Shown: positions 1-64,000, counted from the stretch's first letter. The stretch: DNA of 64,000 nucleotides from Verrucomicrobia bacterium LW23 (GCA_003054695.1 QAZA01000056.1:186001-250000); one strand, 5' to 3'. Made by a program: numbers and translations. The notes: generated from the letters alone by a model not told the origin.

Positions 1-459
1 GCGGTCGGCTTCGTCCAGCACAAGGTACTCGATCTTGTCCAGCGAGAGGTTGCCCTGCTCCATGTGGTCGAGCAGGCGGCCGGGGGTGGCTACCACAATA
101 TCCACGCCGCGCTTGAGGAGCGACGTTTGGCGGCCGTACTTGACGCCGCCGTAAATGCATGCGGTTTCAACACTTGTAAACTTGGCGTACTCCGCAATGT
201 TGTCTTCCACCTGCACGGCCAGCTCGCGTGTGGGCTCCACAATCAGGGCGCGAAAGGCGCCGCGTTTGTCCAGTTTGGAGATAATAGGCAGGCCGAAGGC
301 GGCTGTTTTGCCCGTGCCGGTTTGCGCGGATGCAATAAGGTCTTTGCCTTCAAGGACTAACGGGATGGCCTGCTCCTGAATGGGCGTAGGATCCATAAAG
401 CGCAAAGATTGCACCGCATGGACGACTTCCTCCTTCAGGCCAAGGTTTTCAAAGGACAT
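1..459 (-). CDS. DEAD-box RNA helicase, N-terminal part (runs off the window)
   Basis: ATP-dependent RNA helicase of the DEAD-box family (RhlE/DeaD-like), which unwinds RNA duplexes during ribosome assembly or RNA decay. The start codon is the ATG complementary to 457-459, and 153 codons are visible before the window edge. In order I see the Q motif (PTPIQEQAIP), motif I (ASAQTGTGKT), motif Ia (PTRELA), motif Ib (ATPGR) and motif II (DEADR) at the very edge. The second RecA-like domain lies outside the window, so the exact subfamily cannot be told. The motif order and spacing are canonical, so the family call is secure. Confidence 0.95.
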   Translation of the reverse strand, partial: MSFENLGLKEEVVHAVQSLRFMDPTPIQEQAIPLVLEGKDLIASAQTGTGKTAAFGLPIISKLDKRGAFRALIVEPTRELAVQVEDNIAEYAKFTSVETACIYGGVKYGRQTSLLKRGVDIVVATPGRLLDHMEQGNLSLDKIEYLVLDEADR

Positions 460-616
460 AGCAGCGTGTTGTGTGTGGGGAAAAAGTGTTAGGTGTGGAG
501 AAGAAAAGGAGTTAAGCTAGCCTGAATATCCCGCTTTAGAAAGCGAAACATTACAGACCCGCGCTAAGCCCTGCCGGACAGGTACTTAGCGCGAACGCGC
601 AGCCGCAACGCGCGAC

Positions 617-1744
617 CTACCGCACCGCATTGGAGGCCGGCAGCATGTCCAGCATCGCCTTGTTACTGGGCGCTTTGCGGATCATGCTCAGCAGGCGGTC
701 CATCTGGGAGTAGACAGGGGTGCCGGCCAGGCCGCGGCGGATGATGTTGACGCGGTCCAGGATATCGGGGGCGAGGAGCAGTTCCTCGCGCCGCGTGCCG
801 CTCTTCTCGATGTCGATGGCGGGGAAGAGGCGCATTTCGGCCAGCTTGCGCTCCAATACAATCTCGCAGTTGCCGGTGCCTTTAAACTCCTGAAAGATGA
901 GCTCGTCGCCCTTGTTGTTGGTATCGATAAGGGCGGTGGCCACTATCGTGATGGAGCCGGCCTCCTCCGTCTGGCGCGCGGCGGCAAAGAGGCGGCGCGG
1001 GATCTCCATCGCGCGCGAGTCCATACCGCCCGACATGGTGCGGGTGCCGCGCGTAATGGCGTTAAAGGCGCGGCCCAGGCGGGTGAGCGAATCTAGCAGA
1101 ATAAAGACGTCCTTGCCGGATTCGCAAAGCCGCTTGGCCCGCTCGATAACAAGCTTGGAGAGGCGCGTGTGGCTGTTGACGTCCTGATCGTTAGAGGACG
1201 ACCAGAGCTCGCCCTTGCCGTGGATAAAGCGTTTGAAATCAGTAACTTCCTCCGGGCGCTCGTCCACCAGCACCACCATCAGGAAGGTTTCCGGCGAGTT
1301 GATTGCCACCGCCTCGGCAATACTCTGCATCAGCATGGTTTTGCCGGAGCGCGGCGGCGCGACGATAAGAGCGCGCTGGCCGTGGCCGATCGGCGTCATC
1401 AGGTCCACCACGCGCGTGGAAAGCCGTTCGGGCGTCGTCTCCAGCTTGATCCACCGGTTCGGGTTGATGACCGTGAGCTCCTCGAAGGGGATGCGACGGC
1501 GGTGCTCCAGAACGGGCTTGGCGTTAATTTCCTGCAGCTCAACCATTTGCGGGCCGCGCCCGTTGACGGTAAAGGTGCCGCCCAGCTCCGCCCCATCGCG
1601 CAGCCCGTTGCGCTTGATCATGTCGGGCGGGATAAAGACATCCAGGGTGTTGCTGTTGCTCAGCGGCTTGTTGGGAACGCGGAGGAACCCGTAGCCCTTG
1701 TCGTGAATCTCAAGAATGCCGGAAGTCGGTTGTGCATCTGCCAT
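617..1744 (-). CDS. rho: Transcription termination factor Rho
   Basis: Hexameric RNA-dependent ATPase that ends transcription at Rho-dependent sites. I chose the ATG at 1744 (375 residues), because the residues encoded upstream do not resemble the family and the RNA-binding OB fold begins soon after it, with an RNP1-like KGYGFLR near residue 16. The ATPase core has Walker A APPRSGKT (129-136), DERPEE (161-166), Walker B DVFILLDS (212-219), the R-loop FKGTGN (287-292) and the arginine-finger region SGTRRE (315-320). It is shorter than E. coli Rho (419) because the N-terminal helical Rho_N domain is absent. The stretch WSSSNDQDVNSH (181-192) differs from the proteobacterial sequence there. Upstream lies about 400 bases without a gene, so it is probably transcribed alone. 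Confidence 0.96.
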   Translation of the reverse strand: MADAQPTSGILEIHDKGYGFLRVPNKPLSNSNTLDVFIPPDMIKRNGLRDGAELGGTFTVNGRGPQMVELQEINAKPVLEHRRRIPFEELTVINPNRWIKLETTPERLSTRVVDLMTPIGHGQRALIVAPPRSGKTMLMQSIAEAVAINSPETFLMVVLVDERPEEVTDFKRFIHGKGELWSSSNDQDVNSHTRLSKLVIERAKRLCESGKDVFILLDSLTRLGRAFNAITRGTRTMSGGMDSRAMEIPRRLFAAARQTEEAGSITIVATALIDTNNKGDELIFQEFKGTGNCEIVLERKLAEMRLFPAIDIEKSGTRREELLLAPDILDRVNIIRRGLAGTPVYSQMDRLLSMIRKAPSNKAMLDMLPASNAVR

Positions 1745-2161
1745 GGCAAAAGTGGTTGGTGGGGAAGGGGATAGCGCTAGTTGCGATGCCTTCGAGCGGG
1801 TTGGAAAGATGGCGCGAAATGGAAAAACCACGCTGTGACAACGCGACGAATGGAACCACTGCATGCACAGTGATCATCACGCCACAATCGCAATTTCAAT
1901 CCAGATTAGCCAACAGTCGAAATGTCTCGACAGGCTGGAGGAACACAGCGGAAAACCCGGCACGCTCAGTCGGCACGCCGTCTCCGCATAACACGGTTCC
2001 TCGTGGGATAGAGCTAATATGGCAGATCCAAATGGTGAGCGCAAGTACTCTGTTATAAAAATAAAATTAATGTACTGGGGCCAGAAAATTTCCCTGGAGA
2101 TGCGAAAGCGCGACACGAACCAATATCGCCTTCGCCTTAAGCTCCAACACTTTCCGCGCCC
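1745..2161. other. Intergenic stretch, no gene recognised
   Basis: About 415 bases between the chosen rho start and the end of ribF. Short open frames occur on both strands, but none resembles a known protein. I see no tRNA fold or intrinsic terminator. It should hold the rho promoter, which I could not pick out, and possibly the 3' end of the ribF transcript. Confidence 0.5.
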
Positions 2162-3220
2162 CTACCGCCCCACAAACTGCAGCAAACGGCGTGCTTCTTC
2201 TTCGTCCTTGCGAATTTGCGCCTGCAGCGCTTCCAGGTCCGCAAACCGTTTCTCCGGGCGCAGGTAATATTCCAGCGCCACCTCAATCTCCTTGCCGTAG
2301 ATATCCTGCACAAAATCAAAGAGATGCGTTTCCACGCTCAGCGCCGAGCCATCATTAAGGGTGGGGCGGATGCCGATGTTGGTGACAGACGCAATGGAGG
2401 CGGGTCGTGCGCTTGCACTGTGCAGCACGGTTCCGATGGTCTCCGGCACCTGAGCATGACTGGGCCCGTGAGCAAACAAATGGCCGTGCACAAAAGTGCG
2501 GCTCGCGTACACCCCGTTCGGCGGCAACATCTGAAAGACGCCGCCCAGGTTGGCGGTGGGGAAACCGATCTTGCGCCCGTTTTGCCGGCCGTGAATCACC
2601 GTACCCGTCAGCATGTGCGGGCGCCCGAGAAACTCCCGGGCCAGCGCCAGGTTGCCCGCCGCAATCGCCTCGCGAATGCGTGTGCTGCTGATCGGCACGC
2701 CTCCGGCCATGACGGGCGCCACCTCCAGCACCTGGTAGCCGCGCCCCCGCCCGCGCTGGTTCAGCACCAGCGCGTTGCCGGAGCGATCGCGCCCAAACGT
2801 CCAGCCCGGGCCGACGACAATGGTGCGCAGCGCGGGAAAAATGCGCTCCAGCTCATCGATAAACTCCGCTGAGGAGAGATCTCGCGTGCGGGGGGTAAAG
2901 CTCACCGCAATCACCTCCCGCGCGCCGGCCTGAGCCAGCAACTTGCGGCGTTGCCCGGGCGTCGTCAGCCGCGGCGGCGCGCGGTCCGGCGCAATAACGG
3001 AGAGCGGGTGCGGCTCAAAGGTCATCACCGCCATGCCCTCGGCGGCCACGGTGGTGGAGGCGGGCGCGGTCCCTGCGCAACCCGCGCACCGCATCAGCTC
3101 TCCGACAACGGCGCGGTGGCCGACGTGGACGCCATCGAACATCCCGATAGCGACGTGGCGGATATCGGGGCGCGAGGGAATCTCGGAAAGTGCTACGGAA
3201 TCCCCGGTAGTGGTGTGCAT
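2162..3220 (-). CDS. ribF: Bifunctional riboflavin kinase/FAD synthetase RibF
   Basis: Converts riboflavin to FMN and then FAD in the cytoplasm. The N-terminal nucleotidyltransferase domain shows GMFDGVHVGH (HIGH-like) and the SSTRIRE motif; the C-terminal flavokinase domain shows NGRKIGFPTANL, PPNGVYAS, SVTNIGIRPTL and VETHLFDF. The start at 3220 (352 residues) places the GMFDGVHVGH motif about 25 residues in, as in the family; an upstream in-frame extension would add unrelated residues. Between PPNGVYAS and the NIGIRPTL motif are roughly 30 extra residues rich in His, Ala and Ser, longer than in common homologues. truB lies upstream on the same strand with a 237-base gap, and the truB-ribF neighbourhood is a classic one. 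Confidence 0.95.
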   Translation of the reverse strand: MHTTTGDSVALSEIPSRPDIRHVAIGMFDGVHVGHRAVVGELMRCAGCAGTAPASTTVAAEGMAVMTFEPHPLSVIAPDRAPPRLTTPGQRRKLLAQAGAREVIAVSFTPRTRDLSSAEFIDELERIFPALRTIVVGPGWTFGRDRSGNALVLNQRGRGRGYQVLEVAPVMAGGVPISSTRIREAIAAGNLALAREFLGRPHMLTGTVIHGRQNGRKIGFPTANLGGVFQMLPPNGVYASRTFVHGHLFAHGPSHAQVPETIGTVLHSASARPASIASVTNIGIRPTLNDGSALSVETHLFDFVQDIYGKEIEVALEYYLRPEKRFADLEALQAQIRKDEEEARRLLQFVGR

Positions 3221-3457
3221 TTCAGTGCTGCGCCAGGCCGTCCAGAGCCGGGTGCTGAACCCCTGTCGCTGACAGCGCTTCGGGCGCCGCCGCTGGGTGT
3301 GGGATAGTGAATTCCCCGGAAGTATAAGTAAAAATCGCCTTCTGCAAAGAAAGATATAAGCCAATCCACCGTTGCCCCGCAATCTCGCCCGGCGACGGCT
3401 CCCGAAGGGCCGTCAGCTCCTGGGATCGTGCGCCCCGCGCTGGCGAGCTGGCGCTGG

Positions 3458-4198
3458 TTATTGGCGGCGGAGTTTCGAGACTTCGGCCAGGGAGAGGATG
3501 TGGGGGACGAGCTCGCCCACTTCGCTGATCTGCTGAAGCTGCTCCCAGCCCACGGCGCGGTCCAGCGTAAAGTTGCCGGATTGCAGGCGGGTCAGCTCCG
3601 TCAGGTGCGCGCCGCAGCCCAGGTCCTGGCCTATATCGTGGCAATAGGTGCGCACGTAAAATCCTTTGGTGCAACGGATTGTGAAGCGGATCTGTGGCAT
3701 CTGCACGCCTTCAATCTTGTACCAGTACACCGTAATCAGCCGCGGCTCGCGATGCACCGTTTTGCCTTCGCGCGCCAGCTTGTAGAGGGGCACGCCGCCC
3801 TTTTTCAGCGCGCTCACCATCGGCGGCGTCTGATAAAAATCGCCCACGTACTTGCTAAACGCGGCCTCCAGCTGCTCCTGCGTCAGCGCGGGAACCGGCT
3901 TCTCCTCCTCCACCTGGCCGTCGGCGTCCTGGCTGGTTGTCGTCTGGCCCAGCTTCATGGTGCCGGCGTAAATTTTATCTTCTGCCATCAGCAGATCCTG
4001 CACCTTGGTGGCCTTTCCGATGCCCAGCATGAGGAGGCCCGTTGCCAGCGGATCGAGCGTGCCGCAGTGGCCAACCTTGCTAAACTTGTAGCGCCGGCGC
4101 ACAAAATCCACAATATCGTGCGACGTACAACCGCGTGGTTTGTTGACAAGCAACACGCCGTCGAGCTGAGGGCCACTGCTGTTATTCTGAAAATTCAT
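3458..4198 (-). CDS. truB: tRNA pseudouridine(55) synthase TruB
   Basis: Isomerises U55 in the T-loop of tRNAs to pseudouridine. The protein has 246 residues and opens with the family signature LLVNKPRGCTSHDIV. The catalytic aspartate sits in HCGTLDPLATGLL, and the later KGFYVRTYCHDIG is the conserved RTY-containing segment. It is shorter than E. coli TruB (about 314), lacking most of the C-terminal PUA-like region. It lies between the nrnA-like gene (4345-5313) and ribF, all on the minus strand, an arrangement often found downstream of infB-rbfA. Those last two genes are not in the window. Confidence 0.95.
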   Translation of the reverse strand: MNFQNNSSGPQLDGVLLVNKPRGCTSHDIVDFVRRRYKFSKVGHCGTLDPLATGLLMLGIGKATKVQDLLMAEDKIYAGTMKLGQTTTSQDADGQVEEEKPVPALTQEQLEAAFSKYVGDFYQTPPMVSALKKGGVPLYKLAREGKTVHREPRLITVYWYKIEGVQMPQIRFTIRCTKGFYVRTYCHDIGQDLGCGAHLTELTRLQSGNFTLDRAVGWEQLQQISEVGELVPHILSLAEVSKLRRQ

Positions 4199-4344
4199 TG
4201 GGCAAAGCTGGGGATGAAAAGAGGAAAGAAGCTAAAAGCGGGAAGAGAAACGAAGCATCCGCCGCCACCGCGGAAGTCGCGGCAACCGTCCGGTGGCGGG
4301 TTAAGATAAGGAGATTTCGGCTTGCGGCCTTCCATCGTTACACG

Positions 4345-5313
4345 TCACTGCCGCACTGCGGCAACTATTTTATCGAGGAGCTCTGAACGAAACGAGTCGA
4401 AAGGCAGGCTGGTACGGATGCCTGCGGCGGCCTTATGACCGCCACCACCAAAGAGGGAGGCGATCTTTTGTACATCAATACGGCCACGCGATCTGAGGCT
4501 CACGCGTACACCTCCTGACGCCATCTCCTCAAACATCACCGCCACCTCTACGGACTCCGTCATCAGCATGTACTCGATAAGGCCTTCCGTGTCGTCCGTA
4601 CACGAGCCCGCCTCCGCATACATCGCCGGCGTGAGTGTGCACGAGCACACACGATCCTCGGCCAGAAACTCCGTCGTCTGCAGCAGCAGCCGCAGCAGGC
4701 GAAAGCGCGAGGCCGGGTAGCTAAGGTACGCGTGCTGCGCCAGCGTGGCGGGATCCGCCCCCGCTGCCGAGAGGGCTGCGGCCACCTCAAAACTGCGCGT
4801 GGTGGTGCTGCGGTAGCGGAACGATCCTGTATCGGTGCTGAGCCCGATAAACAGGTTGGCGGCGACCTCCGGCGTTATAGGTAAGTCGTTGGCCCGCATG
4901 ATCTCGTAGAGCACTTCCGCTGTCGCCGGCGAGTCCGAAACGACGACATTAAGCTGTCCGTATAACGGATTGCTGACATGGTGGTCGATGTTCAGATCAG
5001 GAGTGCGCCTCCACCCCATAAACGTTTTTCCAAGGCGCGACATTTCCGCGGTATCCACCGCGATGATCTGCGTCTCCCGCGAGGGCGCCACGGCCGGGGT
5101 GGCGGCGACCGTTTCGCAGCCGGGCAGGTAGGTAAAGCGGGATGTCAGCCCGTCTTCATTATAGAGCGTCACACTTTTGCCCATGGCGCGCAGGCACAAG
5201 CCCAGGCCCAGGGTGGAGCCGTAGGCATCCCCGTCGGGGCGGATATGGGAGAGAATGGTAAACGACTGGTGGGCGCGCAAAAATTCGCCAACGGCGGAGA
5301 AGGAGGCTTGCAT
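4345..5313 (-). CDS. nrnA: DHH/DHHA1 phosphoesterase, NrnA-like oligoribonuclease/pAp phosphatase
   Basis: Cytoplasmic Mn-dependent phosphoesterase of the family that degrades short oligonucleotides and 3'-phosphoadenosine 5'-phosphate. Motifs: SHIRPDGDAYGS (metal-binding Asp pair), VDTAE, the DHH motif in NIDHHVSN, LSTDTGSFRY, and the C-terminal DHHA1 signature FGGGGHKAAAG. I chose the ATG at 5313 (322 residues), because the region from MQASFSAVGEFL onward matches the usual start of the family. An in-frame ATG at 5385 would add 24 Pro/Ala-rich residues. Its place before truB is common in bacteria. nrnA is the best name, though the substrate is not proven. Confidence 0.9.
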   Translation of the reverse strand: MQASFSAVGEFLRAHQSFTILSHIRPDGDAYGSTLGLGLCLRAMGKSVTLYNEDGLTSRFTYLPGCETVAATPAVAPSRETQIIAVDTAEMSRLGKTFMGWRRTPDLNIDHHVSNPLYGQLNVVVSDSPATAEVLYEIMRANDLPITPEVAANLFIGLSTDTGSFRYRSTTTRSFEVAAALSAAGADPATLAQHAYLSYPASRFRLLRLLLQTTEFLAEDRVCSCTLTPAMYAEAGSCTDDTEGLIEYMLMTESVEVAVMFEEMASGGVRVSLRSRGRIDVQKIASLFGGGGHKAAAGIRTSLPFDSFRSELLDKIVAAVRQ

Positions 5314-5536
5314 TGCATCAGGGCCGGCAGGGCCGGTGCGGCAAGGGGCCGGGGCCGTGGGGCATTCGGGATGAAAAAGTGTCAAAGATTGCGGCAGGAG
5401 CGAAGGACCGGGCCTGCGTTAAAGTGATCACCGCTTCAAAAAGAGTACAGGGGTTAACTTAAGGATCGGTCAGCTTGATAAAAAAGCGCCAAGTGGCGCA
5501 ACCTGGGCATGTTGCGAATTTTTACACGCAGGGTGC

Positions 5537-6565
5537 TTACTTCCGGGTCATCACCACGTAGATGATGGCGACGGAGACCAGCAGCAGGACAACGGCGATG
5601 ATGATCGTAATCACCAGGTTGGATTCCTTCTTGGGCTCCACCTTGATATTATTGATGGAAATCGGCTCCGGCCCGCCCTTGCTCTTGTTGGCTTCGGCGA
5701 TTTCCAGCGGATCTTTGTCCTTGTCCTCGATTTTGATGACCGTGCGCTCCATCTCGGTGATCGGCTTGAGCGCGCTGGCCAGCCCGCCCTTGGCGGTGGA
5801 GGTGGCGCCGGTTGCCGCCGTGGTGGCGCCCGTGGTTTTAGGCACAGGGCGTTTGCCGCGCGGGCCGCGGATACCGGCCTCGAAGCGCAGTTGCACGCCG
5901 CCGATCTGGATCACGTCGCCAATTTGCAGCGTATGATCTTCATCCTCAATACGTTGCTCATTAACATACGTACCGTTGGAGGAGTTGAGATCGCGCAGGA
6001 TGATGTCGGTGCCTTTGCGGATTACTGTACAGTGCTTGGACGAAACAGAAGTCTCCGGCAGGACAATATCGTTGCCATCCACCCGGCCGATCTGAACGAA
6101 ATCGGTGCCCAGCTCGTAGGAGACGCGGGGGATATCGTCGGGGCCGTCCATAACGGTAAGGCGCGGTACGGCGCCTTGGATACGGGTCGCCTCCACGGTT
6201 CCGTCATCTTCCATAACCGCTTGCGTCTCAATAATTTCCTCGTCCGAAAGGTGGTCAAACTGACCGGCGGTAAAGAGGAGGGGCCCGAGATCGAGCGTAA
6301 TGGTGCGGCGGTGGGGCAGGATGCCATCGTTAAACGCGAAAGTTCCCGGGGGCCAGCGGAGCATCAAATAAATGGCGGCGGGCCCTTGGATTCCGTTCAC
6401 AATGGCATGGAGAATGTTACCATGTTGGAGAAAGATTTCTCCAGACTGGTCACCCGACTGGAAAACGATCTGCCCGCTGCGCTCTGCCTGGCAGCACATT
6501 TGCAGAATTTCGTCCAGTCGTTGGCCACTTTCTTCTGTATGGGGGATATCGAACGCTGAGTCCAT
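5537..6565 (-). CDS. Tail-anchored DUF4388 (PATAN)-FHA domain protein
   Basis: Predicted phosphothreonine-binding membrane protein of 342 residues from the ATG at 6565. Residues about 10-110 form a DUF4388/PATAN-type domain (GEIFLQHGNILHAIV, then a WPPGTFAF segment). Residues about 150-235 are an FHA domain with IGR, SVSSKH and NSSNGTYVN in the usual order. A Thr/Ala/Lys-rich linker follows, and the protein ends in one hydrophobic helix (LVITIIIAVVLLLVSVAII) with a short basic tail, so the domains should face the cytoplasm. It is transcribed away from the scaffold-GTPase-roadblock genes across a 111-base gap. To my knowledge DUF4388 proteins recur near MglA-type GTPases, so I infer it belongs to the same module. 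Confidence 0.88.
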   Translation of the reverse strand: MDSAFDIPHTEESGQRLDEILQMCCQAERSGQIVFQSGDQSGEIFLQHGNILHAIVNGIQGPAAIYLMLRWPPGTFAFNDGILPHRRTITLDLGPLLFTAGQFDHLSDEEIIETQAVMEDDGTVEATRIQGAVPRLTVMDGPDDIPRVSYELGTDFVQIGRVDGNDIVLPETSVSSKHCTVIRKGTDIILRDLNSSNGTYVNEQRIEDEDHTLQIGDVIQIGGVQLRFEAGIRGPRGKRPVPKTTGATTAATGATSTAKGGLASALKPITEMERTVIKIEDKDKDPLEIAEANKSKGGPEPISINNIKVEPKKESNLVITIIIAVVLLLVSVAIIYVVMTRK

Positions 6566-6676
6566 TTTATGCGAGGGAAAAACCGGGCAAGAATCCGAAA
6601 ATAACGGGTTGCATCTGATGGAGAATAGTGCACCATCAAACCGGAAAGACAAGATCGCAAAACGAGATTTATTCGC

Positions 6677-9600
6677 ATGGCTTTAAACATCTTCAACTTC
6701 GGGAAGAAGGATAAGGAACCGCAGGATCCCAAAGCTCAGGCGCCCGCCTCCGCCCCGAAGACTCCTCCGCTCCCCCCCAAGGCAACAGCGACAGGCGGGG
6801 CCGCCAAGCCCCCCGCGCCTGCGGCATTGTCTCCCATAAGCGCCCGGTCTTCCATCGGAGCTGCCACCACGCAGCCGATGATTTTGCCCAAGGGCGGCGG
6901 TTTAAAGCCGACAAAGCCCTCCCTCATCATGGGCGGCAAGTCGACCCAGCGCATTGTGCTGCCCGAGCGCTCCACAGTGCCCGGCGCCAAGCCCGCCCCC
7001 AGCGCGGCCGCCCCGGTCGCCGGCACGGTCTCCCTGCCGCTCGGCATTATCGTGCGAGTGCTTCCCGCGGAGGTACTTACGATGAGCGTGGCGGAGTTTG
7101 AAGGCTCCCCGATGTCCTCGCAGGAGTGCCCTGTGCCGATGAGCCTGCTGCTGCCCCAGCTGCCCAGCGGCAAGATAGAGCTGACCGTTAACGATCTTGT
7201 CCCGCATCTCCCCCGCAATCTCATCCGCCCTGTGGAGGAGATTGGCAGCTACATGAGCACCGTGGTGCTGCTTCCGCTGATGGATGTCGTCATGCGCATC
7301 CCCCCGGACATGCTCCGCATCCGCGAGGACCAGAAAGACATCGACGCCGCCGTCAAGAACATGGCGGACCCCTTTACCGAGGAGATTTTGCGCGAGCAGG
7401 CCGAAGCGCGCCGCCGCGAAGCCGAAAAGGCCGCCGCTGCCGCCGCCCCCAGCGCGCAGCCGAACATTATTGAGGAAGACCAGGTCAAAAAGACCGAGGA
7501 GTTTGTTCCCACCAATCACGCGCAGCCCCGCAGCACCAAGGCCTCTGAGGATATCGCCTCCGGCCCCACGCGGCCGATTCCGCGTCCGCCCGCTCCCAGC
7601 CTGCCCGGCAGCGGCCAGGCCCCTGCGGCCCGCCAGATCAGCCCCGCACAGCCCCCCCGCTCCACGGGCATGCCCACCATACCGATTGGCGGCGCGCCCA
7701 CCATGCCGATGCCCCGACCGGGTGCCGGCGCCGTCAAGCCCGGCCTTACGTCGTCGCCCCTGGGCGCCAAACCTCCGCTTCCGTCCGCGCCGGCGGGTCG
7801 CGGGCCGGCGGCGTTTCCCCCGCCCGTAAGCCGTGGGCCGCTGACGCCGAAGCCTCCGCTTCCGCCTGGGCCCCGTGTGGGCAGCGCCACTGGCGCGCTC
7901 CCCAAGCCCCCTGTGCCGCCCACGGATCTTCGTGCGTCGCAGGCGCTTCCCAAAATAGACAGACCCGCGCCCGAGCCTGTGGAGCCGGTTGCCGACCTGC
8001 CCACGCCCGTAGCCGACGCTCCCGCCACGCCGGCCGTTCCCAGTGTCGGCCGCCCCGTGCCGCCCGCGTTTGGGAGTCTGCGCCCCGGTCTCTCCGTACA
8101 ACCTCCGTCGCTGCAGTCGCTCAGCAAGGCAGGCGCCAAGCCGTTGCCTCCCGGCATGTCCTCCGTGCGCCCCGCGCCCCCCCTGCTGGCCAAGAGCGCC
8201 CCGGGCGGCATCCCCGCCCTCTTTAAGGCGCCCATAAAGCCCAAGTCCAGTGTGGTTGCCCCCGCGGCCGATGCGACCGCAGTCAGCACGCCCGGCATTG
8301 TACCGGATGTACTGGACCTGCTGAAGCAAGCCGAGGCCGAAGACGTCGCAACCGCCGGCCCCAGCGCCGACGAGATCGCGGCCGAGGCTAAAGCAGCAGC
8401 CGAGGCCAAAGCCGCGGCCGAGAAGGCTGAGCAGGACCGCATAGCGGAACTCGCCCGCCTGGCCGAAGAAGAGGAAACTGCCCGCCTTGCCGCCGAAGCC
8501 GAGGCCGCAACCAAGGCCGAGCAGGAGCGTCTGGCCGCCCTCGCCGCCCAGGCCGAGGAAGAAGAAAAGGCCCGCCTTGCCGCCGAGGAGGAAGAAAAAG
8601 CTCGCCTCGCCGAGGCCGAAGCCGCCCAAAAGGCCGCCGAGCAGGAGCGCCTGGCCGCACTCGCCGCTCAGGCCGAGGAAGAGGAACGGGCCCGCCTTGC
8701 CGCCGAAGCGGAAGCCGAAGCCGCCGCCAAGGCCGAACAAGAGCGCCTCGCCGCCCTTGCCGCCCAGGCCGAAGCTGAAGAGCAGTCCCGCCTTGCCGCC
8801 GAAGCCGAAGCCGCCGCCGCTGAAGCCAAAGCCGAGCAGGAGCGCCTGGCTGAACTCGCCCGCCTTGCCGCCGAGGAGGAAGAGAAAGCCCGCCTCGAAG
8901 CCGAAGCTGCCGAGGCCGCCGCCCGCGCCCAGGCCGAAGCTGAAGCTGCCGAAGCCGCTCGCAAGGCTGAGGAAGAAGCTGTTGCCGCCGCCGCCCGGGC
9001 CGAGGAAGAACGCCTTGCCGCGCTGGCCGCCCAGGCGGAAGCCGAAGCCAAAGCCCAGGCAGATGCCGAGGCTGCTGCAGAGCCGGCTGTGGCCGACGAT
9101 GTGGAACTGGAGCCGGTACCCAACCCGGATCTCAACCTCAACGCCGCCGATGCCGCGGAGATCCGCATCGCCGCCGGCAGCACGCTGGCGCTCGCCCAGG
9201 CCATCGTCAAACTGCGCTCATCCCGCGGCGGTTTCGAGAAGATGGAAGATCTCCTCGAAGTTCCCGGCATGACGCCTAAGGCCTACAATGCCCTCACCGG
9301 CCTGGAGATGCCCGTACCCGCAGCACCTGCCCCGACAGTCCTGCCCGAGGCGGCCCCAATCGTCTACAAATCCCCGGAGGAGAGCATCCTGGAGCTGCTC
9401 AACTTCCCTCCGGACCACGACCTCTCTCTCAAGGACCTCACCGACCGCCTCCAGTCGTGGCCCGACGTCATCGGCTGCGCCCTGGGTCAGGCAAGCGGCC
9501 TGCCGCTGGTCGGTTTCGTCCCGAAGCCGCTGGAACTCAAAGCCATCGTGGCATTCGCGCCCAAGATGTTCAGCGCGGTCAACTCTTCCTTCAAGAACTT

Positions 9601-9784
9601 TGCCGGTGAAGAAACCACGGAAATCATTATACCGACCAAAGGAACCAGCTACCACATGTTCAAGAACAGGGAGCTCTACCTCGTCATCCTCTGCAGAAGG
9701 CGCCAGCTGCCCCGTCGCCAGATGAAGATGATTCGATCGGTACTACGACTGCTGGACACCGCAAATAACAACGAAGAGAGCTAA
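6677..9784 (+). CDS. Large scaffold: proline-rich region, Ala/Glu coiled coil, helix-hairpin-helix and roadblock domain
   Basis: A 1035-residue cytoplasmic protein with no single family name that I know. After a basic start (FNFGKKDK) and a Pro/Ala-rich segment, residues about 117-218 carry three similar short motifs (SLPLGIIVRVLP, VPMSLLLPQLP, LLPLMDVVMRIP). A Pro-rich region follows to about 530, then a highly charged Ala/Glu/Arg coiled coil (about 568-805). Residues about 818-875 resemble a ComEA-type helix-hairpin-helix (LNLNAADAAEIR, GGFEKMEDLLEVPG). The last 120 residues resemble a roadblock/LC7 domain, the fold of MglB. The stop codon is 4 bases before the MglA-like start, so the two are probably translationally linked. 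I infer a scaffold that brings the GTPase to a partner or cell site. Confidence 0.8.
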   Translation: MALNIFNFGKKDKEPQDPKAQAPASAPKTPPLPPKATATGGAAKPPAPAALSPISARSSIGAATTQPMILPKGGGLKPTKPSLIMGGKSTQRIVLPERSTVPGAKPAPSAAAPVAGTVSLPLGIIVRVLPAEVLTMSVAEFEGSPMSSQECPVPMSLLLPQLPSGKIELTVNDLVPHLPRNLIRPVEEIGSYMSTVVLLPLMDVVMRIPPDMLRIREDQKDIDAAVKNMADPFTEEILREQAEARRREAEKAAAAAAPSAQPNIIEEDQVKKTEEFVPTNHAQPRSTKASEDIASGPTRPIPRPPAPSLPGSGQAPAARQISPAQPPRSTGMPTIPIGGAPTMPMPRPGAGAVKPGLTSSPLGAKPPLPSAPAGRGPAAFPPPVSRGPLTPKPPLPPGPRVGSATGALPKPPVPPTDLRASQALPKIDRPAPEPVEPVADLPTPVADAPATPAVPSVGRPVPPAFGSLRPGLSVQPPSLQSLSKAGAKPLPPGMSSVRPAPPLLAKSAPGGIPALFKAPIKPKSSVVAPAADATAVSTPGIVPDVLDLLKQAEAEDVATAGPSADEIAAEAKAAAEAKAAAEKAEQDRIAELARLAEEEETARLAAEAEAATKAEQERLAALAAQAEEEEKARLAAEEEEKARLAEAEAAQKAAEQERLAALAAQAEEEERARLAAEAEAEAAAKAEQERLAALAAQAEAEEQSRLAAEAEAAAAEAKAEQERLAELARLAAEEEEKARLEAEAAEAAARAQAEAEAAEAARKAEEEAVAAAARAEEERLAALAAQAEAEAKAQADAEAAAEPAVADDVELEPVPNPDLNLNAADAAEIRIAAGSTLALAQAIVKLRSSRGGFEKMEDLLEVPGMTPKAYNALTGLEMPVPAAPAPTVLPEAAPIVYKSPEESILELLNFPPDHDLSLKDLTDRLQSWPDVIGCALGQASGLPLVGFVPKPLELKAIVAFAPKMFSAVNSSFKNFAGEETTEIIIPTKGTSYHMFKNRELYLVILCRRRQLPRRQMKMIRSVLRLLDTANNNEES
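8390..9060 (+). repeat. Degenerate coiled-coil coding repeats in the scaffold gene
   Basis: Tandem imperfect repeats coding for units of about 33-41 residues built on EQERLAALAAQAEEEEKARL followed by an Ala/Glu run. Clear copies begin near 8513, 8633, 8729 and 8827, and the DNA copies differ mainly at third codon positions. The protein should form a long alpha-helical coil, as in TolA-like and other rod proteins. Copy number may vary between strains, because the repeats are similar enough for slippage. Confidence 0.8.
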
Positions 9785-9788
9785 TATC

Positions 9789-10418
9789 ATGGCGTTCATT
9801 AACTACTCGAGCAGAGAAATTCAGCTGAAAATCGTGTACTATGGCGCTGCCATGTGCGGGAAGACGACCAACCTTGTGACCCTCCACAAGTTGATCACCA
9901 ACGCGCAAAAGGGCGAGCTCGTCTCCCTGGCAACGGACGCCGACCGAACGCTGTTCTTCGACTTCCTCTCGCTCAATACCAAAACACTCCCGGGCTTCAC
10001 CACCCGCTTCCAGCTATACACGGTTCCCGGTCAGCCCATCTACAACACCACTCGCCAGCTCGTTCTCAAAGGCGTTGACGGCATCGTGTTTGTAGTAGAC
10101 TCTCACTGGGACAAGATGGCCGAAAACGTCGAATCCTTTAACAATCTTCGCGATAACCTGGCCGAGAATCATCTCAGCCTTGCGCAGATCCCCTACGTGT
10201 TGCAGTATAACAAGCGGGACATGCCGAACGCCGCGCCGCTCAATTACCTTGAGTTCACCTTCAATAACCGCGCGACCAAGGTCATGACCTTTGAAGCCGT
10301 AGCCGCCAAAGGCGACGGTGTACTGGAAACTCTCAATGCGGCCGCACGCCTTCTGCTGGCCAAATACTCCAAGACTCCTAACCCCAACGTCGCCGGCGTA
10401 GCCGCCCGTTCCGCCTAA
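9789..10418 (+). CDS. mglA: MglA-like small Ras-family GTPase
   Basis: Cytoplasmic GTPase of the MglA group, the switch for cell polarity and gliding in Myxococcus. The 209 residues match MglA closely: FINYSSRE at the start, P-loop GAAMCGKT (19-26), switch I DRTLFFDF (52-59), TVPGQ (78-82), NKRD (141-144) and the Arg and Gln at positions 53 and 82 that act in MglA hydrolysis. The third P-loop residue is Ala21 where MglA has Gly21 (Ras Gly12), a site where substitutions usually slow hydrolysis. The C-terminal tail after about residue 195 is variable. It sits between two roadblock-domain genes, the expected GTPase partners, with gaps of only 4 and 17 bases. Confidence 0.93.
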   Translation: MAFINYSSREIQLKIVYYGAAMCGKTTNLVTLHKLITNAQKGELVSLATDADRTLFFDFLSLNTKTLPGFTTRFQLYTVPGQPIYNTTRQLVLKGVDGIVFVVDSHWDKMAENVESFNNLRDNLAENHLSLAQIPYVLQYNKRDMPNAAPLNYLEFTFNNRATKVMTFEAVAAKGDGVLETLNAAARLLLAKYSKTPNPNVAGVAARSA

Positions 10419-10435
10419 ACTTATAACGAAAAGCT

Positions 10436-10900
10436 ATGACTGGCATTGGAATGTTGACGGCCGAAGATCAAATGGCCATTGAGCAACTTTTGATCGATTT
10501 CCTCCGAAAGTCGGAAGCGCAATGGTCCGCGCTTGTCGACAAAGGCGGCAATCTGTTCGCTCAATACGGCGACACGGGCTCACTCGACCTGAGCATCCTG
10601 TCCGCCCTCGCGGCCGGCTCCTTCGCAGCCACCCACGAGCTCGCCAAACGCCTTGGCGAGTCTGAATTCAGTGCGCTCTACCACGAAGGCCAGGGGATGC
10701 ACATCCTCATGAGCGCCCTCCATCACGAGTGCCTTCTCGTTACCATCTTTGGCGAGAAAACCAACATCGGCCTCGTCCGCTTCTACGCGCAACAGGTCAC
10801 CACCATGCTCAATGGTATCCTCCAGGCCGTGCGCGACAAGGAAGCCACAATGGACCCGCTCCTGCTCGACGGCGACTTTCTGGACGACGCAATCTCGTAA
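10436..10900 (+). CDS. Roadblock/LC7 protein, MglB-like GTPase regulator
   Basis: A 154-residue soluble protein made of one roadblock/LC7 domain, the fold of MglB, which acts as GTPase-activating protein for MglA. Visible family features are ALVDKGGNLFAQYGD (first strands), LSALAAGSFAATHELAKRLG (central helix, with the usual small residues) and FSALYHEGQG followed by hydrophobic strands ending in IGLVRFYAQ. The ATG at 10436 was taken; another at 10451 would remove five residues. It is the last gene of the scaffold-mglA operon, and a terminator follows 44 bases downstream. I infer that it is the activating partner of the upstream GTPase; this is not shown by sequence alone. Confidence 0.9.
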   Translation: MTGIGMLTAEDQMAIEQLLIDFLRKSEAQWSALVDKGGNLFAQYGDTGSLDLSILSALAAGSFAATHELAKRLGESEFSALYHEGQGMHILMSALHHECLLVTIFGEKTNIGLVRFYAQQVTTMLNGILQAVRDKEATMDPLLLDGDFLDDAIS

Positions 10901-10943
10901 AGCTGCTTCGATTTTGCCCGTGCGTCGGGCCGTGCGGCACAAC

Positions 10944-10995
10944 AAGGCGATTCGCCCTCCCTCTTCAAAGACGGGTAGGCAAATCGCCTTTTTGT
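10944..10995 (+). terminator. Intrinsic terminator after the scaffold-GTPase-roadblock operon
   Basis: Stem AAGGCGATT (10944-10952) pairs with AATCGCCTT (10982-10990). It is extended inward by GCC/GGC after one C-A mismatch, and followed at once by T residues. The loop is about 21 bases. The T run is on the plus strand only, so it serves the plus-strand operon. Confidence 0.8.
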
Positions 10996-11117
10996 GCGTG
11001 CCCTACAGATCAGCAAACACTCCGTTTCGGAAGCCGCTTAAACCGATTTACACAGTTTTTTGCCTTCCGGCGGGCTATGGTAAAGGATCATCCATGTGCC
11101 GACCAACCGACGGTCGG

Positions 11118-11636
11118 TCAACTCTCAGGAACTGGCGGAAGCTCTGCCTGGCGGGTTGCGGCGGGCAAGTTCGTCGGTCGCTGGCCCATCGGCGCGACCT
11201 CATGCATCCTGGTGGGCACCGTAAAGCGCTTCTCTACTATGGTCGTCCCGTCCGCTCGCTGCTCTACCACCCGTTCCTCGTACTTACCGTAAAAGCCGTC
11301 CAGCACGCGACGCAGGTAGGCCACGGGGGAAACGCCTTCGCCCGGGACGGCGGGTGCGGGTATGATCACCATATCCTTAAAGAATAGGAAGGCGATCATA
11401 TAAATGCCAAGCACAAGCCCGACGACCACCCAAAAGCTGGCGGATCGCATCATGCTCGGGAAAATACGATCCAGCCAGCCAGCGCGGCGCACGGGCTTCA
11501 ATGGCACATCCTCGCTGGCTTTGTAGCTATCTACATGGCGAGCCTTTACCCACGTGTATGGGTTCTCGCCAGTAGTGCTGTCGCCAAGGCGTTTTTCCCG
11601 CGAGAGGTCATCACGTTTGCGTGGTCTGTCGTGCAT
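11118..11636 (-). CDS. Hypothetical single-pass membrane protein
   Basis: 172 residues from the ATG at 11636 (MHDRPRKRDD). The first 80 residues are charged and polar. One transmembrane helix follows (FWVVVGLVLGIYMIAFLFF), then about 70 polar residues including a VVEQRADGTTIVEKRF segment. I do not recognise the family. It is the last of a minus-strand run (MoxR, two small proteins, CoaC-like, NIL-domain) and follows the NIL gene by 50 bases. It probably has an N-in topology, given the basic residues before the helix. Confidence 0.6.
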   Translation of the reverse strand: MHDRPRKRDDLSREKRLGDSTTGENPYTWVKARHVDSYKASEDVPLKPVRRAGWLDRIFPSMMRSASFWVVVGLVLGIYMIAFLFFKDMVIIPAPAVPGEGVSPVAYLRRVLDGFYGKYEERVVEQRADGTTIVEKRFTVPTRMHEVAPMGQRPTNLPAATRQAELPPVPES

Positions 11637-11686
11637 GAGGAAAGGCCAAGGGACTGTGGACTGCGGGGCGAGGGTATGCCGCGGGG

Positions 11687-11935
11687 TCAGCCTTCGATGA
11701 TATTGATCTCGACTGGCTCCACCAGAACGCCCTGTTCCTCCAGCCAAAGGACGGCGTTGCGGATGACCTTGCGTTCACCGCCGATCTCTACCGCGATAAT
11801 GCCGATGTTGGCCTTAACGCTGGCGTTGCGGATGTTAAACGAGACATCAAACTTACGCACCATGTCGCTGATGATGGGCTTGCTGACGGTATCTTCGCCA
11901 AAGGTTAGCCAGAGGCGCTGGGATTCTTTTGCCAT
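11687..11935 (-). CDS. Stand-alone NIL-domain protein
   Basis: 82 residues from the ATG at 11935 (MAKESQRLWL). The whole protein looks like one NIL domain, a ferredoxin-like fold seen as the C-terminal substrate-sensing domain of methionine importer MetN and in some ferredoxins. The pattern is LWLTFGEDTVSKPIISDM, then FNIRNASVKANIGIIAVEI and a final ALWLEEQGVLVEPVE. No ABC ATPase or iron-sulfur cysteines are attached. The ligand is unknown; binding of a sulfur amino acid is only a guess from MetN. It lies 120 bases downstream of the CoaC-like gene. Confidence 0.8.
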   Translation of the reverse strand: MAKESQRLWLTFGEDTVSKPIISDMVRKFDVSFNIRNASVKANIGIIAVEIGGERKVIRNAVLWLEEQGVLVEPVEINIIEG

Positions 11936-12055
11936 GGAAGGTTGGGTTGAGGGAGCGGCCAACATAACCGCACTATACACCAGATGGGCGCCGGTTCACG
12001 GCTTATTTTACCCAAGTACCGCAAAGAGCCGGTGCGGAGACGCAAGTGCCTGCCA

Positions 12056-12748
12056 TCAAGCTCTTTCCGGCGACGGGTTCAGTCTGGTGCGGACCGTGTC
12101 GATGATGCGATCAACGGGATCCATGCGCCCGATTCCCTCGTAACCGCACGCCAGCAGCCCCTGGTCCGGGCCGACAAACTCCACGCCCCGCGAGCGCAGC
12201 GTTACCACGTTGGCCTGCACGGCAGGGTGCAGCCACATCTTGCCGTTCATCGCCGGGGCGATGAGCACGGGCGTGACAGGAGGTAACGCAAGTAGCGTGC
12301 TTGTAAGGAGATCCGGCGCCAGGCCCTGCGCGTATTGTGCAATGATGTGCGCAGTTGCCGGGGCAATCAGCACCATCGTGGCGTTATCGGCAAGCGAGAT
12401 GTGCAACGGCTGGCCGTCGCGCATGTCCGGGCTCGCGTCCGTAAATGCGTCACGGCGAGTCAGTGCCTGAAAGGTGAGTGGCGTCACAAACTTCAGGGCG
12501 GATTCTGTCAGAATAGTATCCACGTGAACCCCGTCCTTCGTTAGCGCGCTTGCGATGTCTGCTGCCCGAAAGGCTGCAATCGATCCCGTTACCGCGAGCA
12601 CCAGCCGCGGCTGCGTTCCCCGCCACGCTCCCGGGCCGGGCTCCACGTTAACCGGCCCCGCCCCAACAACTTCCGCCGGTACTTCCGCATCATCCTCGCC
12701 AACGGGTGGTACGAGATGGAGTGGCGGGGGGGGATCCTGTGAGGGCAT
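12056..12748 (-). CDS. coaC: Flavoprotein, phosphopantothenoylcysteine decarboxylase (CoaC) type
   Basis: FMN-dependent decarboxylase domain that turns 4'-phosphopantothenoylcysteine into phosphopantetheine in coenzyme A synthesis. Of 230 residues the first 47 are Pro-rich and unlike the family. Then come TGSIAAFRAADI (FMN phosphate site), PATAHIIAQYAQGLAPD, the PAMN motif with its catalytic Asn (APAMNGKMW), and GLLACGYEGIGRM covering the substrate-binding clamp with its Cys. The CoaB synthetase half, fused in most bacterial Dfp proteins, is absent and not next door. A related flavoprotein decarboxylase role is possible, but PAMN and LACG favour CoaC. Confidence 0.85.
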   Translation of the reverse strand: MPSQDPPPPLHLVPPVGEDDAEVPAEVVGAGPVNVEPGPGAWRGTQPRLVLAVTGSIAAFRAADIASALTKDGVHVDTILTESALKFVTPLTFQALTRRDAFTDASPDMRDGQPLHISLADNATMVLIAPATAHIIAQYAQGLAPDLLTSTLLALPPVTPVLIAPAMNGKMWLHPAVQANVVTLRSRGVEFVGPDQGLLACGYEGIGRMDPVDRIIDTVRTRLNPSPERA

Positions 12749-12771
12749 GGCGTGTAGGTGACACTAACCGC

Positions 12772-13152
12772 TCAAAATTCGATGCTGTCAAGATTAACCA
12801 GCGGAAGATCTTTAAGGGGATGCCAATCGGGCAACTTCGAGTACATCTCCTTTGCTTGTTTGGAAAAGGGTGAAACTACAATAGACTTTGCACTCTTTAT
12901 TGCGATGGCGAGGGAAACATTTGCAGCAGTGCTTTCATCCCGGGCAGGCGCAATAAAGCAATACGAAGCAGTAGTCGTTGTCAGCTCAATATAAGAAAGA
13001 TTCTTCTTAACGGAAACTTTGATGATCTCGGATTGTTTGATGGTAATAGGTTGAGCTTTAACATTATCCTGGGCCTGGCATGGAGAGGGGAGGGTAGTCC
13101 AGAACAGCGCTATGGTAATGATGCAGCAATATCTAAAGAAGTGTCTGTTCAT
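12772..13152 (-). CDS. Hypothetical secreted protein
   Basis: 126 residues from the ATG at 13152. It has a plausible signal peptide: basic MNRHFFR, hydrophobic CCIITIALFW, then cleavage after PCQA. The mature part has IKVSVKKNLSYIELTTTT and an LAIAIKSAKSIVVS segment that look like beta strands. I do not recognise a family. Its base composition is more AT-rich than that of its neighbours. It starts 11 bases after the end of the two-helix membrane protein gene, so the two are probably co-transcribed. Confidence 0.6.
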   Translation of the reverse strand: MNRHFFRYCCIITIALFWTTLPSPCQAQDNVKAQPITIKQSEIIKVSVKKNLSYIELTTTTASYCFIAPARDESTAANVSLAIAIKSAKSIVVSPFSKQAKEMYSKLPDWHPLKDLPLVNLDSIEF

Positions 13153-13163
13153 TTTGCTGAGCC

Positions 13164-13418
13164 TTAACTGTCGGTAAATGAGCCAGGTGAATCGTCCTGT
13201 TTGGCGGTATGCCAGGGCCAAAAAAAGCAGCTTCCTACCACAAGCAGCACGAGCACTAGCTCTACAACGCTCCACCATCCAGGCTTGTATACAGCATGAA
13301 TAATGGCCCGCACGAGAAAGATAGGGGAGAGCGCTGCGAGAGCAATAATCTGGCTTTTCCTCGTTGTACGGGGAGAGGGTCCTTCGAGCGGCGGTATTGT
13401 CTTGTCGTCAGTGCCCAC
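13164..13418 (-). CDS. Small hypothetical membrane protein
   Basis: 84 residues with two likely transmembrane helices (IIALAALSPIFLVRAIIHAV and VVELVLVLLVVGSCFFW) joined by a short loop containing KPGWW, and hydrophilic ends. No family is recognised. It begins 41 bases downstream of the MoxR stop and ends 11 bases before the secreted protein gene, so it is probably part of a MoxR-led operon. The regular hydrophobic pattern and tight spacing support it as real. Confidence 0.6.
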   Translation of the reverse strand: MGTDDKTIPPLEGPSPRTTRKSQIIALAALSPIFLVRAIIHAVYKPGWWSVVELVLVLLVVGSCFFWPWHTAKQDDSPGSFTDS

Positions 13419-13459
13419 TTTTCTCTCCTCGTACTCAGTTAGCAGTGCCGTAAGTGTCT

Positions 13460-14503
13460 TTACGCCAGCGCCCCGCTTCGCAAATCCTCCAGAAGGCGGT
13501 CGATGATTTGCCGGCTGCCCATGCCTTCGCTTTGGGCGCTGAAACTAGTGAGGATGCGGTGCGTGAGGATTGGCTGCGCGAGATCCTCAATGTCTTCAGC
13601 ACGAACGAGATACGAGCCATGCAACGCGGCTCTCGCCTTTGCGGCAAGGATAAGGCTTTGCACCGCTCGCGGGCCTGCCCCCCAGGTGACGAGGTTGCGC
13701 AGCCACGCGGGGGAGGCTTCGCTGCCGGGGCGAGTGCCGCGGACCAGGGCCACGACCATGTCGTAGATGTGGTCCGGCACGGGAACTCGCCGCACAAGTT
13801 CCTGGAAGTAAAGAAGTTGCTCGCCGTCGATGACTGCCTCGATGGGGGTCGACGCGCCGCCTGTCGTTTCGCGCGCGATGCGTCGCTCCTCGGCCAGCGT
13901 GGGGTAGTCCACGTTGATCAGGAACATGAAACGATCGAGCTGGGCCTCCGGCAGCGGATACGTACCCTCTTGCTCCACAGGGTTTTGCGTCGCCAGCACA
14001 AAAAAGGGTGCGGGGAGCTGATAGAGGTGGCCGCCCGCGGTGACCCGGTGCTCCTGCATCGCCTCCAGGAGTGCGGACTGCGTTTTAGGTGGTGCGCGGT
14101 TGATCTCGTCGGCCAGTACAATATTGGCAAAAATCGGGCCTTTAACGTACTCAAACCGGCGGCGTCCGGGCTGGTCGCTCTCCTGCAAAATATCGGTGCC
14201 GGTGATGTCGGCGGGCATCAGGTCCGGCGTAAACTGGATGCGGCTGAACGCCAGGCTCATGGTCTGGCTTAAGCTTCTTACCAGCAACGTTTTAGCCAGG
14301 CCAGGCACGCCGACGAGCAGGGCGTGGCCACGCGCAAATATAGCGATGAGGAGGTGCTCCACCACCTTATCCTGGCCAATAATCACGCGTCCAAGCTGGT
14401 TGCGGATTTGCCGGGAGAATTCGCCCAGCGCGTCTATTGCGGCAACATCATCTTCCGAAACTCCGGCAGCGGAGGGATTGGGCTGAGAGGAGATGGTGCT
14501 CAT
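13460..14503 (-). CDS. MoxR-family AAA+ ATPase (first copy)
   Basis: 347-residue MoxR-type chaperone ATPase. It has Walker A GVPGLAKT (65-72), the FTPDLMPADITGTDIL segment, Walker B and sensor region VLADEINRAPPKTQSALLEA, and sensor 1 ATQNPVEQEGTYPLPEAQLD. These ATPases usually load or activate a VWA-domain partner. Here the next genes downstream encode small membrane or secreted proteins, and no DUF58 or VWA gene follows. A second MoxR at 53769 does have those partners, and the two share long identical motifs. It is divergent from hisF. Confidence 0.93.
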   Translation of the reverse strand: MSTISSQPNPSAAGVSEDDVAAIDALGEFSRQIRNQLGRVIIGQDKVVEHLLIAIFARGHALLVGVPGLAKTLLVRSLSQTMSLAFSRIQFTPDLMPADITGTDILQESDQPGRRRFEYVKGPIFANIVLADEINRAPPKTQSALLEAMQEHRVTAGGHLYQLPAPFFVLATQNPVEQEGTYPLPEAQLDRFMFLINVDYPTLAEERRIARETTGGASTPIEAVIDGEQLLYFQELVRRVPVPDHIYDMVVALVRGTRPGSEASPAWLRNLVTWGAGPRAVQSLILAAKARAALHGSYLVRAEDIEDLAQPILTHRILTSFSAQSEGMGSRQIIDRLLEDLRSGALA

Positions 14504-14744
14504 GCGGTAGTTATGTCGTCGCTTGGGAGGCTTCCGCCCAGAGGGATGGGCGATTGGTGCTTTATATCACAGCCTGGGAAAAAGGCCAGCGCTGCGTTGA
14601 GAAATATCGCGCCTTCATCGCGATGAAATGCGATGTACTATTACGTAACATGCGTGGACAGGAGCCTCAAGCTTCGCCGCCGCGGGGGGCGTTCCGCACT
14701 TACGCATTGCGCCGCGCGCCCGCATTTGCGAGGTTAGGGCCATC

Positions 14745-15518
14745 ATGTTAGCCAAACGCATTATTCCGTGTCTCGACGTTCATGCCGGTAAGGTTACCCG
14801 CGGTCAGCAGTTTGGCAGGGCGGAGGCGGATGGATTGCGCAACGTGGGCGATCCCGTCGAGCTGGCGCTGCGCTATAATGACCAGGGCGCCGACGAGATG
14901 GTGTTTTTTGACATCACGGCCAGCGCCGAGGGCCGTAAATCGATGGTGGAGGTGATTCAACGTGCTGCGGATCAATGCTTTATGCCGCTGACTGTAGGCG
15001 GAGGGCTGCGCACGGTGGACGACATTCGCACGATGCTGCGCGCCGGGGCGGACAAGGTGAGCCTGAATTCGTCCGCGATTGCCACGCCCGATTTGGTGCG
15101 TGCGGGCGCGGAAGCCTTTGGGCGCCAATGTATTGTGGTGTCGATTGATGCGAAGAAAACCGGCGATGATTACTGGACGGTGTTTACGCATGGCGGTCGC
15201 AAGGCCACTGAGTGGGAGGCTCGCGACTGGGCGGTGCGGGCGGTGGAGCTGGGCGCCGGGGAAATTGTCCTCAACAGCATCGACTCCGATGGCATGAAGT
15301 CGGGCTACGATCTGACGATCAATCGCCAGATCAGCGAGGCGGTTGGCGTGCCTGTGGTGGCCAGCGGTGGAGCCGGCAAGCTGGAGCATTTTTTGAGTGT
15401 GCTGGAGGAAGGGAAGGCCGATGCGGTGCTTGCCGCCAGTGTGTTTCACTATGGCGAGCTTACGGTGGGCCAGGTTAAGGACTATCTGGGCGCGAATGGC
15501 GTACCGGTTCGGCGTTGA
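14745..15518 (+). CDS. hisF: Imidazole glycerol phosphate synthase cyclase subunit HisF
   Basis: Cyclase subunit that joins PRFAR and ammonia into imidazole glycerol phosphate and AICAR in histidine synthesis. It is a 257-residue TIM barrel with both catalytic aspartates: Asp11 in IIPCLDVHAGKV and Asp135 in VSIDAKK. Phosphate-binding loops are TVGGGLRT and ASGGAGK. Length and motifs are standard. A GAGG lies about 11 bases before the ATG. No other his gene is in the window, so the histidine genes are scattered. Confidence 0.97.
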   Translation: MLAKRIIPCLDVHAGKVTRGQQFGRAEADGLRNVGDPVELALRYNDQGADEMVFFDITASAEGRKSMVEVIQRAADQCFMPLTVGGGLRTVDDIRTMLRAGADKVSLNSSAIATPDLVRAGAEAFGRQCIVVSIDAKKTGDDYWTVFTHGGRKATEWEARDWAVRAVELGAGEIVLNSIDSDGMKSGYDLTINRQISEAVGVPVVASGGAGKLEHFLSVLEEGKADAVLAASVFHYGELTVGQVKDYLGANGVPVRR

Positions 15519-15669
15519 TGGGAGCGGATGATGTGGCTTGCGCGTGCGGTTTTAGGTGTGTTTTAATGCGTAAAAAGCTGTATAAAGGCTTGCTGTTTGC
15601 AGGTTTGGCGCTATAGCTGTTAATGCTTTGCAAACCCGGGCAGGCCGCCCTTCGATCCCGATTTTATTC

Positions 15670-17631
15670 ATGACAGCTACCAGCCCCGAGTCGGAAAGCC
15701 CGCCGTCCGCCATGTCTCGAGCGTGGCAGCGGCTGGGGCGCGCCTTTGCGTTTTTGGGTAATCCGTGGGTTCGGGTACCGGCGGGGTATCTCGGTGTAAT
15801 TCTGTTTGTGCTGACGTGTCTTGGGCTCGGGCTCTGGCTGCGCTGGTTCATCTGGCCAACGTGGATTCAGGCTTTGCCGATGGGACCTGACGGGGAGGAA
15901 ATATGGGCGATTGACTTCATCGATCCCGACGATTACACGCGGCTGGATCGGGTGCGACGTATTCTGGATGGAGAGCAAGGATGGGTGATCAAAAGGCACT
16001 CATGGGAGAATTGGCCGGAAGGCATGCAACCGAGCACAACCGCCCCGCTGGACTGGTGTGTTCTGGCGCTCTACTTTATTTGCCGCGGGTGGTGTGCAGT
16101 GCCGCTGGACTGGGCTGGGGCGATTGTGGGTCCTTGTCTCTATGTCGTTCTGCTGCTGTATCTTACGTGGTGGACGCGTGGCGTCTTTGCGCTATGGCCC
16201 CGGTTCTTCCTTCTCTTTGCTGTTAGCGTGATGACGGGCCCGGCATATGCTACCACGTTTGCTCATCCCGATCACCAGTCGCTCCTGCTTTTGCTGTTAA
16301 CATGCGCAATGTCGGCCGAGTGGAAGCGCTGGGGTGGTGAGGAGACGGCAACGGCGTCGAACCCGGAGACGGATTCCCACGGGTGGTCGATATTTGCGGG
16401 AAGTTGCTGGGGCTTAGCGCTTTGGGTTTCCTTCTTTGAGCCGACGATACTGTTGCTTGCGACCTTATTGCTAACGCTGGTGACGCGGCGGCGTGAGCAG
16501 ATTCCGTTCCTGGCAACGCTGGCAGTATGGCTCGTCCTCATCGCGTCTGTCGAGGGATTTCATGCCATCTCGACGGAGTTATTGAGATATTCGGATGTAC
16601 TCTATCGCTGGGGCGTCACCATTGCGGAGCTACGCTCGCTCAACTTTACTACCTACTGCCTGTATCTTACCCCGGCCGCATTGCTTTTTCCCTTTCTGGT
16701 CGTGCGCTGCTTTATTTTGCGCGAGGCGACGAGCGTGTGGGCCCGCCTTACGGCGATTCAGTGGTATGTGGTTGCTATTGCGGTGCTTACGGTGGGCTTG
16801 GCGATTTGGCAGCAGCGCTGGTTTCCGTATGCCAGCATGGCGCTTATTTTCTTTTTTGCCATGTGGCTAAGCATGGAAACCGGGTGGGTGTGGCGCACGG
16901 CGTTCACCTTGTTTTTCCTTTACGGCACCGCCACGGCTACGGAGGCCGCGTTGCGCGCGCAAAGCACGCCGCTGGTGGGCGAGGTGATGCAGATCACGCG
17001 GACGATTGCCGCGATTCGCGCGCAAGATGGTGCACCGCAACCGTTTAAGCTGGGAGTGCCGCTGTTGGCTCAGCGCCGGGCCCCCGCAGATTTCCGCGGG
17101 ATTGTTGCGCCCTGGTGGGCTTCACCGATGCTGCTGTATCGCACGCGCCAGCCTATCGTCGCAAGTAGCTCGCACTCGTCCATTTCCGGAATTCTGGACA
17201 GCGCGGCGTTCTTTTGCGCAGCCTCATGGGGCGAGGCGGATGAGATTCTGGTACGGCGCAAGGCGCGTTGGATCGTCGTGTACGATCCACAACTGGTGCT
17301 GCCTGAGCTCTATAAGGTCCTGTACGGCACGGACCGCAACCTGTGGCCACCGATGGATCAGGCGTTGGTAGGCAACGCTTTATGGAACGCGACAGGTGTA
17401 CAGCCCTCGCGCTTCAAGCTCCGCTCCATCCTGCGCAACACCCGGGTTTACGAGTACCTGGGGCCTCCCCCGCCGCTGCCCGAGCCCGCTCGCCCGGCGA
17501 CAGGTGATGATGTTCAGAAAGATACTAAGGCGCCGCCAAAGTGGGATCCCAACACCAGGATGCCCGATGTGCCCGAGATGCCGCCGCTTCCTCCGGTGCC
17601 CGAGGAGCCTGCGACCAATGATATGCGCTGA
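15670..17631 (+). CDS. STT3/PglB-like GT-C membrane glycosyltransferase
   Basis: Integral membrane protein of 653 residues from the ATG at 15670, with about 11-12 hydrophobic segments. It has the layout of oligosaccharyltransferase catalytic subunits: an acidic first loop (FIDPDDYTRL, 84-92) followed by NWPEGMQPSTTAPLDW like the STT3 P-G-W-P-P-L segment, then HPDHQS (199-204) in the place of the second acidic motif. The C-terminal domain has WWASP near residue 480 where the family has WWDYG, followed by a family-like AAFFCAASWGEADEIL. The Pro-rich tail is extra. It may transfer or synthesise a glycan at the periplasmic face; activity is uncertain because WWDYG is not preserved. Confidence 0.7.
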   Translation: MTATSPESESPPSAMSRAWQRLGRAFAFLGNPWVRVPAGYLGVILFVLTCLGLGLWLRWFIWPTWIQALPMGPDGEEIWAIDFIDPDDYTRLDRVRRILDGEQGWVIKRHSWENWPEGMQPSTTAPLDWCVLALYFICRGWCAVPLDWAGAIVGPCLYVVLLLYLTWWTRGVFALWPRFFLLFAVSVMTGPAYATTFAHPDHQSLLLLLLTCAMSAEWKRWGGEETATASNPETDSHGWSIFAGSCWGLALWVSFFEPTILLLATLLLTLVTRRREQIPFLATLAVWLVLIASVEGFHAISTELLRYSDVLYRWGVTIAELRSLNFTTYCLYLTPAALLFPFLVVRCFILREATSVWARLTAIQWYVVAIAVLTVGLAIWQQRWFPYASMALIFFFAMWLSMETGWVWRTAFTLFFLYGTATATEAALRAQSTPLVGEVMQITRTIAAIRAQDGAPQPFKLGVPLLAQRRAPADFRGIVAPWWASPMLLYRTRQPIVASSSHSSISGILDSAAFFCAASWGEADEILVRRKARWIVVYDPQLVLPELYKVLYGTDRNLWPPMDQALVGNALWNATGVQPSRFKLRSILRNTRVYEYLGPPPPLPEPARPATGDDVQKDTKAPPKWDPNTRMPDVPEMPPLPPVPEEPATNDMR

Positions 17632-17703
17632 AGACTGAGTGGCGCGTCTCTTTTGCTTCGCTTTTGCCTCGCCGATTCTCCGAAATCGCGCTAAGGCATC
17701 AGC

Positions 17704-18282
17704 ATGCATTTTTGTGTATGGCGGATGATGGCGTGGCGCCTGGCGGCGTGTGGAGCTTTCGCTGTGGCTATGGTGGCGGGGCTGTGTGCGACGGCCCAGG
17801 CGGCGGAGAAAATCACGAAGGAGCAGATTGTTGCGGCTCTCAAGGTTGAGGTGCCGAAACTGCCCGAGCACCGCCCGGAGAACAAGGCGATGCCCGCAAC
17901 GCCGCCGGCGCTGCCGCCGGATCCGGCGCACTATCCGTATCTGGAGGCGCTGACCAAGATGTTTGCCAAGACGAAAGATCCCGAGCTGGCGCTGGTGCTT
18001 TTACGGTACCAGCTGGCGCATCTCTCGCCGGAGAACATTGAAGTGACGAAGGCGCTTGGTGCTGCTTATGTGGCACAGCCGGAGGTGTTTACGGATGTGT
18101 ATAAAAAGTTCCGCGCCAGCGCCCAGGTGCTTATGGCTCCGTACCTGGGTTTCGGCTACGCTTACGCCACGCGCTACGATAAAGGCAGCCGGACGGCGAT
18201 GGAACGCAAGCGCAAGTTCGACCGGGTGATGGCTGGCCTGATGAATGCGCGCTCCTCCGACGACGCGCCCGACGCGTATTGA
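17704..18282 (+). CDS. Hypothetical secreted protein
   Basis: 192 residues beginning with a signal peptide (basic MHFCVWRMMAWR, hydrophobic LAACGAFAVAMVAGLC, cleavage after AQAA). The mature part has a Pro-rich stretch (PATPPALPPDPAHY) and then helical segments (LEALTKMFAKTKDPELALVL). This suggests an all-helical periplasmic domain of unknown function. It starts 72 bases after the STT3-like gene and converges on the propeller gene. A later ATG at 17725 would shorten the signal peptide but keep its hydrophobic core. Confidence 0.65.
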   Translation: MHFCVWRMMAWRLAACGAFAVAMVAGLCATAQAAEKITKEQIVAALKVEVPKLPEHRPENKAMPATPPALPPDPAHYPYLEALTKMFAKTKDPELALVLLRYQLAHLSPENIEVTKALGAAYVAQPEVFTDVYKKFRASAQVLMAPYLGFGYAYATRYDKGSRTAMERKRKFDRVMAGLMNARSSDDAPDAY

Positions 18283-18345
18283 GTGCAGGCGTTATGGGGC
18301 CGGGGCGGAGGCGCCGATCCCGCGCGCAGTCTGCAGCCCGGGCAC

Positions 18346-20889
18346 TTACTTCTTAACCTCTGCCAGAGAGCTGCTTACGTTGCCGGCTGTGTCCTCGGCG
18401 CGGATAAAGATGATCTCGCCGGGCGATAGCTTGACGCGGAACGTTTCGGCTCGCGAATCGAGGATGCCGTCCACCGGCTGAATCGGCTTGAAGTCCTTGC
18501 CATTGCGGGAGATAAGTACGGATCTCAGCATGCTTTCGTCCGTCACGGAGAAGGCGACAAGGCCGTTCTGGATCGAGTCGATCTTGATTTGCGGCGCTGT
18601 ATTGTCCACCTCCACCACCTTGCCCACCAGCCAGTCCTTCAGCTCGTCCTCGGGCGTGTTGTTGGGGGCGTCGCTCGCCTCCACCTTGATGTAGTAATTG
18701 CCGTCCGGCCAGCCGCTGCTGTCCCAGCTTAGCACGGAGTCGGTCAGCTCCTTGGCCAGCAGGCGCCAGTCCTGGCTGCCTTCAATGCGAAAGTAGACAT
18801 TATAAATCAGGTCGTCGCCGTTGGGATCCAGCGCTTTCCACACCACGGTGCGCAGGCCGCGGGCCTCGCTGGGCTGGTAGCGGGTGGGCAGTTTAAGCAG
18901 GTCGTCGGAAGGTCTGTCCCCTTGCGCCAGAAGTTGCTCCGGGCTTTTGGGCTGGGGCATCAGTGGCGGCGGAACGATCGGTACGTAGCCGGAACCCGAG
19001 GCGAGCACTTCCACCCGGTCGATGCGCGGCGGCAAATTCTTGTCGACATGCACCACCTCCATGCGGTCCACGCTGGCGCCGTTGGGCAGGGAGAGCTCCA
19101 CCTGCAGGTAACGCGAGGGCTGGCTGAGGGACTGGCCGCCTTTGGCCGGCACCCAGTCGTACCAGCTTTTGTCCGGCCGGGGGGTGTTACCGCTGCGGGT
19201 GCGGATGTGCACGTCGCCGCGCGCCTTCAGGTTGATGGAGCCCCAGCGCGCGAAGAGGTCGCTGTCGATAATGTCGGACTCGTAAATGCCTGGGCCGGAA
19301 CGAGGTCCGCCGATGCGGAACAGGCGTGACGGGCCGGACGTGGCCATGAGCCAGCGGTTTTTGCCCAGCGGAGCCGTTGCGGAAATGATCTCGCCGTCCA
19401 GCTTGAGCAGGCGTGTGGCTTCGCCGCGATCGCTAAGGGAGTAGAGATAGCCGTCCTTTCCGGTGCCTGCGTAAAGTGTATCTGCTTCAAAATCAAGGGT
19501 ATAGATCGTCTCGCGAGTCGTCCAGAACTCCGCCGGGTAAAGCGAGGAATCGAGCCGGAACAGCACGGACGCCGCGGCCATGGCCGGCGGTCGGCCCGAG
19601 GACGAATCTCCTTCGGACTGAAGGATTAACGCACGAAGCTGGGGCGTCATGTTAGGCGACGCGGAGCTGCCCATGGGGCGTTGCGGCGACTTGGGCGAAG
19701 GCTGTTTGATCGGCCCTGTAGCGGCAAAGTAAATCACGCCGTCTTTGGCCAGCACAATGCGGTTGATCTCCTGCCGCCCTGCGCTGGCAAGCGCCACCGC
19801 CTTGCCATCCGTGCCCACGCGGTAGAGCAGGCCGTTTCCGCTGGAGCCCGCAAGCAGATTGCCGTCCGCATCAAACGCGAGCGAGCGGATATGCGTCTCG
19901 TCGCTCTCATAGTACACAGCGCCAACACCTTGGGGAATCGGGGCGGGTGCGGGCGGCGCGGGCGCAGGCGTGCCGGCCGGCGGCGTTGACGAGGGCGCGT
20001 TGGTACCCGCGGCAACCGCAGGCGCGTTTGTTGCGGCCGGGACGGGCGCCGGGGTGGCCGGCGCCACGGAAAGGTTCGTTGCAGGGGCCACGGGTGCGTT
20101 CGTTGCAGGCGGCACAACCGGCACAGGTGGCGGTGTGGCTGGGCTCGGTGCCGGGGCCGGGGTCGGTGCTGGGGGCGCAGGAGGTACTGCCGGCGCGTTG
20201 GTGCCAGCAGGCGCTGGCGGCGCCTGGGCTGCTGTCGGGGCGGGAGTTGGCGGCGCAGGCGTTGGCGGTGCAGGGACGGGATCGCCCGGTTTACGCGGCG
20301 TTACTTTGAAGATTTTTCCGCGGGTGCCGGTGGCCACAAATAGGGCGCCGTTGTCGTCGGGTAAAAGCGACCAGATGTACTTCTCGCCCGGCTCAAAATA
20401 GACGACCGGCTCCTTGCCTTTCTCCAGCTTGTAAACCTTTCCATCCGGGGATGTTCCGACAAAAATGTCGCCGTTGGAGGTCCGTGTCAGCGCGTAAATG
20501 TGCGTTTCCTTAAAACGCGCCATCAACGTGTTTTTGCCCGTGGCATCCACGCGCAGCAGCTTGCCGTCGGGGGAGGTGGCGAGAATGGCGCTCCCGTCCG
20601 GTTCCGTCAGCACGGCCCAGATTTGCCCGGCTTCCACGTCGCCCACCTTCTCCATTGCGGGCGCGGGCTCAAGCGTACCGCCTTCGCTGATGCTGGTGCT
20701 GCGGCTGGTGCCTTCCGCAAATTCGGCGTAGGTATCCACCACGACACGCTCCGGCTTGGTGGCGCCGGCCGCCCATGGTTGCGCAACAAGCGCGGCCGTT
20801 ACCAGGCCGGCGGTTAACCTCCTTATTACCAGGCAGATGCGCGAGCTCAACAAGGCGGGGCCTTCAGTGGGGCCTTCTGTCAGATTCAT
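18346..20889 (-). CDS. Secreted beta-propeller-like protein with a Pro/Ala/Thr-rich linker
   Basis: 847 residues from the ATG at 20889. A signal peptide (RRLTAGLVTAALVAQPWAAGA) is followed by repeated blade-like units of the form W-x-LxxxDxGxLxxATxPDGKLxRV (IWAVLTEPDGSAILATSPDG, TSNGDIFVGTSPDGKVYKL, DDNGALFVATGTRGKIFKV). A low-complexity linker of about 115 residues comes next, then more blades (DGNLLAGSSGNGLLYRV, TLYAGTGKDGYLYSL). The C-terminal half has fibronectin-like beta segments (DPNGDDLIYNVYFRIEG, FIRAEDTAGNVSSS). It probably acts outside the membrane as a binding or structural protein. I do not recognise a named family. Confidence 0.75.
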   Translation of the reverse strand: MNLTEGPTEGPALLSSRICLVIRRLTAGLVTAALVAQPWAAGATKPERVVVDTYAEFAEGTSRSTSISEGGTLEPAPAMEKVGDVEAGQIWAVLTEPDGSAILATSPDGKLLRVDATGKNTLMARFKETHIYALTRTSNGDIFVGTSPDGKVYKLEKGKEPVVYFEPGEKYIWSLLPDDNGALFVATGTRGKIFKVTPRKPGDPVPAPPTPAPPTPAPTAAQAPPAPAGTNAPAVPPAPPAPTPAPAPSPATPPPVPVVPPATNAPVAPATNLSVAPATPAPVPAATNAPAVAAGTNAPSSTPPAGTPAPAPPAPAPIPQGVGAVYYESDETHIRSLAFDADGNLLAGSSGNGLLYRVGTDGKAVALASAGRQEINRIVLAKDGVIYFAATGPIKQPSPKSPQRPMGSSASPNMTPQLRALILQSEGDSSSGRPPAMAAASVLFRLDSSLYPAEFWTTRETIYTLDFEADTLYAGTGKDGYLYSLSDRGEATRLLKLDGEIISATAPLGKNRWLMATSGPSRLFRIGGPRSGPGIYESDIIDSDLFARWGSINLKARGDVHIRTRSGNTPRPDKSWYDWVPAKGGQSLSQPSRYLQVELSLPNGASVDRMEVVHVDKNLPPRIDRVEVLASGSGYVPIVPPPLMPQPKSPEQLLAQGDRPSDDLLKLPTRYQPSEARGLRTVVWKALDPNGDDLIYNVYFRIEGSQDWRLLAKELTDSVLSWDSSGWPDGNYYIKVEASDAPNNTPEDELKDWLVGKVVEVDNTAPQIKIDSIQNGLVAFSVTDESMLRSVLISRNGKDFKPIQPVDGILDSRAETFRVKLSPGEIIFIRAEDTAGNVSSSLAEVKK
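19937..20285 (-). repeat. Pro/Ala/Thr-Asn low-complexity linker coding region
   Basis: Inside the propeller gene, about 115 codons made almost only of Pro, Ala, Thr, Val and Asn. The units (A/G)TNAP recur at irregular intervals between PAPP-type runs. It separates two groups of propeller blades and should be extended and flexible. Related TNAP and Pro-Ala runs occur near the ends of other secreted proteins in the window (for example at 38571-39596). Confidence 0.75.
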
Positions 20890-21307
20890 AGGAGATTGTT
20901 GCAAATGGCAGATAGTGGGCACGATCCGCGCCCCTGGATGCGGGACTATGCCTCACTTTCGCGTGTTGGGAAAGGCAAGAAATACATCCGTTTTCATTTT
21001 GCGGGCGCGGCAAAAGCGCGCGTGAATGACACATGCATGTTGCCTCAAAAAAACATATCGCTTTTCTTTCCTTTAACAAAAAGAAGCATTAAAGTGGGAC
21101 CACCTCGCTGAATTCGCAGCTTAGAGGTGAGGCCAGTGACGGAGTTTTCTGGTCCGCTTTCGACAATTCGCACCAATCGCACAACATCGCGGTTCATTGC
21201 AGGTGCCTCAGCCCCAATAGCTTAAGCCGTGCCTGGGTGGCTACCCCGCGCGCTTGGCGGTGGAGCCCCGGGCACCCGCGCAGTCCCCGCGTTCCCTCCT
21301 TACAACC
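20890..21307. other. Divergent intergenic region with a possible hairpin
   Basis: About 418 bases between the divergent propeller and MBL-fold genes. A hairpin can form from CACCTCGCTG (21101-21110) with CAGC (21117-21120) and GAGGTG (21124-21129), with a three-base bulge. No T run follows, so it is not an intrinsic terminator. The part around 21040-21100 is AT-rich and could hold promoters; no convincing -35/-10 pair was found. No gene or tRNA is seen. Confidence 0.4.
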
Positions 21308-21907
21308 ATGGCTGCCGTTGCAAACGAAATCCACGCTATCTCCCCGCATCTCCTCTCCTGGTCCGCGTTCGATCAGGATTGCAAAGTTGAATGCTTCTCC
21401 TCAGCGTACATCTCCAACGGCAAACTAGCGCTTATCGATCCCATCGACCTCGCCCCGCCCGCCTACGACAAGCTTCTCACCTACGGCACCCCCTGCTACA
21501 TCATTGTAACCAGCGAGAATCATCTGCGCAGCGCCGAAAAATTCCGCACCGCCCTCCGCATCCCTCTCATCGCTTCCGCACCCTCCCGCAAGGATCTCGG
21601 TACGTTGCCTGATGTTGTCATCATGTTTACTGAGATAGTGCACGGCCTCACCCCTATCTTCATCCCCGGCGCCACCAACGGCGAGACCGCCTTTCTTTCG
21701 CCGGAAGGTATTCTGTTTATGGGAGATACAATTATCAACCTCCCCCCCGGGCCCAGCCTGCTGCCGGAGAAATATCAGGCGGACCCCGCGCAGTACAAGG
21801 AGTCGCTGAAAAAGCTGCTTACCATCAACTTCAACACGCTCGTCCTGGCCCACGGTAAGCCGATTACCGAAGGTGCCAAAGAAGTTGTCGCAAAACTTGT
21901 TGGCTGA
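21308..21907 (+). CDS. Metallo-beta-lactamase-fold protein with a degenerate metal site
   Basis: 199 residues from the ATG at 21308 (MAAVANEIHAI). The fold pattern is that of MBL hydrolases (strand with LALIDPIDL, FIPGATNGETAFLSPEGILFMGDTI, LVLAHGKPI). The usual HxHxDH metal motif is replaced by TSENHLRSA, which keeps one His. The later Asp (GDTI) and His (AHGK) are present. Proteins with this kind of N-x-H-x-R replacement form a known MBL branch, so it need not be dead, but the substrate is unknown. It ends 18 bases before the oxoprolinase-type gene and is probably co-transcribed with it. Confidence 0.75.
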   Translation: MAAVANEIHAISPHLLSWSAFDQDCKVECFSSAYISNGKLALIDPIDLAPPAYDKLLTYGTPCYIIVTSENHLRSAEKFRTALRIPLIASAPSRKDLGTLPDVVIMFTEIVHGLTPIFIPGATNGETAFLSPEGILFMGDTIINLPPGPSLLPEKYQADPAQYKESLKKLLTINFNTLVLAHGKPITEGAKEVVAKLVG

Positions 21908-21925
21908 CAGTAAGTTGCAACGCCA

Positions 21926-24900
21926 GTGACTGCGCCTGCCGAACCCCTGCCGCCTATCGCCGAGCCCTGGCGCATTTGCGTGGATACCGGCGGGACGTTT
22001 ACCGACTGCGTTGCGCAAAGCCCGGAAGGAGAAGAAGTTAGGGCTAAGGTGCTGAGCAGCGGATCGCTTCGCGGGCGAGTCGAAAAAGTAGCAGGCCCGG
22101 GCGAATGGGCGATCGCCGCCCCGTGGACAGCCGTTGCTCCGGACGACTTTGTCTGCGGTTTCGCCGTTCGAATCCTCGGCGGCGATACGGACGGTGCGGC
22201 CTCCATCCTGGGCGAAGTCGAGCGCTACAGTGCAGTCACCGCCACCGTTTATGTGAAGCTAAACACGCCGGGTGATCCCAACCCCCGTGTGGTCGCCGGC
22301 GCCGGAATTGAGCTGCTCTCTCCCGACGAAGCGCCCGTGCTTGCCGCGCGGCTGGTAACACGTACACCTGCGCGTAAACCGTTGCCGCCCATGATAATGC
22401 GCCTTGCCACAACCAAAGGCACCAACGCCTTGCTGGAGGAAAAGGGCGCCAAAGTTGCCTTCTTTGTTACCCGCGGCCACGCCGATCTTCTGCGCATTGG
22501 CAACCAGCAACGCCCGGACCTTTTCGCTCTCGATATCCACAAAATAGCACCTCTGCATCACGTGGTGATTGAGGTGCCCGAACGCATGTCCGCGGATGGC
22601 ACCGAGCTACAGCCGCTGGAGATGGGATCGAAGCAAAGTGCTGAAATGGAAGCGCTTGCAAAGCAAGCCCTTGCTTCGGGATGCACAGCTGCCGCTGTCG
22701 CACTGATGCACAGTTATCGGAACCCCGCGCATGAGGAGGCGCTTTGCAAATGGCTCAGCGACAACGGCTTCGCACACGTAAGTGCTTCCGCGGCGCTGGC
22801 TGGGCGCATCAAAATCATCCCGCGCGCGGAGACGTGCGTGGCGGACGCGTACCTGGCGCCCATCCTGCAGGCCTATCTCTCCCGTGTGGCAGCGCCGATG
22901 GAGGCCTCGTCTCACGAGCAAGATGTTGCCGCTGAACAAGATGTGGCAGGGAATGCGATGGCGCCCGCATCGCATCGGCTGCACGTGATGACCAGTGCCG
23001 GCGGACTCGTCTCGCGCCGCCTGTTCCGCCCCAAGGACAGCCTGCTGAGCGGCCCGGCCGGCGGCCTGGTAGGGGCTGCCGCAGTGGCCCGCCGCGCGGG
23101 AATCACCCGGGTTATCGGCTTTGATATGGGTGGAACCAGCACAGACGTAGCACGTTACGACGGTGCCTTTGACTACGCGGTAACCCATACCATCGGCCGA
23201 GCCCGCCTCGTCGCGCCCGCGCTAAAAATCGAAAGCGTGGCTGCCGGCGGCGGAAGTATCTGCGGCTACCGCAACGGGCGCCTCTTTGTCGGCCCCGAGA
23301 GCGCCGGCGCCTCGCCGGGCCCCGCCTGCTACGGCGCCGGCGGCCCGCTGGCGCTAACCGACGTGCATCTGCTGCTGGGCCGCCTGGACGCTGCCCGACT
23401 GGGGATTCCCGTGGACGCCGACGCCGCGTGGAGACGCCTGGACGCCGTGCTTGCAGCCATGGAGTCCGGCGCGCCGGTGACAGCGAAGGAGCTGGAGGCG
23501 CGTCGGCGCTACGTCTTGCTCGGGTTCCTGGAGATTGCCGATGAGATTATGGCAGGAACGATCCGAAAGATCTCTGTCAGAGAGGGTTACGAGCCGGCTG
23601 CTTACGGAATTGTCGCGTTTGGCGGTGCCGGCGGGCTGCACGCGTGCCGCGTGGCCGAGCGACTGGGCATACGCCGCGTGCTGCATCCTCGCGACGCCGG
23701 TCTGCTGAGCGCCTTTGGGCTACGGCAATCGGGCATCGAACGCTTTGCGGAGCGACAGATCCTGTTTCCGCTCAACACGATAGGCGATGGGCTCGGGACA
23801 ATTCTGGAGGAGCTGGCGGAGCAGGCCACGCGCGAGCTTTTGGAGGAGGGCGTGGGCCGCGATCGATTGTGCATTCGTGCACGCTGGATCGAGGCGCGCT
23901 TGACGGGGCAAGATGCCGCAATGATGCTGGAGCTTCCAAATTTGTCTCAAGCGAGTGCCGTGGCCATTACACAAAGCCTTGTGGAGGAGCTGTTTGCAGA
24001 GCGCTACAAAATGGTCTTTGGCTACAAGCCGCCGCCCCGACCCCTGGAAATTGTGTCGGCCCGGATTGCCGCGGCGGAAATGACAACGGACCTGGAAGCA
24101 GAGTGTTTTGACGCTGGGGAGGGAAGCGGAGCCGACGCTGTAACGATCACGGAAGCAACAACTTCCACCACTGTTATTGACCGCGCAACGGTACGCCCGG
24201 GGCTCCGCATCGAAGGGCCGGCGCTGGTTCAGGACGGCTTCAGCACGCTGTATGTCGAAGCGGGATGGAGCGCTGTTGTGGGCTCGCAAGGCTCTCTGCT
24301 TGTGGAAGTTACGGAGGATCGCCGATCCGCACCCGCGTCCCTGGGCACGGAGCGGCCCATTGAACTGACGCGCGAGCTGTTTACGCAGCGCTTTTTGCGC
24401 CTTGTGGAGGAGACAGGGTTGCTGCTCCAACGCACCGCGCTCTCCACCAACGTAAAGGAGCGCCTCGATTTCTCCTGCGCGCTGCTCGATCCCGCAGGCG
24501 AGCTTGTTGCGAACGCGCCGCACATACCCGTGCACCTGGGCGCGCTGGGCGTGTGCGTGCGTCGAGTCCAAGCCGTGCTTCCGCTTGGCCCGGGGGATGT
24601 GGCGGTGACCAACCATCCCGCGCACGGCGGCTCGCATCTCCCTGATGTTACGCTACTTGGGCCAGTGCATGCGGCCGACGGCTCCCTGCTCGGCTACCTG
24701 GCCAACCGCGCGCACCACGCGGAGCTCGGCGGTTGCCGCCCCGGCTCCATGCCTCCGGACGCGACCGTGCTGGAGGACGAGGGCGTTGTTATCGCGCCGC
24801 GCCTGCTGGTGCGTGGCGGCGAGGCGGACTGGCCAGGCATGGAGGCTGTGCTAAACTCTGGCCGCTGGCCCACCCGGGCGCTGGCCGATAACCTGGCAGA

Positions 24901-25996
24901 TCTGCACGCGCAGCTCGCCGCGCACCGTCGTGGAGCCGAGCTGCTGCGCGCCATGGCTGACGAGCATGGCGCCGACGAGGTGCGGCGATTTATGCGGCTA
25001 ATGTCCGACGATGCCGCGGTGCGGATGGCGGATCGCCTGGTGCGGCGGGTGGCGGAGCTTCCGGGCGGCCCGGCGTCAGTCGATCCGGCATGGACGGCGA
25101 GGGGCCGCGAGCGCCTGGACGACGGGACGGAGATTTGTGTGGCGATGTCTGTTTTTGTTGCATCCGGCGATGGGAAGCAGGTGCAATCTGGCGCGCGCGC
25201 CCGACTTTTACTCGATTTCTCCGGCACGTCCTCAACGCATCCTGGCAATCTCAACGCTACAGAAGCTATTGTGCGCAGCGTGGTTATGTATGTGCTGCGG
25301 GTGTGGATAGCGGAGGCCATACCACTGAACGAGGGACTGATGCGACCTGTTGACATGGTGTTGCCTGAGGGCTGTTTCCTTAACCCGCGCTTTCCGACTG
25401 AAAGGGAGGGGGGACGAGCGCCGGCCGTTGTGGGCGGCAATGTGGAAACCTCTCAGCGGCTGGCAGATACGTTGATCAAGGCGCTGGGGATTGCCGCTTG
25501 CAGCCAGGGCACGATGAACAACGTGATTTTTGGCAACGAGCGCTGCAGCTACTACGAAACGGTGTGCGGCGGCGCTGGGGCGGGCCCCGGCTTTGCCGGC
25601 GCGGACGGCGTGCACACGCACATGACAAACACGGCGATTACCGATCCCGAAGTTCTGGAGCACCGATTCCCAGTGCGGCTGAGGCACTTCGGTCTTCGGC
25701 CGCAAAGCGGGGGCGCCGGCACGTGGTGCGGCGGCAACGGGATTGTGCGGGAGATTGAGTTTCTGGAATCGATGTCGCTCTCGCTGCTGACGCAACACAG
25801 GGTGGAATCGCCGTTTGGCGCAGCGGGCGGGGAGCCGGGCGCAAAGGGGCGTCAACTCCTGCTGCGGGCGGGCGCGGGAACGGGAGAAGTGCTCGCTTCC
25901 GTTGCCGGTGTGGAGGTTGGCCCGGGCGATCGCCTCGTTCTGGAGACCCCGGGCGGCGGCGGCTGGGGTGACGCCGCAATGGTTGCAACGCGTTAA
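21926..25996 (+). CDS. Fused hydantoinase A/B, 5-oxoprolinase-type enzyme
   Basis: 1356 residues from a GTG start. ATP-dependent amidohydrolases of this group open 5-oxoproline or hydantoin rings. The N-terminal half is HyuA-like, with the ATPase-fold motifs [10 protein letters not shown] near the start, [14 protein letters not shown], and [11 protein letters not shown] in the middle. The C-terminal half, from about residue 810, is HyuB-like: [29 protein letters not shown] (usually N-D-P), [24 protein letters not shown] and a long Gly-rich end. Bacterial enzymes are often two proteins; a single chain like this resembles eukaryotic 5-oxoprolinase and some bacterial fusions. An MBL-fold gene precedes it by 18 bases. 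Confidence 0.9.
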
Positions 25997-26007
25997 TAAG
26001 CAGGGGG

Positions 26008-26490
26008 TTACGGTGCGGCGCTGTTGGTTGCGGCGGAGGAGGAAAGCAGCTGATCGGTTATCTCAAAGCGCATGACTTTCCACTCCCCGTCGGGCTGTTG
26101 GATAAGTGTGATTTCATTTTCTGTGCCGCCGTTGTTAAAGAGGAGGACGGCGCGGAAGGTGGCGCCTGGTTGCGATTTGGATTTGTCTCCGGCCGGGGAT
26201 ATTTTGCCGGAGCGGCCGCGAAAGCTGTGGATGGTCTGGAAGGCGCCGACTTTGGTGGCAAGGGCGCGCATCTTTTCGTTAAGTCGCACGGTATCAAGCA
26301 CATTCTGCTGTGCGGCGGCGCGTATGACGGGCTCCACCGACCACGTGCGCGCGGTCTCCTCCAGAAGCTGGCGCGCCAGGGCCTCGGCGGCGGGGTCGAC
26401 GGCGGCAGGGGCGAGGCCCGCATAGGCAATGGCGGCCAGCAGCGCGATGAGGGCAACATGGACGATCCATGTGCGGGGGAAAGACTTCAT
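26008..26490 (-). CDS. Hypothetical secreted protein
   Basis: 160 residues from the ATG at 26490. An N-terminal hydrophobic segment (IVHVALIALLAAIAYAGLA) acts as signal peptide or anchor. It is followed by a helical region (AAEALARQLLEETARTW) and then a beta-rich end (FRAVLLFNNGGTENEITLIQ, EWKVMRFEI). The pattern resembles small NTF2/DUF4019-like domains, but I cannot assign it firmly. It converges on the hydantoinase-type gene with only 11 bases between the stop codons. An intrinsic terminator lies 47 bases upstream of its start. Confidence 0.6.
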   Translation of the reverse strand: MKSFPRTWIVHVALIALLAAIAYAGLAPAAVDPAAEALARQLLEETARTWSVEPVIRAAAQQNVLDTVRLNEKMRALATKVGAFQTIHSFRGRSGKISPAGDKSKSQPGATFRAVLLFNNGGTENEITLIQQPDGEWKVMRFEITDQLLSSSAATNSAAP

Positions 26491-26536
26491 CGTGAAAATG
26501 TAGCGCAGTCGCAGAAAGGTTGCATGGCAAAAAGAA

Positions 26537-26580
26537 ACGCGGAGCGAAGAGATCATATCTCCTCGCTCCGCGTCGGTTTT
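26537..26580 (-). terminator. Strong hairpin terminator after the pseudopilin gene
   Basis: A near-perfect 17-bp stem (26537-26553 with 26557-26573, one A-C mismatch) around a 3-base loop. On the minus strand it is followed by TTTCTTTTT. On the plus strand it is followed by CGGTTTT, a weaker T run. It lies 74 bases past the pseudopilin stop and should separate that gene from the secreted protein gene. Confidence 0.85.
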
Positions 26581-26646
26581 GCGGAAGCCTGGCGGCCATT
26601 GCCGCGTCAGGTTAGTGCTAAGTGATTGGCTGCCAACAAGTCCCGC

Positions 26647-27324
26647 TTAGGGGGCCAGCTCGCTGTAGCCGTAGCCGGTGGGGGCGATGAACGAGGCAGG
26701 GACGAAATCCTTGACCACGCCGTTGGAGCCCTTGGGGGACATGATGCGAGCAGTGTTGTTCTTGTAGTAGACGTTGATGGCGGACTTGCCCCAGATGCCC
26801 GTATCCTGCAGGGTGAGGTCCTTGGCACCGTTGCTGGTGAGGACGGGGGTGCTGTTGCCGGAGTTGTAGAGCAGCGGCACGTAGTCGTCATCGCCCAGGG
26901 GCACGCCGGGGGTGGCGGCGACGTCGGTGGTGGTGTAGCAGTAGCCGACGTTGTTGGCGGCGAAGGGAGGCGTGGTGGGGCTGGTGGCGACGGCCTTGGT
27001 TTTGCCACGGCCGGGGGCGAACACCAGATCAACCGAGCGGATGGCGCGGGTCAGATACAGGGTGTTGAACACATCCGTGGAGGTGGCGGCGGCAACGCCG
27101 GCGTCCGTGAGGGAGGGGAAGCGTTCATCGCCACTGTCGGAGGCAACGGCGGTGAGCACCATACCCAGCTGACGGATGTTCTGCGTGTCGGCGTTTTTCT
27201 TCGCGCGGTCAAGCGCGATCATCATGGCGGGGGTGCCAACGGCGGCAAGGATGCCGATGATGGTGATCACGACCATGAGTTCGACGAGAGTGAAGCCACT
27301 CTTGGAACGACGGATTTTTTTCAT
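26647..27324 (-). CDS. Type IV pilin-like/type II pseudopilin
   Basis: 225 residues from the ATG at 27324. It has a prepilin leader MKKIRRSKSG followed by FTLVELMVVITIIGILAAVG: the Gly before cleavage, Phe at +1 and Glu at +5 are all present, so it should be processed by prepilin peptidase. After the N-terminal helix (continuing to about IRQLG) the globular part is Thr/Gly-rich with short beta strands. It has a clear ribosome binding site (GAGGAG about 10 bases upstream), a promoter and a strong terminator, so it is transcribed alone. It is likely a major pseudopilin or a Verrucomicrobia-type secreted fibre subunit; the system it belongs to is not in the window. Confidence 0.88.
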   Translation of the reverse strand: MKKIRRSKSGFTLVELMVVITIIGILAAVGTPAMMIALDRAKKNADTQNIRQLGMVLTAVASDSGDERFPSLTDAGVAAATSTDVFNTLYLTRAIRSVDLVFAPGRGKTKAVATSPTTPPFAANNVGYCYTTTDVAATPGVPLGDDDYVPLLYNSGNSTPVLTSNGAKDLTLQDTGIWGKSAINVYYKNNTARIMSPKGSNGVVKDFVPASFIAPTGYGYSELAP

Positions 27325-27371
27325 AGGTAGGGTACTCCTCAAACTAGCAGGGGGTTGGGTTCTTATGGCAA

Positions 27372-27400
27372 AACATAGCGTTTTGTTGCTTGGAAATCAA
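27372..27400 (-). promoter_or_regulatory. Sigma70-type promoter of the pseudopilin gene
   Basis: On the minus strand TTGATT (complement of 27395-27400), a 17-base spacer and TATGTT (complement of 27372-27377). The predicted start of transcription is about 40 bases before the ATG, with a GAGGAG ribosome binding site between. Confidence 0.6.
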
Positions 27401-27534
27401 GAAAAGCATTCGTTTTTTTGAAGATTTTTAAAGCCTGGTAAAAGGAAGGCGGAGCCGAAAGAAAAAAAGATCCTAAGAAAAACGCAAGGATCGAAGTACC
27501 AAGACTTTATAAAAACGCTCGCGAAACGACGTGA

Positions 27535-27563
27535 TTGCCACCAACAATGTTGCTGGATATAAT
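27535..27563 (+). promoter_or_regulatory. Sigma70-type promoter upstream of queA
   Basis: TTGCCA (27535-27540), a 17-base spacer and a consensus TATAAT (27558-27563). Transcription would begin near 27570, giving a leader of roughly 165 bases before the queA ATG. Confidence 0.65.
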
Positions 27564-27737
27564 ATGCGCCTATTCTCCAAGCTTTGCAAGGCAAACCTTT
27601 CGGGCGATTCCACTTTTTTGCAAGGCCACCCTATAGCGCCAACTGCGCGGGCCATTCTTGTCCATACAAGCCCCTTCCTTTCTCGCCGCCCTGCTTTTAG
27701 TGGCGCGCCGTGCCGCGGGCTGCTACTCTCGCGCGCT

Positions 27738-28862
27738 ATGTCCGCCACGTCCGAGCCCAATCGCCCTTCTCAACCTCTACGCCCGCCCAGCACCTACCGC
27801 GCGGAGGATTTCCTGTTTGATTTGCCGCAGGAACTCATCGCAGCTTACCCGCTGGCGGAGCGCAGTGCCTCGAGGCTGATGGTGGTGCGGCGCGACTCGC
27901 AAACGATTGAGCATCATCAGTTTGTGGAGCTTCCGCAATTGCTGCGCGCGGATGATCTGCTGGTGTTGAACGACACGCGAGTGCGCCTGAGCCGCGTCTT
28001 TTCGATCGAGCGCGACCTGGAAATCCTTCTGCTGGAGGAACTTGCGCCGCGGCGTTGGTTGGCCATGGCCAAGCCGGGACGCCGGGCCCGCACAGGCGCA
28101 CGGTTTCGCTTTTTGCTGCCGGTGCGCCCGGCTGCGGTGGGGCGGGAGGCGCCGCGTGAGGAGATTGGGGCTACGGTGGAGGATGTGTGGCCGGACGGCG
28201 AGCGTATCTTCCTGTTTGACAAGGAGTTTTGCGCGGATGAGGCGGGCTTTGTGCCGCTGCCGCCCTACATTCGCAAGCGCAGGGAGGGCTTTGGCAGCCA
28301 TGGCCAGGCCATTGTGGAGGAGTCTCCGGCCGTTGCGCCGCAAGGGTTTGTGGAGGAGGAGCGATATCAGACGGTTTATGCGCGCGAGGCGGGCTCCTCT
28401 GCGGCGCCGACGGCGGGGCTGCACTTTACGCCGGAGCTGCTGGCTCGCCTTAACCACGCATTTGTGACGCTGCACGTGGGCGCCGGCACGTTTCGCCCGC
28501 TGCGCACGCCGGATATTACGGAGCACCTGATGCACGAGGAGCCGTACTCTGTGCCGGCGGGGCTGGCGGAGAAGGCGGTCGCGGCGGGGCGCCTGGTGGC
28601 AGTGGGGACGACGAGCGCACGGGTGCTGGAGAGCGCGCCGACGCTGGAGGCGCATACGGGGCGCACGGCCATCTATATATATCCGCCGTACAAGTTCAAG
28701 CGGGTGGATGCGTTGATTACCAACTTTCACCTGCCCGATACGACGCTGATGCTACTGGTGTGCGCCTTTGGCGGTAAGGAGTTGATGCTGAATGCTTACC
28801 GCGAGGCTGTGCGCGAGCGCTACCGGTTCTTCAGCTATGGCGACGCGATGCTGATCCTGTAG
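27738..28862 (+). CDS. queA: tRNA preQ1(34) S-adenosylmethionine ribosyltransferase-isomerase QueA
   Basis: Transfers and isomerises the ribosyl group of SAM onto preQ1 in tRNA to form epoxyqueuosine, the penultimate queuosine step. The ATG at 27738 gives 374 residues. Motifs: FDLPQELIAAYPLAERSASR at the start, LNDTRV, YQTVYAREAGSSAAPTAGLH (substrate loop) and NFHLPDTTLMLLVCAFGG near the end. There is an Ala/Arg-rich insert around GRRARTGARFRFL. It converges on the cation antiporter gene. The last step could be done by QueH at 39936. Confidence 0.96.
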   Translation: MSATSEPNRPSQPLRPPSTYRAEDFLFDLPQELIAAYPLAERSASRLMVVRRDSQTIEHHQFVELPQLLRADDLLVLNDTRVRLSRVFSIERDLEILLLEELAPRRWLAMAKPGRRARTGARFRFLLPVRPAAVGREAPREEIGATVEDVWPDGERIFLFDKEFCADEAGFVPLPPYIRKRREGFGSHGQAIVEESPAVAPQGFVEEERYQTVYAREAGSSAAPTAGLHFTPELLARLNHAFVTLHVGAGTFRPLRTPDITEHLMHEEPYSVPAGLAEKAVAAGRLVAVGTTSARVLESAPTLEAHTGRTAIYIYPPYKFKRVDALITNFHLPDTTLMLLVCAFGGKELMLNAYREAVRERYRFFSYGDAMLIL

Positions 28863-28875
28863 CGCTCCAGGCTGT

Positions 28876-28898
28876 CCGGCCGCTCAGGGCGCGGCCGG
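28876..28898. terminator. GC-rich hairpin between convergent genes
   Basis: CCGGCCGC (28876-28883) pairs perfectly with GCGGCCGG (28891-28898) around a 7-base loop that contains the antiporter stop codon. No T run follows on either strand, so termination activity is uncertain. Confidence 0.35.
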
Positions 28899-30098
28899 GG
28901 CGGTGGCGGCGGCAGGCGCTGCGGCGGTGTTTGGCGTGGCGTCCTGCGCGGGCAGGAAGTAGAAGAGGACGCTGATGATGAGCCAGAGGGCCAGCAGTTG
29001 TACGCCGTTGAGCCAGTTGGCTTTACCGTCGGCGGAGATTTGCATGACGATGAGGACGCCGGCGCCCAGGGCGACGATCTCGGGAATGGTGAATTCGAGG
29101 TCCATCGGCTTGCCCAGGGCGTAGGAGACGAGGACGAGAAGCGGGACGACGAGCAGGGCGACCTGGACGCTGGCGCTGATGGCGACTTCGAAGGCGAGGT
29201 CCATGTTGTTTTTCATGGCTTGTGCTACGGAAGTCATTTGCGAGGAGACATTTCCGATGGCGGCGACGACCACCACGCCCAGGAAGAGCTCGGTAAGGCC
29301 CAGGGCGTTTTTGACGACGTCGATGGACTCGGCAACCGAGTCGGATAGCATGGCGATGAGGAAGCTGCTGACGCCGAGGACGCCGACGGCGAAGCCGGTG
29401 GTCCATTTGGCGGCGTCTTGTTTCAGCTCGGCTTCGGCCTTTTCGATGGCTTTCGGTTCGCCGGCTTTGTGGGCCTGGATGACGGCGTCGGTGGCGGGGG
29501 TGGGCTTGGAGGCGGGGCCGCTTTCGACCTTGGCGGTGAGGGTGTAGACGATGCTGGCGAAGTAGCACACTAAAATCAACACGCACAACCAGATAGATAG
29601 ATTGGCGGTGGTCGCGCCGGCGCGGGCTTCAGGTCCGGCGGAAATGTGGTAGACGGTGGGCAGCAGGATGGCGATGGAGGCGATGAGCAGGCCTGTGCTG
29701 GCGTCGCTGGCGCGATCGCGGCTGAAATACTGGGTGCCGTGACGCATGCCGCCGGCAAACATGGCGTGGCCCAGCACGAGGAGCAGGTTGCCGATGATGG
29801 CGCCGGTCATCGAGGCTTTGACGAGATCGCCCAGGCCGTTGAGCAGCGCGGTAATGCCGAAGATGATCTCCGGCAGGTTGCTGAAGGAGGCGTTGAGCAG
29901 GCCGCCGATGGTGGGGCCGGTCTTCTCCGCAAGCTGCTCGGTGGCCTGGCTGATGAGGTAGGCGAGAACGACGAGGCCGAGGCACGACGTGACGAACAGC
30001 GCAATCTCCTGCTTGGGCGCCAAGTAGCTGATGGCGATGGAGATAGGGACGAAGATCAGCATCCAGAGAATGCTGGGTTTCAGGAGCTCCTTCATCAT
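28884..30098 (-). CDS. CAX-type Ca2+/cation:H+ antiporter
   Basis: 404-residue inner-membrane exchanger of the CaCA superfamily with about 11 transmembrane helices in two inverted halves split by a charged loop (residues 188-232). The first alpha repeat is typical (GGLLNASFSNLPEIIFG, residues 65-81, with the acidic Glu, then KASMTGAIIGNLLLVLG). In the second repeat the usual G-N-A-A-E-H is GNVSSQ (282-287), so the acidic residue and the His are missing, while the following MKNNMDLAFEVAISASVQVALLVVP is well kept. An Ala/Pro tail ends the protein. It is probably a cation exchanger, but ion choice and activity are uncertain. Confidence 0.88.
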   Translation of the reverse strand: MMKELLKPSILWMLIFVPISIAISYLAPKQEIALFVTSCLGLVVLAYLISQATEQLAEKTGPTIGGLLNASFSNLPEIIFGITALLNGLGDLVKASMTGAIIGNLLLVLGHAMFAGGMRHGTQYFSRDRASDASTGLLIASIAILLPTVYHISAGPEARAGATTANLSIWLCVLILVCYFASIVYTLTAKVESGPASKPTPATDAVIQAHKAGEPKAIEKAEAELKQDAAKWTTGFAVGVLGVSSFLIAMLSDSVAESIDVVKNALGLTELFLGVVVVAAIGNVSSQMTSVAQAMKNNMDLAFEVAISASVQVALLVVPLLVLVSYALGKPMDLEFTIPEIVALGAGVLIVMQISADGKANWLNGVQLLALWLIISVLFYFLPAQDATPNTAAAPAAATAPAAP

Positions 30099-30222
30099 GG
30101 CGGCCCCACTATAATAGAGGCGGCGATGGAAGGAAGGAGAAAGAGGGCGGCGGAGAAAGATTCTTGCGCGCCAACGGTTTGGAGCAGTTGGGGAAGGTGC
30201 GGCGCGGGAGTGCGTGCCGAAA

Positions 30223-30579
30223 TCATTTTGGTCCGAAAAGTATGCTCCGGTTCAGATGGCAACAGATAAGTGCAAGGATGTGGAGTATGAAAAGGACGAA
30301 TACGTTAGCCGGGATAGGAGCTTTGCTTATTGCTGAACCGAAAATGAGCATGATCGACGTAATGACCAGCATGCCTGCAAACCAGGGCATTGCCGCGGCG
30401 TAATTATTTGTAGCTTGAGTTCTTATATCGTAATAATATCCAGCGGATGTTAGCACGAGAAGTGACAATACCGCTGCAAACAAATACGGGAGCAATTCGG
30501 TATAATAAAACACTGTCAACGTAGCGGCCGTTGCAAAGCCCAGGATAAAACGACCTGCCCAGTACTTGCTTGTATGCAT
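30223..30579 (-). CDS. Hypothetical four-helix membrane protein
   Basis: 118 residues from the ATG at 30579 (MHTSKYWAGRF). Four hydrophobic segments are evident (FILGFATAATLTVFYY, LFAAVLSLLVLTSAGYYY, WFAGMLVITSIMLIFG and VFVLFILHILALICCHL) with short polar turns. No family is recognised. The region is AT-richer than its neighbours. It lies 70 bases after proC and 124 bases before the antiporter start, all on the minus strand, so co-transcription is possible but not indicated. Confidence 0.55.
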   Translation of the reverse strand: MHTSKYWAGRFILGFATAATLTVFYYTELLPYLFAAVLSLLVLTSAGYYYDIRTQATNNYAAAMPWFAGMLVITSIMLIFGSAISKAPIPANVFVLFILHILALICCHLNRSILFGPK

Positions 30580-30649
30580 AGGCAGACACGGCCTGTAAAG
30601 GTTAAGGCTAATACCATTTCTCGCGGCATTGCCGCGATACATCTTTACT

Positions 30650-31498
30650 TTACGCCGGCCGCCCCAGCTCGTCCGCGCGCCGGCGGGCGGCGGCTACGGC
30701 GGACTGGATGAGGCGGAAGAAGCCTTGTTCCTCCAGCACGGTGCAGCCGGCTACGGTGGTGCCATTGGGGCTTTTCACCTGGTTGGCCAGCTCCAGCGGG
30801 GGGAGGGCCGGGGCGGAGCCGGGGGGGCCGGGCTGCATCATGGCGGCCGCGCCGAGGAGGGTCTGGACGGCGAGTTCCAGGGCGAAGGGGCGCGGAAGTC
30901 CCTGCTGCACACCGGCTTCCGCAAGCGCTTCGGCAAAGTAGAAGACATAGGCGGGGCCGCTGCCGCTGAGGGCGGTGATGGCGTTCATCCACTCTTCGCG
31001 CTCCACGCGCCAGGCTTTGCCGCCGGCGCCGAGGTAGCGGCCGGCCAGCTCCAGGTCGGTTTCGGTGGCTTCGGGCGCTCCGACGTAGGCGGTGGCGCCC
31101 TGGCCGACAAGGACGGGGGTGTTGGGCATGGATCGCACGACGCGGGCGTTGGGGCCCAGCCACTTACGCAGGGAGTCGAGCGATGTGCCGGCGGCGATGG
31201 AAATGATGAGGCGCGGGCCGGCGGCGTTGATGGCTTCGGCCAGGCGGGGGGCCTCCTCGGGCAGCATCTGGGGCTTGAGGCCGAGGACGATTGTTTCGGC
31301 GCGGGCGATGACTTCGGTGTTGCTGGTTGTCCACGCGGGGTGCGCGGGGAACGAGGAGAACGCCGCGAGAAAACGGGCCTGGCTGGCGGCGGAGCGAGCG
31401 GAAGCGATTATCTCCTGCGGGGCAACAACTTGCGCGCCAACCATGCCGCGCGCCAGGGCCAGCGCCATCTTGCCGGCGCCGATAAAACCGATCTTCAT
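30650..31498 (-). CDS. proC: Pyrroline-5-carboxylate reductase ProC
   Basis: Last enzyme of proline synthesis, reducing pyrroline-5-carboxylate with NAD(P)H. From the ATG at 31498 it has 282 residues. The Rossmann motif MKIGFIGAGKMALALARGM is at the N-terminus, followed by LGLKPQ, IISIAAGTSL and VRSMPNTPVLVGQG. The conserved C-terminal signature is GSGPAYVFYFAEAL, then SPNGTTVAGCTVLEE (usually S-P-G-G-T-T). Length and order are normal. A secreted protein gene ends 75 bases upstream on the same strand. Confidence 0.96.
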   Translation of the reverse strand: MKIGFIGAGKMALALARGMVGAQVVAPQEIIASARSAASQARFLAAFSSFPAHPAWTTSNTEVIARAETIVLGLKPQMLPEEAPRLAEAINAAGPRLIISIAAGTSLDSLRKWLGPNARVVRSMPNTPVLVGQGATAYVGAPEATETDLELAGRYLGAGGKAWRVEREEWMNAITALSGSGPAYVFYFAEALAEAGVQQGLPRPFALELAVQTLLGAAAMMQPGPPGSAPALPPLELANQVKSPNGTTVAGCTVLEEQGFFRLIQSAVAAARRRADELGRPA

Positions 31499-31573
31499 GG
31501 GGGGAGGGGGCACGCGAAAGGGGAAGGGGATTGGCCCGTCTCCCTTCTCTCGCAGCTGGTTGCAGCGTGGCGA

Positions 31574-32092
31574 TTAGCGGTACTCGGCCATAACACCCGG
31601 GCGGTAGTCCAGGGTAACGTCGCCTTTAAAGAAGCGGAGGTTGCCGCGGTACCAGCGGATTCCGCCGCGATCCAGGCCGTAGTCGCGGGCCAGGGTGCGG
31701 TCGGTAACCAGGGCAAGCTCGCGGGCGATCGGGCGGGCGTCCATTCCCAGCATATAGAGCAGGAGCGTGCTGCTGCCGGTGTTGAGGTGGGTTTGCACGA
31801 GGATCTGGAAGGTGAACTCGCGCTTTTGCTCGTAGGTAAACTTGTCAAAGTCGCCCGTCTTTTCCAGGTCCCAGAGCGCCTTGCGCAGGTTGTAGGTGGG
31901 GTCTCCTTCGATCGTGGCGCCGTAGGGCGCGGTGTCGATGCGGTCGCCGCGTATGGCGTTGGCGAGGTGCTTGTCGAATTTCGCCTGCGAGACGCCCTTG
32001 CCTTCACCGCCGGCCAGCGCAGGCGAAATCATCGCGGCGCCGAGCAGAAGCAGGGCCATCGTGCAAACCAGGCAAAGGCGAGTGTAAAGCAT
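31574..32092 (-). CDS. Hypothetical secreted protein
   Basis: 172 residues from the ATG at 32092 with a signal peptide (LYTRLCLVCTMALLLLGAAMISPALAG, cleavage after ALA). The mature part is mixed alpha/beta: DPTYNLRKALWDLEKTGDFD, ILVQTHLNTGSSTLLLYML, then GIRWYRGNLRFFKGDVTLDY. No family is recognised. It precedes proC by 75 bases on the same strand. Opposite it, across about 320 bases, starts Verru_Chthon cassette protein A. Confidence 0.6.
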   Translation of the reverse strand: MLYTRLCLVCTMALLLLGAAMISPALAGGEGKGVSQAKFDKHLANAIRGDRIDTAPYGATIEGDPTYNLRKALWDLEKTGDFDKFTYEQKREFTFQILVQTHLNTGSSTLLLYMLGMDARPIARELALVTDRTLARDYGLDRGGIRWYRGNLRFFKGDVTLDYRPGVMAEYR

Positions 32093-32410
32093 AGGGGGAG
32101 AAGAGGTTGCGGGTAGGGCGGTAGCAAAAAGGGAGAGGCGCCCGGGTGTTCGGACGACGCCACCACACAGCGCTTTGATATCAGCGCGGCGCCGCAATGG
32201 AAAGCGGAAAGAGGAGGGAAAGTGCCGCGGTGAGGGGGCGGCTCCCTGTCCGCATGGGGCTTGACTGTCAACCTACGGGCTTTGCTCTATTCACTGGCGT
32301 GGCTGTGGCGTTGGCGTTACAACTTTACTGGCGACAGGATACATTGCTTGTCTGGCGCCGTTGCATTTCTCTTTGCGTCCTTTTATTCGTTTTTCAGCCT
32401 GGGTAAATCC

Positions 32411-35400
32411 ATGCATCTTACGTCAATTACTTCTTTTGTTAAAGCGTTGACAGGCAGGCAGTTGTCTCGTGCGGACGGGCGCGGGCGACGTGGCTTTACG
32501 CTGGTGCTGGTGCTGGCCAGCCTGGTGCTGCTTTCGGCGCTGATTATTGCGTTTCTCAGCGGCAGCAATACGGAGATGCGCGCCTCTAAAAGCTATGCGG
32601 AGGGGGTTAGCGCGCGGCTGCTGGCGCAGTCGGCCACCAGCCTGGTGCGCTCGCAGCTGGCGGAGGCGACGCGCGGGGTGGAGGACGACCTTGTTACTCC
32701 GCAGGCCTGGGCGTCGCAGCCGGGGATGATCCGCACGTACGACGTGAACGGACTGCCGGTGCGCAGCTATAAGTTGTACAGCTGGAGCAACTTGACGACT
32801 CTGGGCAACTTCGACTCCACCGCCGCGGGGGAGGCTGTGCCGGCGGACTGGTATGCGAGGCCGGCGCTGTTTACGGATCTGAACCAGCCGGTACGCATCA
32901 AGTCGGGCGCCACGGTCAAGAGCGTCTACCCGATTATTGACGGCAACGGGCTCACGTACACGCTCTCCGGCGTGCCGGGGGTTACGGGTGCCAAAACGTA
33001 CCCAAACGCGGCGGGCACAGCGCCGGATATCGACGGCTTCTGGGTGGCCAACGCGCCGGCGGATAGCACCGCCGCCACCGGCCTGGCCAATCCGGTGCCG
33101 ATGCCCGTGGGGTGGCTGTATCAGCTGCAGGATGGCACGATTGTGGCGCCGACGGCCGGGATGGGCGACTCCATCAACGTGACGGGGGCGAGCGCCAACA
33201 ACCCGATCGTGGGGCGCTTTGCGTTCTGGACGGACGATGAGAGCTGTAAGCTTAATATCAACACGGCCTCGGAGGGCACCTTCTCGGATGTCCCGCGCGT
33301 GTACGGCCCGGCGGACTGGAAGCAGGGGCAGTACCTGGCCGCTCAAAAGGAGTTTCAGCGCTACCCGGGCCACCCGGCCATGACGTCGCTAAGCACGGTG
33401 CTGAAGAAGCCGTCCGCCACAATGACCGACCAGCAGTGGGCGGAGAAGCTGTATGCGATGTTGCCGCGTACCAAACCGGGTGGATCGCTCGGCGGCACGG
33501 TAACGACTCCGGCGACGCCCGGCGGCATTGGGCTGAAGTCCGAACGGCTGTTTGCCACGGTGGATGAGGTGGTTTACAGCCCGCTGCGCACGGGGGAGAC
33601 GGCCGGCGATGCGGATTACACGACGGCGGCCTCGGGCCCGGCGCCGCTGAATGCGGACAATATCAACCGCGCCAAGTTTTTTCTGACAGCCAACAGTCGC
33701 TCGCCGGATGTGAATCAGTTCAACAAGCCGCGTGTTTGCATCTGGCCCATTACGCTGGACAAGAGCAGCGGTGAGGAGCTGAAGACGCCGTTTGACCAGC
33801 TGATCGCCTTCTGCTCCACGATGCGGAACGATTTGCCCGAGCCGTACTCCTACTACTTCCGCCGGCAAAACCACGACAGTTCGACGAACGATCTGCCCAA
33901 CGCGAAGACACCCGCCGGCCTGGGCCGCAACCGGGCGCTGCTGGATTACCTGCGCACGCTGGCCGGCCAGACGATCCCGGGCCTGGGGGGATCCTTTGCC
34001 GCCAAGTACGCGACGAGCAACCCGCTGGGCGGCGGCGGCACGGACTGCGATCAGATCCTCACCGAGATCTTTGACTACATCCGCAGCACCAACCTGCGCG
34101 ACAGCAGTATGTGGACCGGCCCCGTTGCGCCAACGCCCTCCCCCTACTATGCCTGGGCGGGCGAGTTTACGCAAAATCTCTACGGCTACACCACGGACGT
34201 GAACAAGAAGGTGACCTACAACGCGTTGCCCGGCGTGGGGCAGGTGGTGCCGATTGAGGACCAGACCAACGGCACGCGCGGATTCGGGCGCTTTCCCACG
34301 GTACAGTCGGGGATGCTCCACTTTCTGGGGGCGGACGTGTTTGAGTCCAACGGTGCGGCCATTTCGGGGTCGCCCAGGCAGCAGCCGACCGATCGCAGCC
34401 ATCTCATCCGGCTCAACGCGGCCTTCTTTATCACGCTGTTCGATCCCTCGCAGGGCGTGGTGCTGGCCAAGCCATGGTACTCCGTCACGGTGGAGGGGCT
34501 GGAGAATTTCACCTGGGGTGGCGTCAACATGGGCTTCCCGACGGGCGAGGTGGGGTACGGCAGCCCGATCACCTACTCGCTGGGGCAGCACACGTTCTTC
34601 GGCGGCTTGCAGCACATGAACGCGTGCATTCAGGGGCAGGGGTGGAACTTCAAGTGCGTCAGCAAGGCAACCGGCCCGACCGCCGGGCTGATGCCCGATG
34701 TGCCGGTGGACAACAACGGCTTTGGCGGCTTTGCGTTTACCGGCGGGGATGTAACCATCCGCATTTACCGCAAGGATATCAACGGCAACCGCACGGGCGA
34801 TGCCATCCAGACTGTGGTGATGAACTTCCCCAACGCGACCTTTCCCGCACCCAAACTGGCCCCGGCGGCTGTGGAGAACGTGACGAGCTGGACGGGCACC
34901 AAGGACGGCACCAAGTATAACTTCCGCACCTACCTGGGCAACGGCCGGCTGAATGCCAACGAGAGCCTGGCCAAATTCAGCAGCAAAGACACGGTGCGCG
35001 CCGTGGTGGCCACGCCGGGAGATATCCGCCTGCTGGCCTGCCAAAAGAATCCTCCCAAGGATCTGTACAAGCCTCACCCCAACTACTTCAACATGCCGGC
35101 AGCCACCACGCCCAACAACGGGCATCGCCACGCCCACATGGTGCGTACGGGCATGGGCCACACCTACTGGGGCGCCACGGGCGGCAAGCTGGTCAATGTC
35201 AGCTACCCGGGCTATGCATCGCAGTACACCAATAACGATGAGCTCGATACGTCCACCTGCGTGTTTGGCCTGTGGAACAGCGGCAGCCCGCCCCGCGATG
35301 CCGACGTGCCCAGCACCACCGGCGTAACGCAGGACAACGGCGTGGCCGCGGACTGGGACAACGGCCTGGCCAACCTTAAGGACGGCCCCTACATCAACAA

Positions 35401-36388
35401 GGCGGACGAAGGCGACCTGGGCGGTACCTACGCGGGCTACTATCAGCTGGAGTACACCGGCACCGGCCCCTCCGCGCTGCCCGGGCCTACCTTTTACTCT
35501 CCCAACCGGCTGGTGCCCTCCGCCGCTATGTTTGGCAGCCTCCCCAGCGGCGTGTTTGCCAAAAAGAACTGGCAGACGCTGCTCTTTCGCCCCGGCCCGG
35601 CCAACCACCCCGGCCTGGGCACCAGCACCGTCGGCGGCAACAACGGCCCTCCCTACAGCACCGTGCCGGATCACGTGCTGCTGGACTGGTTTAACATGCC
35701 CGTGGTGGAGCCCTACGCCATCAGCGAGCCGATGAGCACAGCCGGGCGGGTAAACATGAACTACCAGATTGTGCCCTTCACCTACATCAACCGCGATACG
35801 GGCATCCGAGCGGTGCTGAAGAGCGAGCAGCAACTGACGGTGCCGGACTCGTCCGCCTCCACCTACAAATACGTCGGCAACTCCTCCAGCGCGCCCACAA
35901 GCAACGCCACCAACCAGGCCTGGCGCCAGCCGCTGAACATGGAGGAGACCCTGCTGGGCTTCCGCAACCGCCTGACAGGCAAGCAGGATCTCTTCCGCAG
36001 CGCCACAGAGATCTGCGACCTGCACCTCGTCCCCACCGGCGCCACCCTGGCCGGCATGGGCACCTACTGGAACACCCGCAAACTGGTGGGCGACAACAGC
36101 CGGGAGCGCCCGTACGCCAACATCTACCCGCGGCTAACCACCAAAAGCAACACCTATACCATCCACTTCCGCGCCCAGGTGCTAAAGAAAAAGCGTAACA
36201 GCGACGCCGCCGTGTGGACCGAATCCGAAGACATGGTAACGAGCGAATACCGCGGCTCCCAAACCATCGAGCGCTACATCGACCCCAACAACCGGCAAAT
36301 CCCCGACTACACCGACCCCGCCGTCACCACCCCCATCAGCAACTTCTACCACATCCGCGTAGTGCAAAGTAAGGAATTCGCCCCATAA
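32411..36388 (+). CDS. Verru_Chthon cassette protein A
   Basis: 1325 residues from the ATG at 32411. I recognise the family from the pilin-like N-terminus GRRGFTLVLVLASLVLL followed by AFLSGSNTEMRASKSYAEG, and from AWASQPGMIRTYD near residue 100, all typical of this verrucomicrobial family. The residue at +5 after the cleavage Gly is Leu rather than Glu, as in GspK-type minor pseudopilins, so it may cap a fibre. The rest is a very large Gly/Thr/Asn-rich beta domain (for example NTASEGTFSDVPRVYGP, RLNAAFFITLFDPSQG). I infer an exported, membrane-anchored or fibre-tip protein. Related cassette genes B-D are not adjacent; one B-type gene is at 52805. Confidence 0.88.
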   Translation: MHLTSITSFVKALTGRQLSRADGRGRRGFTLVLVLASLVLLSALIIAFLSGSNTEMRASKSYAEGVSARLLAQSATSLVRSQLAEATRGVEDDLVTPQAWASQPGMIRTYDVNGLPVRSYKLYSWSNLTTLGNFDSTAAGEAVPADWYARPALFTDLNQPVRIKSGATVKSVYPIIDGNGLTYTLSGVPGVTGAKTYPNAAGTAPDIDGFWVANAPADSTAATGLANPVPMPVGWLYQLQDGTIVAPTAGMGDSINVTGASANNPIVGRFAFWTDDESCKLNINTASEGTFSDVPRVYGPADWKQGQYLAAQKEFQRYPGHPAMTSLSTVLKKPSATMTDQQWAEKLYAMLPRTKPGGSLGGTVTTPATPGGIGLKSERLFATVDEVVYSPLRTGETAGDADYTTAASGPAPLNADNINRAKFFLTANSRSPDVNQFNKPRVCIWPITLDKSSGEELKTPFDQLIAFCSTMRNDLPEPYSYYFRRQNHDSSTNDLPNAKTPAGLGRNRALLDYLRTLAGQTIPGLGGSFAAKYATSNPLGGGGTDCDQILTEIFDYIRSTNLRDSSMWTGPVAPTPSPYYAWAGEFTQNLYGYTTDVNKKVTYNALPGVGQVVPIEDQTNGTRGFGRFPTVQSGMLHFLGADVFESNGAAISGSPRQQPTDRSHLIRLNAAFFITLFDPSQGVVLAKPWYSVTVEGLENFTWGGVNMGFPTGEVGYGSPITYSLGQHTFFGGLQHMNACIQGQGWNFKCVSKATGPTAGLMPDVPVDNNGFGGFAFTGGDVTIRIYRKDINGNRTGDAIQTVVMNFPNATFPAPKLAPAAVENVTSWTGTKDGTKYNFRTYLGNGRLNANESLAKFSSKDTVRAVVATPGDIRLLACQKNPPKDLYKPHPNYFNMPAATTPNNGHRHAHMVRTGMGHTYWGATGGKLVNVSYPGYASQYTNNDELDTSTCVFGLWNSGSPPRDADVPSTTGVTQDNGVAADWDNGLANLKDGPYINKADEGDLGGTYAGYYQLEYTGTGPSALPGPTFYSPNRLVPSAAMFGSLPSGVFAKKNWQTLLFRPGPANHPGLGTSTVGGNNGPPYSTVPDHVLLDWFNMPVVEPYAISEPMSTAGRVNMNYQIVPFTYINRDTGIRAVLKSEQQLTVPDSSASTYKYVGNSSSAPTSNATNQAWRQPLNMEETLLGFRNRLTGKQDLFRSATEICDLHLVPTGATLAGMGTYWNTRKLVGDNSRERPYANIYPRLTTKSNTYTIHFRAQVLKKKRNSDAAVWTESEDMVTSEYRGSQTIERYIDPNNRQIPDYTDPAVTTPISNFYHIRVVQSKEFAP

Positions 36389-36862
36389 TGCGGAGCGCGC
36401 TGTCGGGATCGCCGCGCCGAGCCTCGAGAACCTCAAAGAGGTTACAGGAGAGGCGCTAAACCATGGATCAGAACCAAAGGCTTCAATGGGGCGCTCTCAG
36501 ATGAGCGCGGAAGCCCCCCCGAGCACCACTTTTAATCGCACCCCGCAAAGAACTGGCGGCCGATGGCCGATACGTTCCGCACAGTGGCGCTCAGGCCGTA
36601 ACGGCTGCACGCTCAGGTACAGGCCGCACAGGCCCGCCATCGTACCGTCGACAGCTCCCGCAGCGCCGTCCGTTGCCGGATGCAACGCTACATTGCCGTC
36701 GGGTGGCCAGATTTTCCGGCTCGGCCCTAACTCCGGCCTTGCCGCCGGGCGTTTGCCGTGTTTCTGTACTTTTCTTTTGCGCGATGCGGTGCTACACCTG
36801 CCCCTTACGCCTGACGCCTTCTTTTTCTTTGCTTCTTTGACATTGCAACCGCCATCTGCCTT
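36389..36862. other. Intergenic stretch before nusB, no gene recognised
   Basis: About 474 bases with no convincing gene on either strand. A TTGACA occurs at 36837-36842, but the matching -10 position would overlap the nusB start, so I do not call it a promoter. No tRNA fold or terminator with a T run was found after the cassette A gene. Confidence 0.5.
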
Positions 36863-37489
36863 ATGGGAACTCGCCGCCAGGGACGCGAATGTGCCGTCCA
36901 ATTTCTTTATCAGTTCGATCTCAACCCCACCGAGGACCGGCTGGTGGCGTGGAACCGATTCTGGAAGATGACGGATGCCAGCCAGGCCACCCGCTCGTTT
37001 GCGGAGGGGCTGGGCAATGGCGTGCTGGATAAAATCGCGCAAATTGATGAGAAAATCCGCGCGCTGGCCGATAACTGGGACCTTAACCGCCTGGCCGTGG
37101 TGGACCGCAACATCCTGCGCCTGGCTATTTTCGAGATGTGTTTTCGCGACGACATCCCGCCCGTTGTGTCGATTAACGAGGCGATTGAAATCGCCAAGCG
37201 CTACAGCACGGAGGACTCCGGCCGCTTCGTCAACGGCATCCTCGACGAGGTGAAGAAGGAGCTGCTGCGCCCCGCCCGCCACGCCAGCGGGGCCACCCCC
37301 GGCGGCGCTGCGGCCGTGGTGCCGGAGGCCGCCCGTGCCAAGGCGCGCATCCCCGCCCCGCCGGAGCCCGCAGGCGAGGAGCTCCCCCCCGGCGCCATAT
37401 TGGTGGAGGGGGACGATGATGATGCGGCCGCCGAGAAGCTGCCCGCCGACTTCTCCCCCGGCGCCGGCCGCAGGGAGGACGCCCCGTGA
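36863..37489 (+). CDS. nusB: Transcription antitermination factor NusB
   Basis: RNA-binding factor that with NusE/S10 joins boxA RNA in rRNA antitermination. It has 208 residues; the first ~135 are the all-helical NusB domain (RRQGRECAVQFLYQFDLN, NWDLNRLAVVDRNILRLAIFE, PPVVSINEAIEIAKRYSTED, FVNGILDEV). The remaining ~70 residues are a Pro/Ala/Glu-rich tail with an acidic DDDDAAAEK segment that ordinary NusB proteins lack. The stop overlaps the GTG start of ftsY in a GTGA, so the two are translationally coupled. Confidence 0.95.
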   Translation: MGTRRQGRECAVQFLYQFDLNPTEDRLVAWNRFWKMTDASQATRSFAEGLGNGVLDKIAQIDEKIRALADNWDLNRLAVVDRNILRLAIFEMCFRDDIPPVVSINEAIEIAKRYSTEDSGRFVNGILDEVKKELLRPARHASGATPGGAAAVVPEAARAKARIPAPPEPAGEELPPGAILVEGDDDDAAAEKLPADFSPGAGRREDAP

Positions 37490-38394
37490 GTTTCTGGAAG
37501 CGCCTGATTACCAAGTTCTTTCCGCCCGCCGGCGGCGTGCTCGACTGGGAGGCGCTGCTGCTGGAGGCCGACCTTGGCCTGACGCTGACGATGCGTCTTG
37601 TGGAAATGCTGGAGAAGCAGGCACTTACGCGCGATATCCCGCGCGCCCAGCAACTGATTCGCGAGGAGCTGTACCAGCTGCTTAAAAGCCCGCCGCCCAT
37701 CCCCGTGCTGGGCAAGCCGTTTGTTATCCTGATGGTGGGCGTGAACGGAAGTGGCAAAACCACAACGATTTCCAAGCTGACCAAGCGCGCGCTGGGCCAG
37801 GAGAAAAGCGTGTATCTCGGCGCCGCCGATACCTTCCGCGCCGCGGCGGTAGACCAGTTGCAGGTGTGGGCCGACCGCCTGAATGTTCCGATCTACGCAG
37901 GTGCGCAGGGGGCCGATCCGGCCAGTGTCGCGTTTAAATCCTACGAGGCCGCGACTGCCGCCGGGAGCGATGTACTGCTGATCGACACTGCCGGACGGCA
38001 GGCCAATAAGAGCAACCTGATGCTGGAGCTGGGCAAGGTCAAACGCATTATCCAGCGCAAGAATGAGGAGGCGCCGCATCAGATATGGCTGGTGGTGGAT
38101 GGCTCCACCGGCAGCAATGTGCTGTCGCAAGCCAAGGAATTCCATGAAGCTGTGGGACTTACGGGCCTCATCATGACCAAGCTGGACGGCAGCGCCAAAG
38201 GCGGGATGATTGCCGCCGTGAAGGCCGAGCTGGGTCTGAGCACCCTGTACCTGGGCCGGGGCGAGACGCCCGACGCGCTGGAACCCTTCCACGCCCGGCG
38301 TTACGTGGAGGAGTTCTTTGGCGACGGGGACGGAGAGGGAGCCGCGGCAAAAGGCGGCACAAGCGCTGGAGCCGGGCAGCTTGCACGCCGTTAG
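37486..38394 (+). CDS. ftsY: Signal recognition particle receptor FtsY
   Basis: SRP receptor GTPase that docks ribosome-SRP complexes at the inner membrane. It has 302 residues from a GTG start. The N domain (about 1-75) is followed by the G domain with P-loop GVNGSGKT (85-92), ADTFRAAAVDQLQVWADR, DTAGRQANKSNLM (usually R-L-H-N-K), TKLDGSAKGG and GRGETPDALEPF. The acidic A domain of E. coli FtsY is absent, as in many bacteria. The end is Gly/Ala-rich. It is coupled to nusB by a 4-base overlap. Confidence 0.96.
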   Translation: MSFWKRLITKFFPPAGGVLDWEALLLEADLGLTLTMRLVEMLEKQALTRDIPRAQQLIREELYQLLKSPPPIPVLGKPFVILMVGVNGSGKTTTISKLTKRALGQEKSVYLGAADTFRAAAVDQLQVWADRLNVPIYAGAQGADPASVAFKSYEAATAAGSDVLLIDTAGRQANKSNLMLELGKVKRIIQRKNEEAPHQIWLVVDGSTGSNVLSQAKEFHEAVGLTGLIMTKLDGSAKGGMIAAVKAELGLSTLYLGRGETPDALEPFHARRYVEEFFGDGDGEGAAAKGGTSAGAGQLARR

Positions 38395-38570
38395 AGCGGC
38401 TCCGCTCGGTAGTGTCAACGTTCGACTACCGTGGAGAACACTCCCTTTTCCCCTCCGTGTTTTCCGTGGTTAAAAAACCAACTTTTGAACTGATATTGGA
38501 CCACGGAAAACACGTGATGCACGGATGGGAGTACGATGCGAGCTCGGATGTCGACAGCCTCGATGCTTCT

Positions 38571-39596
38571 CTAAGGGGCAGCTGTGGCGGGTGGCGTTGG
38601 CGCGGTTGCAACCGGTGCCGGGGGCGCGGGGGGATTGGTGATGTTCCTTACAAACTGCCGCATGAGGATGGTGCTGCCTTCTACGATGCTAGTGTGCGTC
38701 AGGCCGCCCATCTCGTAGAACTCCACCGTGGGGTGGCCGAGGTTTTTGAGGCTGATGGCGAAGAATTCGTTCTCCTCCACGCGGCTTTTGTACTCCACCC
38801 GGCGGTCGCCGGTGATGAGGCAGATGGGAGGGAGATCCTTGCGCGCCCAGTGTAGCGGCGCCCAGGCGTCGACGACGGGGCGGAACTCGGGGCCGGTGTC
38901 GCCGTTCAGCTTCTTGACGAGGAAATGGGTGGTGACCTGCGCGCTGACGGGCATGACGCCGGCCAGGTCCATGGCCGTAAGTCCGTGCGCCTTAAGCCAT
39001 TGCGGGTCCATCGCCACCATGGCCGCCAGGTAGCCGCCCGCGGAGTGGCCGGCCAGGAACACCTTCCTGGGGTCGCCGCCATATTTGTGGATATTGCGTA
39101 GCGTCCATGCCGTGGCGGCCGCGGCGTCCTCAAAAAACGCCGGCATTGCGGCGTGGGGCGAGAGCCGGTAGCCCACGGCCACCATTGCAATCTCCTTCTC
39201 CTTCATCGTGCCGGGGATGCCCCGTTTGCCCCCGGTAAGCCCGCCGCCGTGCAGCCAGATCACCGTGGCAAAGCCGGGGCGATTGGTGGGGTGATAGAGG
39301 TCGAGCCGGCACTTCTCTTTCTGATACGCGTCGGCCTTTGCCGCGGCATCGCCCTCGTAGTAAAAGATATCCTTCTCCGTCGCGTACTCCGCAGGCGGGG
39401 CCTTGGGTTTCTCCGTCGTCGTTGTCGGCGCGTTGGTGGCGACCGGTGGCGGAGCGGCGGCGGAACTTTGCTCCTGCTGCTGGGCAACTGCCACGCCCGG
39501 CAAAGCCATTACGCCAAAGACAGCCGCCACGAGAAGCATGGAGCGCAGAGGCGAAATCGGCCGGCAAGGGAGAGTCGAAAGGGGATAGTGCTTCAT
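38571..39596 (-). CDS. Secreted alpha/beta hydrolase (esterase-like)
   Basis: 341 residues from the ATG at 39596 with a signal peptide (SMLLVAAVFGVMALPGVAVA). After a Pro/Thr-rich linker containing ATNAPTTTTEKPKAPP, the hydrolase domain begins with DIFYYEGD and LDLYHPTN, then the oxyanion motif WLHGGGLTGGKRG, the nucleophile elbow AGHSAGGY, an acid residue in LITGDRRVEYKSR and His in LTHTSI. This is the layout of BD-FAE/carboxylesterase-type exported enzymes. The substrate is unknown; polysaccharide acetyl or feruloyl esters are possible. It ends in another Pro/Ala run. Confidence 0.85.
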   Translation of the reverse strand: MKHYPLSTLPCRPISPLRSMLLVAAVFGVMALPGVAVAQQQEQSSAAAPPPVATNAPTTTTEKPKAPPAEYATEKDIFYYEGDAAAKADAYQKEKCRLDLYHPTNRPGFATVIWLHGGGLTGGKRGIPGTMKEKEIAMVAVGYRLSPHAAMPAFFEDAAAATAWTLRNIHKYGGDPRKVFLAGHSAGGYLAAMVAMDPQWLKAHGLTAMDLAGVMPVSAQVTTHFLVKKLNGDTGPEFRPVVDAWAPLHWARKDLPPICLITGDRRVEYKSRVEENEFFAISLKNLGHPTVEFYEMGGLTHTSIVEGSTILMRQFVRNITNPPAPPAPVATAPTPPATAAP

Positions 39597-39935
39597 GGCA
39601 AAAAGTAGCAAAAGCGAAACTCTACAGCCCTCATCAGTCCTTACGCGACAAAAAAGCGCGACCCAATGCTTCATTCCGCTTCCGCCATTATCCCCACTTA
39701 GCGGCTTTGTCCCCCTTCGTGCGAAATATTCCCCTTCGGTTCAGAGGACGGACGGCGGATGCGGAATATTTCGCACGAAGGGGGGGACAAAGCCGCTAAG
39801 TGGGGATAATGGCGGAGAGGGAAGGGAGGTGGTGTGGATATTCAACGTGCTTTGGTTTGCCTGCACATTCGCCAACTCCCCGTCCCCCGCGCCCCAGCTT
39901 GCATTCCTTCCGCGCGCACGGTATCATCCGCTCCT
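39597..39935. other. Divergent intergenic region dominated by a large inverted repeat
   Basis: About 339 bases between the hydrolase and queH starts. Its middle is the long inverted repeat listed separately. An open frame crosses the repeat, but its product resembles nothing known and includes the repeat arms, so I do not call it a gene. Confidence 0.55.
39681..39816. repeat. Long inverted repeat with 52/54-base arms
   Basis: Left arm 39681-39732 is the reverse complement of 39763-39816, except that the C run has 5 bases on the left and the matching G run has 7 on the right. The spacer is 30 bases. The arms contain TTAGCGGCTTTGTC and TTCGTGCGAAATATT. It lies between two divergent genes and could fold as a long RNA or DNA hairpin. 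There are no obvious target-site duplications and no transposase. Confidence 0.9.
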
Positions 39936-40604
39936 GTGACCCCCTTCGTTATTGATCCCCCGCCCAATGGAGAGCGCCGCGTGCTGCTGCACTCGTGCTG
40001 TGCCCCGTGCGCGGGCGAAGTGATGGAGGCGATGTCGCGCGCCGGGGTGGAGTACACGATCTTCTTCTACAATCCCAATATCCACCCGCGCGACGAATAC
40101 GAGTTGCGCAAAACGGAAAACATCCGCTTTGCGGAAAAATGCGGCGTCCCGTTCATCGACGCCGACTATGACAAGGACAACTGGTTTGCCCGAGTAAAAG
40201 GCCTGGAGTGGGAGCCCGAGCGCGGCGCCCGCTGCATGGCATGCTTCGACATGCGCTTTGAACGCACCGCCCTCTACGCCGCGGAGCACGGCTTCAGCGT
40301 CATTACCAGCTGCCTCGGTATCTCGCGCTGGAAGAACATGGAGCAGATTAACGGCTGCGGCGAGCGCGCGGCCGCCCGCTACCCGGGCATGCTCTACTGG
40401 ACCTACAACTGGCGCAAAAAAGGCGGCGCAGCACGCATGCTGGAGATCAGCAAACGCGAACAGTTTTACCAGCAGGAATACTGCGGCTGCATCTACTCCC
40501 TGCGCGACACCAACGCCCACCGCGTAGCCAATGGCCGCGATAAAATCACCCGCGGCGTGCACTACTACGGCACGGCCACGGAGACCCAAGGTTCCTGCGC
40601 GTAA
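39936..40604 (+). CDS. queH: Epoxyqueuosine reductase QueH
   Basis: Reduces epoxyqueuosine to queuosine in tRNA, the last step of the pathway; QueH is the cofactor-distinct alternative to QueG. The best start is GTG at 39936 (222 residues), leaving a short lead before [10 protein letters not shown] (Cys21, 22, 25). Other conserved cysteines are in [12 protein letters not shown] (100, 103) and EYCGCIYS (183, 185), giving the iron-sulfur and second metal ligands of the family. The segment [15 protein letters not shown] is also typical. A longer in-frame start is possible. QueA is at 27738, so both late steps are in this window. Confidence 0.92.
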
Positions 40605-40656
40605 GATAAGGAGTAGAGAATAGCGAGGCAAGGCGGCTGCAATTGAACTTGAGGAT

Positions 40657-41109
40657 ATGGCCAACAAACCCGAGTTCCGCAGCCGCGCCCCAGGCATCGC
40701 CATCACTCTCGCCTGCGCGCTGCTTCTCTACGTGCTGAGCATGGTTCCCATCGGCCGCCTCTACCTGGGCGGTTACCTTGCACCCGATACCTGGCACGAG
40801 CGCACCCTGGTAACCTTTTACGCGCCAGTGCTTTACGTGGTGGCCCGATGGGAGCCGCTCTACAATCTTACCGTGGCCTACAGCCGCTTTCTGGAGCCGC
40901 TCATCCCCCCGGCGGAGGACCCGCGCGAGATCCGGCGGATTGTCACCACCATGGGCGGCTACGTCAAAACCCACACATGGTGGGCCTATGAGCGCACCGC
41001 CCTTTTTCGCGAGCGCCTTATGCTGGCCATCGAAAGCAAATCGCTCGACGCCGTGGCCGAAGCCAGGGAGGAGTTCATCAACCACGCGCCCAGCAACCGC
41101 GCGGAGTAA
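40657..41109 (+). CDS. Small membrane protein, paralogue of the gene at 51444
   Basis: 150 residues with one clear transmembrane segment near the start (GIAITLACALLLYVLSMVP) followed by IGRLYLGGYLAPDTWHERTLVTFYAP, which may be partly membrane-embedded, and a helical cytoplasmic end (EAREEFINHAP). GAGG sits a few bases before the ATG. The stretch YVLSMVPIGRLYLGGYL is shared with the protein at 51444-51965 (YVLSMVPVGRMFMAGWI), and the following W-x-E-R-T is common to both. The two are therefore paralogues of an unnamed family. It lies 52 bases after queH. Confidence 0.7.
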   Translation: MANKPEFRSRAPGIAITLACALLLYVLSMVPIGRLYLGGYLAPDTWHERTLVTFYAPVLYVVARWEPLYNLTVAYSRFLEPLIPPAEDPREIRRIVTTMGGYVKTHTWWAYERTALFRERLMLAIESKSLDAVAEAREEFINHAPSNRAE

Positions 41110-41347
41110 GAGCCCTGCGCCTTGAGTCGAAGCAGCGCTTCTCTGCCACCGCAATTGCCACCGAAACCCCATCCAGTTCCCGGCCCGTCCAGGGTTAACG
41201 TTTGCCTTCTGCCCTAAACACAATACACTCGCATAACGCCGTGCGCCTTCGGGCCAACGGACCTGCTGCGTTTACAGACCGCAACGCTCTGCGCCCTTGC
41301 TCCACGGCAGTCCCGGCACTCCCACGGCTCCCTCTCCGCTCCCGTCC

Positions 41348-44300
41348 ATGACGCTCTCCGATCTCTCCATCCGCCGCCCCGTCTTTGCGTGGATGCTGAT
41401 GATCGCCCTGATGGTCTTCGGCGGCATTTGCCTGCCGCGCCTCGGTGTCAGCACGTTGCCGGACATCACCCAGCCCATCCTCACCGTCAACGTCGTCTGG
41501 CCGGGCGCGGCGCCGGAGCTGATGGAGAGCGAAATCGCCAACAAGCTGGAGGACGCGTGCATCTCCGTGCAGGGGATCACCAATATCACCACCACGCTGC
41601 GCCAGGGCATGTGCAGCCTTAAGCTGGAGTTCCACGTCGATCGCAACATCGACGCCGCCCTGCAGGAGACCAACAGCCGCATCCGCGCCGTGGACCTGCC
41701 CGAAGGCGCCGACCCGCCCACCATCATGAAGTTTAACGAGGAAGACTCGCCCTTCATGTGGCTCGCCGTTACGTCGGATCTCCCTTTCTCCCAGCTGGTT
41801 ACGTTTGTGGATCAACGCATCCGCGACCGCTTTCTCATCGTCCCTGGCGTCGGCAACGTCGTTATGGGCGGCTGGGCCGACCGCACCCTGCGCGTGCGCG
41901 TGGACGCCGAAAAGCTGCGTAAATACGACCTCACCATCCTGGACGTACGCGCCACCCTGCAGCGCGAAAATAACGAAAGCGCCGCCGGCTACCTGGAGGG
42001 CCGCAACCAGGAGCTGAACGTGCGCGTAATGGGCGAGGCGATGAGCCCCGAGCAAATGCGCGACGTCCTCATCACCACCCGGGGCGGCGCCTCCATCCAC
42101 AACTCCCACATCCGCCTGGGCGACGTGGCCACCGTAGAGGACGGCGTGGCCGATGTGCGCGCAATGAATCGCACCAACGGCGTGCGCGGCATCGGCCTGG
42201 GAGTACAGAAGCAGCGCGGCTATAATGAGGTACAGGTAGCGCACGATGTCATCGAGACGATGCATCAGATAAACAAGGAGATTCCGAAAGAAATCCGCAT
42301 CAGCATTAACTTTGACCGCAGTGTGTTTACGGAGGAAGCCATCCGCGAGACCTGGTTTACGCTGATCATGTCGGGCATCGTAACGGGCGTCGTGTGCTGG
42401 GCGTTCCTGGGTTCGTGGCGCAGCACCTTTAATGTGCTGATCTCCATACCCACCTCCGTTCTGGGTTCATTCATTGTGCTCTATGTAATGAATTTCACCC
42501 TGAACTTCTTTACATTACTCGCCCTGTCCCTCGCTATAGGCATAGTCGTCGACGATGCTATCATGGTACTGGAGAACATCGTTCGTCACTACCACATGGG
42601 CAAAACCGCCCGCCAGGCCGCGCTGGAGGGCACGCGCGAAATCACCTTTGCGGCCACGGCGGCCACCGTCGCCATCGTGGCCATCTTCCTCCCTGTCGCG
42701 TTCGCGCCCGGGCTCATCGGCAAGTTCCTTTTCCAGTTCGGCGTCACCATTTCCACGGCGGTGTTACTCTCTCTGCTGGAGAGTATTACGCTTACGCCCA
42801 TGCGTTGCTCGCAGATCATGACCGCCAAGGAGGACGAAAGCCGTTTCGCCCGCGTCGTCAACTGGATCTTCGACCACATCTCCGCCCTTTACGGACGCAC
42901 GCTGGAGTTCGCCATCAGCTACCGCTGGCTGACAATAGCGGTATCGCTCGTCGCCGTGGCCGGCATGCTCAGCTTGCTGCCCCTGTTGCGCGCGGAAATC
43001 AGCCCCGGCCAGGACGCCGGCGTTTTAATCGTAGAGTGGGAGACGCCCGTCGGCTCTTCTCTTGAGTTTACTGCAGAACGTATTGCCCACGCCGAAGCCT
43101 TTTTAAAGAAGCAGCCGTACATCCGCCAGTTTATGGCAAATGTAGGAGGCCTGGAAGGCGGACGTAGCAACGCCGGCATGTGCTTTATTTCTCTTGTGCC
43201 TAAACACAACCGCAAAGTAACGCACATGGAAATAATGGAGCTGTTGCGCGCGGAATTTGCAAAAATTAAAGATCTGAAAAGCAGTGTATTCGATCCAACC
43301 CAGAAAGCCTTTAGCAACAAGCGAGGAAGCAAAATAGAGCTTGCGCTACAAGGTCGCGACTACCAGAAACTGGCGCAATATAGTAAGGAAATTGTAAAGC
43401 GATTGAAAGAGACCGGCCTGGTTCAGGATGTCGATACCAATTACAAGGAAGGCGCCAACGAGCTGCACGTCTTCCCCGACCGCGAACTCGCCGCCCGCAG
43501 CAACGTGCCCGTTTCCGCCATTGCCGAGACGATAAACACGGCCATCGGGGGCATCCGCGTCGGCAAATTCACCAAAGACGACCGCCGCTACGACGTCAAC
43601 CTGCGCTTGCAAAACAGCCAGTGGACCACCCCCAGGGACCTTGAGCTCCTGACGGTGCGCACCCGCTACGGCGAGCTCGTACCGCTCACCAGCGTCTGCC
43701 GCTTCGAGGTTAAGCCAAAGCTCACCAGCATCACGCGCGAGAACCGCACGCGCAGCATCACCCTCTACATGGACATCAAGCCGGGCGTTTCCCAGGTCAC
43801 CGCCACCGAGCGCGCCCGGCAAATCTCGCGCGAGGTGATGCAGGAGGACGGCTACGGCGTGCTCGATACCGGCTCCGCCGCCGCGATGGCCGAAGCGGGG
43901 CAGGGCTTCATGATTATCATGGGCATGGGTTTCCTTATTTCGTACATAGTTCTGGCCGTGCAGTTCAACAGCTTTATCCATCCATTTACGGTGCTGGTGG
44001 CTGTGCTTTATACAATACCAGGCGCGATTATAAGTCTGGTTATTACCAATAACAGTTTCAACCTGTACAGCGGCATTGGCTTCATTCTATTGATGGGTAT
44101 TGTCAAGAAAAACGCTATCCTTTTAGTGGAGTTCTTTAACCGCAAGCGCTTTGAGGAACACCTCCCCCTGCGCCAGGCCATTCTGCAGGGCGGCCCCATC
44201 CGCCTGCGCCCTATCGTTATGACAACAAGCGCGGCGGTTGCCGCTGCAGTGCCCGCCGCGTTAGGTATAGGCCCAGGGGCCGAGGTACGCGTGCCGCTGG

Positions 44301-44509
44301 CTATTGTAGTTATAGGCGGCACCATACTTTCCTCTGTATTTACGCTCTACGTTATCCCCTGCGTCTACAGCCTGATGTCCGGACTTGAAGCAAACCGAAA
44401 GGAACTGGATGACGCCGTTGCGGAGATAGAGAAAGAGGCCGCAGAATCTGGTAATAAATGGGTGCGGCTCCCCACAAAAAGTTCCCCTGAAATTGCGAAC
44501 AGTCGCTGA
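41348..44509 (+). CDS. RND efflux transporter permease, HAE1 (AcrB-like) family
   Basis: Inner-membrane proton-driven efflux pump of 1053 residues from the ATG at 41348 (MTLSDLSIRRPVFAWML). It shows the family signatures in order: PDITQPILTVNVVWPGAAPE, a large periplasmic loop, the TM4 segment LAIGIVVDDAIMVLENIV (near residue 397) with the paired Asp of the proton relay, and a second half with GFILLMGIVKKNAILLVEF and RLRPIVMTTSAAV. Twelve hydrophobic helices fit. No membrane-fusion or TolC-type gene flanks it, so those parts must be supplied from elsewhere. The substrate cannot be told. Confidence 0.95.
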   Translation: MTLSDLSIRRPVFAWMLMIALMVFGGICLPRLGVSTLPDITQPILTVNVVWPGAAPELMESEIANKLEDACISVQGITNITTTLRQGMCSLKLEFHVDRNIDAALQETNSRIRAVDLPEGADPPTIMKFNEEDSPFMWLAVTSDLPFSQLVTFVDQRIRDRFLIVPGVGNVVMGGWADRTLRVRVDAEKLRKYDLTILDVRATLQRENNESAAGYLEGRNQELNVRVMGEAMSPEQMRDVLITTRGGASIHNSHIRLGDVATVEDGVADVRAMNRTNGVRGIGLGVQKQRGYNEVQVAHDVIETMHQINKEIPKEIRISINFDRSVFTEEAIRETWFTLIMSGIVTGVVCWAFLGSWRSTFNVLISIPTSVLGSFIVLYVMNFTLNFFTLLALSLAIGIVVDDAIMVLENIVRHYHMGKTARQAALEGTREITFAATAATVAIVAIFLPVAFAPGLIGKFLFQFGVTISTAVLLSLLESITLTPMRCSQIMTAKEDESRFARVVNWIFDHISALYGRTLEFAISYRWLTIAVSLVAVAGMLSLLPLLRAEISPGQDAGVLIVEWETPVGSSLEFTAERIAHAEAFLKKQPYIRQFMANVGGLEGGRSNAGMCFISLVPKHNRKVTHMEIMELLRAEFAKIKDLKSSVFDPTQKAFSNKRGSKIELALQGRDYQKLAQYSKEIVKRLKETGLVQDVDTNYKEGANELHVFPDRELAARSNVPVSAIAETINTAIGGIRVGKFTKDDRRYDVNLRLQNSQWTTPRDLELLTVRTRYGELVPLTSVCRFEVKPKLTSITRENRTRSITLYMDIKPGVSQVTATERARQISREVMQEDGYGVLDTGSAAAMAEAGQGFMIIMGMGFLISYIVLAVQFNSFIHPFTVLVAVLYTIPGAIISLVITNNSFNLYSGIGFILLMGIVKKNAILLVEFFNRKRFEEHLPLRQAILQGGPIRLRPIVMTTSAAVAAAVPAALGIGPGAEVRVPLAIVVIGGTILSSVFTLYVIPCVYSLMSGLEANRKELDDAVAEIEKEAAESGNKWVRLPTKSSPEIANSR

Positions 44510-44619
44510 CGTCGGGGAGATGGCAGGTGCAGGTGTCTGCAGTATACAGGTGCTCCGTGGTTGCCGCCCCGCCCGCTTTTCCTTATCCTGCGCGGTCACT
44601 ATCCCCTTCCGCCGACCCC

Positions 44620-46203
44620 ATGATCGCCAAAAGCCACCCCTCGTCCATCACCATCCGCCCCTCGCGGCAGATGTTTGGCGACGTGACGGTGCCGGGCGAT
44701 AAAATGATTGCCCAGATCGGCGTGCTCCTCGCCGCCATGGGCGACGGCGAGTCGGTCATCACCGGCTACCCCTGGTTTGGCGAGAACATCCGCCTGCCCC
44801 AGGCGCTGCAAGGCCTTGGCGTGCACATCAATACGTCGATGGCCGACGGCGAACCGGCCACGCTGGCCGGTGTACCCGCACCCACCCCGCCCACGGCGTC
44901 CAACATCGCGTCAAGTGATTCCACGCCAGGAGGTTACGGCCAGGCCACCCCCACGGCTGCCGAGCTCAACCTCCCTCCCATGCCCGGCAGCCTTCACATC
45001 CGCGGCTGCCGCCGCCAGCTCAGCCCCCTGGCGGAGCCCCTGGACTGCGGCGAAAGCGGTACCGCCCTGCGCCTGCTTACCGCCCTGCTGGCCGGCCAGC
45101 CCTTCGCCACGCGCATCACCGCCGGCGCACACCTGTCGTCTTTGAAACTGCAACCACTTATGGCGGTGCTGGGACACATGAAGGCCGACATCCGCCCGCA
45201 GGGTCCAGCCGCGGATCGCCCGCCATTTCTCGTTAACCCCGCGCCAGTCAAGGGGATACAACTGCGCGCTCCGCACGACAACGGCCAGCTCAAAACCGCC
45301 GTCCTCCTCGCCGGCCTCTTCGCACAGGGCACCACGTCCATCATTCAGCAGCGCCCCGCGCGCAACCACGTGGAGAAAATGCTCGAGCATTTTCATTGCC
45401 GCCCCATCGTGCAAGGCCAAACCGTGCGCATCAAGGGCGGCTCCACCCTCTACGGCGAGGACCTTCGCATACCGGGCGATTTTACGCTGGCCGCCGCGTG
45501 GATCGGCGCCGCCGCCGCGATGCCGCGCGGCCTGGTAACGGTACGCGATATCGGGCTTAACCCCAACCGCACCAAGTTCTTACGCGTGCTGCTGCGCATG
45601 GGCGCGGACATCCACGCGCGCGAAACCAGCGGCACCATGTCGTCCCGCGCCTACACCCGCGCCGTCCTCGCCGGGCCCATCTTTTTGCGCGAGTCCGTCG
45701 ACTACTCCGGCCCCGAGCCGGTCGGCTTCCTCACCGTCACCGGCCGCGCCTTGCGCGGCGTGCGCGTGGAGGCGGAGGAGATTCCGTATCTCGTTGATGA
45801 GCTGCCAGTTATCGTGGCGATGGCGGCTGTGGCGTCCGGCGAAACGGTCATCGAGGGCCTTGGCGAACTCCGCGCCAAATCCCCCGACCGCATGGCCGCC
45901 ATGGCCGAGAACCTGCGCGCCATGGGCGTCCCGGTTGTCGAGCGGCCGGACTCCATGGAGATCCAGGGCAGCGGCGGCCGCTCCCTCCGCGGTGCTCCCG
46001 TCTCCACCTACGGCGATGCGCTGATCGGCATCGGCACGGCGGTTGCCGCCATCTTTGCCCGCGGCACCACCACCATCACCGAGGCCGCGTGCATTTACGG
46101 CGCTTACCCCGACTTTTATGCTGATTTGCAACGACTTACGGGTACCGACGAAAGCACATGGACGAAACTCGCCCGCAAAGTAAGCCGCATGGTGGAGACG
46201 TAG
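44620..46203 (+). CDS. EPSP-synthase (AroA)-like protein with replaced active-site residues
   Basis: 527 residues from the ATG at 44620, of the EPSP synthase/MurA fold. The backbone pattern is EPSPS-like: VPGDK (24-28), CGESGTALRLL (143-153), GQLKTAVLLAGL (222-233), GLNPNRTKFLRVLLRMGAD (312-330), EEIPYLVDELPVIVAMAA (386-403) and ELRAKSPDR (416-424). But PGDKSISHR reads PGDKMIAQI, the KRPM Arg region reads SSLKL, KESDR reads KSPDR and DHRIAM reads DALIGI, so several substrate-binding Arg and Glu residues are lost. Two extra segments (about 82-122 and 333-372) lengthen it. It could be a non-catalytic or functionally shifted paralogue. I give no aroA symbol. Confidence 0.8.
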   Translation: MIAKSHPSSITIRPSRQMFGDVTVPGDKMIAQIGVLLAAMGDGESVITGYPWFGENIRLPQALQGLGVHINTSMADGEPATLAGVPAPTPPTASNIASSDSTPGGYGQATPTAAELNLPPMPGSLHIRGCRRQLSPLAEPLDCGESGTALRLLTALLAGQPFATRITAGAHLSSLKLQPLMAVLGHMKADIRPQGPAADRPPFLVNPAPVKGIQLRAPHDNGQLKTAVLLAGLFAQGTTSIIQQRPARNHVEKMLEHFHCRPIVQGQTVRIKGGSTLYGEDLRIPGDFTLAAAWIGAAAAMPRGLVTVRDIGLNPNRTKFLRVLLRMGADIHARETSGTMSSRAYTRAVLAGPIFLRESVDYSGPEPVGFLTVTGRALRGVRVEAEEIPYLVDELPVIVAMAAVASGETVIEGLGELRAKSPDRMAAMAENLRAMGVPVVERPDSMEIQGSGGRSLRGAPVSTYGDALIGIGTAVAAIFARGTTTITEAACIYGAYPDFYADLQRLTGTDESTWTKLARKVSRMVET

Positions 46204-46261
46204 CAAATCGCTTGAATTGAAGCGTGCGAATGGCAAGAAGGCTGATTATGATGATCGCTCT

Positions 46262-47002
46262 ATGCCCAATCGCAATTCACCCGCATGGCTTACCCTAAAG
46301 CTTATTGCTTTCGCTCTCCTTCTCCCCTTTATGTCTGACTCTTTTGCCGCGGATACAACAACCATTCCTCCCATCTTCAAACATCTTGCGGAAGGCAAAA
46401 AGCAAACTGTTGTTGTCTATGGAACCAGCCTTACCGCCGCCGGCCGCTGGACCAAAGAAGTAGAAGCCTGGTTTGCGAAAAACTATCCTGGGCAAGTCAC
46501 CTTCTTTAACAACGGCGGATCGGGCATGAACTCCGACTGGGGTGTCAAAAACGTGAAGAAAGTCCTTGAGCATCAACCAGATCTGGTGTTTATCGAGTTT
46601 TCCTATAACGACTCCCACGTCAAATTCAAGATGCCTGTGGAGAAAGGCGCTGCCAATCTGGATGCAATCGTTAAAGAGATAAAGCAGGCGCGGCCGGAAG
46701 CGGCCCTTGTGCTTCAAACAATGAACGTTCCGCACAAGGATGCGGCCATAAGCCGCCCGGACCTGGAAGCTTATAATAGCAACTACCGTAACTACGCTAA
46801 AGAGCACAATCTTGTGCTGCTGGATCACTATCCTAACTGGCTCAGAATAAAGGAGAGCGATATAGCGCGTTACGAAAAGCTTGTCCCCGATGGCTCCCAC
46901 CCCAGCCCGGCGGGAAGCCTGGAAGTAACCTGGCCCACAATCGAGGCCTGGCTGGAGCAGTGCAAAAAGGCTGTCGCCCCCGCTGCCCCTTCCAATCCGT
47001 AA
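46262..47002 (+). CDS. Secreted SGNH/GDSL-type hydrolase
   Basis: 246 residues from the ATG at 46262, with a signal peptide (LTLKLIAFALLLPFMSDSFAA). The SGNH blocks are visible: VVYGTSLT with Ser56 as nucleophile, NNGGSGMNS (Gly block), EFSYND with Asn116, and DGSHPSPAG with Asp210 and His213. Such enzymes deacylate or de-esterify carbohydrates and lipids outside the cell. It follows the EPSPS-like gene by 58 bases on the same strand, so it may be co-transcribed. Its substrate is not known. Confidence 0.88.
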   Translation: MPNRNSPAWLTLKLIAFALLLPFMSDSFAADTTTIPPIFKHLAEGKKQTVVVYGTSLTAAGRWTKEVEAWFAKNYPGQVTFFNNGGSGMNSDWGVKNVKKVLEHQPDLVFIEFSYNDSHVKFKMPVEKGAANLDAIVKEIKQARPEAALVLQTMNVPHKDAAISRPDLEAYNSNYRNYAKEHNLVLLDHYPNWLRIKESDIARYEKLVPDGSHPSPAGSLEVTWPTIEAWLEQCKKAVAPAAPSNP

Positions 47003-47029
47003 CGCATTGCCGGCCACTACGTTACGATG

Positions 47030-48169
47030 TTAGCGCGCAGTGATGATCACCCCGCCGCCGCGCTGCTGCGGGTAGCCGCCGCGGTACTCCACGGCCACAA
47101 TGGTAAACTGCACGGCGGCGCCGGGGCGCAGGCGCTCCAGCTCGCGGGGCAGGTCTTCCTCGCTTTGCACGGGCACGCGGCCCACGCGCACAATCAGCAT
47201 GCCGCGCTTGAGGCCGGCGCGCGCGGCCGGGCTGCCTTCTTCCACCTCGGTAATGACGAGGCCGCCGTCCAGCGTAAAGCCAAAAGCGTCGGCCAGTTCC
47301 TCCGTAAGCGGCTGAAAGCTGATGCCGAACTTTTTCTTCATAACCTCCGCAAGGCCAATGGGTTCCGGCGCTTTCTTCTCGCCTTTGGCGATAGCCACCG
47401 CATCGGTCATCCACGGCACGACAACCTCGGCGGGGATGGCAAAGCCGATGCCCTCGATCGCCTGGCCGCTGAATTTGGCGGTGTTGATGCCCACCAGGTT
47501 GCCGGCGATATCGACCAGCGGGCCCCCGGAGTTACCGGGGTTGATCGCCGCGTCCGTCTGCAGTAGGCCCACCATCTCGCCATCCTCCGTTTTGAGGCTG
47601 CGATTCTTGGCGCTGAGAATTCCACGCGCAACGGAGTTCTGGTAACCTACGGGATTGCCGAGAGCCATCACCGTCTGCCCTAACATGTTGGGCGACAATG
47701 CTTTGGTTTGCAGAAAGGGGAAGGGCTTCTTGTCTTCAATCTTGATCATCGCGAGGTCTCTGGCCGGGTCGCTCGTGATAAACTTCGCGTCGTAAACCGA
47801 ACCGTCCGAGAGAGTTACCTTGATTTTAAGGTTATCCGCCATTTCCGCCACGTGCGCGTTGGTAACAATGTAGCCTTCGGGCGATACAAGGAGGCCGGAG
47901 CCCAGGCTTGTTACCTTTTGAGCGGGCATGCGGTAGCGGCGGTAGAAATTATCGTAATACGTGGTTGAAGGGCGCACGACACGTTCCGTATTAATATTGA
48001 CGACGGCCGGCATAACCCTGGCCACCGCCTTGACGGCCGGCTCCTCCTCCGGCGAGGATTGCCCCTGCGAGTTACTGCTGCCGCCGACAAGCGCCGCCGC
48101 GCACAGCACAAACGCGGCCAGCGCAAACAGAGACAACCGCACCACTTTACTCAAGACACTGACGCTCAT
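47030..48169 (-). CDS. HtrA/DegP-type trypsin-like serine protease
   Basis: Periplasmic or membrane-anchored quality-control protease of 379 residues from the ATG at 48169. A signal peptide or anchor (VVRLSLFALAAFVLCAAALVGG) is followed by the protease domain with His106 (VTNAHVAE), Asp138 (DPARDLAMIKIE) and Ser214 (NPGNSGGPL). A single PDZ domain follows (about 290-370, with GGLVITEVEEGSPAARAGLKRG). It ends with a Gly/Arg-rich stretch. One PDZ and the membrane anchor resemble DegS/HhoA-type rather than two-PDZ DegP. It is divergent from the DUF2851 gene. Confidence 0.94.
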   Translation of the reverse strand: MSVSVLSKVVRLSLFALAAFVLCAAALVGGSSNSQGQSSPEEEPAVKAVARVMPAVVNINTERVVRPSTTYYDNFYRRYRMPAQKVTSLGSGLLVSPEGYIVTNAHVAEMADNLKIKVTLSDGSVYDAKFITSDPARDLAMIKIEDKKPFPFLQTKALSPNMLGQTVMALGNPVGYQNSVARGILSAKNRSLKTEDGEMVGLLQTDAAINPGNSGGPLVDIAGNLVGINTAKFSGQAIEGIGFAIPAEVVVPWMTDAVAIAKGEKKAPEPIGLAEVMKKKFGISFQPLTEELADAFGFTLDGGLVITEVEEGSPAARAGLKRGMLIVRVGRVPVQSEEDLPRELERLRPGAAVQFTIVAVEYRGGYPQQRGGGVIITAR

Positions 48170-48278
48170 AAAGATATCTGGAAAAAGAATAGAAACGACC
48201 CGGGCCTCGCGCCCCGCCGCATGGCAAGCGCGCCAAGCGCCCGCCACCGAGCCACTGCCCCGGTTGCAGTGAATATAC

Positions 48279-49907
48279 ATGCAACACGAGATTGCGCAAA
48301 ATTACGCGTGCCTTCGCCTGCAAAATAACGGCGAAGCGCGCCCGCCCGCGTCCGCAGTCGTGCGCGATGCCTCCGCCGCCGTCCCGCCCCCCACGGAGCG
48401 CGAGATGCAGGCGCTGTGGTTTGAGCGCTGGTTTAGCGGTGGCGAGGACTGCCGGGTGTTGCGGACCGAGGACGGCGCGCGATTTGAGGTGATTCAGCAG
48501 GGCTTGTGGAACCACGGCCCCGGCCCGGATTTCACGCAAGTATGCATCCGCTGGATCGACGCGCCCGAGGGGAGTCTGCCGCCCGGCACGGACCCCGCAT
48601 CGCCGCGTCCCCTGGTTACCGGCAGCGCAGAGCTGCACCTGACGCCGCGCGACTGGGAGGCGCACGGGCATGGCGCCGACCCTGCCTATGAGGACGTGAT
48701 TGTGCACGTGGTGTGGCAGGCCGGACCTCGGCGTTTTTATCCGGCGACCGCGAGTTTTCGCCGCGTTCCGCAAGTGGTTCTCAGCACCCAACTTATAGCG
48801 CCGTGGGAGACTTTGCGGCCGCTTCTTGACGGCGTGGTGGCAGGCGGTGCCAGGGGGCAAAGTGGGGAGGCGGAGCTGAAGGCGGGCGGGGCGTCGGAAC
48901 ACTCTTCGGCAGAACAACTTACGGCGCGCAATAGTCCGGCCGCTCCGCTCCCGGCATCGCGACCCGGCCGGTGCTCGCAGCGGCTGGCCCGGGCGCCTAT
49001 CGAGCGCATACGCGAGGTTGTCCACTCGGCGGGGCGGTTTCGACTGGAACAAAAGGCGGTGCGCTGGCGATGGCGTGCGCGGGTCTCCGGGCGGGAGCAG
49101 GCCTTGTGGGAGGCGCTGGCCGAAGGGCTGGGCTACAGTCGCAACAAGCTTGCGTTTCGTCTTCTGGCACAACGGCTTCCGTATGCGGAGATTCGCCGGA
49201 TGAAGCCGGTCGAGGCTTCGGCCCTGCTCTTTGGCCTGGCCGGCATGCTGCCCTCCACCCGGGTGGATCACTACGAGCCCGAGGCGCGCGAGTGGCTGCG
49301 TGAGCGCTGGGAGATTTGGTGGCGCCGGCGGGCCTCCCTGGCTCACGCCGGGCTGCCGCGCGGGCTCATCAGCCTGGCAGGGGTGCGCCCGGCCAATCGC
49401 CCGGAGCGCCGGCTGGCAGCGCTGGCGTTGCTGGCCAGGCGCCTGCCCGTGCTGGCCGGTGCGGTCGGCGAGCGCTCGTCGGTGCGATTTGAGAGCGAAA
49501 TGGAGGCGCTTTCCGACCCGTTTTGGAATGGCCGCGCCTCTCTCTCCGCCACGCTGGGCAATGCGGGCGCCCGGCACGCGCTGGTCGGCGGCGATCGCAT
49601 TGCGGAGATGCTGACCAACATTTATTGGCCCTTTGTGGCCATGCACGGCGAGGCGGAGCTGGAGGCCGCCGTGCGCGCCCTCGACGCATTGCCCGGCGGC
49701 GACAACCAGCTCACGCGGCTGGCCCGCCAGCGCGTGCTGGGCGGCGCGTCGATCGGGGAGCTCGGCTCGTCCGCGCTGGTACAGCAGGGTTTGCTGCAAA
49801 TTTATCACGACTACTGTGTGCCCGACGCCTCCGCGTGCGAGCTCTGCCCCTTTCCGGAGTTGCTGGAAAAGTGGGGCGCTGCCGGAGGCGGGGCAGGGGA
49901 CATCTAG
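48279..49907 (+). CDS. DUF2851 family protein
   Basis: 542 residues. The N-terminal part matches the DUF2851 pattern: EREMQALWFERWF, then GLWNHGPGPDFTQV, GSAELHLTPRDWEAHGHGADPAYEDVIVHVV. The C-terminal half is Arg/Ala-rich with helical repeats and ends in DACELCPFPELLEKWG-like residues containing two Cys. The function is unknown; DUF2851 proteins are common in Verrucomicrobia and Bacteroidetes. A segment of about 50 residues around GARGQSGEAELKAGG looks like a low-complexity insert. Its TAG stop overlaps the TAG stop of the convergent CHASE2 gene in a shared CTAG (49904-49907). Confidence 0.85.
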   Translation: MQHEIAQNYACLRLQNNGEARPPASAVVRDASAAVPPPTEREMQALWFERWFSGGEDCRVLRTEDGARFEVIQQGLWNHGPGPDFTQVCIRWIDAPEGSLPPGTDPASPRPLVTGSAELHLTPRDWEAHGHGADPAYEDVIVHVVWQAGPRRFYPATASFRRVPQVVLSTQLIAPWETLRPLLDGVVAGGARGQSGEAELKAGGASEHSSAEQLTARNSPAAPLPASRPGRCSQRLARAPIERIREVVHSAGRFRLEQKAVRWRWRARVSGREQALWEALAEGLGYSRNKLAFRLLAQRLPYAEIRRMKPVEASALLFGLAGMLPSTRVDHYEPEAREWLRERWEIWWRRRASLAHAGLPRGLISLAGVRPANRPERRLAALALLARRLPVLAGAVGERSSVRFESEMEALSDPFWNGRASLSATLGNAGARHALVGGDRIAEMLTNIYWPFVAMHGEAELEAAVRALDALPGGDNQLTRLARQRVLGGASIGELGSSALVQQGLLQIYHDYCVPDASACELCPFPELLEKWGAAGGGAGDI

Positions 49908-51304
49908 CGGTTTGCCGGGCGAGTGCCTTTGCGCGGCGTAAAGCGTTTGGGCGTAATGGGTTCTGTTCCTGTCGCCGGTGCGGATCCGGAGCGGACGACC
50001 GGGCGCGGGCCGAACGTGGCGACGGCGCACCACACGACAAGGCCGCCAGCAAAAATGAGGTAGCCAAGGACGGGAAGCGAAAGGCTCCATGCACGGAAGA
50101 GAACGACAGAAAGCTCTAACCATGAGGCACTTGCAATAGAAATGAAAACCAGCGCCTGCACGATGCCCAGACGATAAAAGGCGGCGATGACAAGGGCGGA
50201 GATAATAGCGTAAAGCGTTGTAAGCAAGGGGGTTGAGAGCTGTTGAATCAAATCGCCCTCCACGATATTAAGGGTGCCGGCCATCGCAAGGCGGACCGGG
50301 GCGAGGTCCCCCGCAATGGTGCGCACGGGCGTGGCGTCGGGGTCGGTGCGGCCCACCCATACCTGGCGGCCGCGCAGCAGACGAAGATCGTGCTTCGGCT
50401 TAAACTCGTTGCCTGTATCTGTTTGGTAGACAAGGAATTGCGCAAAGCTGTCCGTCCATGCCGCGCCGCGTTTGGGGTGAAAGCGCACACGCATGCGGCC
50501 CTCGTCGTCGATGGGAATGACGCGCAGGCGCTTGCCTGCCGCGTCGCGCAGCGTAATGGCGTAGCCGGGCACCGCTTCGGATTTGCTCAGATCCGCGCCC
50601 AGTTGGGCGGCGGCGGCTTGCAGCGCGAGGGACGGCACGACCTGGTCGCGAAAGACGAAAATAAGTGGGAGCCAACGGGTTACGCCTTCGCCCTGCGGCA
50701 GAAGATTGGCCGCGCCGATGGCCGCGCGCGTGGCGATTTCCTCGTAGGGCCAGTAGGCGGCGCCAAAGCGCGGCACCGCGGCAAGGCTGCCGCGCGTGGG
50801 GATAGGCGTGGCGCCGGCGGGCGCGGGCGTTTCCACGTTGTCGCGCGGTACAAGCGCCGCCGCAAGTACGTGGCGCTCATACAGATGCAGCTTTTCCGCC
50901 AGGCGCGAGTCCTCGCGCGGAGAGGGGTCGGGGCCGGCCAGTACAGGCTCGATGACCACGCTGCGCGGGCCGTAGCGCATCAGGGAGCCGCGGTCGAGCA
51001 GGAGGGAGAACTCCAGGCGCGACCAGGGCCACGGCCGGTTGGGCGGAAGCTCATCTATCTCAATGAGCGCCAAGTGGTTATCGGGCGCGATGTGGCTGGT
51101 GTACGCCATGCGCCAGTCCAGCGTCCCCTCATCAATATCCCAAAGCACGCCCATCCAGTGCCCTGCGGCGATGATGAACAGCCACGCGGCGGCCAGCCCC
51201 AGCTGAAGGCGGTACTTGCGCAATATCGCCCGAACCGGGGATTCCGGTGCGGCGAGGATTTGCGAAAGCGTAAAGTTCACGGAGTCAGCGGGTTGCAGAT
51301 GCAC
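49904..51304 (-). CDS. CHASE2-domain membrane protein
   Basis: 466 residues. An N-terminal transmembrane helix (LGLAAAWLFIIAAGHWMG) is followed by an extracytoplasmic CHASE2 sensor domain (DWRMAYTSHIAPDNHLALIEID, WPWSRLEFSLLLDRG, GPRSVVIEPVL and, near the end, LRGRQVWVGRTDPD). Three more hydrophobic segments follow (LLTTLYAIISALVIAAF, ALVFISIASASW, PVLGYLIFAGGLVVW). CHASE2 usually precedes a kinase or cyclase, but here the chain ends in a short basic tail, so any output must come from a partner. The small membrane paralogue lies upstream. Confidence 0.85.
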   Translation of the reverse strand: MHLQPADSVNFTLSQILAAPESPVRAILRKYRLQLGLAAAWLFIIAAGHWMGVLWDIDEGTLDWRMAYTSHIAPDNHLALIEIDELPPNRPWPWSRLEFSLLLDRGSLMRYGPRSVVIEPVLAGPDPSPREDSRLAEKLHLYERHVLAAALVPRDNVETPAPAGATPIPTRGSLAAVPRFGAAYWPYEEIATRAAIGAANLLPQGEGVTRWLPLIFVFRDQVVPSLALQAAAAQLGADLSKSEAVPGYAITLRDAAGKRLRVIPIDDEGRMRVRFHPKRGAAWTDSFAQFLVYQTDTGNEFKPKHDLRLLRGRQVWVGRTDPDATPVRTIAGDLAPVRLAMAGTLNIVEGDLIQQLSTPLLTTLYAIISALVIAAFYRLGIVQALVFISIASASWLELSVVLFRAWSLSLPVLGYLIFAGGLVVWCAVATFGPRPVVRSGSAPATGTEPITPKRFTPRKGTRPANR

Positions 51305-51443
51305 GGGGAACGAGGCGGGAGCGCGACGGATGCGCCGCGGTGGAGGCTGCGCGGCACAGGATAATCACATGTATAAGTCCCGGGCGAGCGCTATCTTGTA
51401 CTTCTACTCATGTATTCGTTGGGGCGCTCGATCTCCTGGCCGC

Positions 51444-51965
51444 CTACTCAAGCCTGCTTCGGCGGATGAAATCGAGGTAGCGCTTTATCGCGTCCTTCAG
51501 GTCCGCAGGGGTCTTGCCCTGGGCGGCAGGATTGGTCTGAAGGTCGTGGATGCCGCCGGGCCCTTCCTGCAAGTACACGGAACGCTCGGTAACCCACCAG
51601 CTTGCCTTGCGTATGGACGGGGATTTGGGAATAAGCGGCTTAAGCGCCGTGCTGTAGGCCAGCATGCCGTCTGCTATAAACTCCACGCGCATGGTGAGAT
51701 GCAGCAATGGAAGGTAAATGAGCCTGCACGTACGCTCCTGCCACCCGCCGCAGGGAATCCAGCCGGCCATAAACATCCGGCCGACCGGCACCATGCTCAG
51801 CACATAGGTCAGGAGTACGCAAACCATTGTCACTGTAACGCCCGCTGATGAGAAGGCGCGGCTGCGGCGTGCCCGAGTCCCTTCCTCCTTGTCCGCGTCG
51901 ACAGGCATAACATGATCCGGCGCAGACCCAGGCTTAGGCGAGGTGTTGAGGATCTCGTCGGGCAT
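51444..51965 (-). CDS. Small membrane protein, paralogue of the gene at 40657
   Basis: 173 residues. After a charged N-terminal region (residues 1-40) there is a transmembrane segment (TVTMVCVLLTYVLSMVPVG) then MFMAGWIPCGGWQERTCRLIYLPLLH. It shares YVLSMVP, the W-x-E-R-T pattern and length with the protein at 40657-41109, so both belong to one unnamed family. The C-terminal part is basic and helical (LKDAIKRYLDFIRRSRLE). It is on the minus strand between the CHASE2 and GNAT genes, with a 38-base gap to the GNAT gene. Confidence 0.68.
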   Translation of the reverse strand: MPDEILNTSPKPGSAPDHVMPVDADKEEGTRARRSRAFSSAGVTVTMVCVLLTYVLSMVPVGRMFMAGWIPCGGWQERTCRLIYLPLLHLTMRVEFIADGMLAYSTALKPLIPKSPSIRKASWWVTERSVYLQEGPGGIHDLQTNPAAQGKTPADLKDAIKRYLDFIRRSRLE

Positions 51966-52003
51966 GTGTGCGTAGGATGGCCGAGGCTGTCGGCTGGTGA
52001 GGA

Positions 52004-52585
52004 CTAGCGGAACTCCCCAGGCGCAATCTCCACCACCACAAGTTCCTGATTCTCATGCAGTTGCGCGGGGATAAGCTCGTAGTACAGCGTCTCGCCCAGG
52101 CGGTCGTCCGGGCGGGTGTGGGTGGCGCGGAAGCCGATTTTGCGCATCACGCGGCCGCTGGCCTCATTGCGGACGGCATGGCAGGCGGTAAGGAGTTGAA
52201 GGCCAAGATGTTGGAAGGCAAAGCCGCAGGCGGCGCGGGCGGCTTCCGTGGCGATGCCCTGGCCCCAGTGGTCCGGGTCCACCCAATAGCCCAGGTCGGC
52301 CGTGCGGGCGTTCGCGTTGATCTCCTGCACGCCGCACACGCCGCGCAGCTCCCCGCACTCCATAATGGCAAACACCACCTCTCGGCCGGTGATGCGCCCT
52401 TCCATGCTTTCCCGCACAAAGATAATGGCGCCGTCGCCCGGGTACGGATGCGGCAGGCGCGTGTAGCGTGCCAGCCGTGGATCCCCCGCAAGTGCCTGAA
52501 TACGAGGCGCATGGACCGGGCGCACGAACTCCAGCCGAAGGCGGGCGCGCGGTAGCACGGTAGTGGGGGCAAGGGTTTCGGGCAT
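52004..52585 (-). CDS. GNAT-family N-acetyltransferase (RimJ/RimL-like)
   Basis: 193 residues from the ATG at 52585 (MPETLAPTTV). The profile is that of RimJ/RimL acetyltransferases: RLRLEFVRPVHAPRIQALAGD at the start, FAIMECGELRGVCGVQEIN, then the acetyl-CoA loop DPDHWGQGIATEAARA and a final ACHAVRNEASGRVMRKIGF. These enzymes acetylate ribosomal protein N-termini or small amines; the substrate cannot be told here. It lies upstream of the 51444 gene and divergent from Verru_Chthon B. Confidence 0.88.
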   Translation of the reverse strand: MPETLAPTTVLPRARLRLEFVRPVHAPRIQALAGDPRLARYTRLPHPYPGDGAIIFVRESMEGRITGREVVFAIMECGELRGVCGVQEINANARTADLGYWVDPDHWGQGIATEAARAACGFAFQHLGLQLLTACHAVRNEASGRVMRKIGFRATHTRPDDRLGETLYYELIPAQLHENQELVVVEIAPGEFR

Positions 52586-52734
52586 GTGGCGGCAGGCGTG
52601 GCGGAGCGTGGGAATTGTCACGTGTATTCTGCGCGCAATGTGCCAGCGATTTCCAGAACTTTGCGCGAGGAAGGGAGGGCAGGGGGAGCGTGCACGTCGC
52701 AAAAGAGGGGGCCACAACAGTAGCAAATAACGCA

Positions 52735-52763
52735 TTGACGCGCTAAAGGTGTATTCTTATACT
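52735..52763 (+). promoter_or_regulatory. Sigma70-type promoter of the Verru_Chthon B gene
   Basis: TTGACG (52735-52740), a 17-base spacer and TATACT (52758-52763). The start of transcription would be near 52770, about 35 bases before the ATG at 52805. Confidence 0.65.
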
Positions 52764-52804
52764 GATGCAAACGCGAAACACTTTGCGCCCGTACTCCCAG
52801 ACCT

Positions 52805-53341
52805 ATGGACTTCACTTCCTTCACCCCGCCTGGTGCCGGCGCCTTGCCCTTGCGGCGCCGCACCGCGCGCGCGGGGTTCTCGCTTGCGGAAGTTGCTATC
52901 ACTATAGGGATTATGGCGTTTGTGCTGGTGGCGATTTTCAGCCTCACCGCTTCGTCCGTTCAGCAGATCCAGAGCTCCGAAGCGGACAGTAAAGTGGCCA
53001 GCGTGGCCCAGCAGGCGTTCTTCCTCGCCAAAAGCGAGTTGAGCCGCGAGGCCGATTTTCTGTCGCCGCCGCCGCCATGGAGCGGTGCCCCCCCAAACGC
53101 GGAGCGCCATCTGTATTACGACAAAGAGGGCCGCTTTGTGGGGGATGCCCTTACGCCGGAAAGTGTTTTCCACGCGCGCCTTATCCTCGGTCCGCCCCCT
53201 GCCGGCACCGGCGCAACGGCGGCTCCGGATGCCCTTAAGTCGCTGGTGCTGAGGATAGAATGGCCGGCCCAGGCTGCTCCTGGGGCGTCGCGCAACGTGC
53301 ACACTCTCAGCCTTTTGCTACACAACAGCGGCAAAAAGTAG
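52805..53341 (+). CDS. Verru_Chthon cassette protein B-like pseudopilin
   Basis: 178 residues from the ATG at 52805. The prepilin motif RAGFSLAEVAITIGIMAFVL has the cleavage Gly, +1 Phe and +5 Glu. The rest matches the Verru_Chthon B layout: a helical segment (VASVAQQAFFLAKSEL), HLYYDKEGRF, a Pro-rich loop and LKSLVLRIEWPAQA before a hydrophobic end. It is exported and probably part of a fibre or secretion complex with cassette protein A, whose gene is 16 kb away. It has its own promoter and possibly a terminator, so it stands alone. Confidence 0.85.
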   Translation: MDFTSFTPPGAGALPLRRRTARAGFSLAEVAITIGIMAFVLVAIFSLTASSVQQIQSSEADSKVASVAQQAFFLAKSELSREADFLSPPPPWSGAPPNAERHLYYDKEGRFVGDALTPESVFHARLILGPPPAGTGATAAPDALKSLVLRIEWPAQAAPGASRNVHTLSLLLHNSGKK

Positions 53342-53768
53342 GCGCGTTATTCCATGAGATACCCAATTCACCCTGTTTTCTCTCGGAAAGTGGCCCTCAT
53401 TTGCTCTGTCGGGCATCATCGCAATAAAAATATATTTGGCGCTCGCTTTGGCGTCCAAATTTTATCTACAGTGGCAAAAATGTACGACCTTAGGGAGTCA
53501 GGGAACTCTTCTCCACGGCTCGGGCCCTTTCTGGGGAATCTCCAACTACCTGATCATCTGAAGGTTAGTACATGACGGACTCCATGGCGATGCGCAGGAT
53601 ATGGCTCCCCAAAGCGATATGCTTTCGGGCGGCGATATCGCGCGATTCGAGCCGCCACGCCGCCTGTTATCAACAGCAGCATGGCCGCGGGATCGCCCCT
53701 GTGTCGAGGAGTTTCAGACATACACACAATGCATACGCCGGCACTCGCGAGCCGCTCACCTTTTAGCT
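53342..53768. other. Intergenic stretch before the second MoxR gene
   Basis: About 427 bases, AT-rich near 53420-53480, where a candidate terminator is listed. Short frames occur, but none looks like a known protein. The in-frame extension upstream of the MoxR ATG at 53769 does not resemble the family, so I started that gene at 53769. Confidence 0.5.
53434..53465 (+). terminator. Possible terminator after Verru_Chthon B
   Basis: ATTTGG-CGC (53434-53442) pairs with GCG, a bulged T, then CCAAAT (53451-53460), with an 8-base loop. It is followed by TTTATC. It lies about 93 bases after the stop codon. The stem is modest and the T run short. Confidence 0.4.
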
Positions 53769-54842
53769 ATGACGACCCCCGCTATTGACGAAGAAAATGC
53801 CGAACTGATGGAACAAGCCGCCGCGGAACAAGCTGAACAGCCGGCCGAGCAGATGTCGGACATCCAGGCGGTGGAGTTCTGTCGCAACGCCTACGTGGGC
53901 GTGCAAAACGAGATTGCCAAGGTCGTCGTAGGCCAGACGAAAGTGGTGGATGAGATTCTCATCTCCATCTTTACGCGCAGCCACGCGCTCCTGGTGGGTG
54001 TGCCCGGCCTGGCCAAAACGCTGCTCATCTCCACGCTGGCCAAAACGCTGCATATGTCGTTCAAACGCATCCAGTTCACGCCCGATCTGATGCCCAGCGA
54101 CATCACCGGCACCGAGGTGATTTACCAGGACCCGGCGACCGGCCAGAAGGAGTTCAAATTCATGCCCGGCCCGCTGTTTGCCAACATTGTGCTGGCGGAC
54201 GAAATCAACCGTACACCGCCCAAAACCCAGGCCGCGATGCTGGAGGCCATGCAGGAGCGCCGCGTTACTGTCGGCGGCAGCACCCACAAACTGCCCGTGC
54301 CCTTCTTTGTGCTGGCGACGCAAAATCCTCTGGAGCAAGAAGGTACGTATCCGCTGCCCGAGGCGCAGCTCGATCGCTTCATGTTCCTCATTAACGTGGA
54401 TTATCCCTCGGAGGAGGAAGAACTCCTCGTGATGAAGATGGGCACGGGCATGAAGCTGGCCGATCCGCAACCTGTGTTAAGCGTTGAGCACGTGCTGTTT
54501 ATCCAGGAGACGGTGAAATCCGTGCCGGTGGCCGACCACGTGTACCGCTATGCAGAAAAGATTGTGCGCTCCACCCGCCCCAAGCAGCCGGACGCGCTCG
54601 ACTTCTGCAGGAAGTACCTGAGCTTCGGCGCCGGCCCGCGCGCCAGCCTCAGCCTCATTATGGCCGCCAAGGCGCACGCGCTTATCTCCGGCCAGGTGTA
54701 TGCGGGTTGCGAAAACGTGGCCGCCGTTGCGCATTCCATTCTGCGCCACCGCATTGCAGCAAATTTCAGCGCGCAAAGCGAGGGCATCACGACCGACGAT
54801 ATTGTGCAGAATGTGATTCAATCGATTCCGCAACACGGCTAA
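53769..54842 (+). CDS. MoxR-family AAA+ ATPase (second copy)
   Basis: 357 residues from the ATG at 53769. Walker A GVPGLAKT is at 77-84, and FTPDLMPSDITGTEV, VLADEINRTPPKTQAAMLEA and LATQNPLEQEGTYPLPEAQLD follow the family order. It is first in a run with DUF58, two VWA proteins and a DUF4175-like gene, the usual MoxR partner set, in which the ATPase is thought to remodel or activate the VWA proteins. The N-terminal 30 residues are acidic and Glu/Gln-rich. It is a close relative of the first copy at 13460. Confidence 0.94.
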   Translation: MTTPAIDEENAELMEQAAAEQAEQPAEQMSDIQAVEFCRNAYVGVQNEIAKVVVGQTKVVDEILISIFTRSHALLVGVPGLAKTLLISTLAKTLHMSFKRIQFTPDLMPSDITGTEVIYQDPATGQKEFKFMPGPLFANIVLADEINRTPPKTQAAMLEAMQERRVTVGGSTHKLPVPFFVLATQNPLEQEGTYPLPEAQLDRFMFLINVDYPSEEEELLVMKMGTGMKLADPQPVLSVEHVLFIQETVKSVPVADHVYRYAEKIVRSTRPKQPDALDFCRKYLSFGAGPRASLSLIMAAKAHALISGQVYAGCENVAAVAHSILRHRIAANFSAQSEGITTDDIVQNVIQSIPQHG

Positions 54843-55012
54843 ACTATTGTTGCCCTGCAGGTTAACAGCGTAAGCGAATTGCCCGTGCCCGGAGACATTT
54901 AGTTGTTGACGCGCCGCTATCGCCATCAACGTCCTTAACCTGACCTGCAGCGCCGCACGCCCACAACCCCATCGCTCGCCTTTCCTTCCCTTCTTCCCCA
55001 TCTCCGCACGGA

Positions 55013-55912
55013 ATGTCAAACTCTTACCTTGATCCCGACGCGATCTCCCGCGGCGAGGCCCTGGGCATACTCGCCCGCACCGTCGTGGAGGGCTACCGCG
55101 TCGGCGAGCACAAATCGCCGTTCCGCGGCTTCGCCATCGAGTTTGCCCAGCACCGCGAGTACACAGCCGGCGACGACATCCGTCACCTGGACTGGAAAGT
55201 GCTGGGCCGCAGCGATCGCTACTACATCAAGCAGTACGAGCAGGATACCAATTTTGTTGCACACATTGTGCTGGATGGCAGTAGCTCCATGAACTATGGA
55301 CATACGTCGCTGACCAAAATGCATTTTGCAAAAGCGTTGGCTGCCTGCCTTGCGTATTTGGTGCTTATTCAGCGCGATGCTATTACCTTATCGCTGTTTG
55401 ATACAGAGACGCGCGAGTATATTCAGCGTACAGATAATCTCGGCAAGATTCATCACGTCATGAATCGCCTGGCAGCGTTTGATTCCACCAATGCCACCGC
55501 CATCGGCAAGGCGCTGGAGGACATATCCCGCAAGGCACGCAGCCGCGGTATCGTCATGATTATCAGCGACTTCATGGATACCGAGGCCGACTTTGACAAA
55601 GGCATGCAGCGCCTGCGTTTCAGTGGCCAGGAGGTGATTGTCTTTCATGTGCTCGATCCGTATGAACTGACCTTCCCCTTTACGGGAAGCTGGCGCTTTT
55701 TAGGATTGGAAGGCGAGGACGAAATCAAGACATCGCCTGCCGATATACGTAAAGCGTATCTCAAGAATTTTGATGCATTCCGCGCACGGATTCGCGGTAT
55801 TTGTGAGAAGTATCAGGCCCACTATGTATTGGCCGATACAGGTAAACCACTCGCTGAAGTATTAAGCGGCTACCTGGCCTTCCGCGGCATGGTGGGCAAG
55901 GGAGGACGGTAG
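55013..55912 (+). CDS. DUF58 protein with a VWA-like fold
   Basis: 299 residues. The DUF58 signature is clear: GYRVGEHKSPFRGFAIEFAQ, REYTAGDDIRHLDWKVLGRS and YIKQYEQDT. It is followed by a VWA-type metal site DGSSSMNYG (D-x-S-x-S) and a Rossmann-like GIVMIISDFMD strand. The protein is soluble or peripheral and should sit downstream of MoxR action. It starts 170 bases after MoxR and ends 4 bases before the next gene. Confidence 0.94.
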   Translation: MSNSYLDPDAISRGEALGILARTVVEGYRVGEHKSPFRGFAIEFAQHREYTAGDDIRHLDWKVLGRSDRYYIKQYEQDTNFVAHIVLDGSSSMNYGHTSLTKMHFAKALAACLAYLVLIQRDAITLSLFDTETREYIQRTDNLGKIHHVMNRLAAFDSTNATAIGKALEDISRKARSRGIVMIISDFMDTEADFDKGMQRLRFSGQEVIVFHVLDPYELTFPFTGSWRFLGLEGEDEIKTSPADIRKAYLKNFDAFRARIRGICEKYQAHYVLADTGKPLAEVLSGYLAFRGMVGKGGR

Positions 55913-55916
55913 ACGC

Positions 55917-58154
55917 ATGAATTTTCTTTTTCCCGGCGTGTTGATCGGCATGGCGGCGGTGGGGATCCCCGTCGTTATTCACATGCTTAACAAGTTCCGC
56001 GTCCAGCGCACCCAGTGGGCCGCCATGCGCTTTCTGCAGGACACGGTGCAAACCAACAAGCGCCGCCTGCAGATCGAGGACCTGCTTCTCCTGCTCTTGC
56101 GCTGCGCCCTCGTGGCCCTGCTTGTGCTGGCCTTTGCGCAGCCTGTCTGGGAGCGCCTTATCGACGGCTCGGGCGGCTCTGGCGGCGGGCCGGTCACCGC
56201 GGTTGTGCTGCTGGATAACTCCATGAGCATGAGCCAAAGCAACGGCGTGGAAACACGCTTCCAGTTGGCCAAGAAGGAGATACAGAAGTGGCTGGAATCC
56301 GCCGACCCCAACTCCATGGCCGCGCTCTACCTCGTATCCGACCGCGCCGTACCTATGGTGGCGCGCCCCAGCAACGACTTCACACTCCTGCGCCGCAACG
56401 TGGAGCTTGCGGAGGTTTCCGAGCGCGGCAGCGACCTGTGCGAAGGTCTGCGCGCGGCCTACCAGGCGCTCCGCAGTTTCACCGCAAATCGTTGCGAAAT
56501 CATCATTTACACCGATAGCCAAACGCCCGCGTGGGCCCGGCTGGACGAGATGCGCAAGCTGCAGGCCGCCAACCCGCATGTCAAGGTGCGCCCGGTCGTT
56601 CTCGGTGCCGGCGGCGAGGCCAACCTGGCCATTACCGACCTGCGCCCCGAGGGCGGTGTCCCGGCCGTCAACCAGCCGTGCCGCCTGCAAATCGCCGTCT
56701 CCAACTACGGCACCGCCACGGTGGAAGGCGTGCGCGTCACGATCTCCATCGACGGTAACCCGCCGTCGGACGAGACTGTGTTGCCTAAGATTGAGCCTGG
56801 TGCAACAGTAAGCGTCAATTTGTTTGCTCACTTTGTCACCGCCGGCTACCACAGCGTTACGGCCAGCATCCCGCCCGATCGCCTGGCCAGGGACAACACA
56901 CGTGTAACAGCGGTGCAAGTTGTTGATCACGTGCGAGTTTTGATAGGCGAGGGGAGCCCCGAGAAACAACCGGTGGACCAGGATGGCTACTTCCTCGCAA
57001 ACGCTTTGGCGCCAATATCTTCCGACCGCATGGGGCGATACTACCTGCAGACGACCAGCATTGCCATGGCCGAGGTCGGCAAAAAAGCGCTCGATACCTA
57101 CGACCTCGTGTTCCTCTGCAACCCCGGCGTGTTGCCTGAGGCAACAGTCAAGGCCCTTAGCACCTACGTGCAGCAGGGCGGCAGCCTGGTCATCTTCCCG
57201 GGCCCTAAAACTGACGTAAATGCCTGGAACTCCAACGCTGCGCTTACGGAATTACTGCCTGCAACCCTGGAGGGCGACGCGGGCCGGCCCATCGAGGCCA
57301 AGGACCCCGTGGCCTGGCAGGATAAACGCTTCGATCACCCCATCACCACGCTGTGGAACGATTCCGCGCAGGGTAGCCTTTCGGCAGTGCGCATGTCCAA
57401 GTACTTCAGGCTTAAGGTCAAACCCGAATTGGGCGATCAGTCCGGCGCCGCGAATCCGCGGCTCGGCGGCGACCCGTCCGTGATTGCACGCACGGGCGGC
57501 AACGAGCCCGTGGCGGTGGAGTGGCCGTACGGCACCGGCCGGGTGGTGGTGTTTGGAAGCACCGCGACACCGCAATGGACAAATCTTCCGCTTCACCCCG
57601 CGTTTGTGGCTGTGGTGCAACGGCTTGTGGGCTTTCTCAACCGCCAGCAGGCCGCGCGCCTCGTGCTTCGCCCCGGCGAGACATTTGAGGTGCCGGTCTC
57701 GATGGACCTGCTCGGCAAGGATTTCTCCGCCGTGACGCCGCGCGAAAAAGACAGGCGCGTTGCGGGTCGCATCGACGTCAACAACGGCAAGGCCACGCTT
57801 CGTTTCCGCGACACCAGTGCAACCGGCGCCTACCAGCTCTTCCTGGGCGATGAAACGACCCCGCTGGCCGTGTTTGGCGTGCAGACCGACCCCGCGGAAT
57901 CGGACGTGCGCCAGATGGAGAAAGCCAGCGTGGACGCCTTTGCCGAAGGCCCCAAGCCCGGTGATGCCGCCGCAACTTCCACGGCATCAACGCCTTCCGA
58001 TAGATCTGCGCCGACCCCATCGCCAGCCGCCGCAACGGCAGCAAAGCCACGGTACGAAGTGGGCAGGGAATACTGGACGCTCCTCATTTGGGTGGCAGCG
58101 ATTGTTGTTATTGTCGAAACCGTTCTGGCTCATAGGTTTAGCCGTTCTTTATAA
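55917..58154 (+). CDS. BatA/VWA-domain membrane protein
   Basis: 745 residues. The N-terminus is the BatA-type double-helix region (FPGVLIGMAAVGIPVVIHML and LLLLLLRCALVALLVLAFAQP). A VWA domain follows with the metal site LLDNSMSMSQ (D-x-S-x-S). A CARDB-like beta domain (VNQPCRLQIAVSNYGTATVEG) comes next, then a region with LVIFPGPKTD and VVVFGSTATPQW like a glutamine-amidotransferase-type fold. A Thr/Ser/Pro/Ala linker leads to a C-terminal helix (YWTLLIWVAAIVVIVETVL). It is a typical large exported partner in MoxR operons. Confidence 0.9.
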   Translation: MNFLFPGVLIGMAAVGIPVVIHMLNKFRVQRTQWAAMRFLQDTVQTNKRRLQIEDLLLLLLRCALVALLVLAFAQPVWERLIDGSGGSGGGPVTAVVLLDNSMSMSQSNGVETRFQLAKKEIQKWLESADPNSMAALYLVSDRAVPMVARPSNDFTLLRRNVELAEVSERGSDLCEGLRAAYQALRSFTANRCEIIIYTDSQTPAWARLDEMRKLQAANPHVKVRPVVLGAGGEANLAITDLRPEGGVPAVNQPCRLQIAVSNYGTATVEGVRVTISIDGNPPSDETVLPKIEPGATVSVNLFAHFVTAGYHSVTASIPPDRLARDNTRVTAVQVVDHVRVLIGEGSPEKQPVDQDGYFLANALAPISSDRMGRYYLQTTSIAMAEVGKKALDTYDLVFLCNPGVLPEATVKALSTYVQQGGSLVIFPGPKTDVNAWNSNAALTELLPATLEGDAGRPIEAKDPVAWQDKRFDHPITTLWNDSAQGSLSAVRMSKYFRLKVKPELGDQSGAANPRLGGDPSVIARTGGNEPVAVEWPYGTGRVVVFGSTATPQWTNLPLHPAFVAVVQRLVGFLNRQQAARLVLRPGETFEVPVSMDLLGKDFSAVTPREKDRRVAGRIDVNNGKATLRFRDTSATGAYQLFLGDETTPLAVFGVQTDPAESDVRQMEKASVDAFAEGPKPGDAAATSTASTPSDRSAPTPSPAAATAAKPRYEVGREYWTLLIWVAAIVVIVETVLAHRFSRSL

Positions 58155-58159
58155 GACTT

Positions 58160-60664
58160 ATGGGCGACTGGATTATCAATCTTCTTACCGGCGAAAGCGT
58201 GCCGGCGGGCTCCGAGTGGCGCCTCAGCTTCGAAGGTCTTTCCCCCGGCTGGGCCGTGGTGCTCTTTATCGCGCTTTCCGCAGGGGCCATTGCCGGCTAT
58301 GTCCTTTATGCCAAGGATGTTCCGAAGCATTGGCAGCGTGTGATGATGGCTCTGCGCATCGTGCTGATCGGCCTCGTATTGCTGTTGCTTACGAAACCGG
58401 TGGTCCACATGACGATTAACGAGCCGGTGCGGCAAAACCTTCTGGTTCTGGTAGATACGTCGTCGAGTATGCTGCTCGGCGACCGCCGGGTCTCGCTGGA
58501 CGACCAGAAGCGCGCCGCTCTGGCCGCAGGGACGATCGATCCGGCCCAGGGCCTGAAGCAGAGCTTTTCCGGCCCGCTTCCTCCAGAGCTCGCGGGAGCC
58601 AATCGCTGGGACGTTCTCGCCAGAGTCAATGCCAACGAGAAGCTGCGCTTATGGGAGCGCCTGCAGGAGAAATCGAACCTCTCGTTCTATCGCTTTGGGC
58701 GTGATGCAGTTACGCTGGGAGTGATGGAGCCCGCCGGCGGCCGCCGGCAGCTGGACAAGGCCGACATCAGCAGCTTTTTCCAGGACATCAGGCCGACCGA
58801 TTCGGCCACCGGCATTGGTGAAGGCATGCGACAGGTGCTGGAGCAAAATCGCGGCCAGGCCATTGCCGGCATGCTGGTAATTACCGACGGCGCCAACAAC
58901 AGCGGCCTGCCGCCGGGCGAGGCGGCGCGAATTGCGCTGGAGCAAAATATACCGCTTTTCATCTACGGTATCGGCGTTACAACGCCTGCGGATCTTATTG
59001 TGCAGGAACTATCTGCGCCAAAACTGGCGTTTGTAAAGCAGCGCGTGGATGTCAAATTCAAGCTCCGCGCGCAGGGCTTTACGGGCAGGCAAATAGTGGC
59101 CACGCTCAAGTCCGGCAATAAAGTTCTGGCGGAAGAAAAAGTCGTCATCCTGCAGGACGGCGAGCAGGAAGTGGCGCTGCACTTTACCCCGCAGGAGCTG
59201 GGCGATCTCACACTCGAGGCGTCAGTACCTGCTCTGCCAGAAGAAGTTGCGAAGGAGAACAATAAGGCCACCGCCAAGATGCGCGTGGTTGATAACAAGA
59301 TCCACGTCCTCTTTATCGACCAGGAGCCTCGCTGGGATTACCGCTATCTGCTCTTCTACCTGCAGCACAGCCCCAAGATCGATGTGAAGACGTATCTTAT
59401 TGATGGTGAACCAGATCTGGACAAGATGCCGGACTCTGTCTTCCTTCAGAAGCTTCCAGACAACCGCGAAAGTCTCTTTAAGTACGAGCTGCTTATTCTC
59501 GGCGACGTCGATCCTAAAAGCCTGGGAGAGAACAGGATGAAGCTGATTCGCGAATGGGTGGAGCAATCCAGCGGCGGTATTATTTTCCTGGCCGGCACCA
59601 AGTACAACCCCATCGCTTACGCCGGCACGCCTCTGGAGGAGCTGCTGCCGGTCGTTCCCGACGCCACCGTGGGCAAGGAGGCCTATGCGGCGCGCAGCCG
59701 CAGCCAGGTCAGCCTGCGCCTCACGACGATCGGCGCGAGCTCGCCGTACCTGCAGCTTTCGGAGAAGCCCGAGGAGAATCAGACGCTGTGGGCGTCTTTC
59801 CCCGGCGTGCGCTGGACGGCCGCTGTTTCCCGCGCCAAGCCGGGGGCGCAGGTGCTGATGGTCGATCCGCGACCGGAACGCGCGGGCCGCGACGGAGCGC
59901 TGCCGGTCTTCGCCACGCAGTCCTACGGCTCGGGCGAGACGGTGTATATCGGCACCGACGAGACGTATCGCTGGCGCAGTAAAGTAGGCGTCAAGCACTA
60001 CGCGCAGGTGTGGGATCTGGTAATGCAAAGCCTTTCGCTGCAACGACTTCAGGGCGCCTCGTCACGTACCCAGCTTAAGGTGGATCGTCAGCGCTATTTT
60101 GTGGGCGACAAGGTGGTGATATCAGGTAAAGTTTACAACGATCGCTACGAGCCGCTGACAAACAGCAGCCTGCAGGGCAACGTCAAGATTGCCACTCGTG
60201 CACCCGACGGCAAGGTGAGCGAGACGCAGCAGCGCCTCGACATCATGGCCTCCGGCGACGGCGCATCGCCCGCGGGCGGCGCTTCCGGCACACCCGTGTC
60301 GGCCTCCGCCACCACAGCCGGTGAGTACCGCGGTGAGTTGACCGTAAAGGTGCCAGGCGAGTACAGCTTTTCCACGTTGCAGGACCCCGGCGCCGTGTTG
60401 AAGTTTGAAGTGGTGGAGCCCAAGCTTGAGCAAATGGAAACCGCTATGGATGAGCGCCTTATGAAAAGCACAGCGGCTGCCGGGCGCGGCAGGTTTCTGC
60501 GCGAGGAAGACCTGTACACCTTGCCCGGCATGATTACCGACCAGAGCGCAACCGTTGCGACATTCCGTAAAGTAAACCTTTTCTACTCCCTGTGGTGGCT
60601 GGTTGCCATCGTGTTTATCGCCTCGCTGGAGTGGTTGATGCGCAGACTCTTAGCACTGAAATAA
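58160..60664 (+). CDS. VWA/GATase-like membrane protein
   Basis: 834 residues. Two N-terminal helices (PGWAVVLFIALSAGAIAGYV and VMMALRIVLIGLVLLLLTKP) precede a VWA domain with the site LVLVDTSSSMLL (D-x-S-x-S) and the MLVITDGANNSG strand. A beta domain follows (KFKLRAQGFTGRQIVAT), then a glutamine-amidotransferase-like part (IHVLFIDQEPRWDYRYLLFY, GGIIFLAGTKYNPIAY) and a C-terminal helix (FYSLWWLVAIVFIASLEWL). It starts 6 bases after the preceding gene and ends 6 bases before the next, so the genes form an operon. It is an expected partner in PVC-type MoxR loci. Confidence 0.88.
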   Translation: MGDWIINLLTGESVPAGSEWRLSFEGLSPGWAVVLFIALSAGAIAGYVLYAKDVPKHWQRVMMALRIVLIGLVLLLLTKPVVHMTINEPVRQNLLVLVDTSSSMLLGDRRVSLDDQKRAALAAGTIDPAQGLKQSFSGPLPPELAGANRWDVLARVNANEKLRLWERLQEKSNLSFYRFGRDAVTLGVMEPAGGRRQLDKADISSFFQDIRPTDSATGIGEGMRQVLEQNRGQAIAGMLVITDGANNSGLPPGEAARIALEQNIPLFIYGIGVTTPADLIVQELSAPKLAFVKQRVDVKFKLRAQGFTGRQIVATLKSGNKVLAEEKVVILQDGEQEVALHFTPQELGDLTLEASVPALPEEVAKENNKATAKMRVVDNKIHVLFIDQEPRWDYRYLLFYLQHSPKIDVKTYLIDGEPDLDKMPDSVFLQKLPDNRESLFKYELLILGDVDPKSLGENRMKLIREWVEQSSGGIIFLAGTKYNPIAYAGTPLEELLPVVPDATVGKEAYAARSRSQVSLRLTTIGASSPYLQLSEKPEENQTLWASFPGVRWTAAVSRAKPGAQVLMVDPRPERAGRDGALPVFATQSYGSGETVYIGTDETYRWRSKVGVKHYAQVWDLVMQSLSLQRLQGASSRTQLKVDRQRYFVGDKVVISGKVYNDRYEPLTNSSLQGNVKIATRAPDGKVSETQQRLDIMASGDGASPAGGASGTPVSASATTAGEYRGELTVKVPGEYSFSTLQDPGAVLKFEVVEPKLEQMETAMDERLMKSTAAAGRGRFLREEDLYTLPGMITDQSATVATFRKVNLFYSLWWLVAIVFIASLEWLMRRLLALK

Positions 60665-60670
60665 CGCCGT

Positions 60671-62446
60671 ATGCCCTTGCTCAAACCCCGCTACCGCATC
60701 AACAAAGTGGAGCCTCGCAAAAAGGAGAGCACCCGGCCGGCTATGCCTCTGCCTACGCTGCCGGCGGCGGAGCCCATTCCCATGCCAGGTTCGCTCACCC
60801 GCGCCCTGCGCCGCGTCTCCTCGCGAAAGCTGCAAGTGCAACTGCTGGAGTGTGTTGCGTGGCTGGTGGCGGCGTTGCCGGCGTTGTGGACCATGCAGGC
60901 GGTGGCCGACTGGATGCTCAATCTGCCCTGGTACTCCCGCCTGCTGTTGCTGCTGGGCGATGTGGTGGTGCTCGGCGGCATCGTCTGGTGGTTCGGCATC
61001 CGCGCTTACCAGCGCCGGTGGAATCTGCAGGCGGCGGCCTTGCAGGTGGAGCAAAAGATGCCGGCCCTTCGCAGCGCGCTCATCTCTGCGGTGCAACTTT
61101 CCTCCGGCACACAGGGCACCGTGCAGGGCTCGCCCGAGCTTGTGCGCCATTTGCTGGAGAATGTGGCGCGGCGCCTGGGGCATGTGGATCTTGCAGTGAC
61201 GGTTGTGAAATCCGACAAGGTGGTGCGCGCCTGTAAAATGGCGGGATTGTCGTGCGCGATTGCTGCGGGTTCCTGGCTTTTTGGCGGCGAGGCATCGGTG
61301 GTGCTGATTCAACGCATCTTGCTCTCCGATAAGCCTTTGCCTACCAAAACCATCGTTATCCCCATCACAAGGAATGAATCCGTGCCCGTGGGCAGCGACT
61401 TTACGCTAAGCGCACGCGCCCAGGGGGAGGTTCCCCGCACGGGACGCGTCATTTTAGTCTACACAAATGGTGAAAAACAGGAAGTGTCCGCAAGCCCGTC
61501 GGTGGATGATCCCAGCGTTTTCCTGTTGACGCTCAATAACATCCAGCAATCATTCCGCTATCGTTTTGGCCTTAATGATGGCTACGGCCCGGACTTTACT
61601 GTGTCCGCCAAGGCGGGGCCGATCCTGTCCTCGCTCAAGTGCACACAAACTTATCCAGACTATACCGAGATGGGCAAGGCGGAGATGCCGCTGGGCAACC
61701 TTAGCCTGTTGGCGGGCAGCAAGATACGCCTGGAAGGCAAGGCCTCGCAGCCGCTGAAGGAGGCGTTTTTGCAACAGCAGGGGCTGAACCAGAATGTCAG
61801 GATGACGGTGAATCGCACCGACCCCACGCTGGTGGAGGCGGAGTTTACGGTGCCGAAGGAGGGGCTCACCGGCTTCTCGATTTCGCTGATTAATCAGGAC
61901 AACATCATGTCGGTCAACAACACGGTGTATCGTGTTGATCTTGTGCAGGATAAGCCGCCGACGGTGGAGATCGAATTCCCGAAGCTGGAGAAAGCGAGTC
62001 TGCTGCTGCGGGCCAAACCGCGCCTCATTTTTTCTGTTCGTGATGATTTCCAGATTCGCGATCTTAAGGTACGATATGAAGTAACGCGCCCGGCCAGGGC
62101 AAACGGCGAGGAGGCTCCCATGGAGTCCGGCGAGATCAGTTTGCCGCTTAAGGCGAAGACGTCCGTGATTCCCCAGCAGGAGTTTGTGTGGGATTTTACA
62201 CTGCCGCGCCTGAAATGGACCGAGGGCTGCAATATTACGTACTGGGTGGAGGCCGTGGACAATAACTCCGCGACGGGGCCGGGGATAGGCCAAAGCCCCA
62301 AGAAGATGATCAGCCTTTTGTCGGAAGCCGAAAAGAGGGCGGAACTGCTGGAAGCACTGGGCACGAAAGCAGCCGAAATTGAGAATATCTCCAACAAGCA
62401 GAAGAAGACTAATGAGTCTTTGGACAGCACCATTCGCAGAAATTAA
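60671..62446 (+). CDS. DUF4175-like membrane protein
   Basis: 591 residues. Two N-terminal helices (QLLECVAWLVAALPALWTMQ and LLLLLGDVVVLGGIVWWFG), a short basic stretch and a third helix (MAGLSCAIAAGSWLFGG) precede beta-rich Ig-like segments (FTLSARAQGEVPRTGRVILV, SLKCTQTYPDYTEMG, KPPTVEIEFPKLEKASLLL). It ends in a coiled-coil-like stretch (EKRAELLEALGTKAAEIEN). The layout resembles DUF4175 proteins found next to the same operons in Planctomycetes and Verrucomicrobia, though I am unsure of the exact family. The next gene continues the coiled coil on a separate chain. Confidence 0.75.
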   Translation: MPLLKPRYRINKVEPRKKESTRPAMPLPTLPAAEPIPMPGSLTRALRRVSSRKLQVQLLECVAWLVAALPALWTMQAVADWMLNLPWYSRLLLLLGDVVVLGGIVWWFGIRAYQRRWNLQAAALQVEQKMPALRSALISAVQLSSGTQGTVQGSPELVRHLLENVARRLGHVDLAVTVVKSDKVVRACKMAGLSCAIAAGSWLFGGEASVVLIQRILLSDKPLPTKTIVIPITRNESVPVGSDFTLSARAQGEVPRTGRVILVYTNGEKQEVSASPSVDDPSVFLLTLNNIQQSFRYRFGLNDGYGPDFTVSAKAGPILSSLKCTQTYPDYTEMGKAEMPLGNLSLLAGSKIRLEGKASQPLKEAFLQQQGLNQNVRMTVNRTDPTLVEAEFTVPKEGLTGFSISLINQDNIMSVNNTVYRVDLVQDKPPTVEIEFPKLEKASLLLRAKPRLIFSVRDDFQIRDLKVRYEVTRPARANGEEAPMESGEISLPLKAKTSVIPQQEFVWDFTLPRLKWTEGCNITYWVEAVDNNSATGPGIGQSPKKMISLLSEAEKRAELLEALGTKAAEIENISNKQKKTNESLDSTIRRN

Positions 62447-62478
62447 ACGCGCCATTAATGGCACCACCGGTAAATGCT

Positions 62479-64000
62479 ATGAAGATGAATGCATTCATGA
62501 CTCGCGGCACGTGTACAACAGTCACAGCCGCAATGATGTTAATGTATGTAGGCGGGCCGGATTTGCGTGCAAACGAAACGCAGACAAGCGCCTATCGCAA
62601 TAGTATTGAGCAGGAGGACATTAAACGCGATACGGAGCGGGCCCGCGCGGAGCTTTTGCTGTTGATTGAAGATTTTCAGCAAAACCAGCTCTCTACCGGC
62701 GAGCTTAGCGAGACCAAGCAGGCGCTCGATAAGCTGGCGTCCATCAGCGACAAGGAGATGCAGCCGGTGATCGATCTGCTGCGCGAAGTGAGCTCGACGA
62801 GCGATCCCAGGGAGATCGAGAAGAAGCTGATTGCGGCGAGCGAGAGCCAGAAGAACATACATATTTTGCTCAGAAAGCTGGCGGACAATCTGATTATTCA
62901 CCGCAACCAGGCCTCCATGCAGCAGCGGCTGGAGCAGCTGATTTTGCGCCAGCTTACCAACAACCGCCAGACGAAGGAATTTACTGCCGGCGGCAAGGCG
63001 GAAAAAGCGGAGAAGTTACGGCCCGAACAGGCGACAATTTATCAGCATTGCAAATCGGAGCAAATAGCTCTGAAATCGGAAGTTGAACTTGCGGTGGAGG
63101 CGATTCGGCAGATTGTGAACGGCATGCCGGAAGCCGGGCGGCCGGGCTACGCGGAGGTGTTGAAGACGGCAGAGTCGATCAACGTGATTTCCACGGCGGA
63201 TCGCGCGGCGATGGAACTGATGCAAAGCCGCTGGCTGGAGGCGCTTGCTGCGCAGCAGGCGGTTCGCGACGGCCTGCAAAAAATGCTCATGGATCTGCGC
63301 AGCAAGCAGACACCCGCGGAGCGTGTTGCCGCCGCCAAATCGAAGCTGGAGGCGATGATTGAGGAGCAGAAGCGCGCTGCCGATCAGCCCAAGGATGGCT
63401 CGCCTGCCTCTCAGAAGGACCAGCGCGAGACGCAGAAGGAGCTGGCGGACAAGACGGCGGCGCTTCAGAAAGAGGTCGAGGCCGTCAACGCGAAATCCGC
63501 CCAGGAGCTGGCCAAGGCGAAGGATGCGATGGACAAGGCCGACGCGGCGATCGAGAAATCGAAGGGCACCAAGAGCGAAGAAGCGAAGCAGGCCGAGGCC
63601 GCGCAGAAGGATGCGATTACCAAGATGGAGCAGGCGAAGGCCTCGCTGGAGAAGCAGTTGGGCGACCTGGCGAAGGCGGAGCAGAATAAGCAAACGCCTA
63701 CAGCGCAGCAACATATGGAGAATTTGCAAAACCTGAAGAATCAGGTGGATGCCGCCGCTCAGCAACAGCAACAACAGCAGGCGCAGCAGCAGCAGGGCCA
63801 GAAGCCGGATCCGCAGGCGCAGCAGAAGGCGGCGGATCAGGCGGCGCAATTGCAACAGCAGGCACTTCAGACGAGTAACGAGGCGGCGAAGAGCCTCGGC
63901 GAGGCCTCGACCGCCATGCAGCAACCCGGCCAGGAGCAGAAGGCTCAGCAGGCGTTGCAGGACGCAAGCAAGCAGTTGGAGAAGCAGCTGGAGGCCGCGA
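62479..64000 (+). CDS. Large secreted coiled-coil protein (3' end outside the window)
   Basis: At least 507 residues, open at the window edge. The ATG at 62479 begins a signal-peptide-like region (TCTTVTAAMMLMYVGGPDLRA); other in-frame ATGs lie at 62485 and 62497. The mature part is almost all helical and charged (DIKRDTERARAELLLLIEDF, AAKSKLEAMIEEQKRAADQ), and toward the end becomes Gln-rich with a poly-Gln run coded near 63756-63795. It lies 32 bases after the DUF4175-like gene and extends its C-terminal coiled coil, so I infer a periplasmic partner in the same complex. It is incomplete here. Confidence 0.8.
   Translation, partial: MKMNAFMTRGTCTTVTAAMMLMYVGGPDLRANETQTSAYRNSIEQEDIKRDTERARAELLLLIEDFQQNQLSTGELSETKQALDKLASISDKEMQPVIDLLREVSSTSDPREIEKKLIAASESQKNIHILLRKLADNLIIHRNQASMQQRLEQLILRQLTNNRQTKEFTAGGKAEKAEKLRPEQATIYQHCKSEQIALKSEVELAVEAIRQIVNGMPEAGRPGYAEVLKTAESINVISTADRAAMELMQSRWLEALAAQQAVRDGLQKMLMDLRSKQTPAERVAAAKSKLEAMIEEQKRAADQPKDGSPASQKDQRETQKELADKTAALQKEVEAVNAKSAQELAKAKDAMDKADAAIEKSKGTKSEEAKQAEAAQKDAITKMEQAKASLEKQLGDLAKAEQNKQTPTAQQHMENLQNLKNQVDAAAQQQQQQQAQQQQGQKPDPQAQQKAADQAAQLQQQALQTSNEAAKSLGEASTAMQQPGQEQKAQQALQDASKQLEKQLEAA

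Follow-up and report, generated by a model that had tools for sequence, protein, structure and literature searches.

An MglA/MglB-type module of Verrucomicrobiota with a roadblock-bearing scaffold, and its probable association with a type IV pilus extension motor

Knowledge of how polarity switches of the MglA type connect to the machines that they control comes, as far as we are aware, mostly from Myxococcus. Gene neighbourhoods combining MglA with PATAN proteins reportedly were noted by Makarova in 2006. The MglA/MglB system of Myxococcus xanthus, which includes as well RomR/RomX, RomY and MglC, resembles the one considered here in its MglA and MglB families, that is, in its pairing of a GTPase with a roadblock GAP. 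There MglA stimulates polar PilB through SgmX, FrzS and SopA (PMC11580455), and a second roadblock protein, MglC, forms a 2:4 complex with MglB (PMC7949163). In cyanobacteria it is PATAN regulators (PixE, LsiR and PixG, the PATAN domain often being found together with a receiver) that act on PilB, with binding of PixE to PilB1 reported from Synechocystis (PMC7690835). The actinobacterial conservons (CvnA-D), as presented in main-text passages of Wuichet and Sogaard-Andersen 2014 (PMC4316618), likewise are conserved operons of an MglA-like GTPase, a roadblock protein and partners, though with a histidine kinase as partner where here there are a scaffold and a PATAN protein. Those same passages record MglA in Verrucomicrobia, as well as PATAN genes in the vicinity of certain MglA or MglB genes of Groups 1 and 5; they contain no scaffold joining a roadblock to the N-terminal domain described below (the ‘N-domain’), no fusion of a second roadblock, and no pilB operon.

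The locus described here differs from the M. xanthus set in its gene order, mglA-mglB as opposed to the mglB-mglA of Myxococcota loci, in having a PATAN protein as a recurrent partner, and in carrying its second roadblock as a fusion to a large scaffold protein with a new N-domain. An earlier note on this DNA had contrasted the locus with Myxococcus on account of the scaffold's own roadblock and a phosphothreonine-reading partner, and with regard to architecture, i.e., the fused roadblock, that contrast stands; given the MglC precedent, however, a second roadblock is not in itself unique, and it therefore is its fusion to a scaffold that constitutes the difference. The likeness to SgmX, FrzS and SopA is instead one of proposed role, from MglA-GTP to PilB, along with TPR and PilB neighbours in relatives, whereas the scaffold has a roadblock of its own and an N-domain without known relatives. 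With the cyanobacterial regulators what is shared is the PATAN domain, which here is encoded with MglA, MglB and the scaffold and which in this order has an FHA domain as its input. The novelty thus lies in a roadblock fused to a scaffold with the N-domain and in a near one-to-one link of that scaffold with MglA across the phylum, for neither of which did the searchable literature hold an account, the logic of two roadblocks having a precedent in M. xanthus.

The window, i.e., the whole stretch of DNA that was analysed, is 64,000 nucleotides long and comes from the 6.6 Mb genome of Verrucomicrobia bacterium LW23. Among named genomes, those nearest to it are metagenome assemblies of Verrucomicrobia, ‘Candidatus Methylacidiphilales’ included. 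Positions 5537-10900 hold a scaffold-mglA-mglB operon along with a divergently oriented gene for a protein combining FHA with DUF4388, which corresponds to the PATAN domain (Table 1). The layout proposed in the earlier note, that is, a GTPase between scaffold and free roadblock protein, a divergent DUF4388-FHA gene with a membrane segment in its tail, tight spacing and a terminator, is recovered in full by gene calls, by Pfam, by MglA/MglB matches and, for the terminator, by folding, with only 4 bases separating scaffold from mglA. The DUF4388-FHA start is likely the ATG at 6565 as opposed to the mechanically called TTG at 6652. The terminator consists of a hairpin followed by a U-run, and its folding surpasses that of shuffled sequences by a wide margin; it was overlooked by a pattern scan and revealed by folding. 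A pattern scan for promoters gave matches at chance level only.

Table 1. Features of the module, in window coordinates
Feature	Position	Strand	Basis
DUF4388 (PATAN)-FHA protein, 342 aa, C-terminal membrane segment	5537..6565	-	Pfam; synteny across order
Scaffold protein, 1035 aa	6677..9784	+	
N-terminal aromatic stretch then lysines (MALNIFNFGKKDKE); possible peripheral membrane anchor	6677..6718	+	
First [ST]TQ motif (TTQPMILP), family-level only	6866..6889	+	
KSTQRIVLP motif, candidate FHA phosphothreonine ligand (T at 0, I/L at +3)	6938..6964	+	
N-domain, ~115 residues, four strand-helix units	7028..7384	+	AlphaFold2; family profiles
Ala/Glu-rich repeat region, probably helical, this genome only	8380..9090	+	
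ComEA-like helix-hairpin-helix, not universal in scaffold family	9131..9298	+	Pfam; predicted fold
C-terminal roadblock domain, lineage separate from MglB	9419..9778	+	AlphaFold2; tree
mglA, Ras-like GTPase, intact P-loop, Arg (DRT), Gln (TVPGQ)	9789..10418	+	
mglB-like free roadblock protein (putative GAP)	10436..10900	+	
Intrinsic terminator, 3' of mglB	10944..10995	+	folding z -5.3

The GTPase is, judged by sequence, a member of the MglA family. Over its full length it can be aligned with M. xanthus MglA (E 3e-63, residues 1-195), in that alignment retaining the GAAMCGKTT P-loop as well as the DRT and TVPGQ residues, and within the same family and order MglA identity is 79-88%. The free roadblock protein matches Robl_LC7 of Pfam (2.4e-9) as well as MglB among PDB sequences (3.5e-16), and it groups with MglB in a tree of roadblock domains, while scoring below the cut-off of the NCBIfam model for Thermus MglB. 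It would appear, then, to be of MglB type and a putative GAP.

What is conserved in the scaffold is a core of one or two copies of the N-domain, followed by a linker that varies and by a roadblock at the C-terminus. By Pfam this roadblock is sub-threshold (Robl_LC7, 0.016), but its AlphaFold2 model (pLDDT about 96) displays the order alpha-beta-beta-alpha-beta-beta-beta-alpha and superimposes on 9jue with a Z of 16.9 and on M. xanthus MglB with a Z of 14.9, such that the terminal roadblock claimed earlier is indeed predicted to have a roadblock fold. The N-domain appears to be a family not previously described: It has no consistent Pfam match among 20 members and no PDB sequence match, and its AlphaFold2 model (pLDDT 91-96 over model residues 11-90) has no match by Foldseek in the PDB (E <=10) or by VIA-align, an absence that is not proof of a new fold. 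At the very N-terminus, an aromatic stretch with basic residues, kept in kind in most relatives, could serve as a peripheral membrane anchor. The Ala/Glu region, by contrast, consists of 96-base imperfect tandem repeats that are private to this genome, with proline-rich linkers in its place in relatives, and as a defining trait of the scaffold it was rejected.

A tree built from 88 roadblock domains places those of scaffolds in one group with free-standing roadblocks of Sumerlaeota (support 100/99) and apart from all MglB proteins, though with a short alignment and long branches the tree's details are uncertain. As the Sumerlaeota proteins, which are encoded beside mglA, share the clade, the second roadblock probably predates the scaffold fusion or arose apart from it. 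Found as it is both free-standing and within the scaffold, it echoes the eukaryotic GTPase regulators that contain several roadblocks. With MglC the scaffold domain has the roadblock fold in common, but the PDB sequences that match the A2 profile at E <=1 include no molecule of that name. One row of the tree, L053_S549, is a spurious profile match; the L053 scaffold is split in two frames, with L053_S139 as its true roadblock.

The divergently encoded protein carries clear DUF4388 (7e-13, 49.2 bits vs a Pfam cut-off of 25) and FHA domains (4e-20, 72.4 bits vs 20.7), the latter with its IGR, SVSSKH and NSSNGT motif residues present. Outside of the order a DUF4388 protein without FHA is found near 9 of 20 MglA loci, and what is joined to DUF4388 differs by locus: PAS, a receiver alone or with a kinase-like region or, within this order, FHA. 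As these companions vary, FHA is one input among several, that is, DUF4388 (PATAN) is the recurrent partner and FHA a lineage-specific, swappable input. FHA as a defining general trait of the module accordingly was rejected, and of the ‘phosphothreonine-reading partner’ proposed in the earlier note what survives is an FHA conserved in this order, PATAN being the wider partner.

A possible ligand for that FHA is found on the scaffold itself. All scaffolds with a detected N-domain and a DUF4388-FHA partner carry [KR]x(S/V)TQR[IL] or a close form of it, and the TQR[IL] motif is absent from scaffolds lacking such a partner except for one (L056), which keeps the motif without MglA and without an adjacent FHA gene. 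An FHA domain that reads phosphothreonine with I or L at +3 would fit TQR[IL]. The scaffold's TQR[IL] threonine, if phosphorylated, may then be read by FHA, although all cases are from one order and hence of one evolutionary origin, such that shared ancestry confounds this association. A single site in the window's genome encodes the peptide TQRIVLP, and the genome contains as well 17 over-threshold matches to protein-kinase families, some of which are parts of one gene.

Toward what output might such a switch be directed? In six loci of relatives the gene order is TPR-pilB-scaffold-mglA-mglB on one strand and in two more pilB is found directly 3' of mglB, for a total of eight loci with a PilB-like ATPase; clustering of neighbours outside of the order recovers the same PilB/GspE-type ATPase together with a TPR-MshEN protein. 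Among 63 MglA loci from other phyla, none has a PilB-like ATPase nearby. This placement of scaffold beside pilB suggests that the scaffold joins the switch to pili. Given these operons, in combination with the M. xanthus connection of MglA to PilB and the cyanobacterial one of PATAN to PilB1, the output is most likely a pilus extension motor. No pilB adjoins the module within the order to which the window belongs, and the pilus link therefore would be transferred to this organism from relatives, by orthology. The window's genome has a strong PilT-family match, but PilT is near-universal in the phylum and for that reason was rejected as a discriminator; with MglA being rare, pili as such therefore do not require the module.

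We consider it reasonably probable, then, that this is a Verrucomicrobiota variant of the MglA/MglB switch, one most likely placing or activating a type IV pilus extension motor. Under this proposal, MglA would cycle between GDP and GTP with MglB acting as its GAP, and the scaffold would be held at the membrane via its aromatic and basic N-terminus. The scaffold's roadblock would dock on MglA-MglB, either directly or by way of MglB, as does Myxococcus MglC, with the N-domain facing an effector, i.e., the TPR/MshEN protein and PilB that are encoded adjacently in relatives. The DUF4388 (PATAN) protein would supply the input signal, by FHA in this order (membrane-tethered, as predicted, in this genome), perhaps by reading the scaffold's TQR[IL] threonine when this is phosphorylated. 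More tentatively, and as a possibility that we would favour a good deal less, Verrucomicrobiota could have a distinct MglA effector system, in which the N-domain fused to the second roadblock is an obligate adaptor linking MglA with the pilus motor and inputs are exchanged via whatever domain is attached to PATAN, here a phosphothreonine-FHA ‘handshake’. The ‘positioning system’ of the earlier note, in which the module was thought to be built differently from that of Myxococcus, holds with respect to architecture, and the pilB operons of relatives add to it a candidate output. The result is a defined, testable set of proteins for what may be front-rear polarity in Verrucomicrobiota.

From a different perspective, the MglA switch might drive some other machine, that is, a type II secretion or GspE-type motor or the placement of an envelope complex, and not type IV pili. 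The ATPases score close to both PilB and GspE cut-offs, with two of the adjacent ones above that of GspE and only one above that of PilB, and might therefore serve type II secretion; the window's order lacks an adjacent motor gene. PilB (TIGR02538) nevertheless is the best model for 6/6 ATPases tested, PATAN and MglA each are tied to PilB elsewhere (PMC7690835, PMC11580455), and there is the PilT-family match of the window's genome, all of which render such another machine unlikely.

A further alternative is that the scaffold places DNA or the nucleoid, its ComEA-like helix-hairpin-helix binding DNA which MglA and the roadblocks then position. The domain is well matched (HHH_3, 2e-12) and its helix-hairpin-helix fold is confidently predicted. 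It is not seen, however, in four scaffolds (L121, L123, L124, L125) that retain N-domain and roadblock, and in the scaffold family the sequence of the ComEA-type hairpin glycines is degraded, making a DNA-positioning role quite improbable. Of the scaffold domains listed in the earlier note it is thus the roadblock, by predicted fold, that belongs to the conserved core, the Ala/Glu coil being private and the helix-hairpin-helix optional.

The scaffold, in turn, accompanies MglA nearly throughout the phylum. Of 11 genomes of the same family that were examined, 10 have the four-gene set (FHA / scaffold-mglA-mglB), the one that lacks it (G006) being 79% complete; the set is found in other families of the order as well, and strongly conserved across family and order is a block of RibF-TruB-DHH-FHA followed divergently by scaffold-mglA-mglB. 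Elsewhere in the phylum a scaffold relative is near MglA in 16 of 20 genomes and elsewhere in the genome in the remaining four (G168, G205, G140, G265). Among named genomes, it is within reach of 16 of 17 verrucomicrobial MglA loci, with the seventeenth (L120) beginning at a contig end and its genome possessing an N-domain elsewhere. By contrast, 63 MglA loci of Myxococcota and other phyla contain no N-domain, nor did whole-genome searches find one in 28 of the MglA-bearing genomes from which these loci come. That an ordinary MglA-MglB pair simply lies beside an unrelated structural gene, with their link one of shared neighbourhood ancestry as the synteny of RibF, TruB and DHH housekeeping genes within the order might suggest, is strongly disfavoured and to our minds highly improbable, as outside of the order those genes are gone while scaffold and MglA remain together, and as N-domain and MglA co-occur even where on separate contigs.

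A convincing MglA is found in 27 of the 288 genomes that were sampled from the phylum, leaving 261 without. A narrow N-domain profile, for which sequences from nothing but the window and the named loci were used, is positive in 22 of the 288, 20 of these with MglA (Fisher p 6e-23). A broader one is positive in 30, i.e., 26 of the 27 with MglA vs 4 of the 261 without (p 1e-31). As proteins linked to MglA were part of the training set of the broader profile, and as the genomes share ancestry, both p-values are indicative only. The earlier expectation that scaffold and GTPase genes stay together in relatives is thereby upheld, with one uncharacterised domain predicting MglA across the phylum almost one-to-one. 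The sole MglA genome without an N-domain (G276) has just a fragment at a contig start, and the four N-domain genomes without MglA, all of one family, have short and apparently lone copies.

Within the window's order, three genomes (G013, G021, G015) retain the scaffold or its C-terminal part without MglA, and in another (G026) MglA has lost its catalytic glutamine, which together looks like decay of the module. Two loci, L109 and L116, are recorded as of Betaproteobacteria and Bacteroidetes, respectively, and as both match contigs of same-family genomes, they look to be mislabelled.

The window's own genome encodes a further, divergent Ras-like GTPase, one which the MglA search of that genome did not pick up and which is adjoined by a second roadblock protein. 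The N-domain of the scaffold also occurs there a second time, within a PhzC-PhzF family protein, i.e., one that is phenazine-biosynthesis-like, where it apparently has been inserted between two parts of the PhzC-PhzF domain.

Within one genus the module appears to be decaying (L055 and L056), with MglA lacking its catalytic glutamine in one genome (G026), and with the scaffold retained but MglA absent in two others (G013 and G021).

In Sumerlaeota it is a free second roadblock that adjoins MglA and MglB (L129, L147, L173 and L180), the MglA frames being unusually long, that is, 387-520 codons, and two of these loci giving a weak DUF4388-like match. At L121, a verrucomicrobial locus, a neighboring protein combines DUF4388 with a kinase-like region, a domain of the FGE-sulfatase type and what is weakly matched as a receiver.

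The verrucomicrobial module is present as well in records titled Betaproteobacteria and Bacteroidetes (L109 and L116; BOG_genome_mining). Matching contigs occur in two genomes of the window's own family (G003 and G005), and the records probably are mislabelled.

Coordinates of the features discussed
Feature	Sequence	Positions
Divergent Ras-like GTPase	G000:C3	137260-138191
N-domain-bearing PhzC-PhzF protein	L209 (G000:C24)	7040-9283
Apparent module decay	L055	1700-2293
Apparent module decay	L056	
Receiver match (weak), DUF4388, kinase-like region, FGE-sulfatase-type domain	L121	2636-5008
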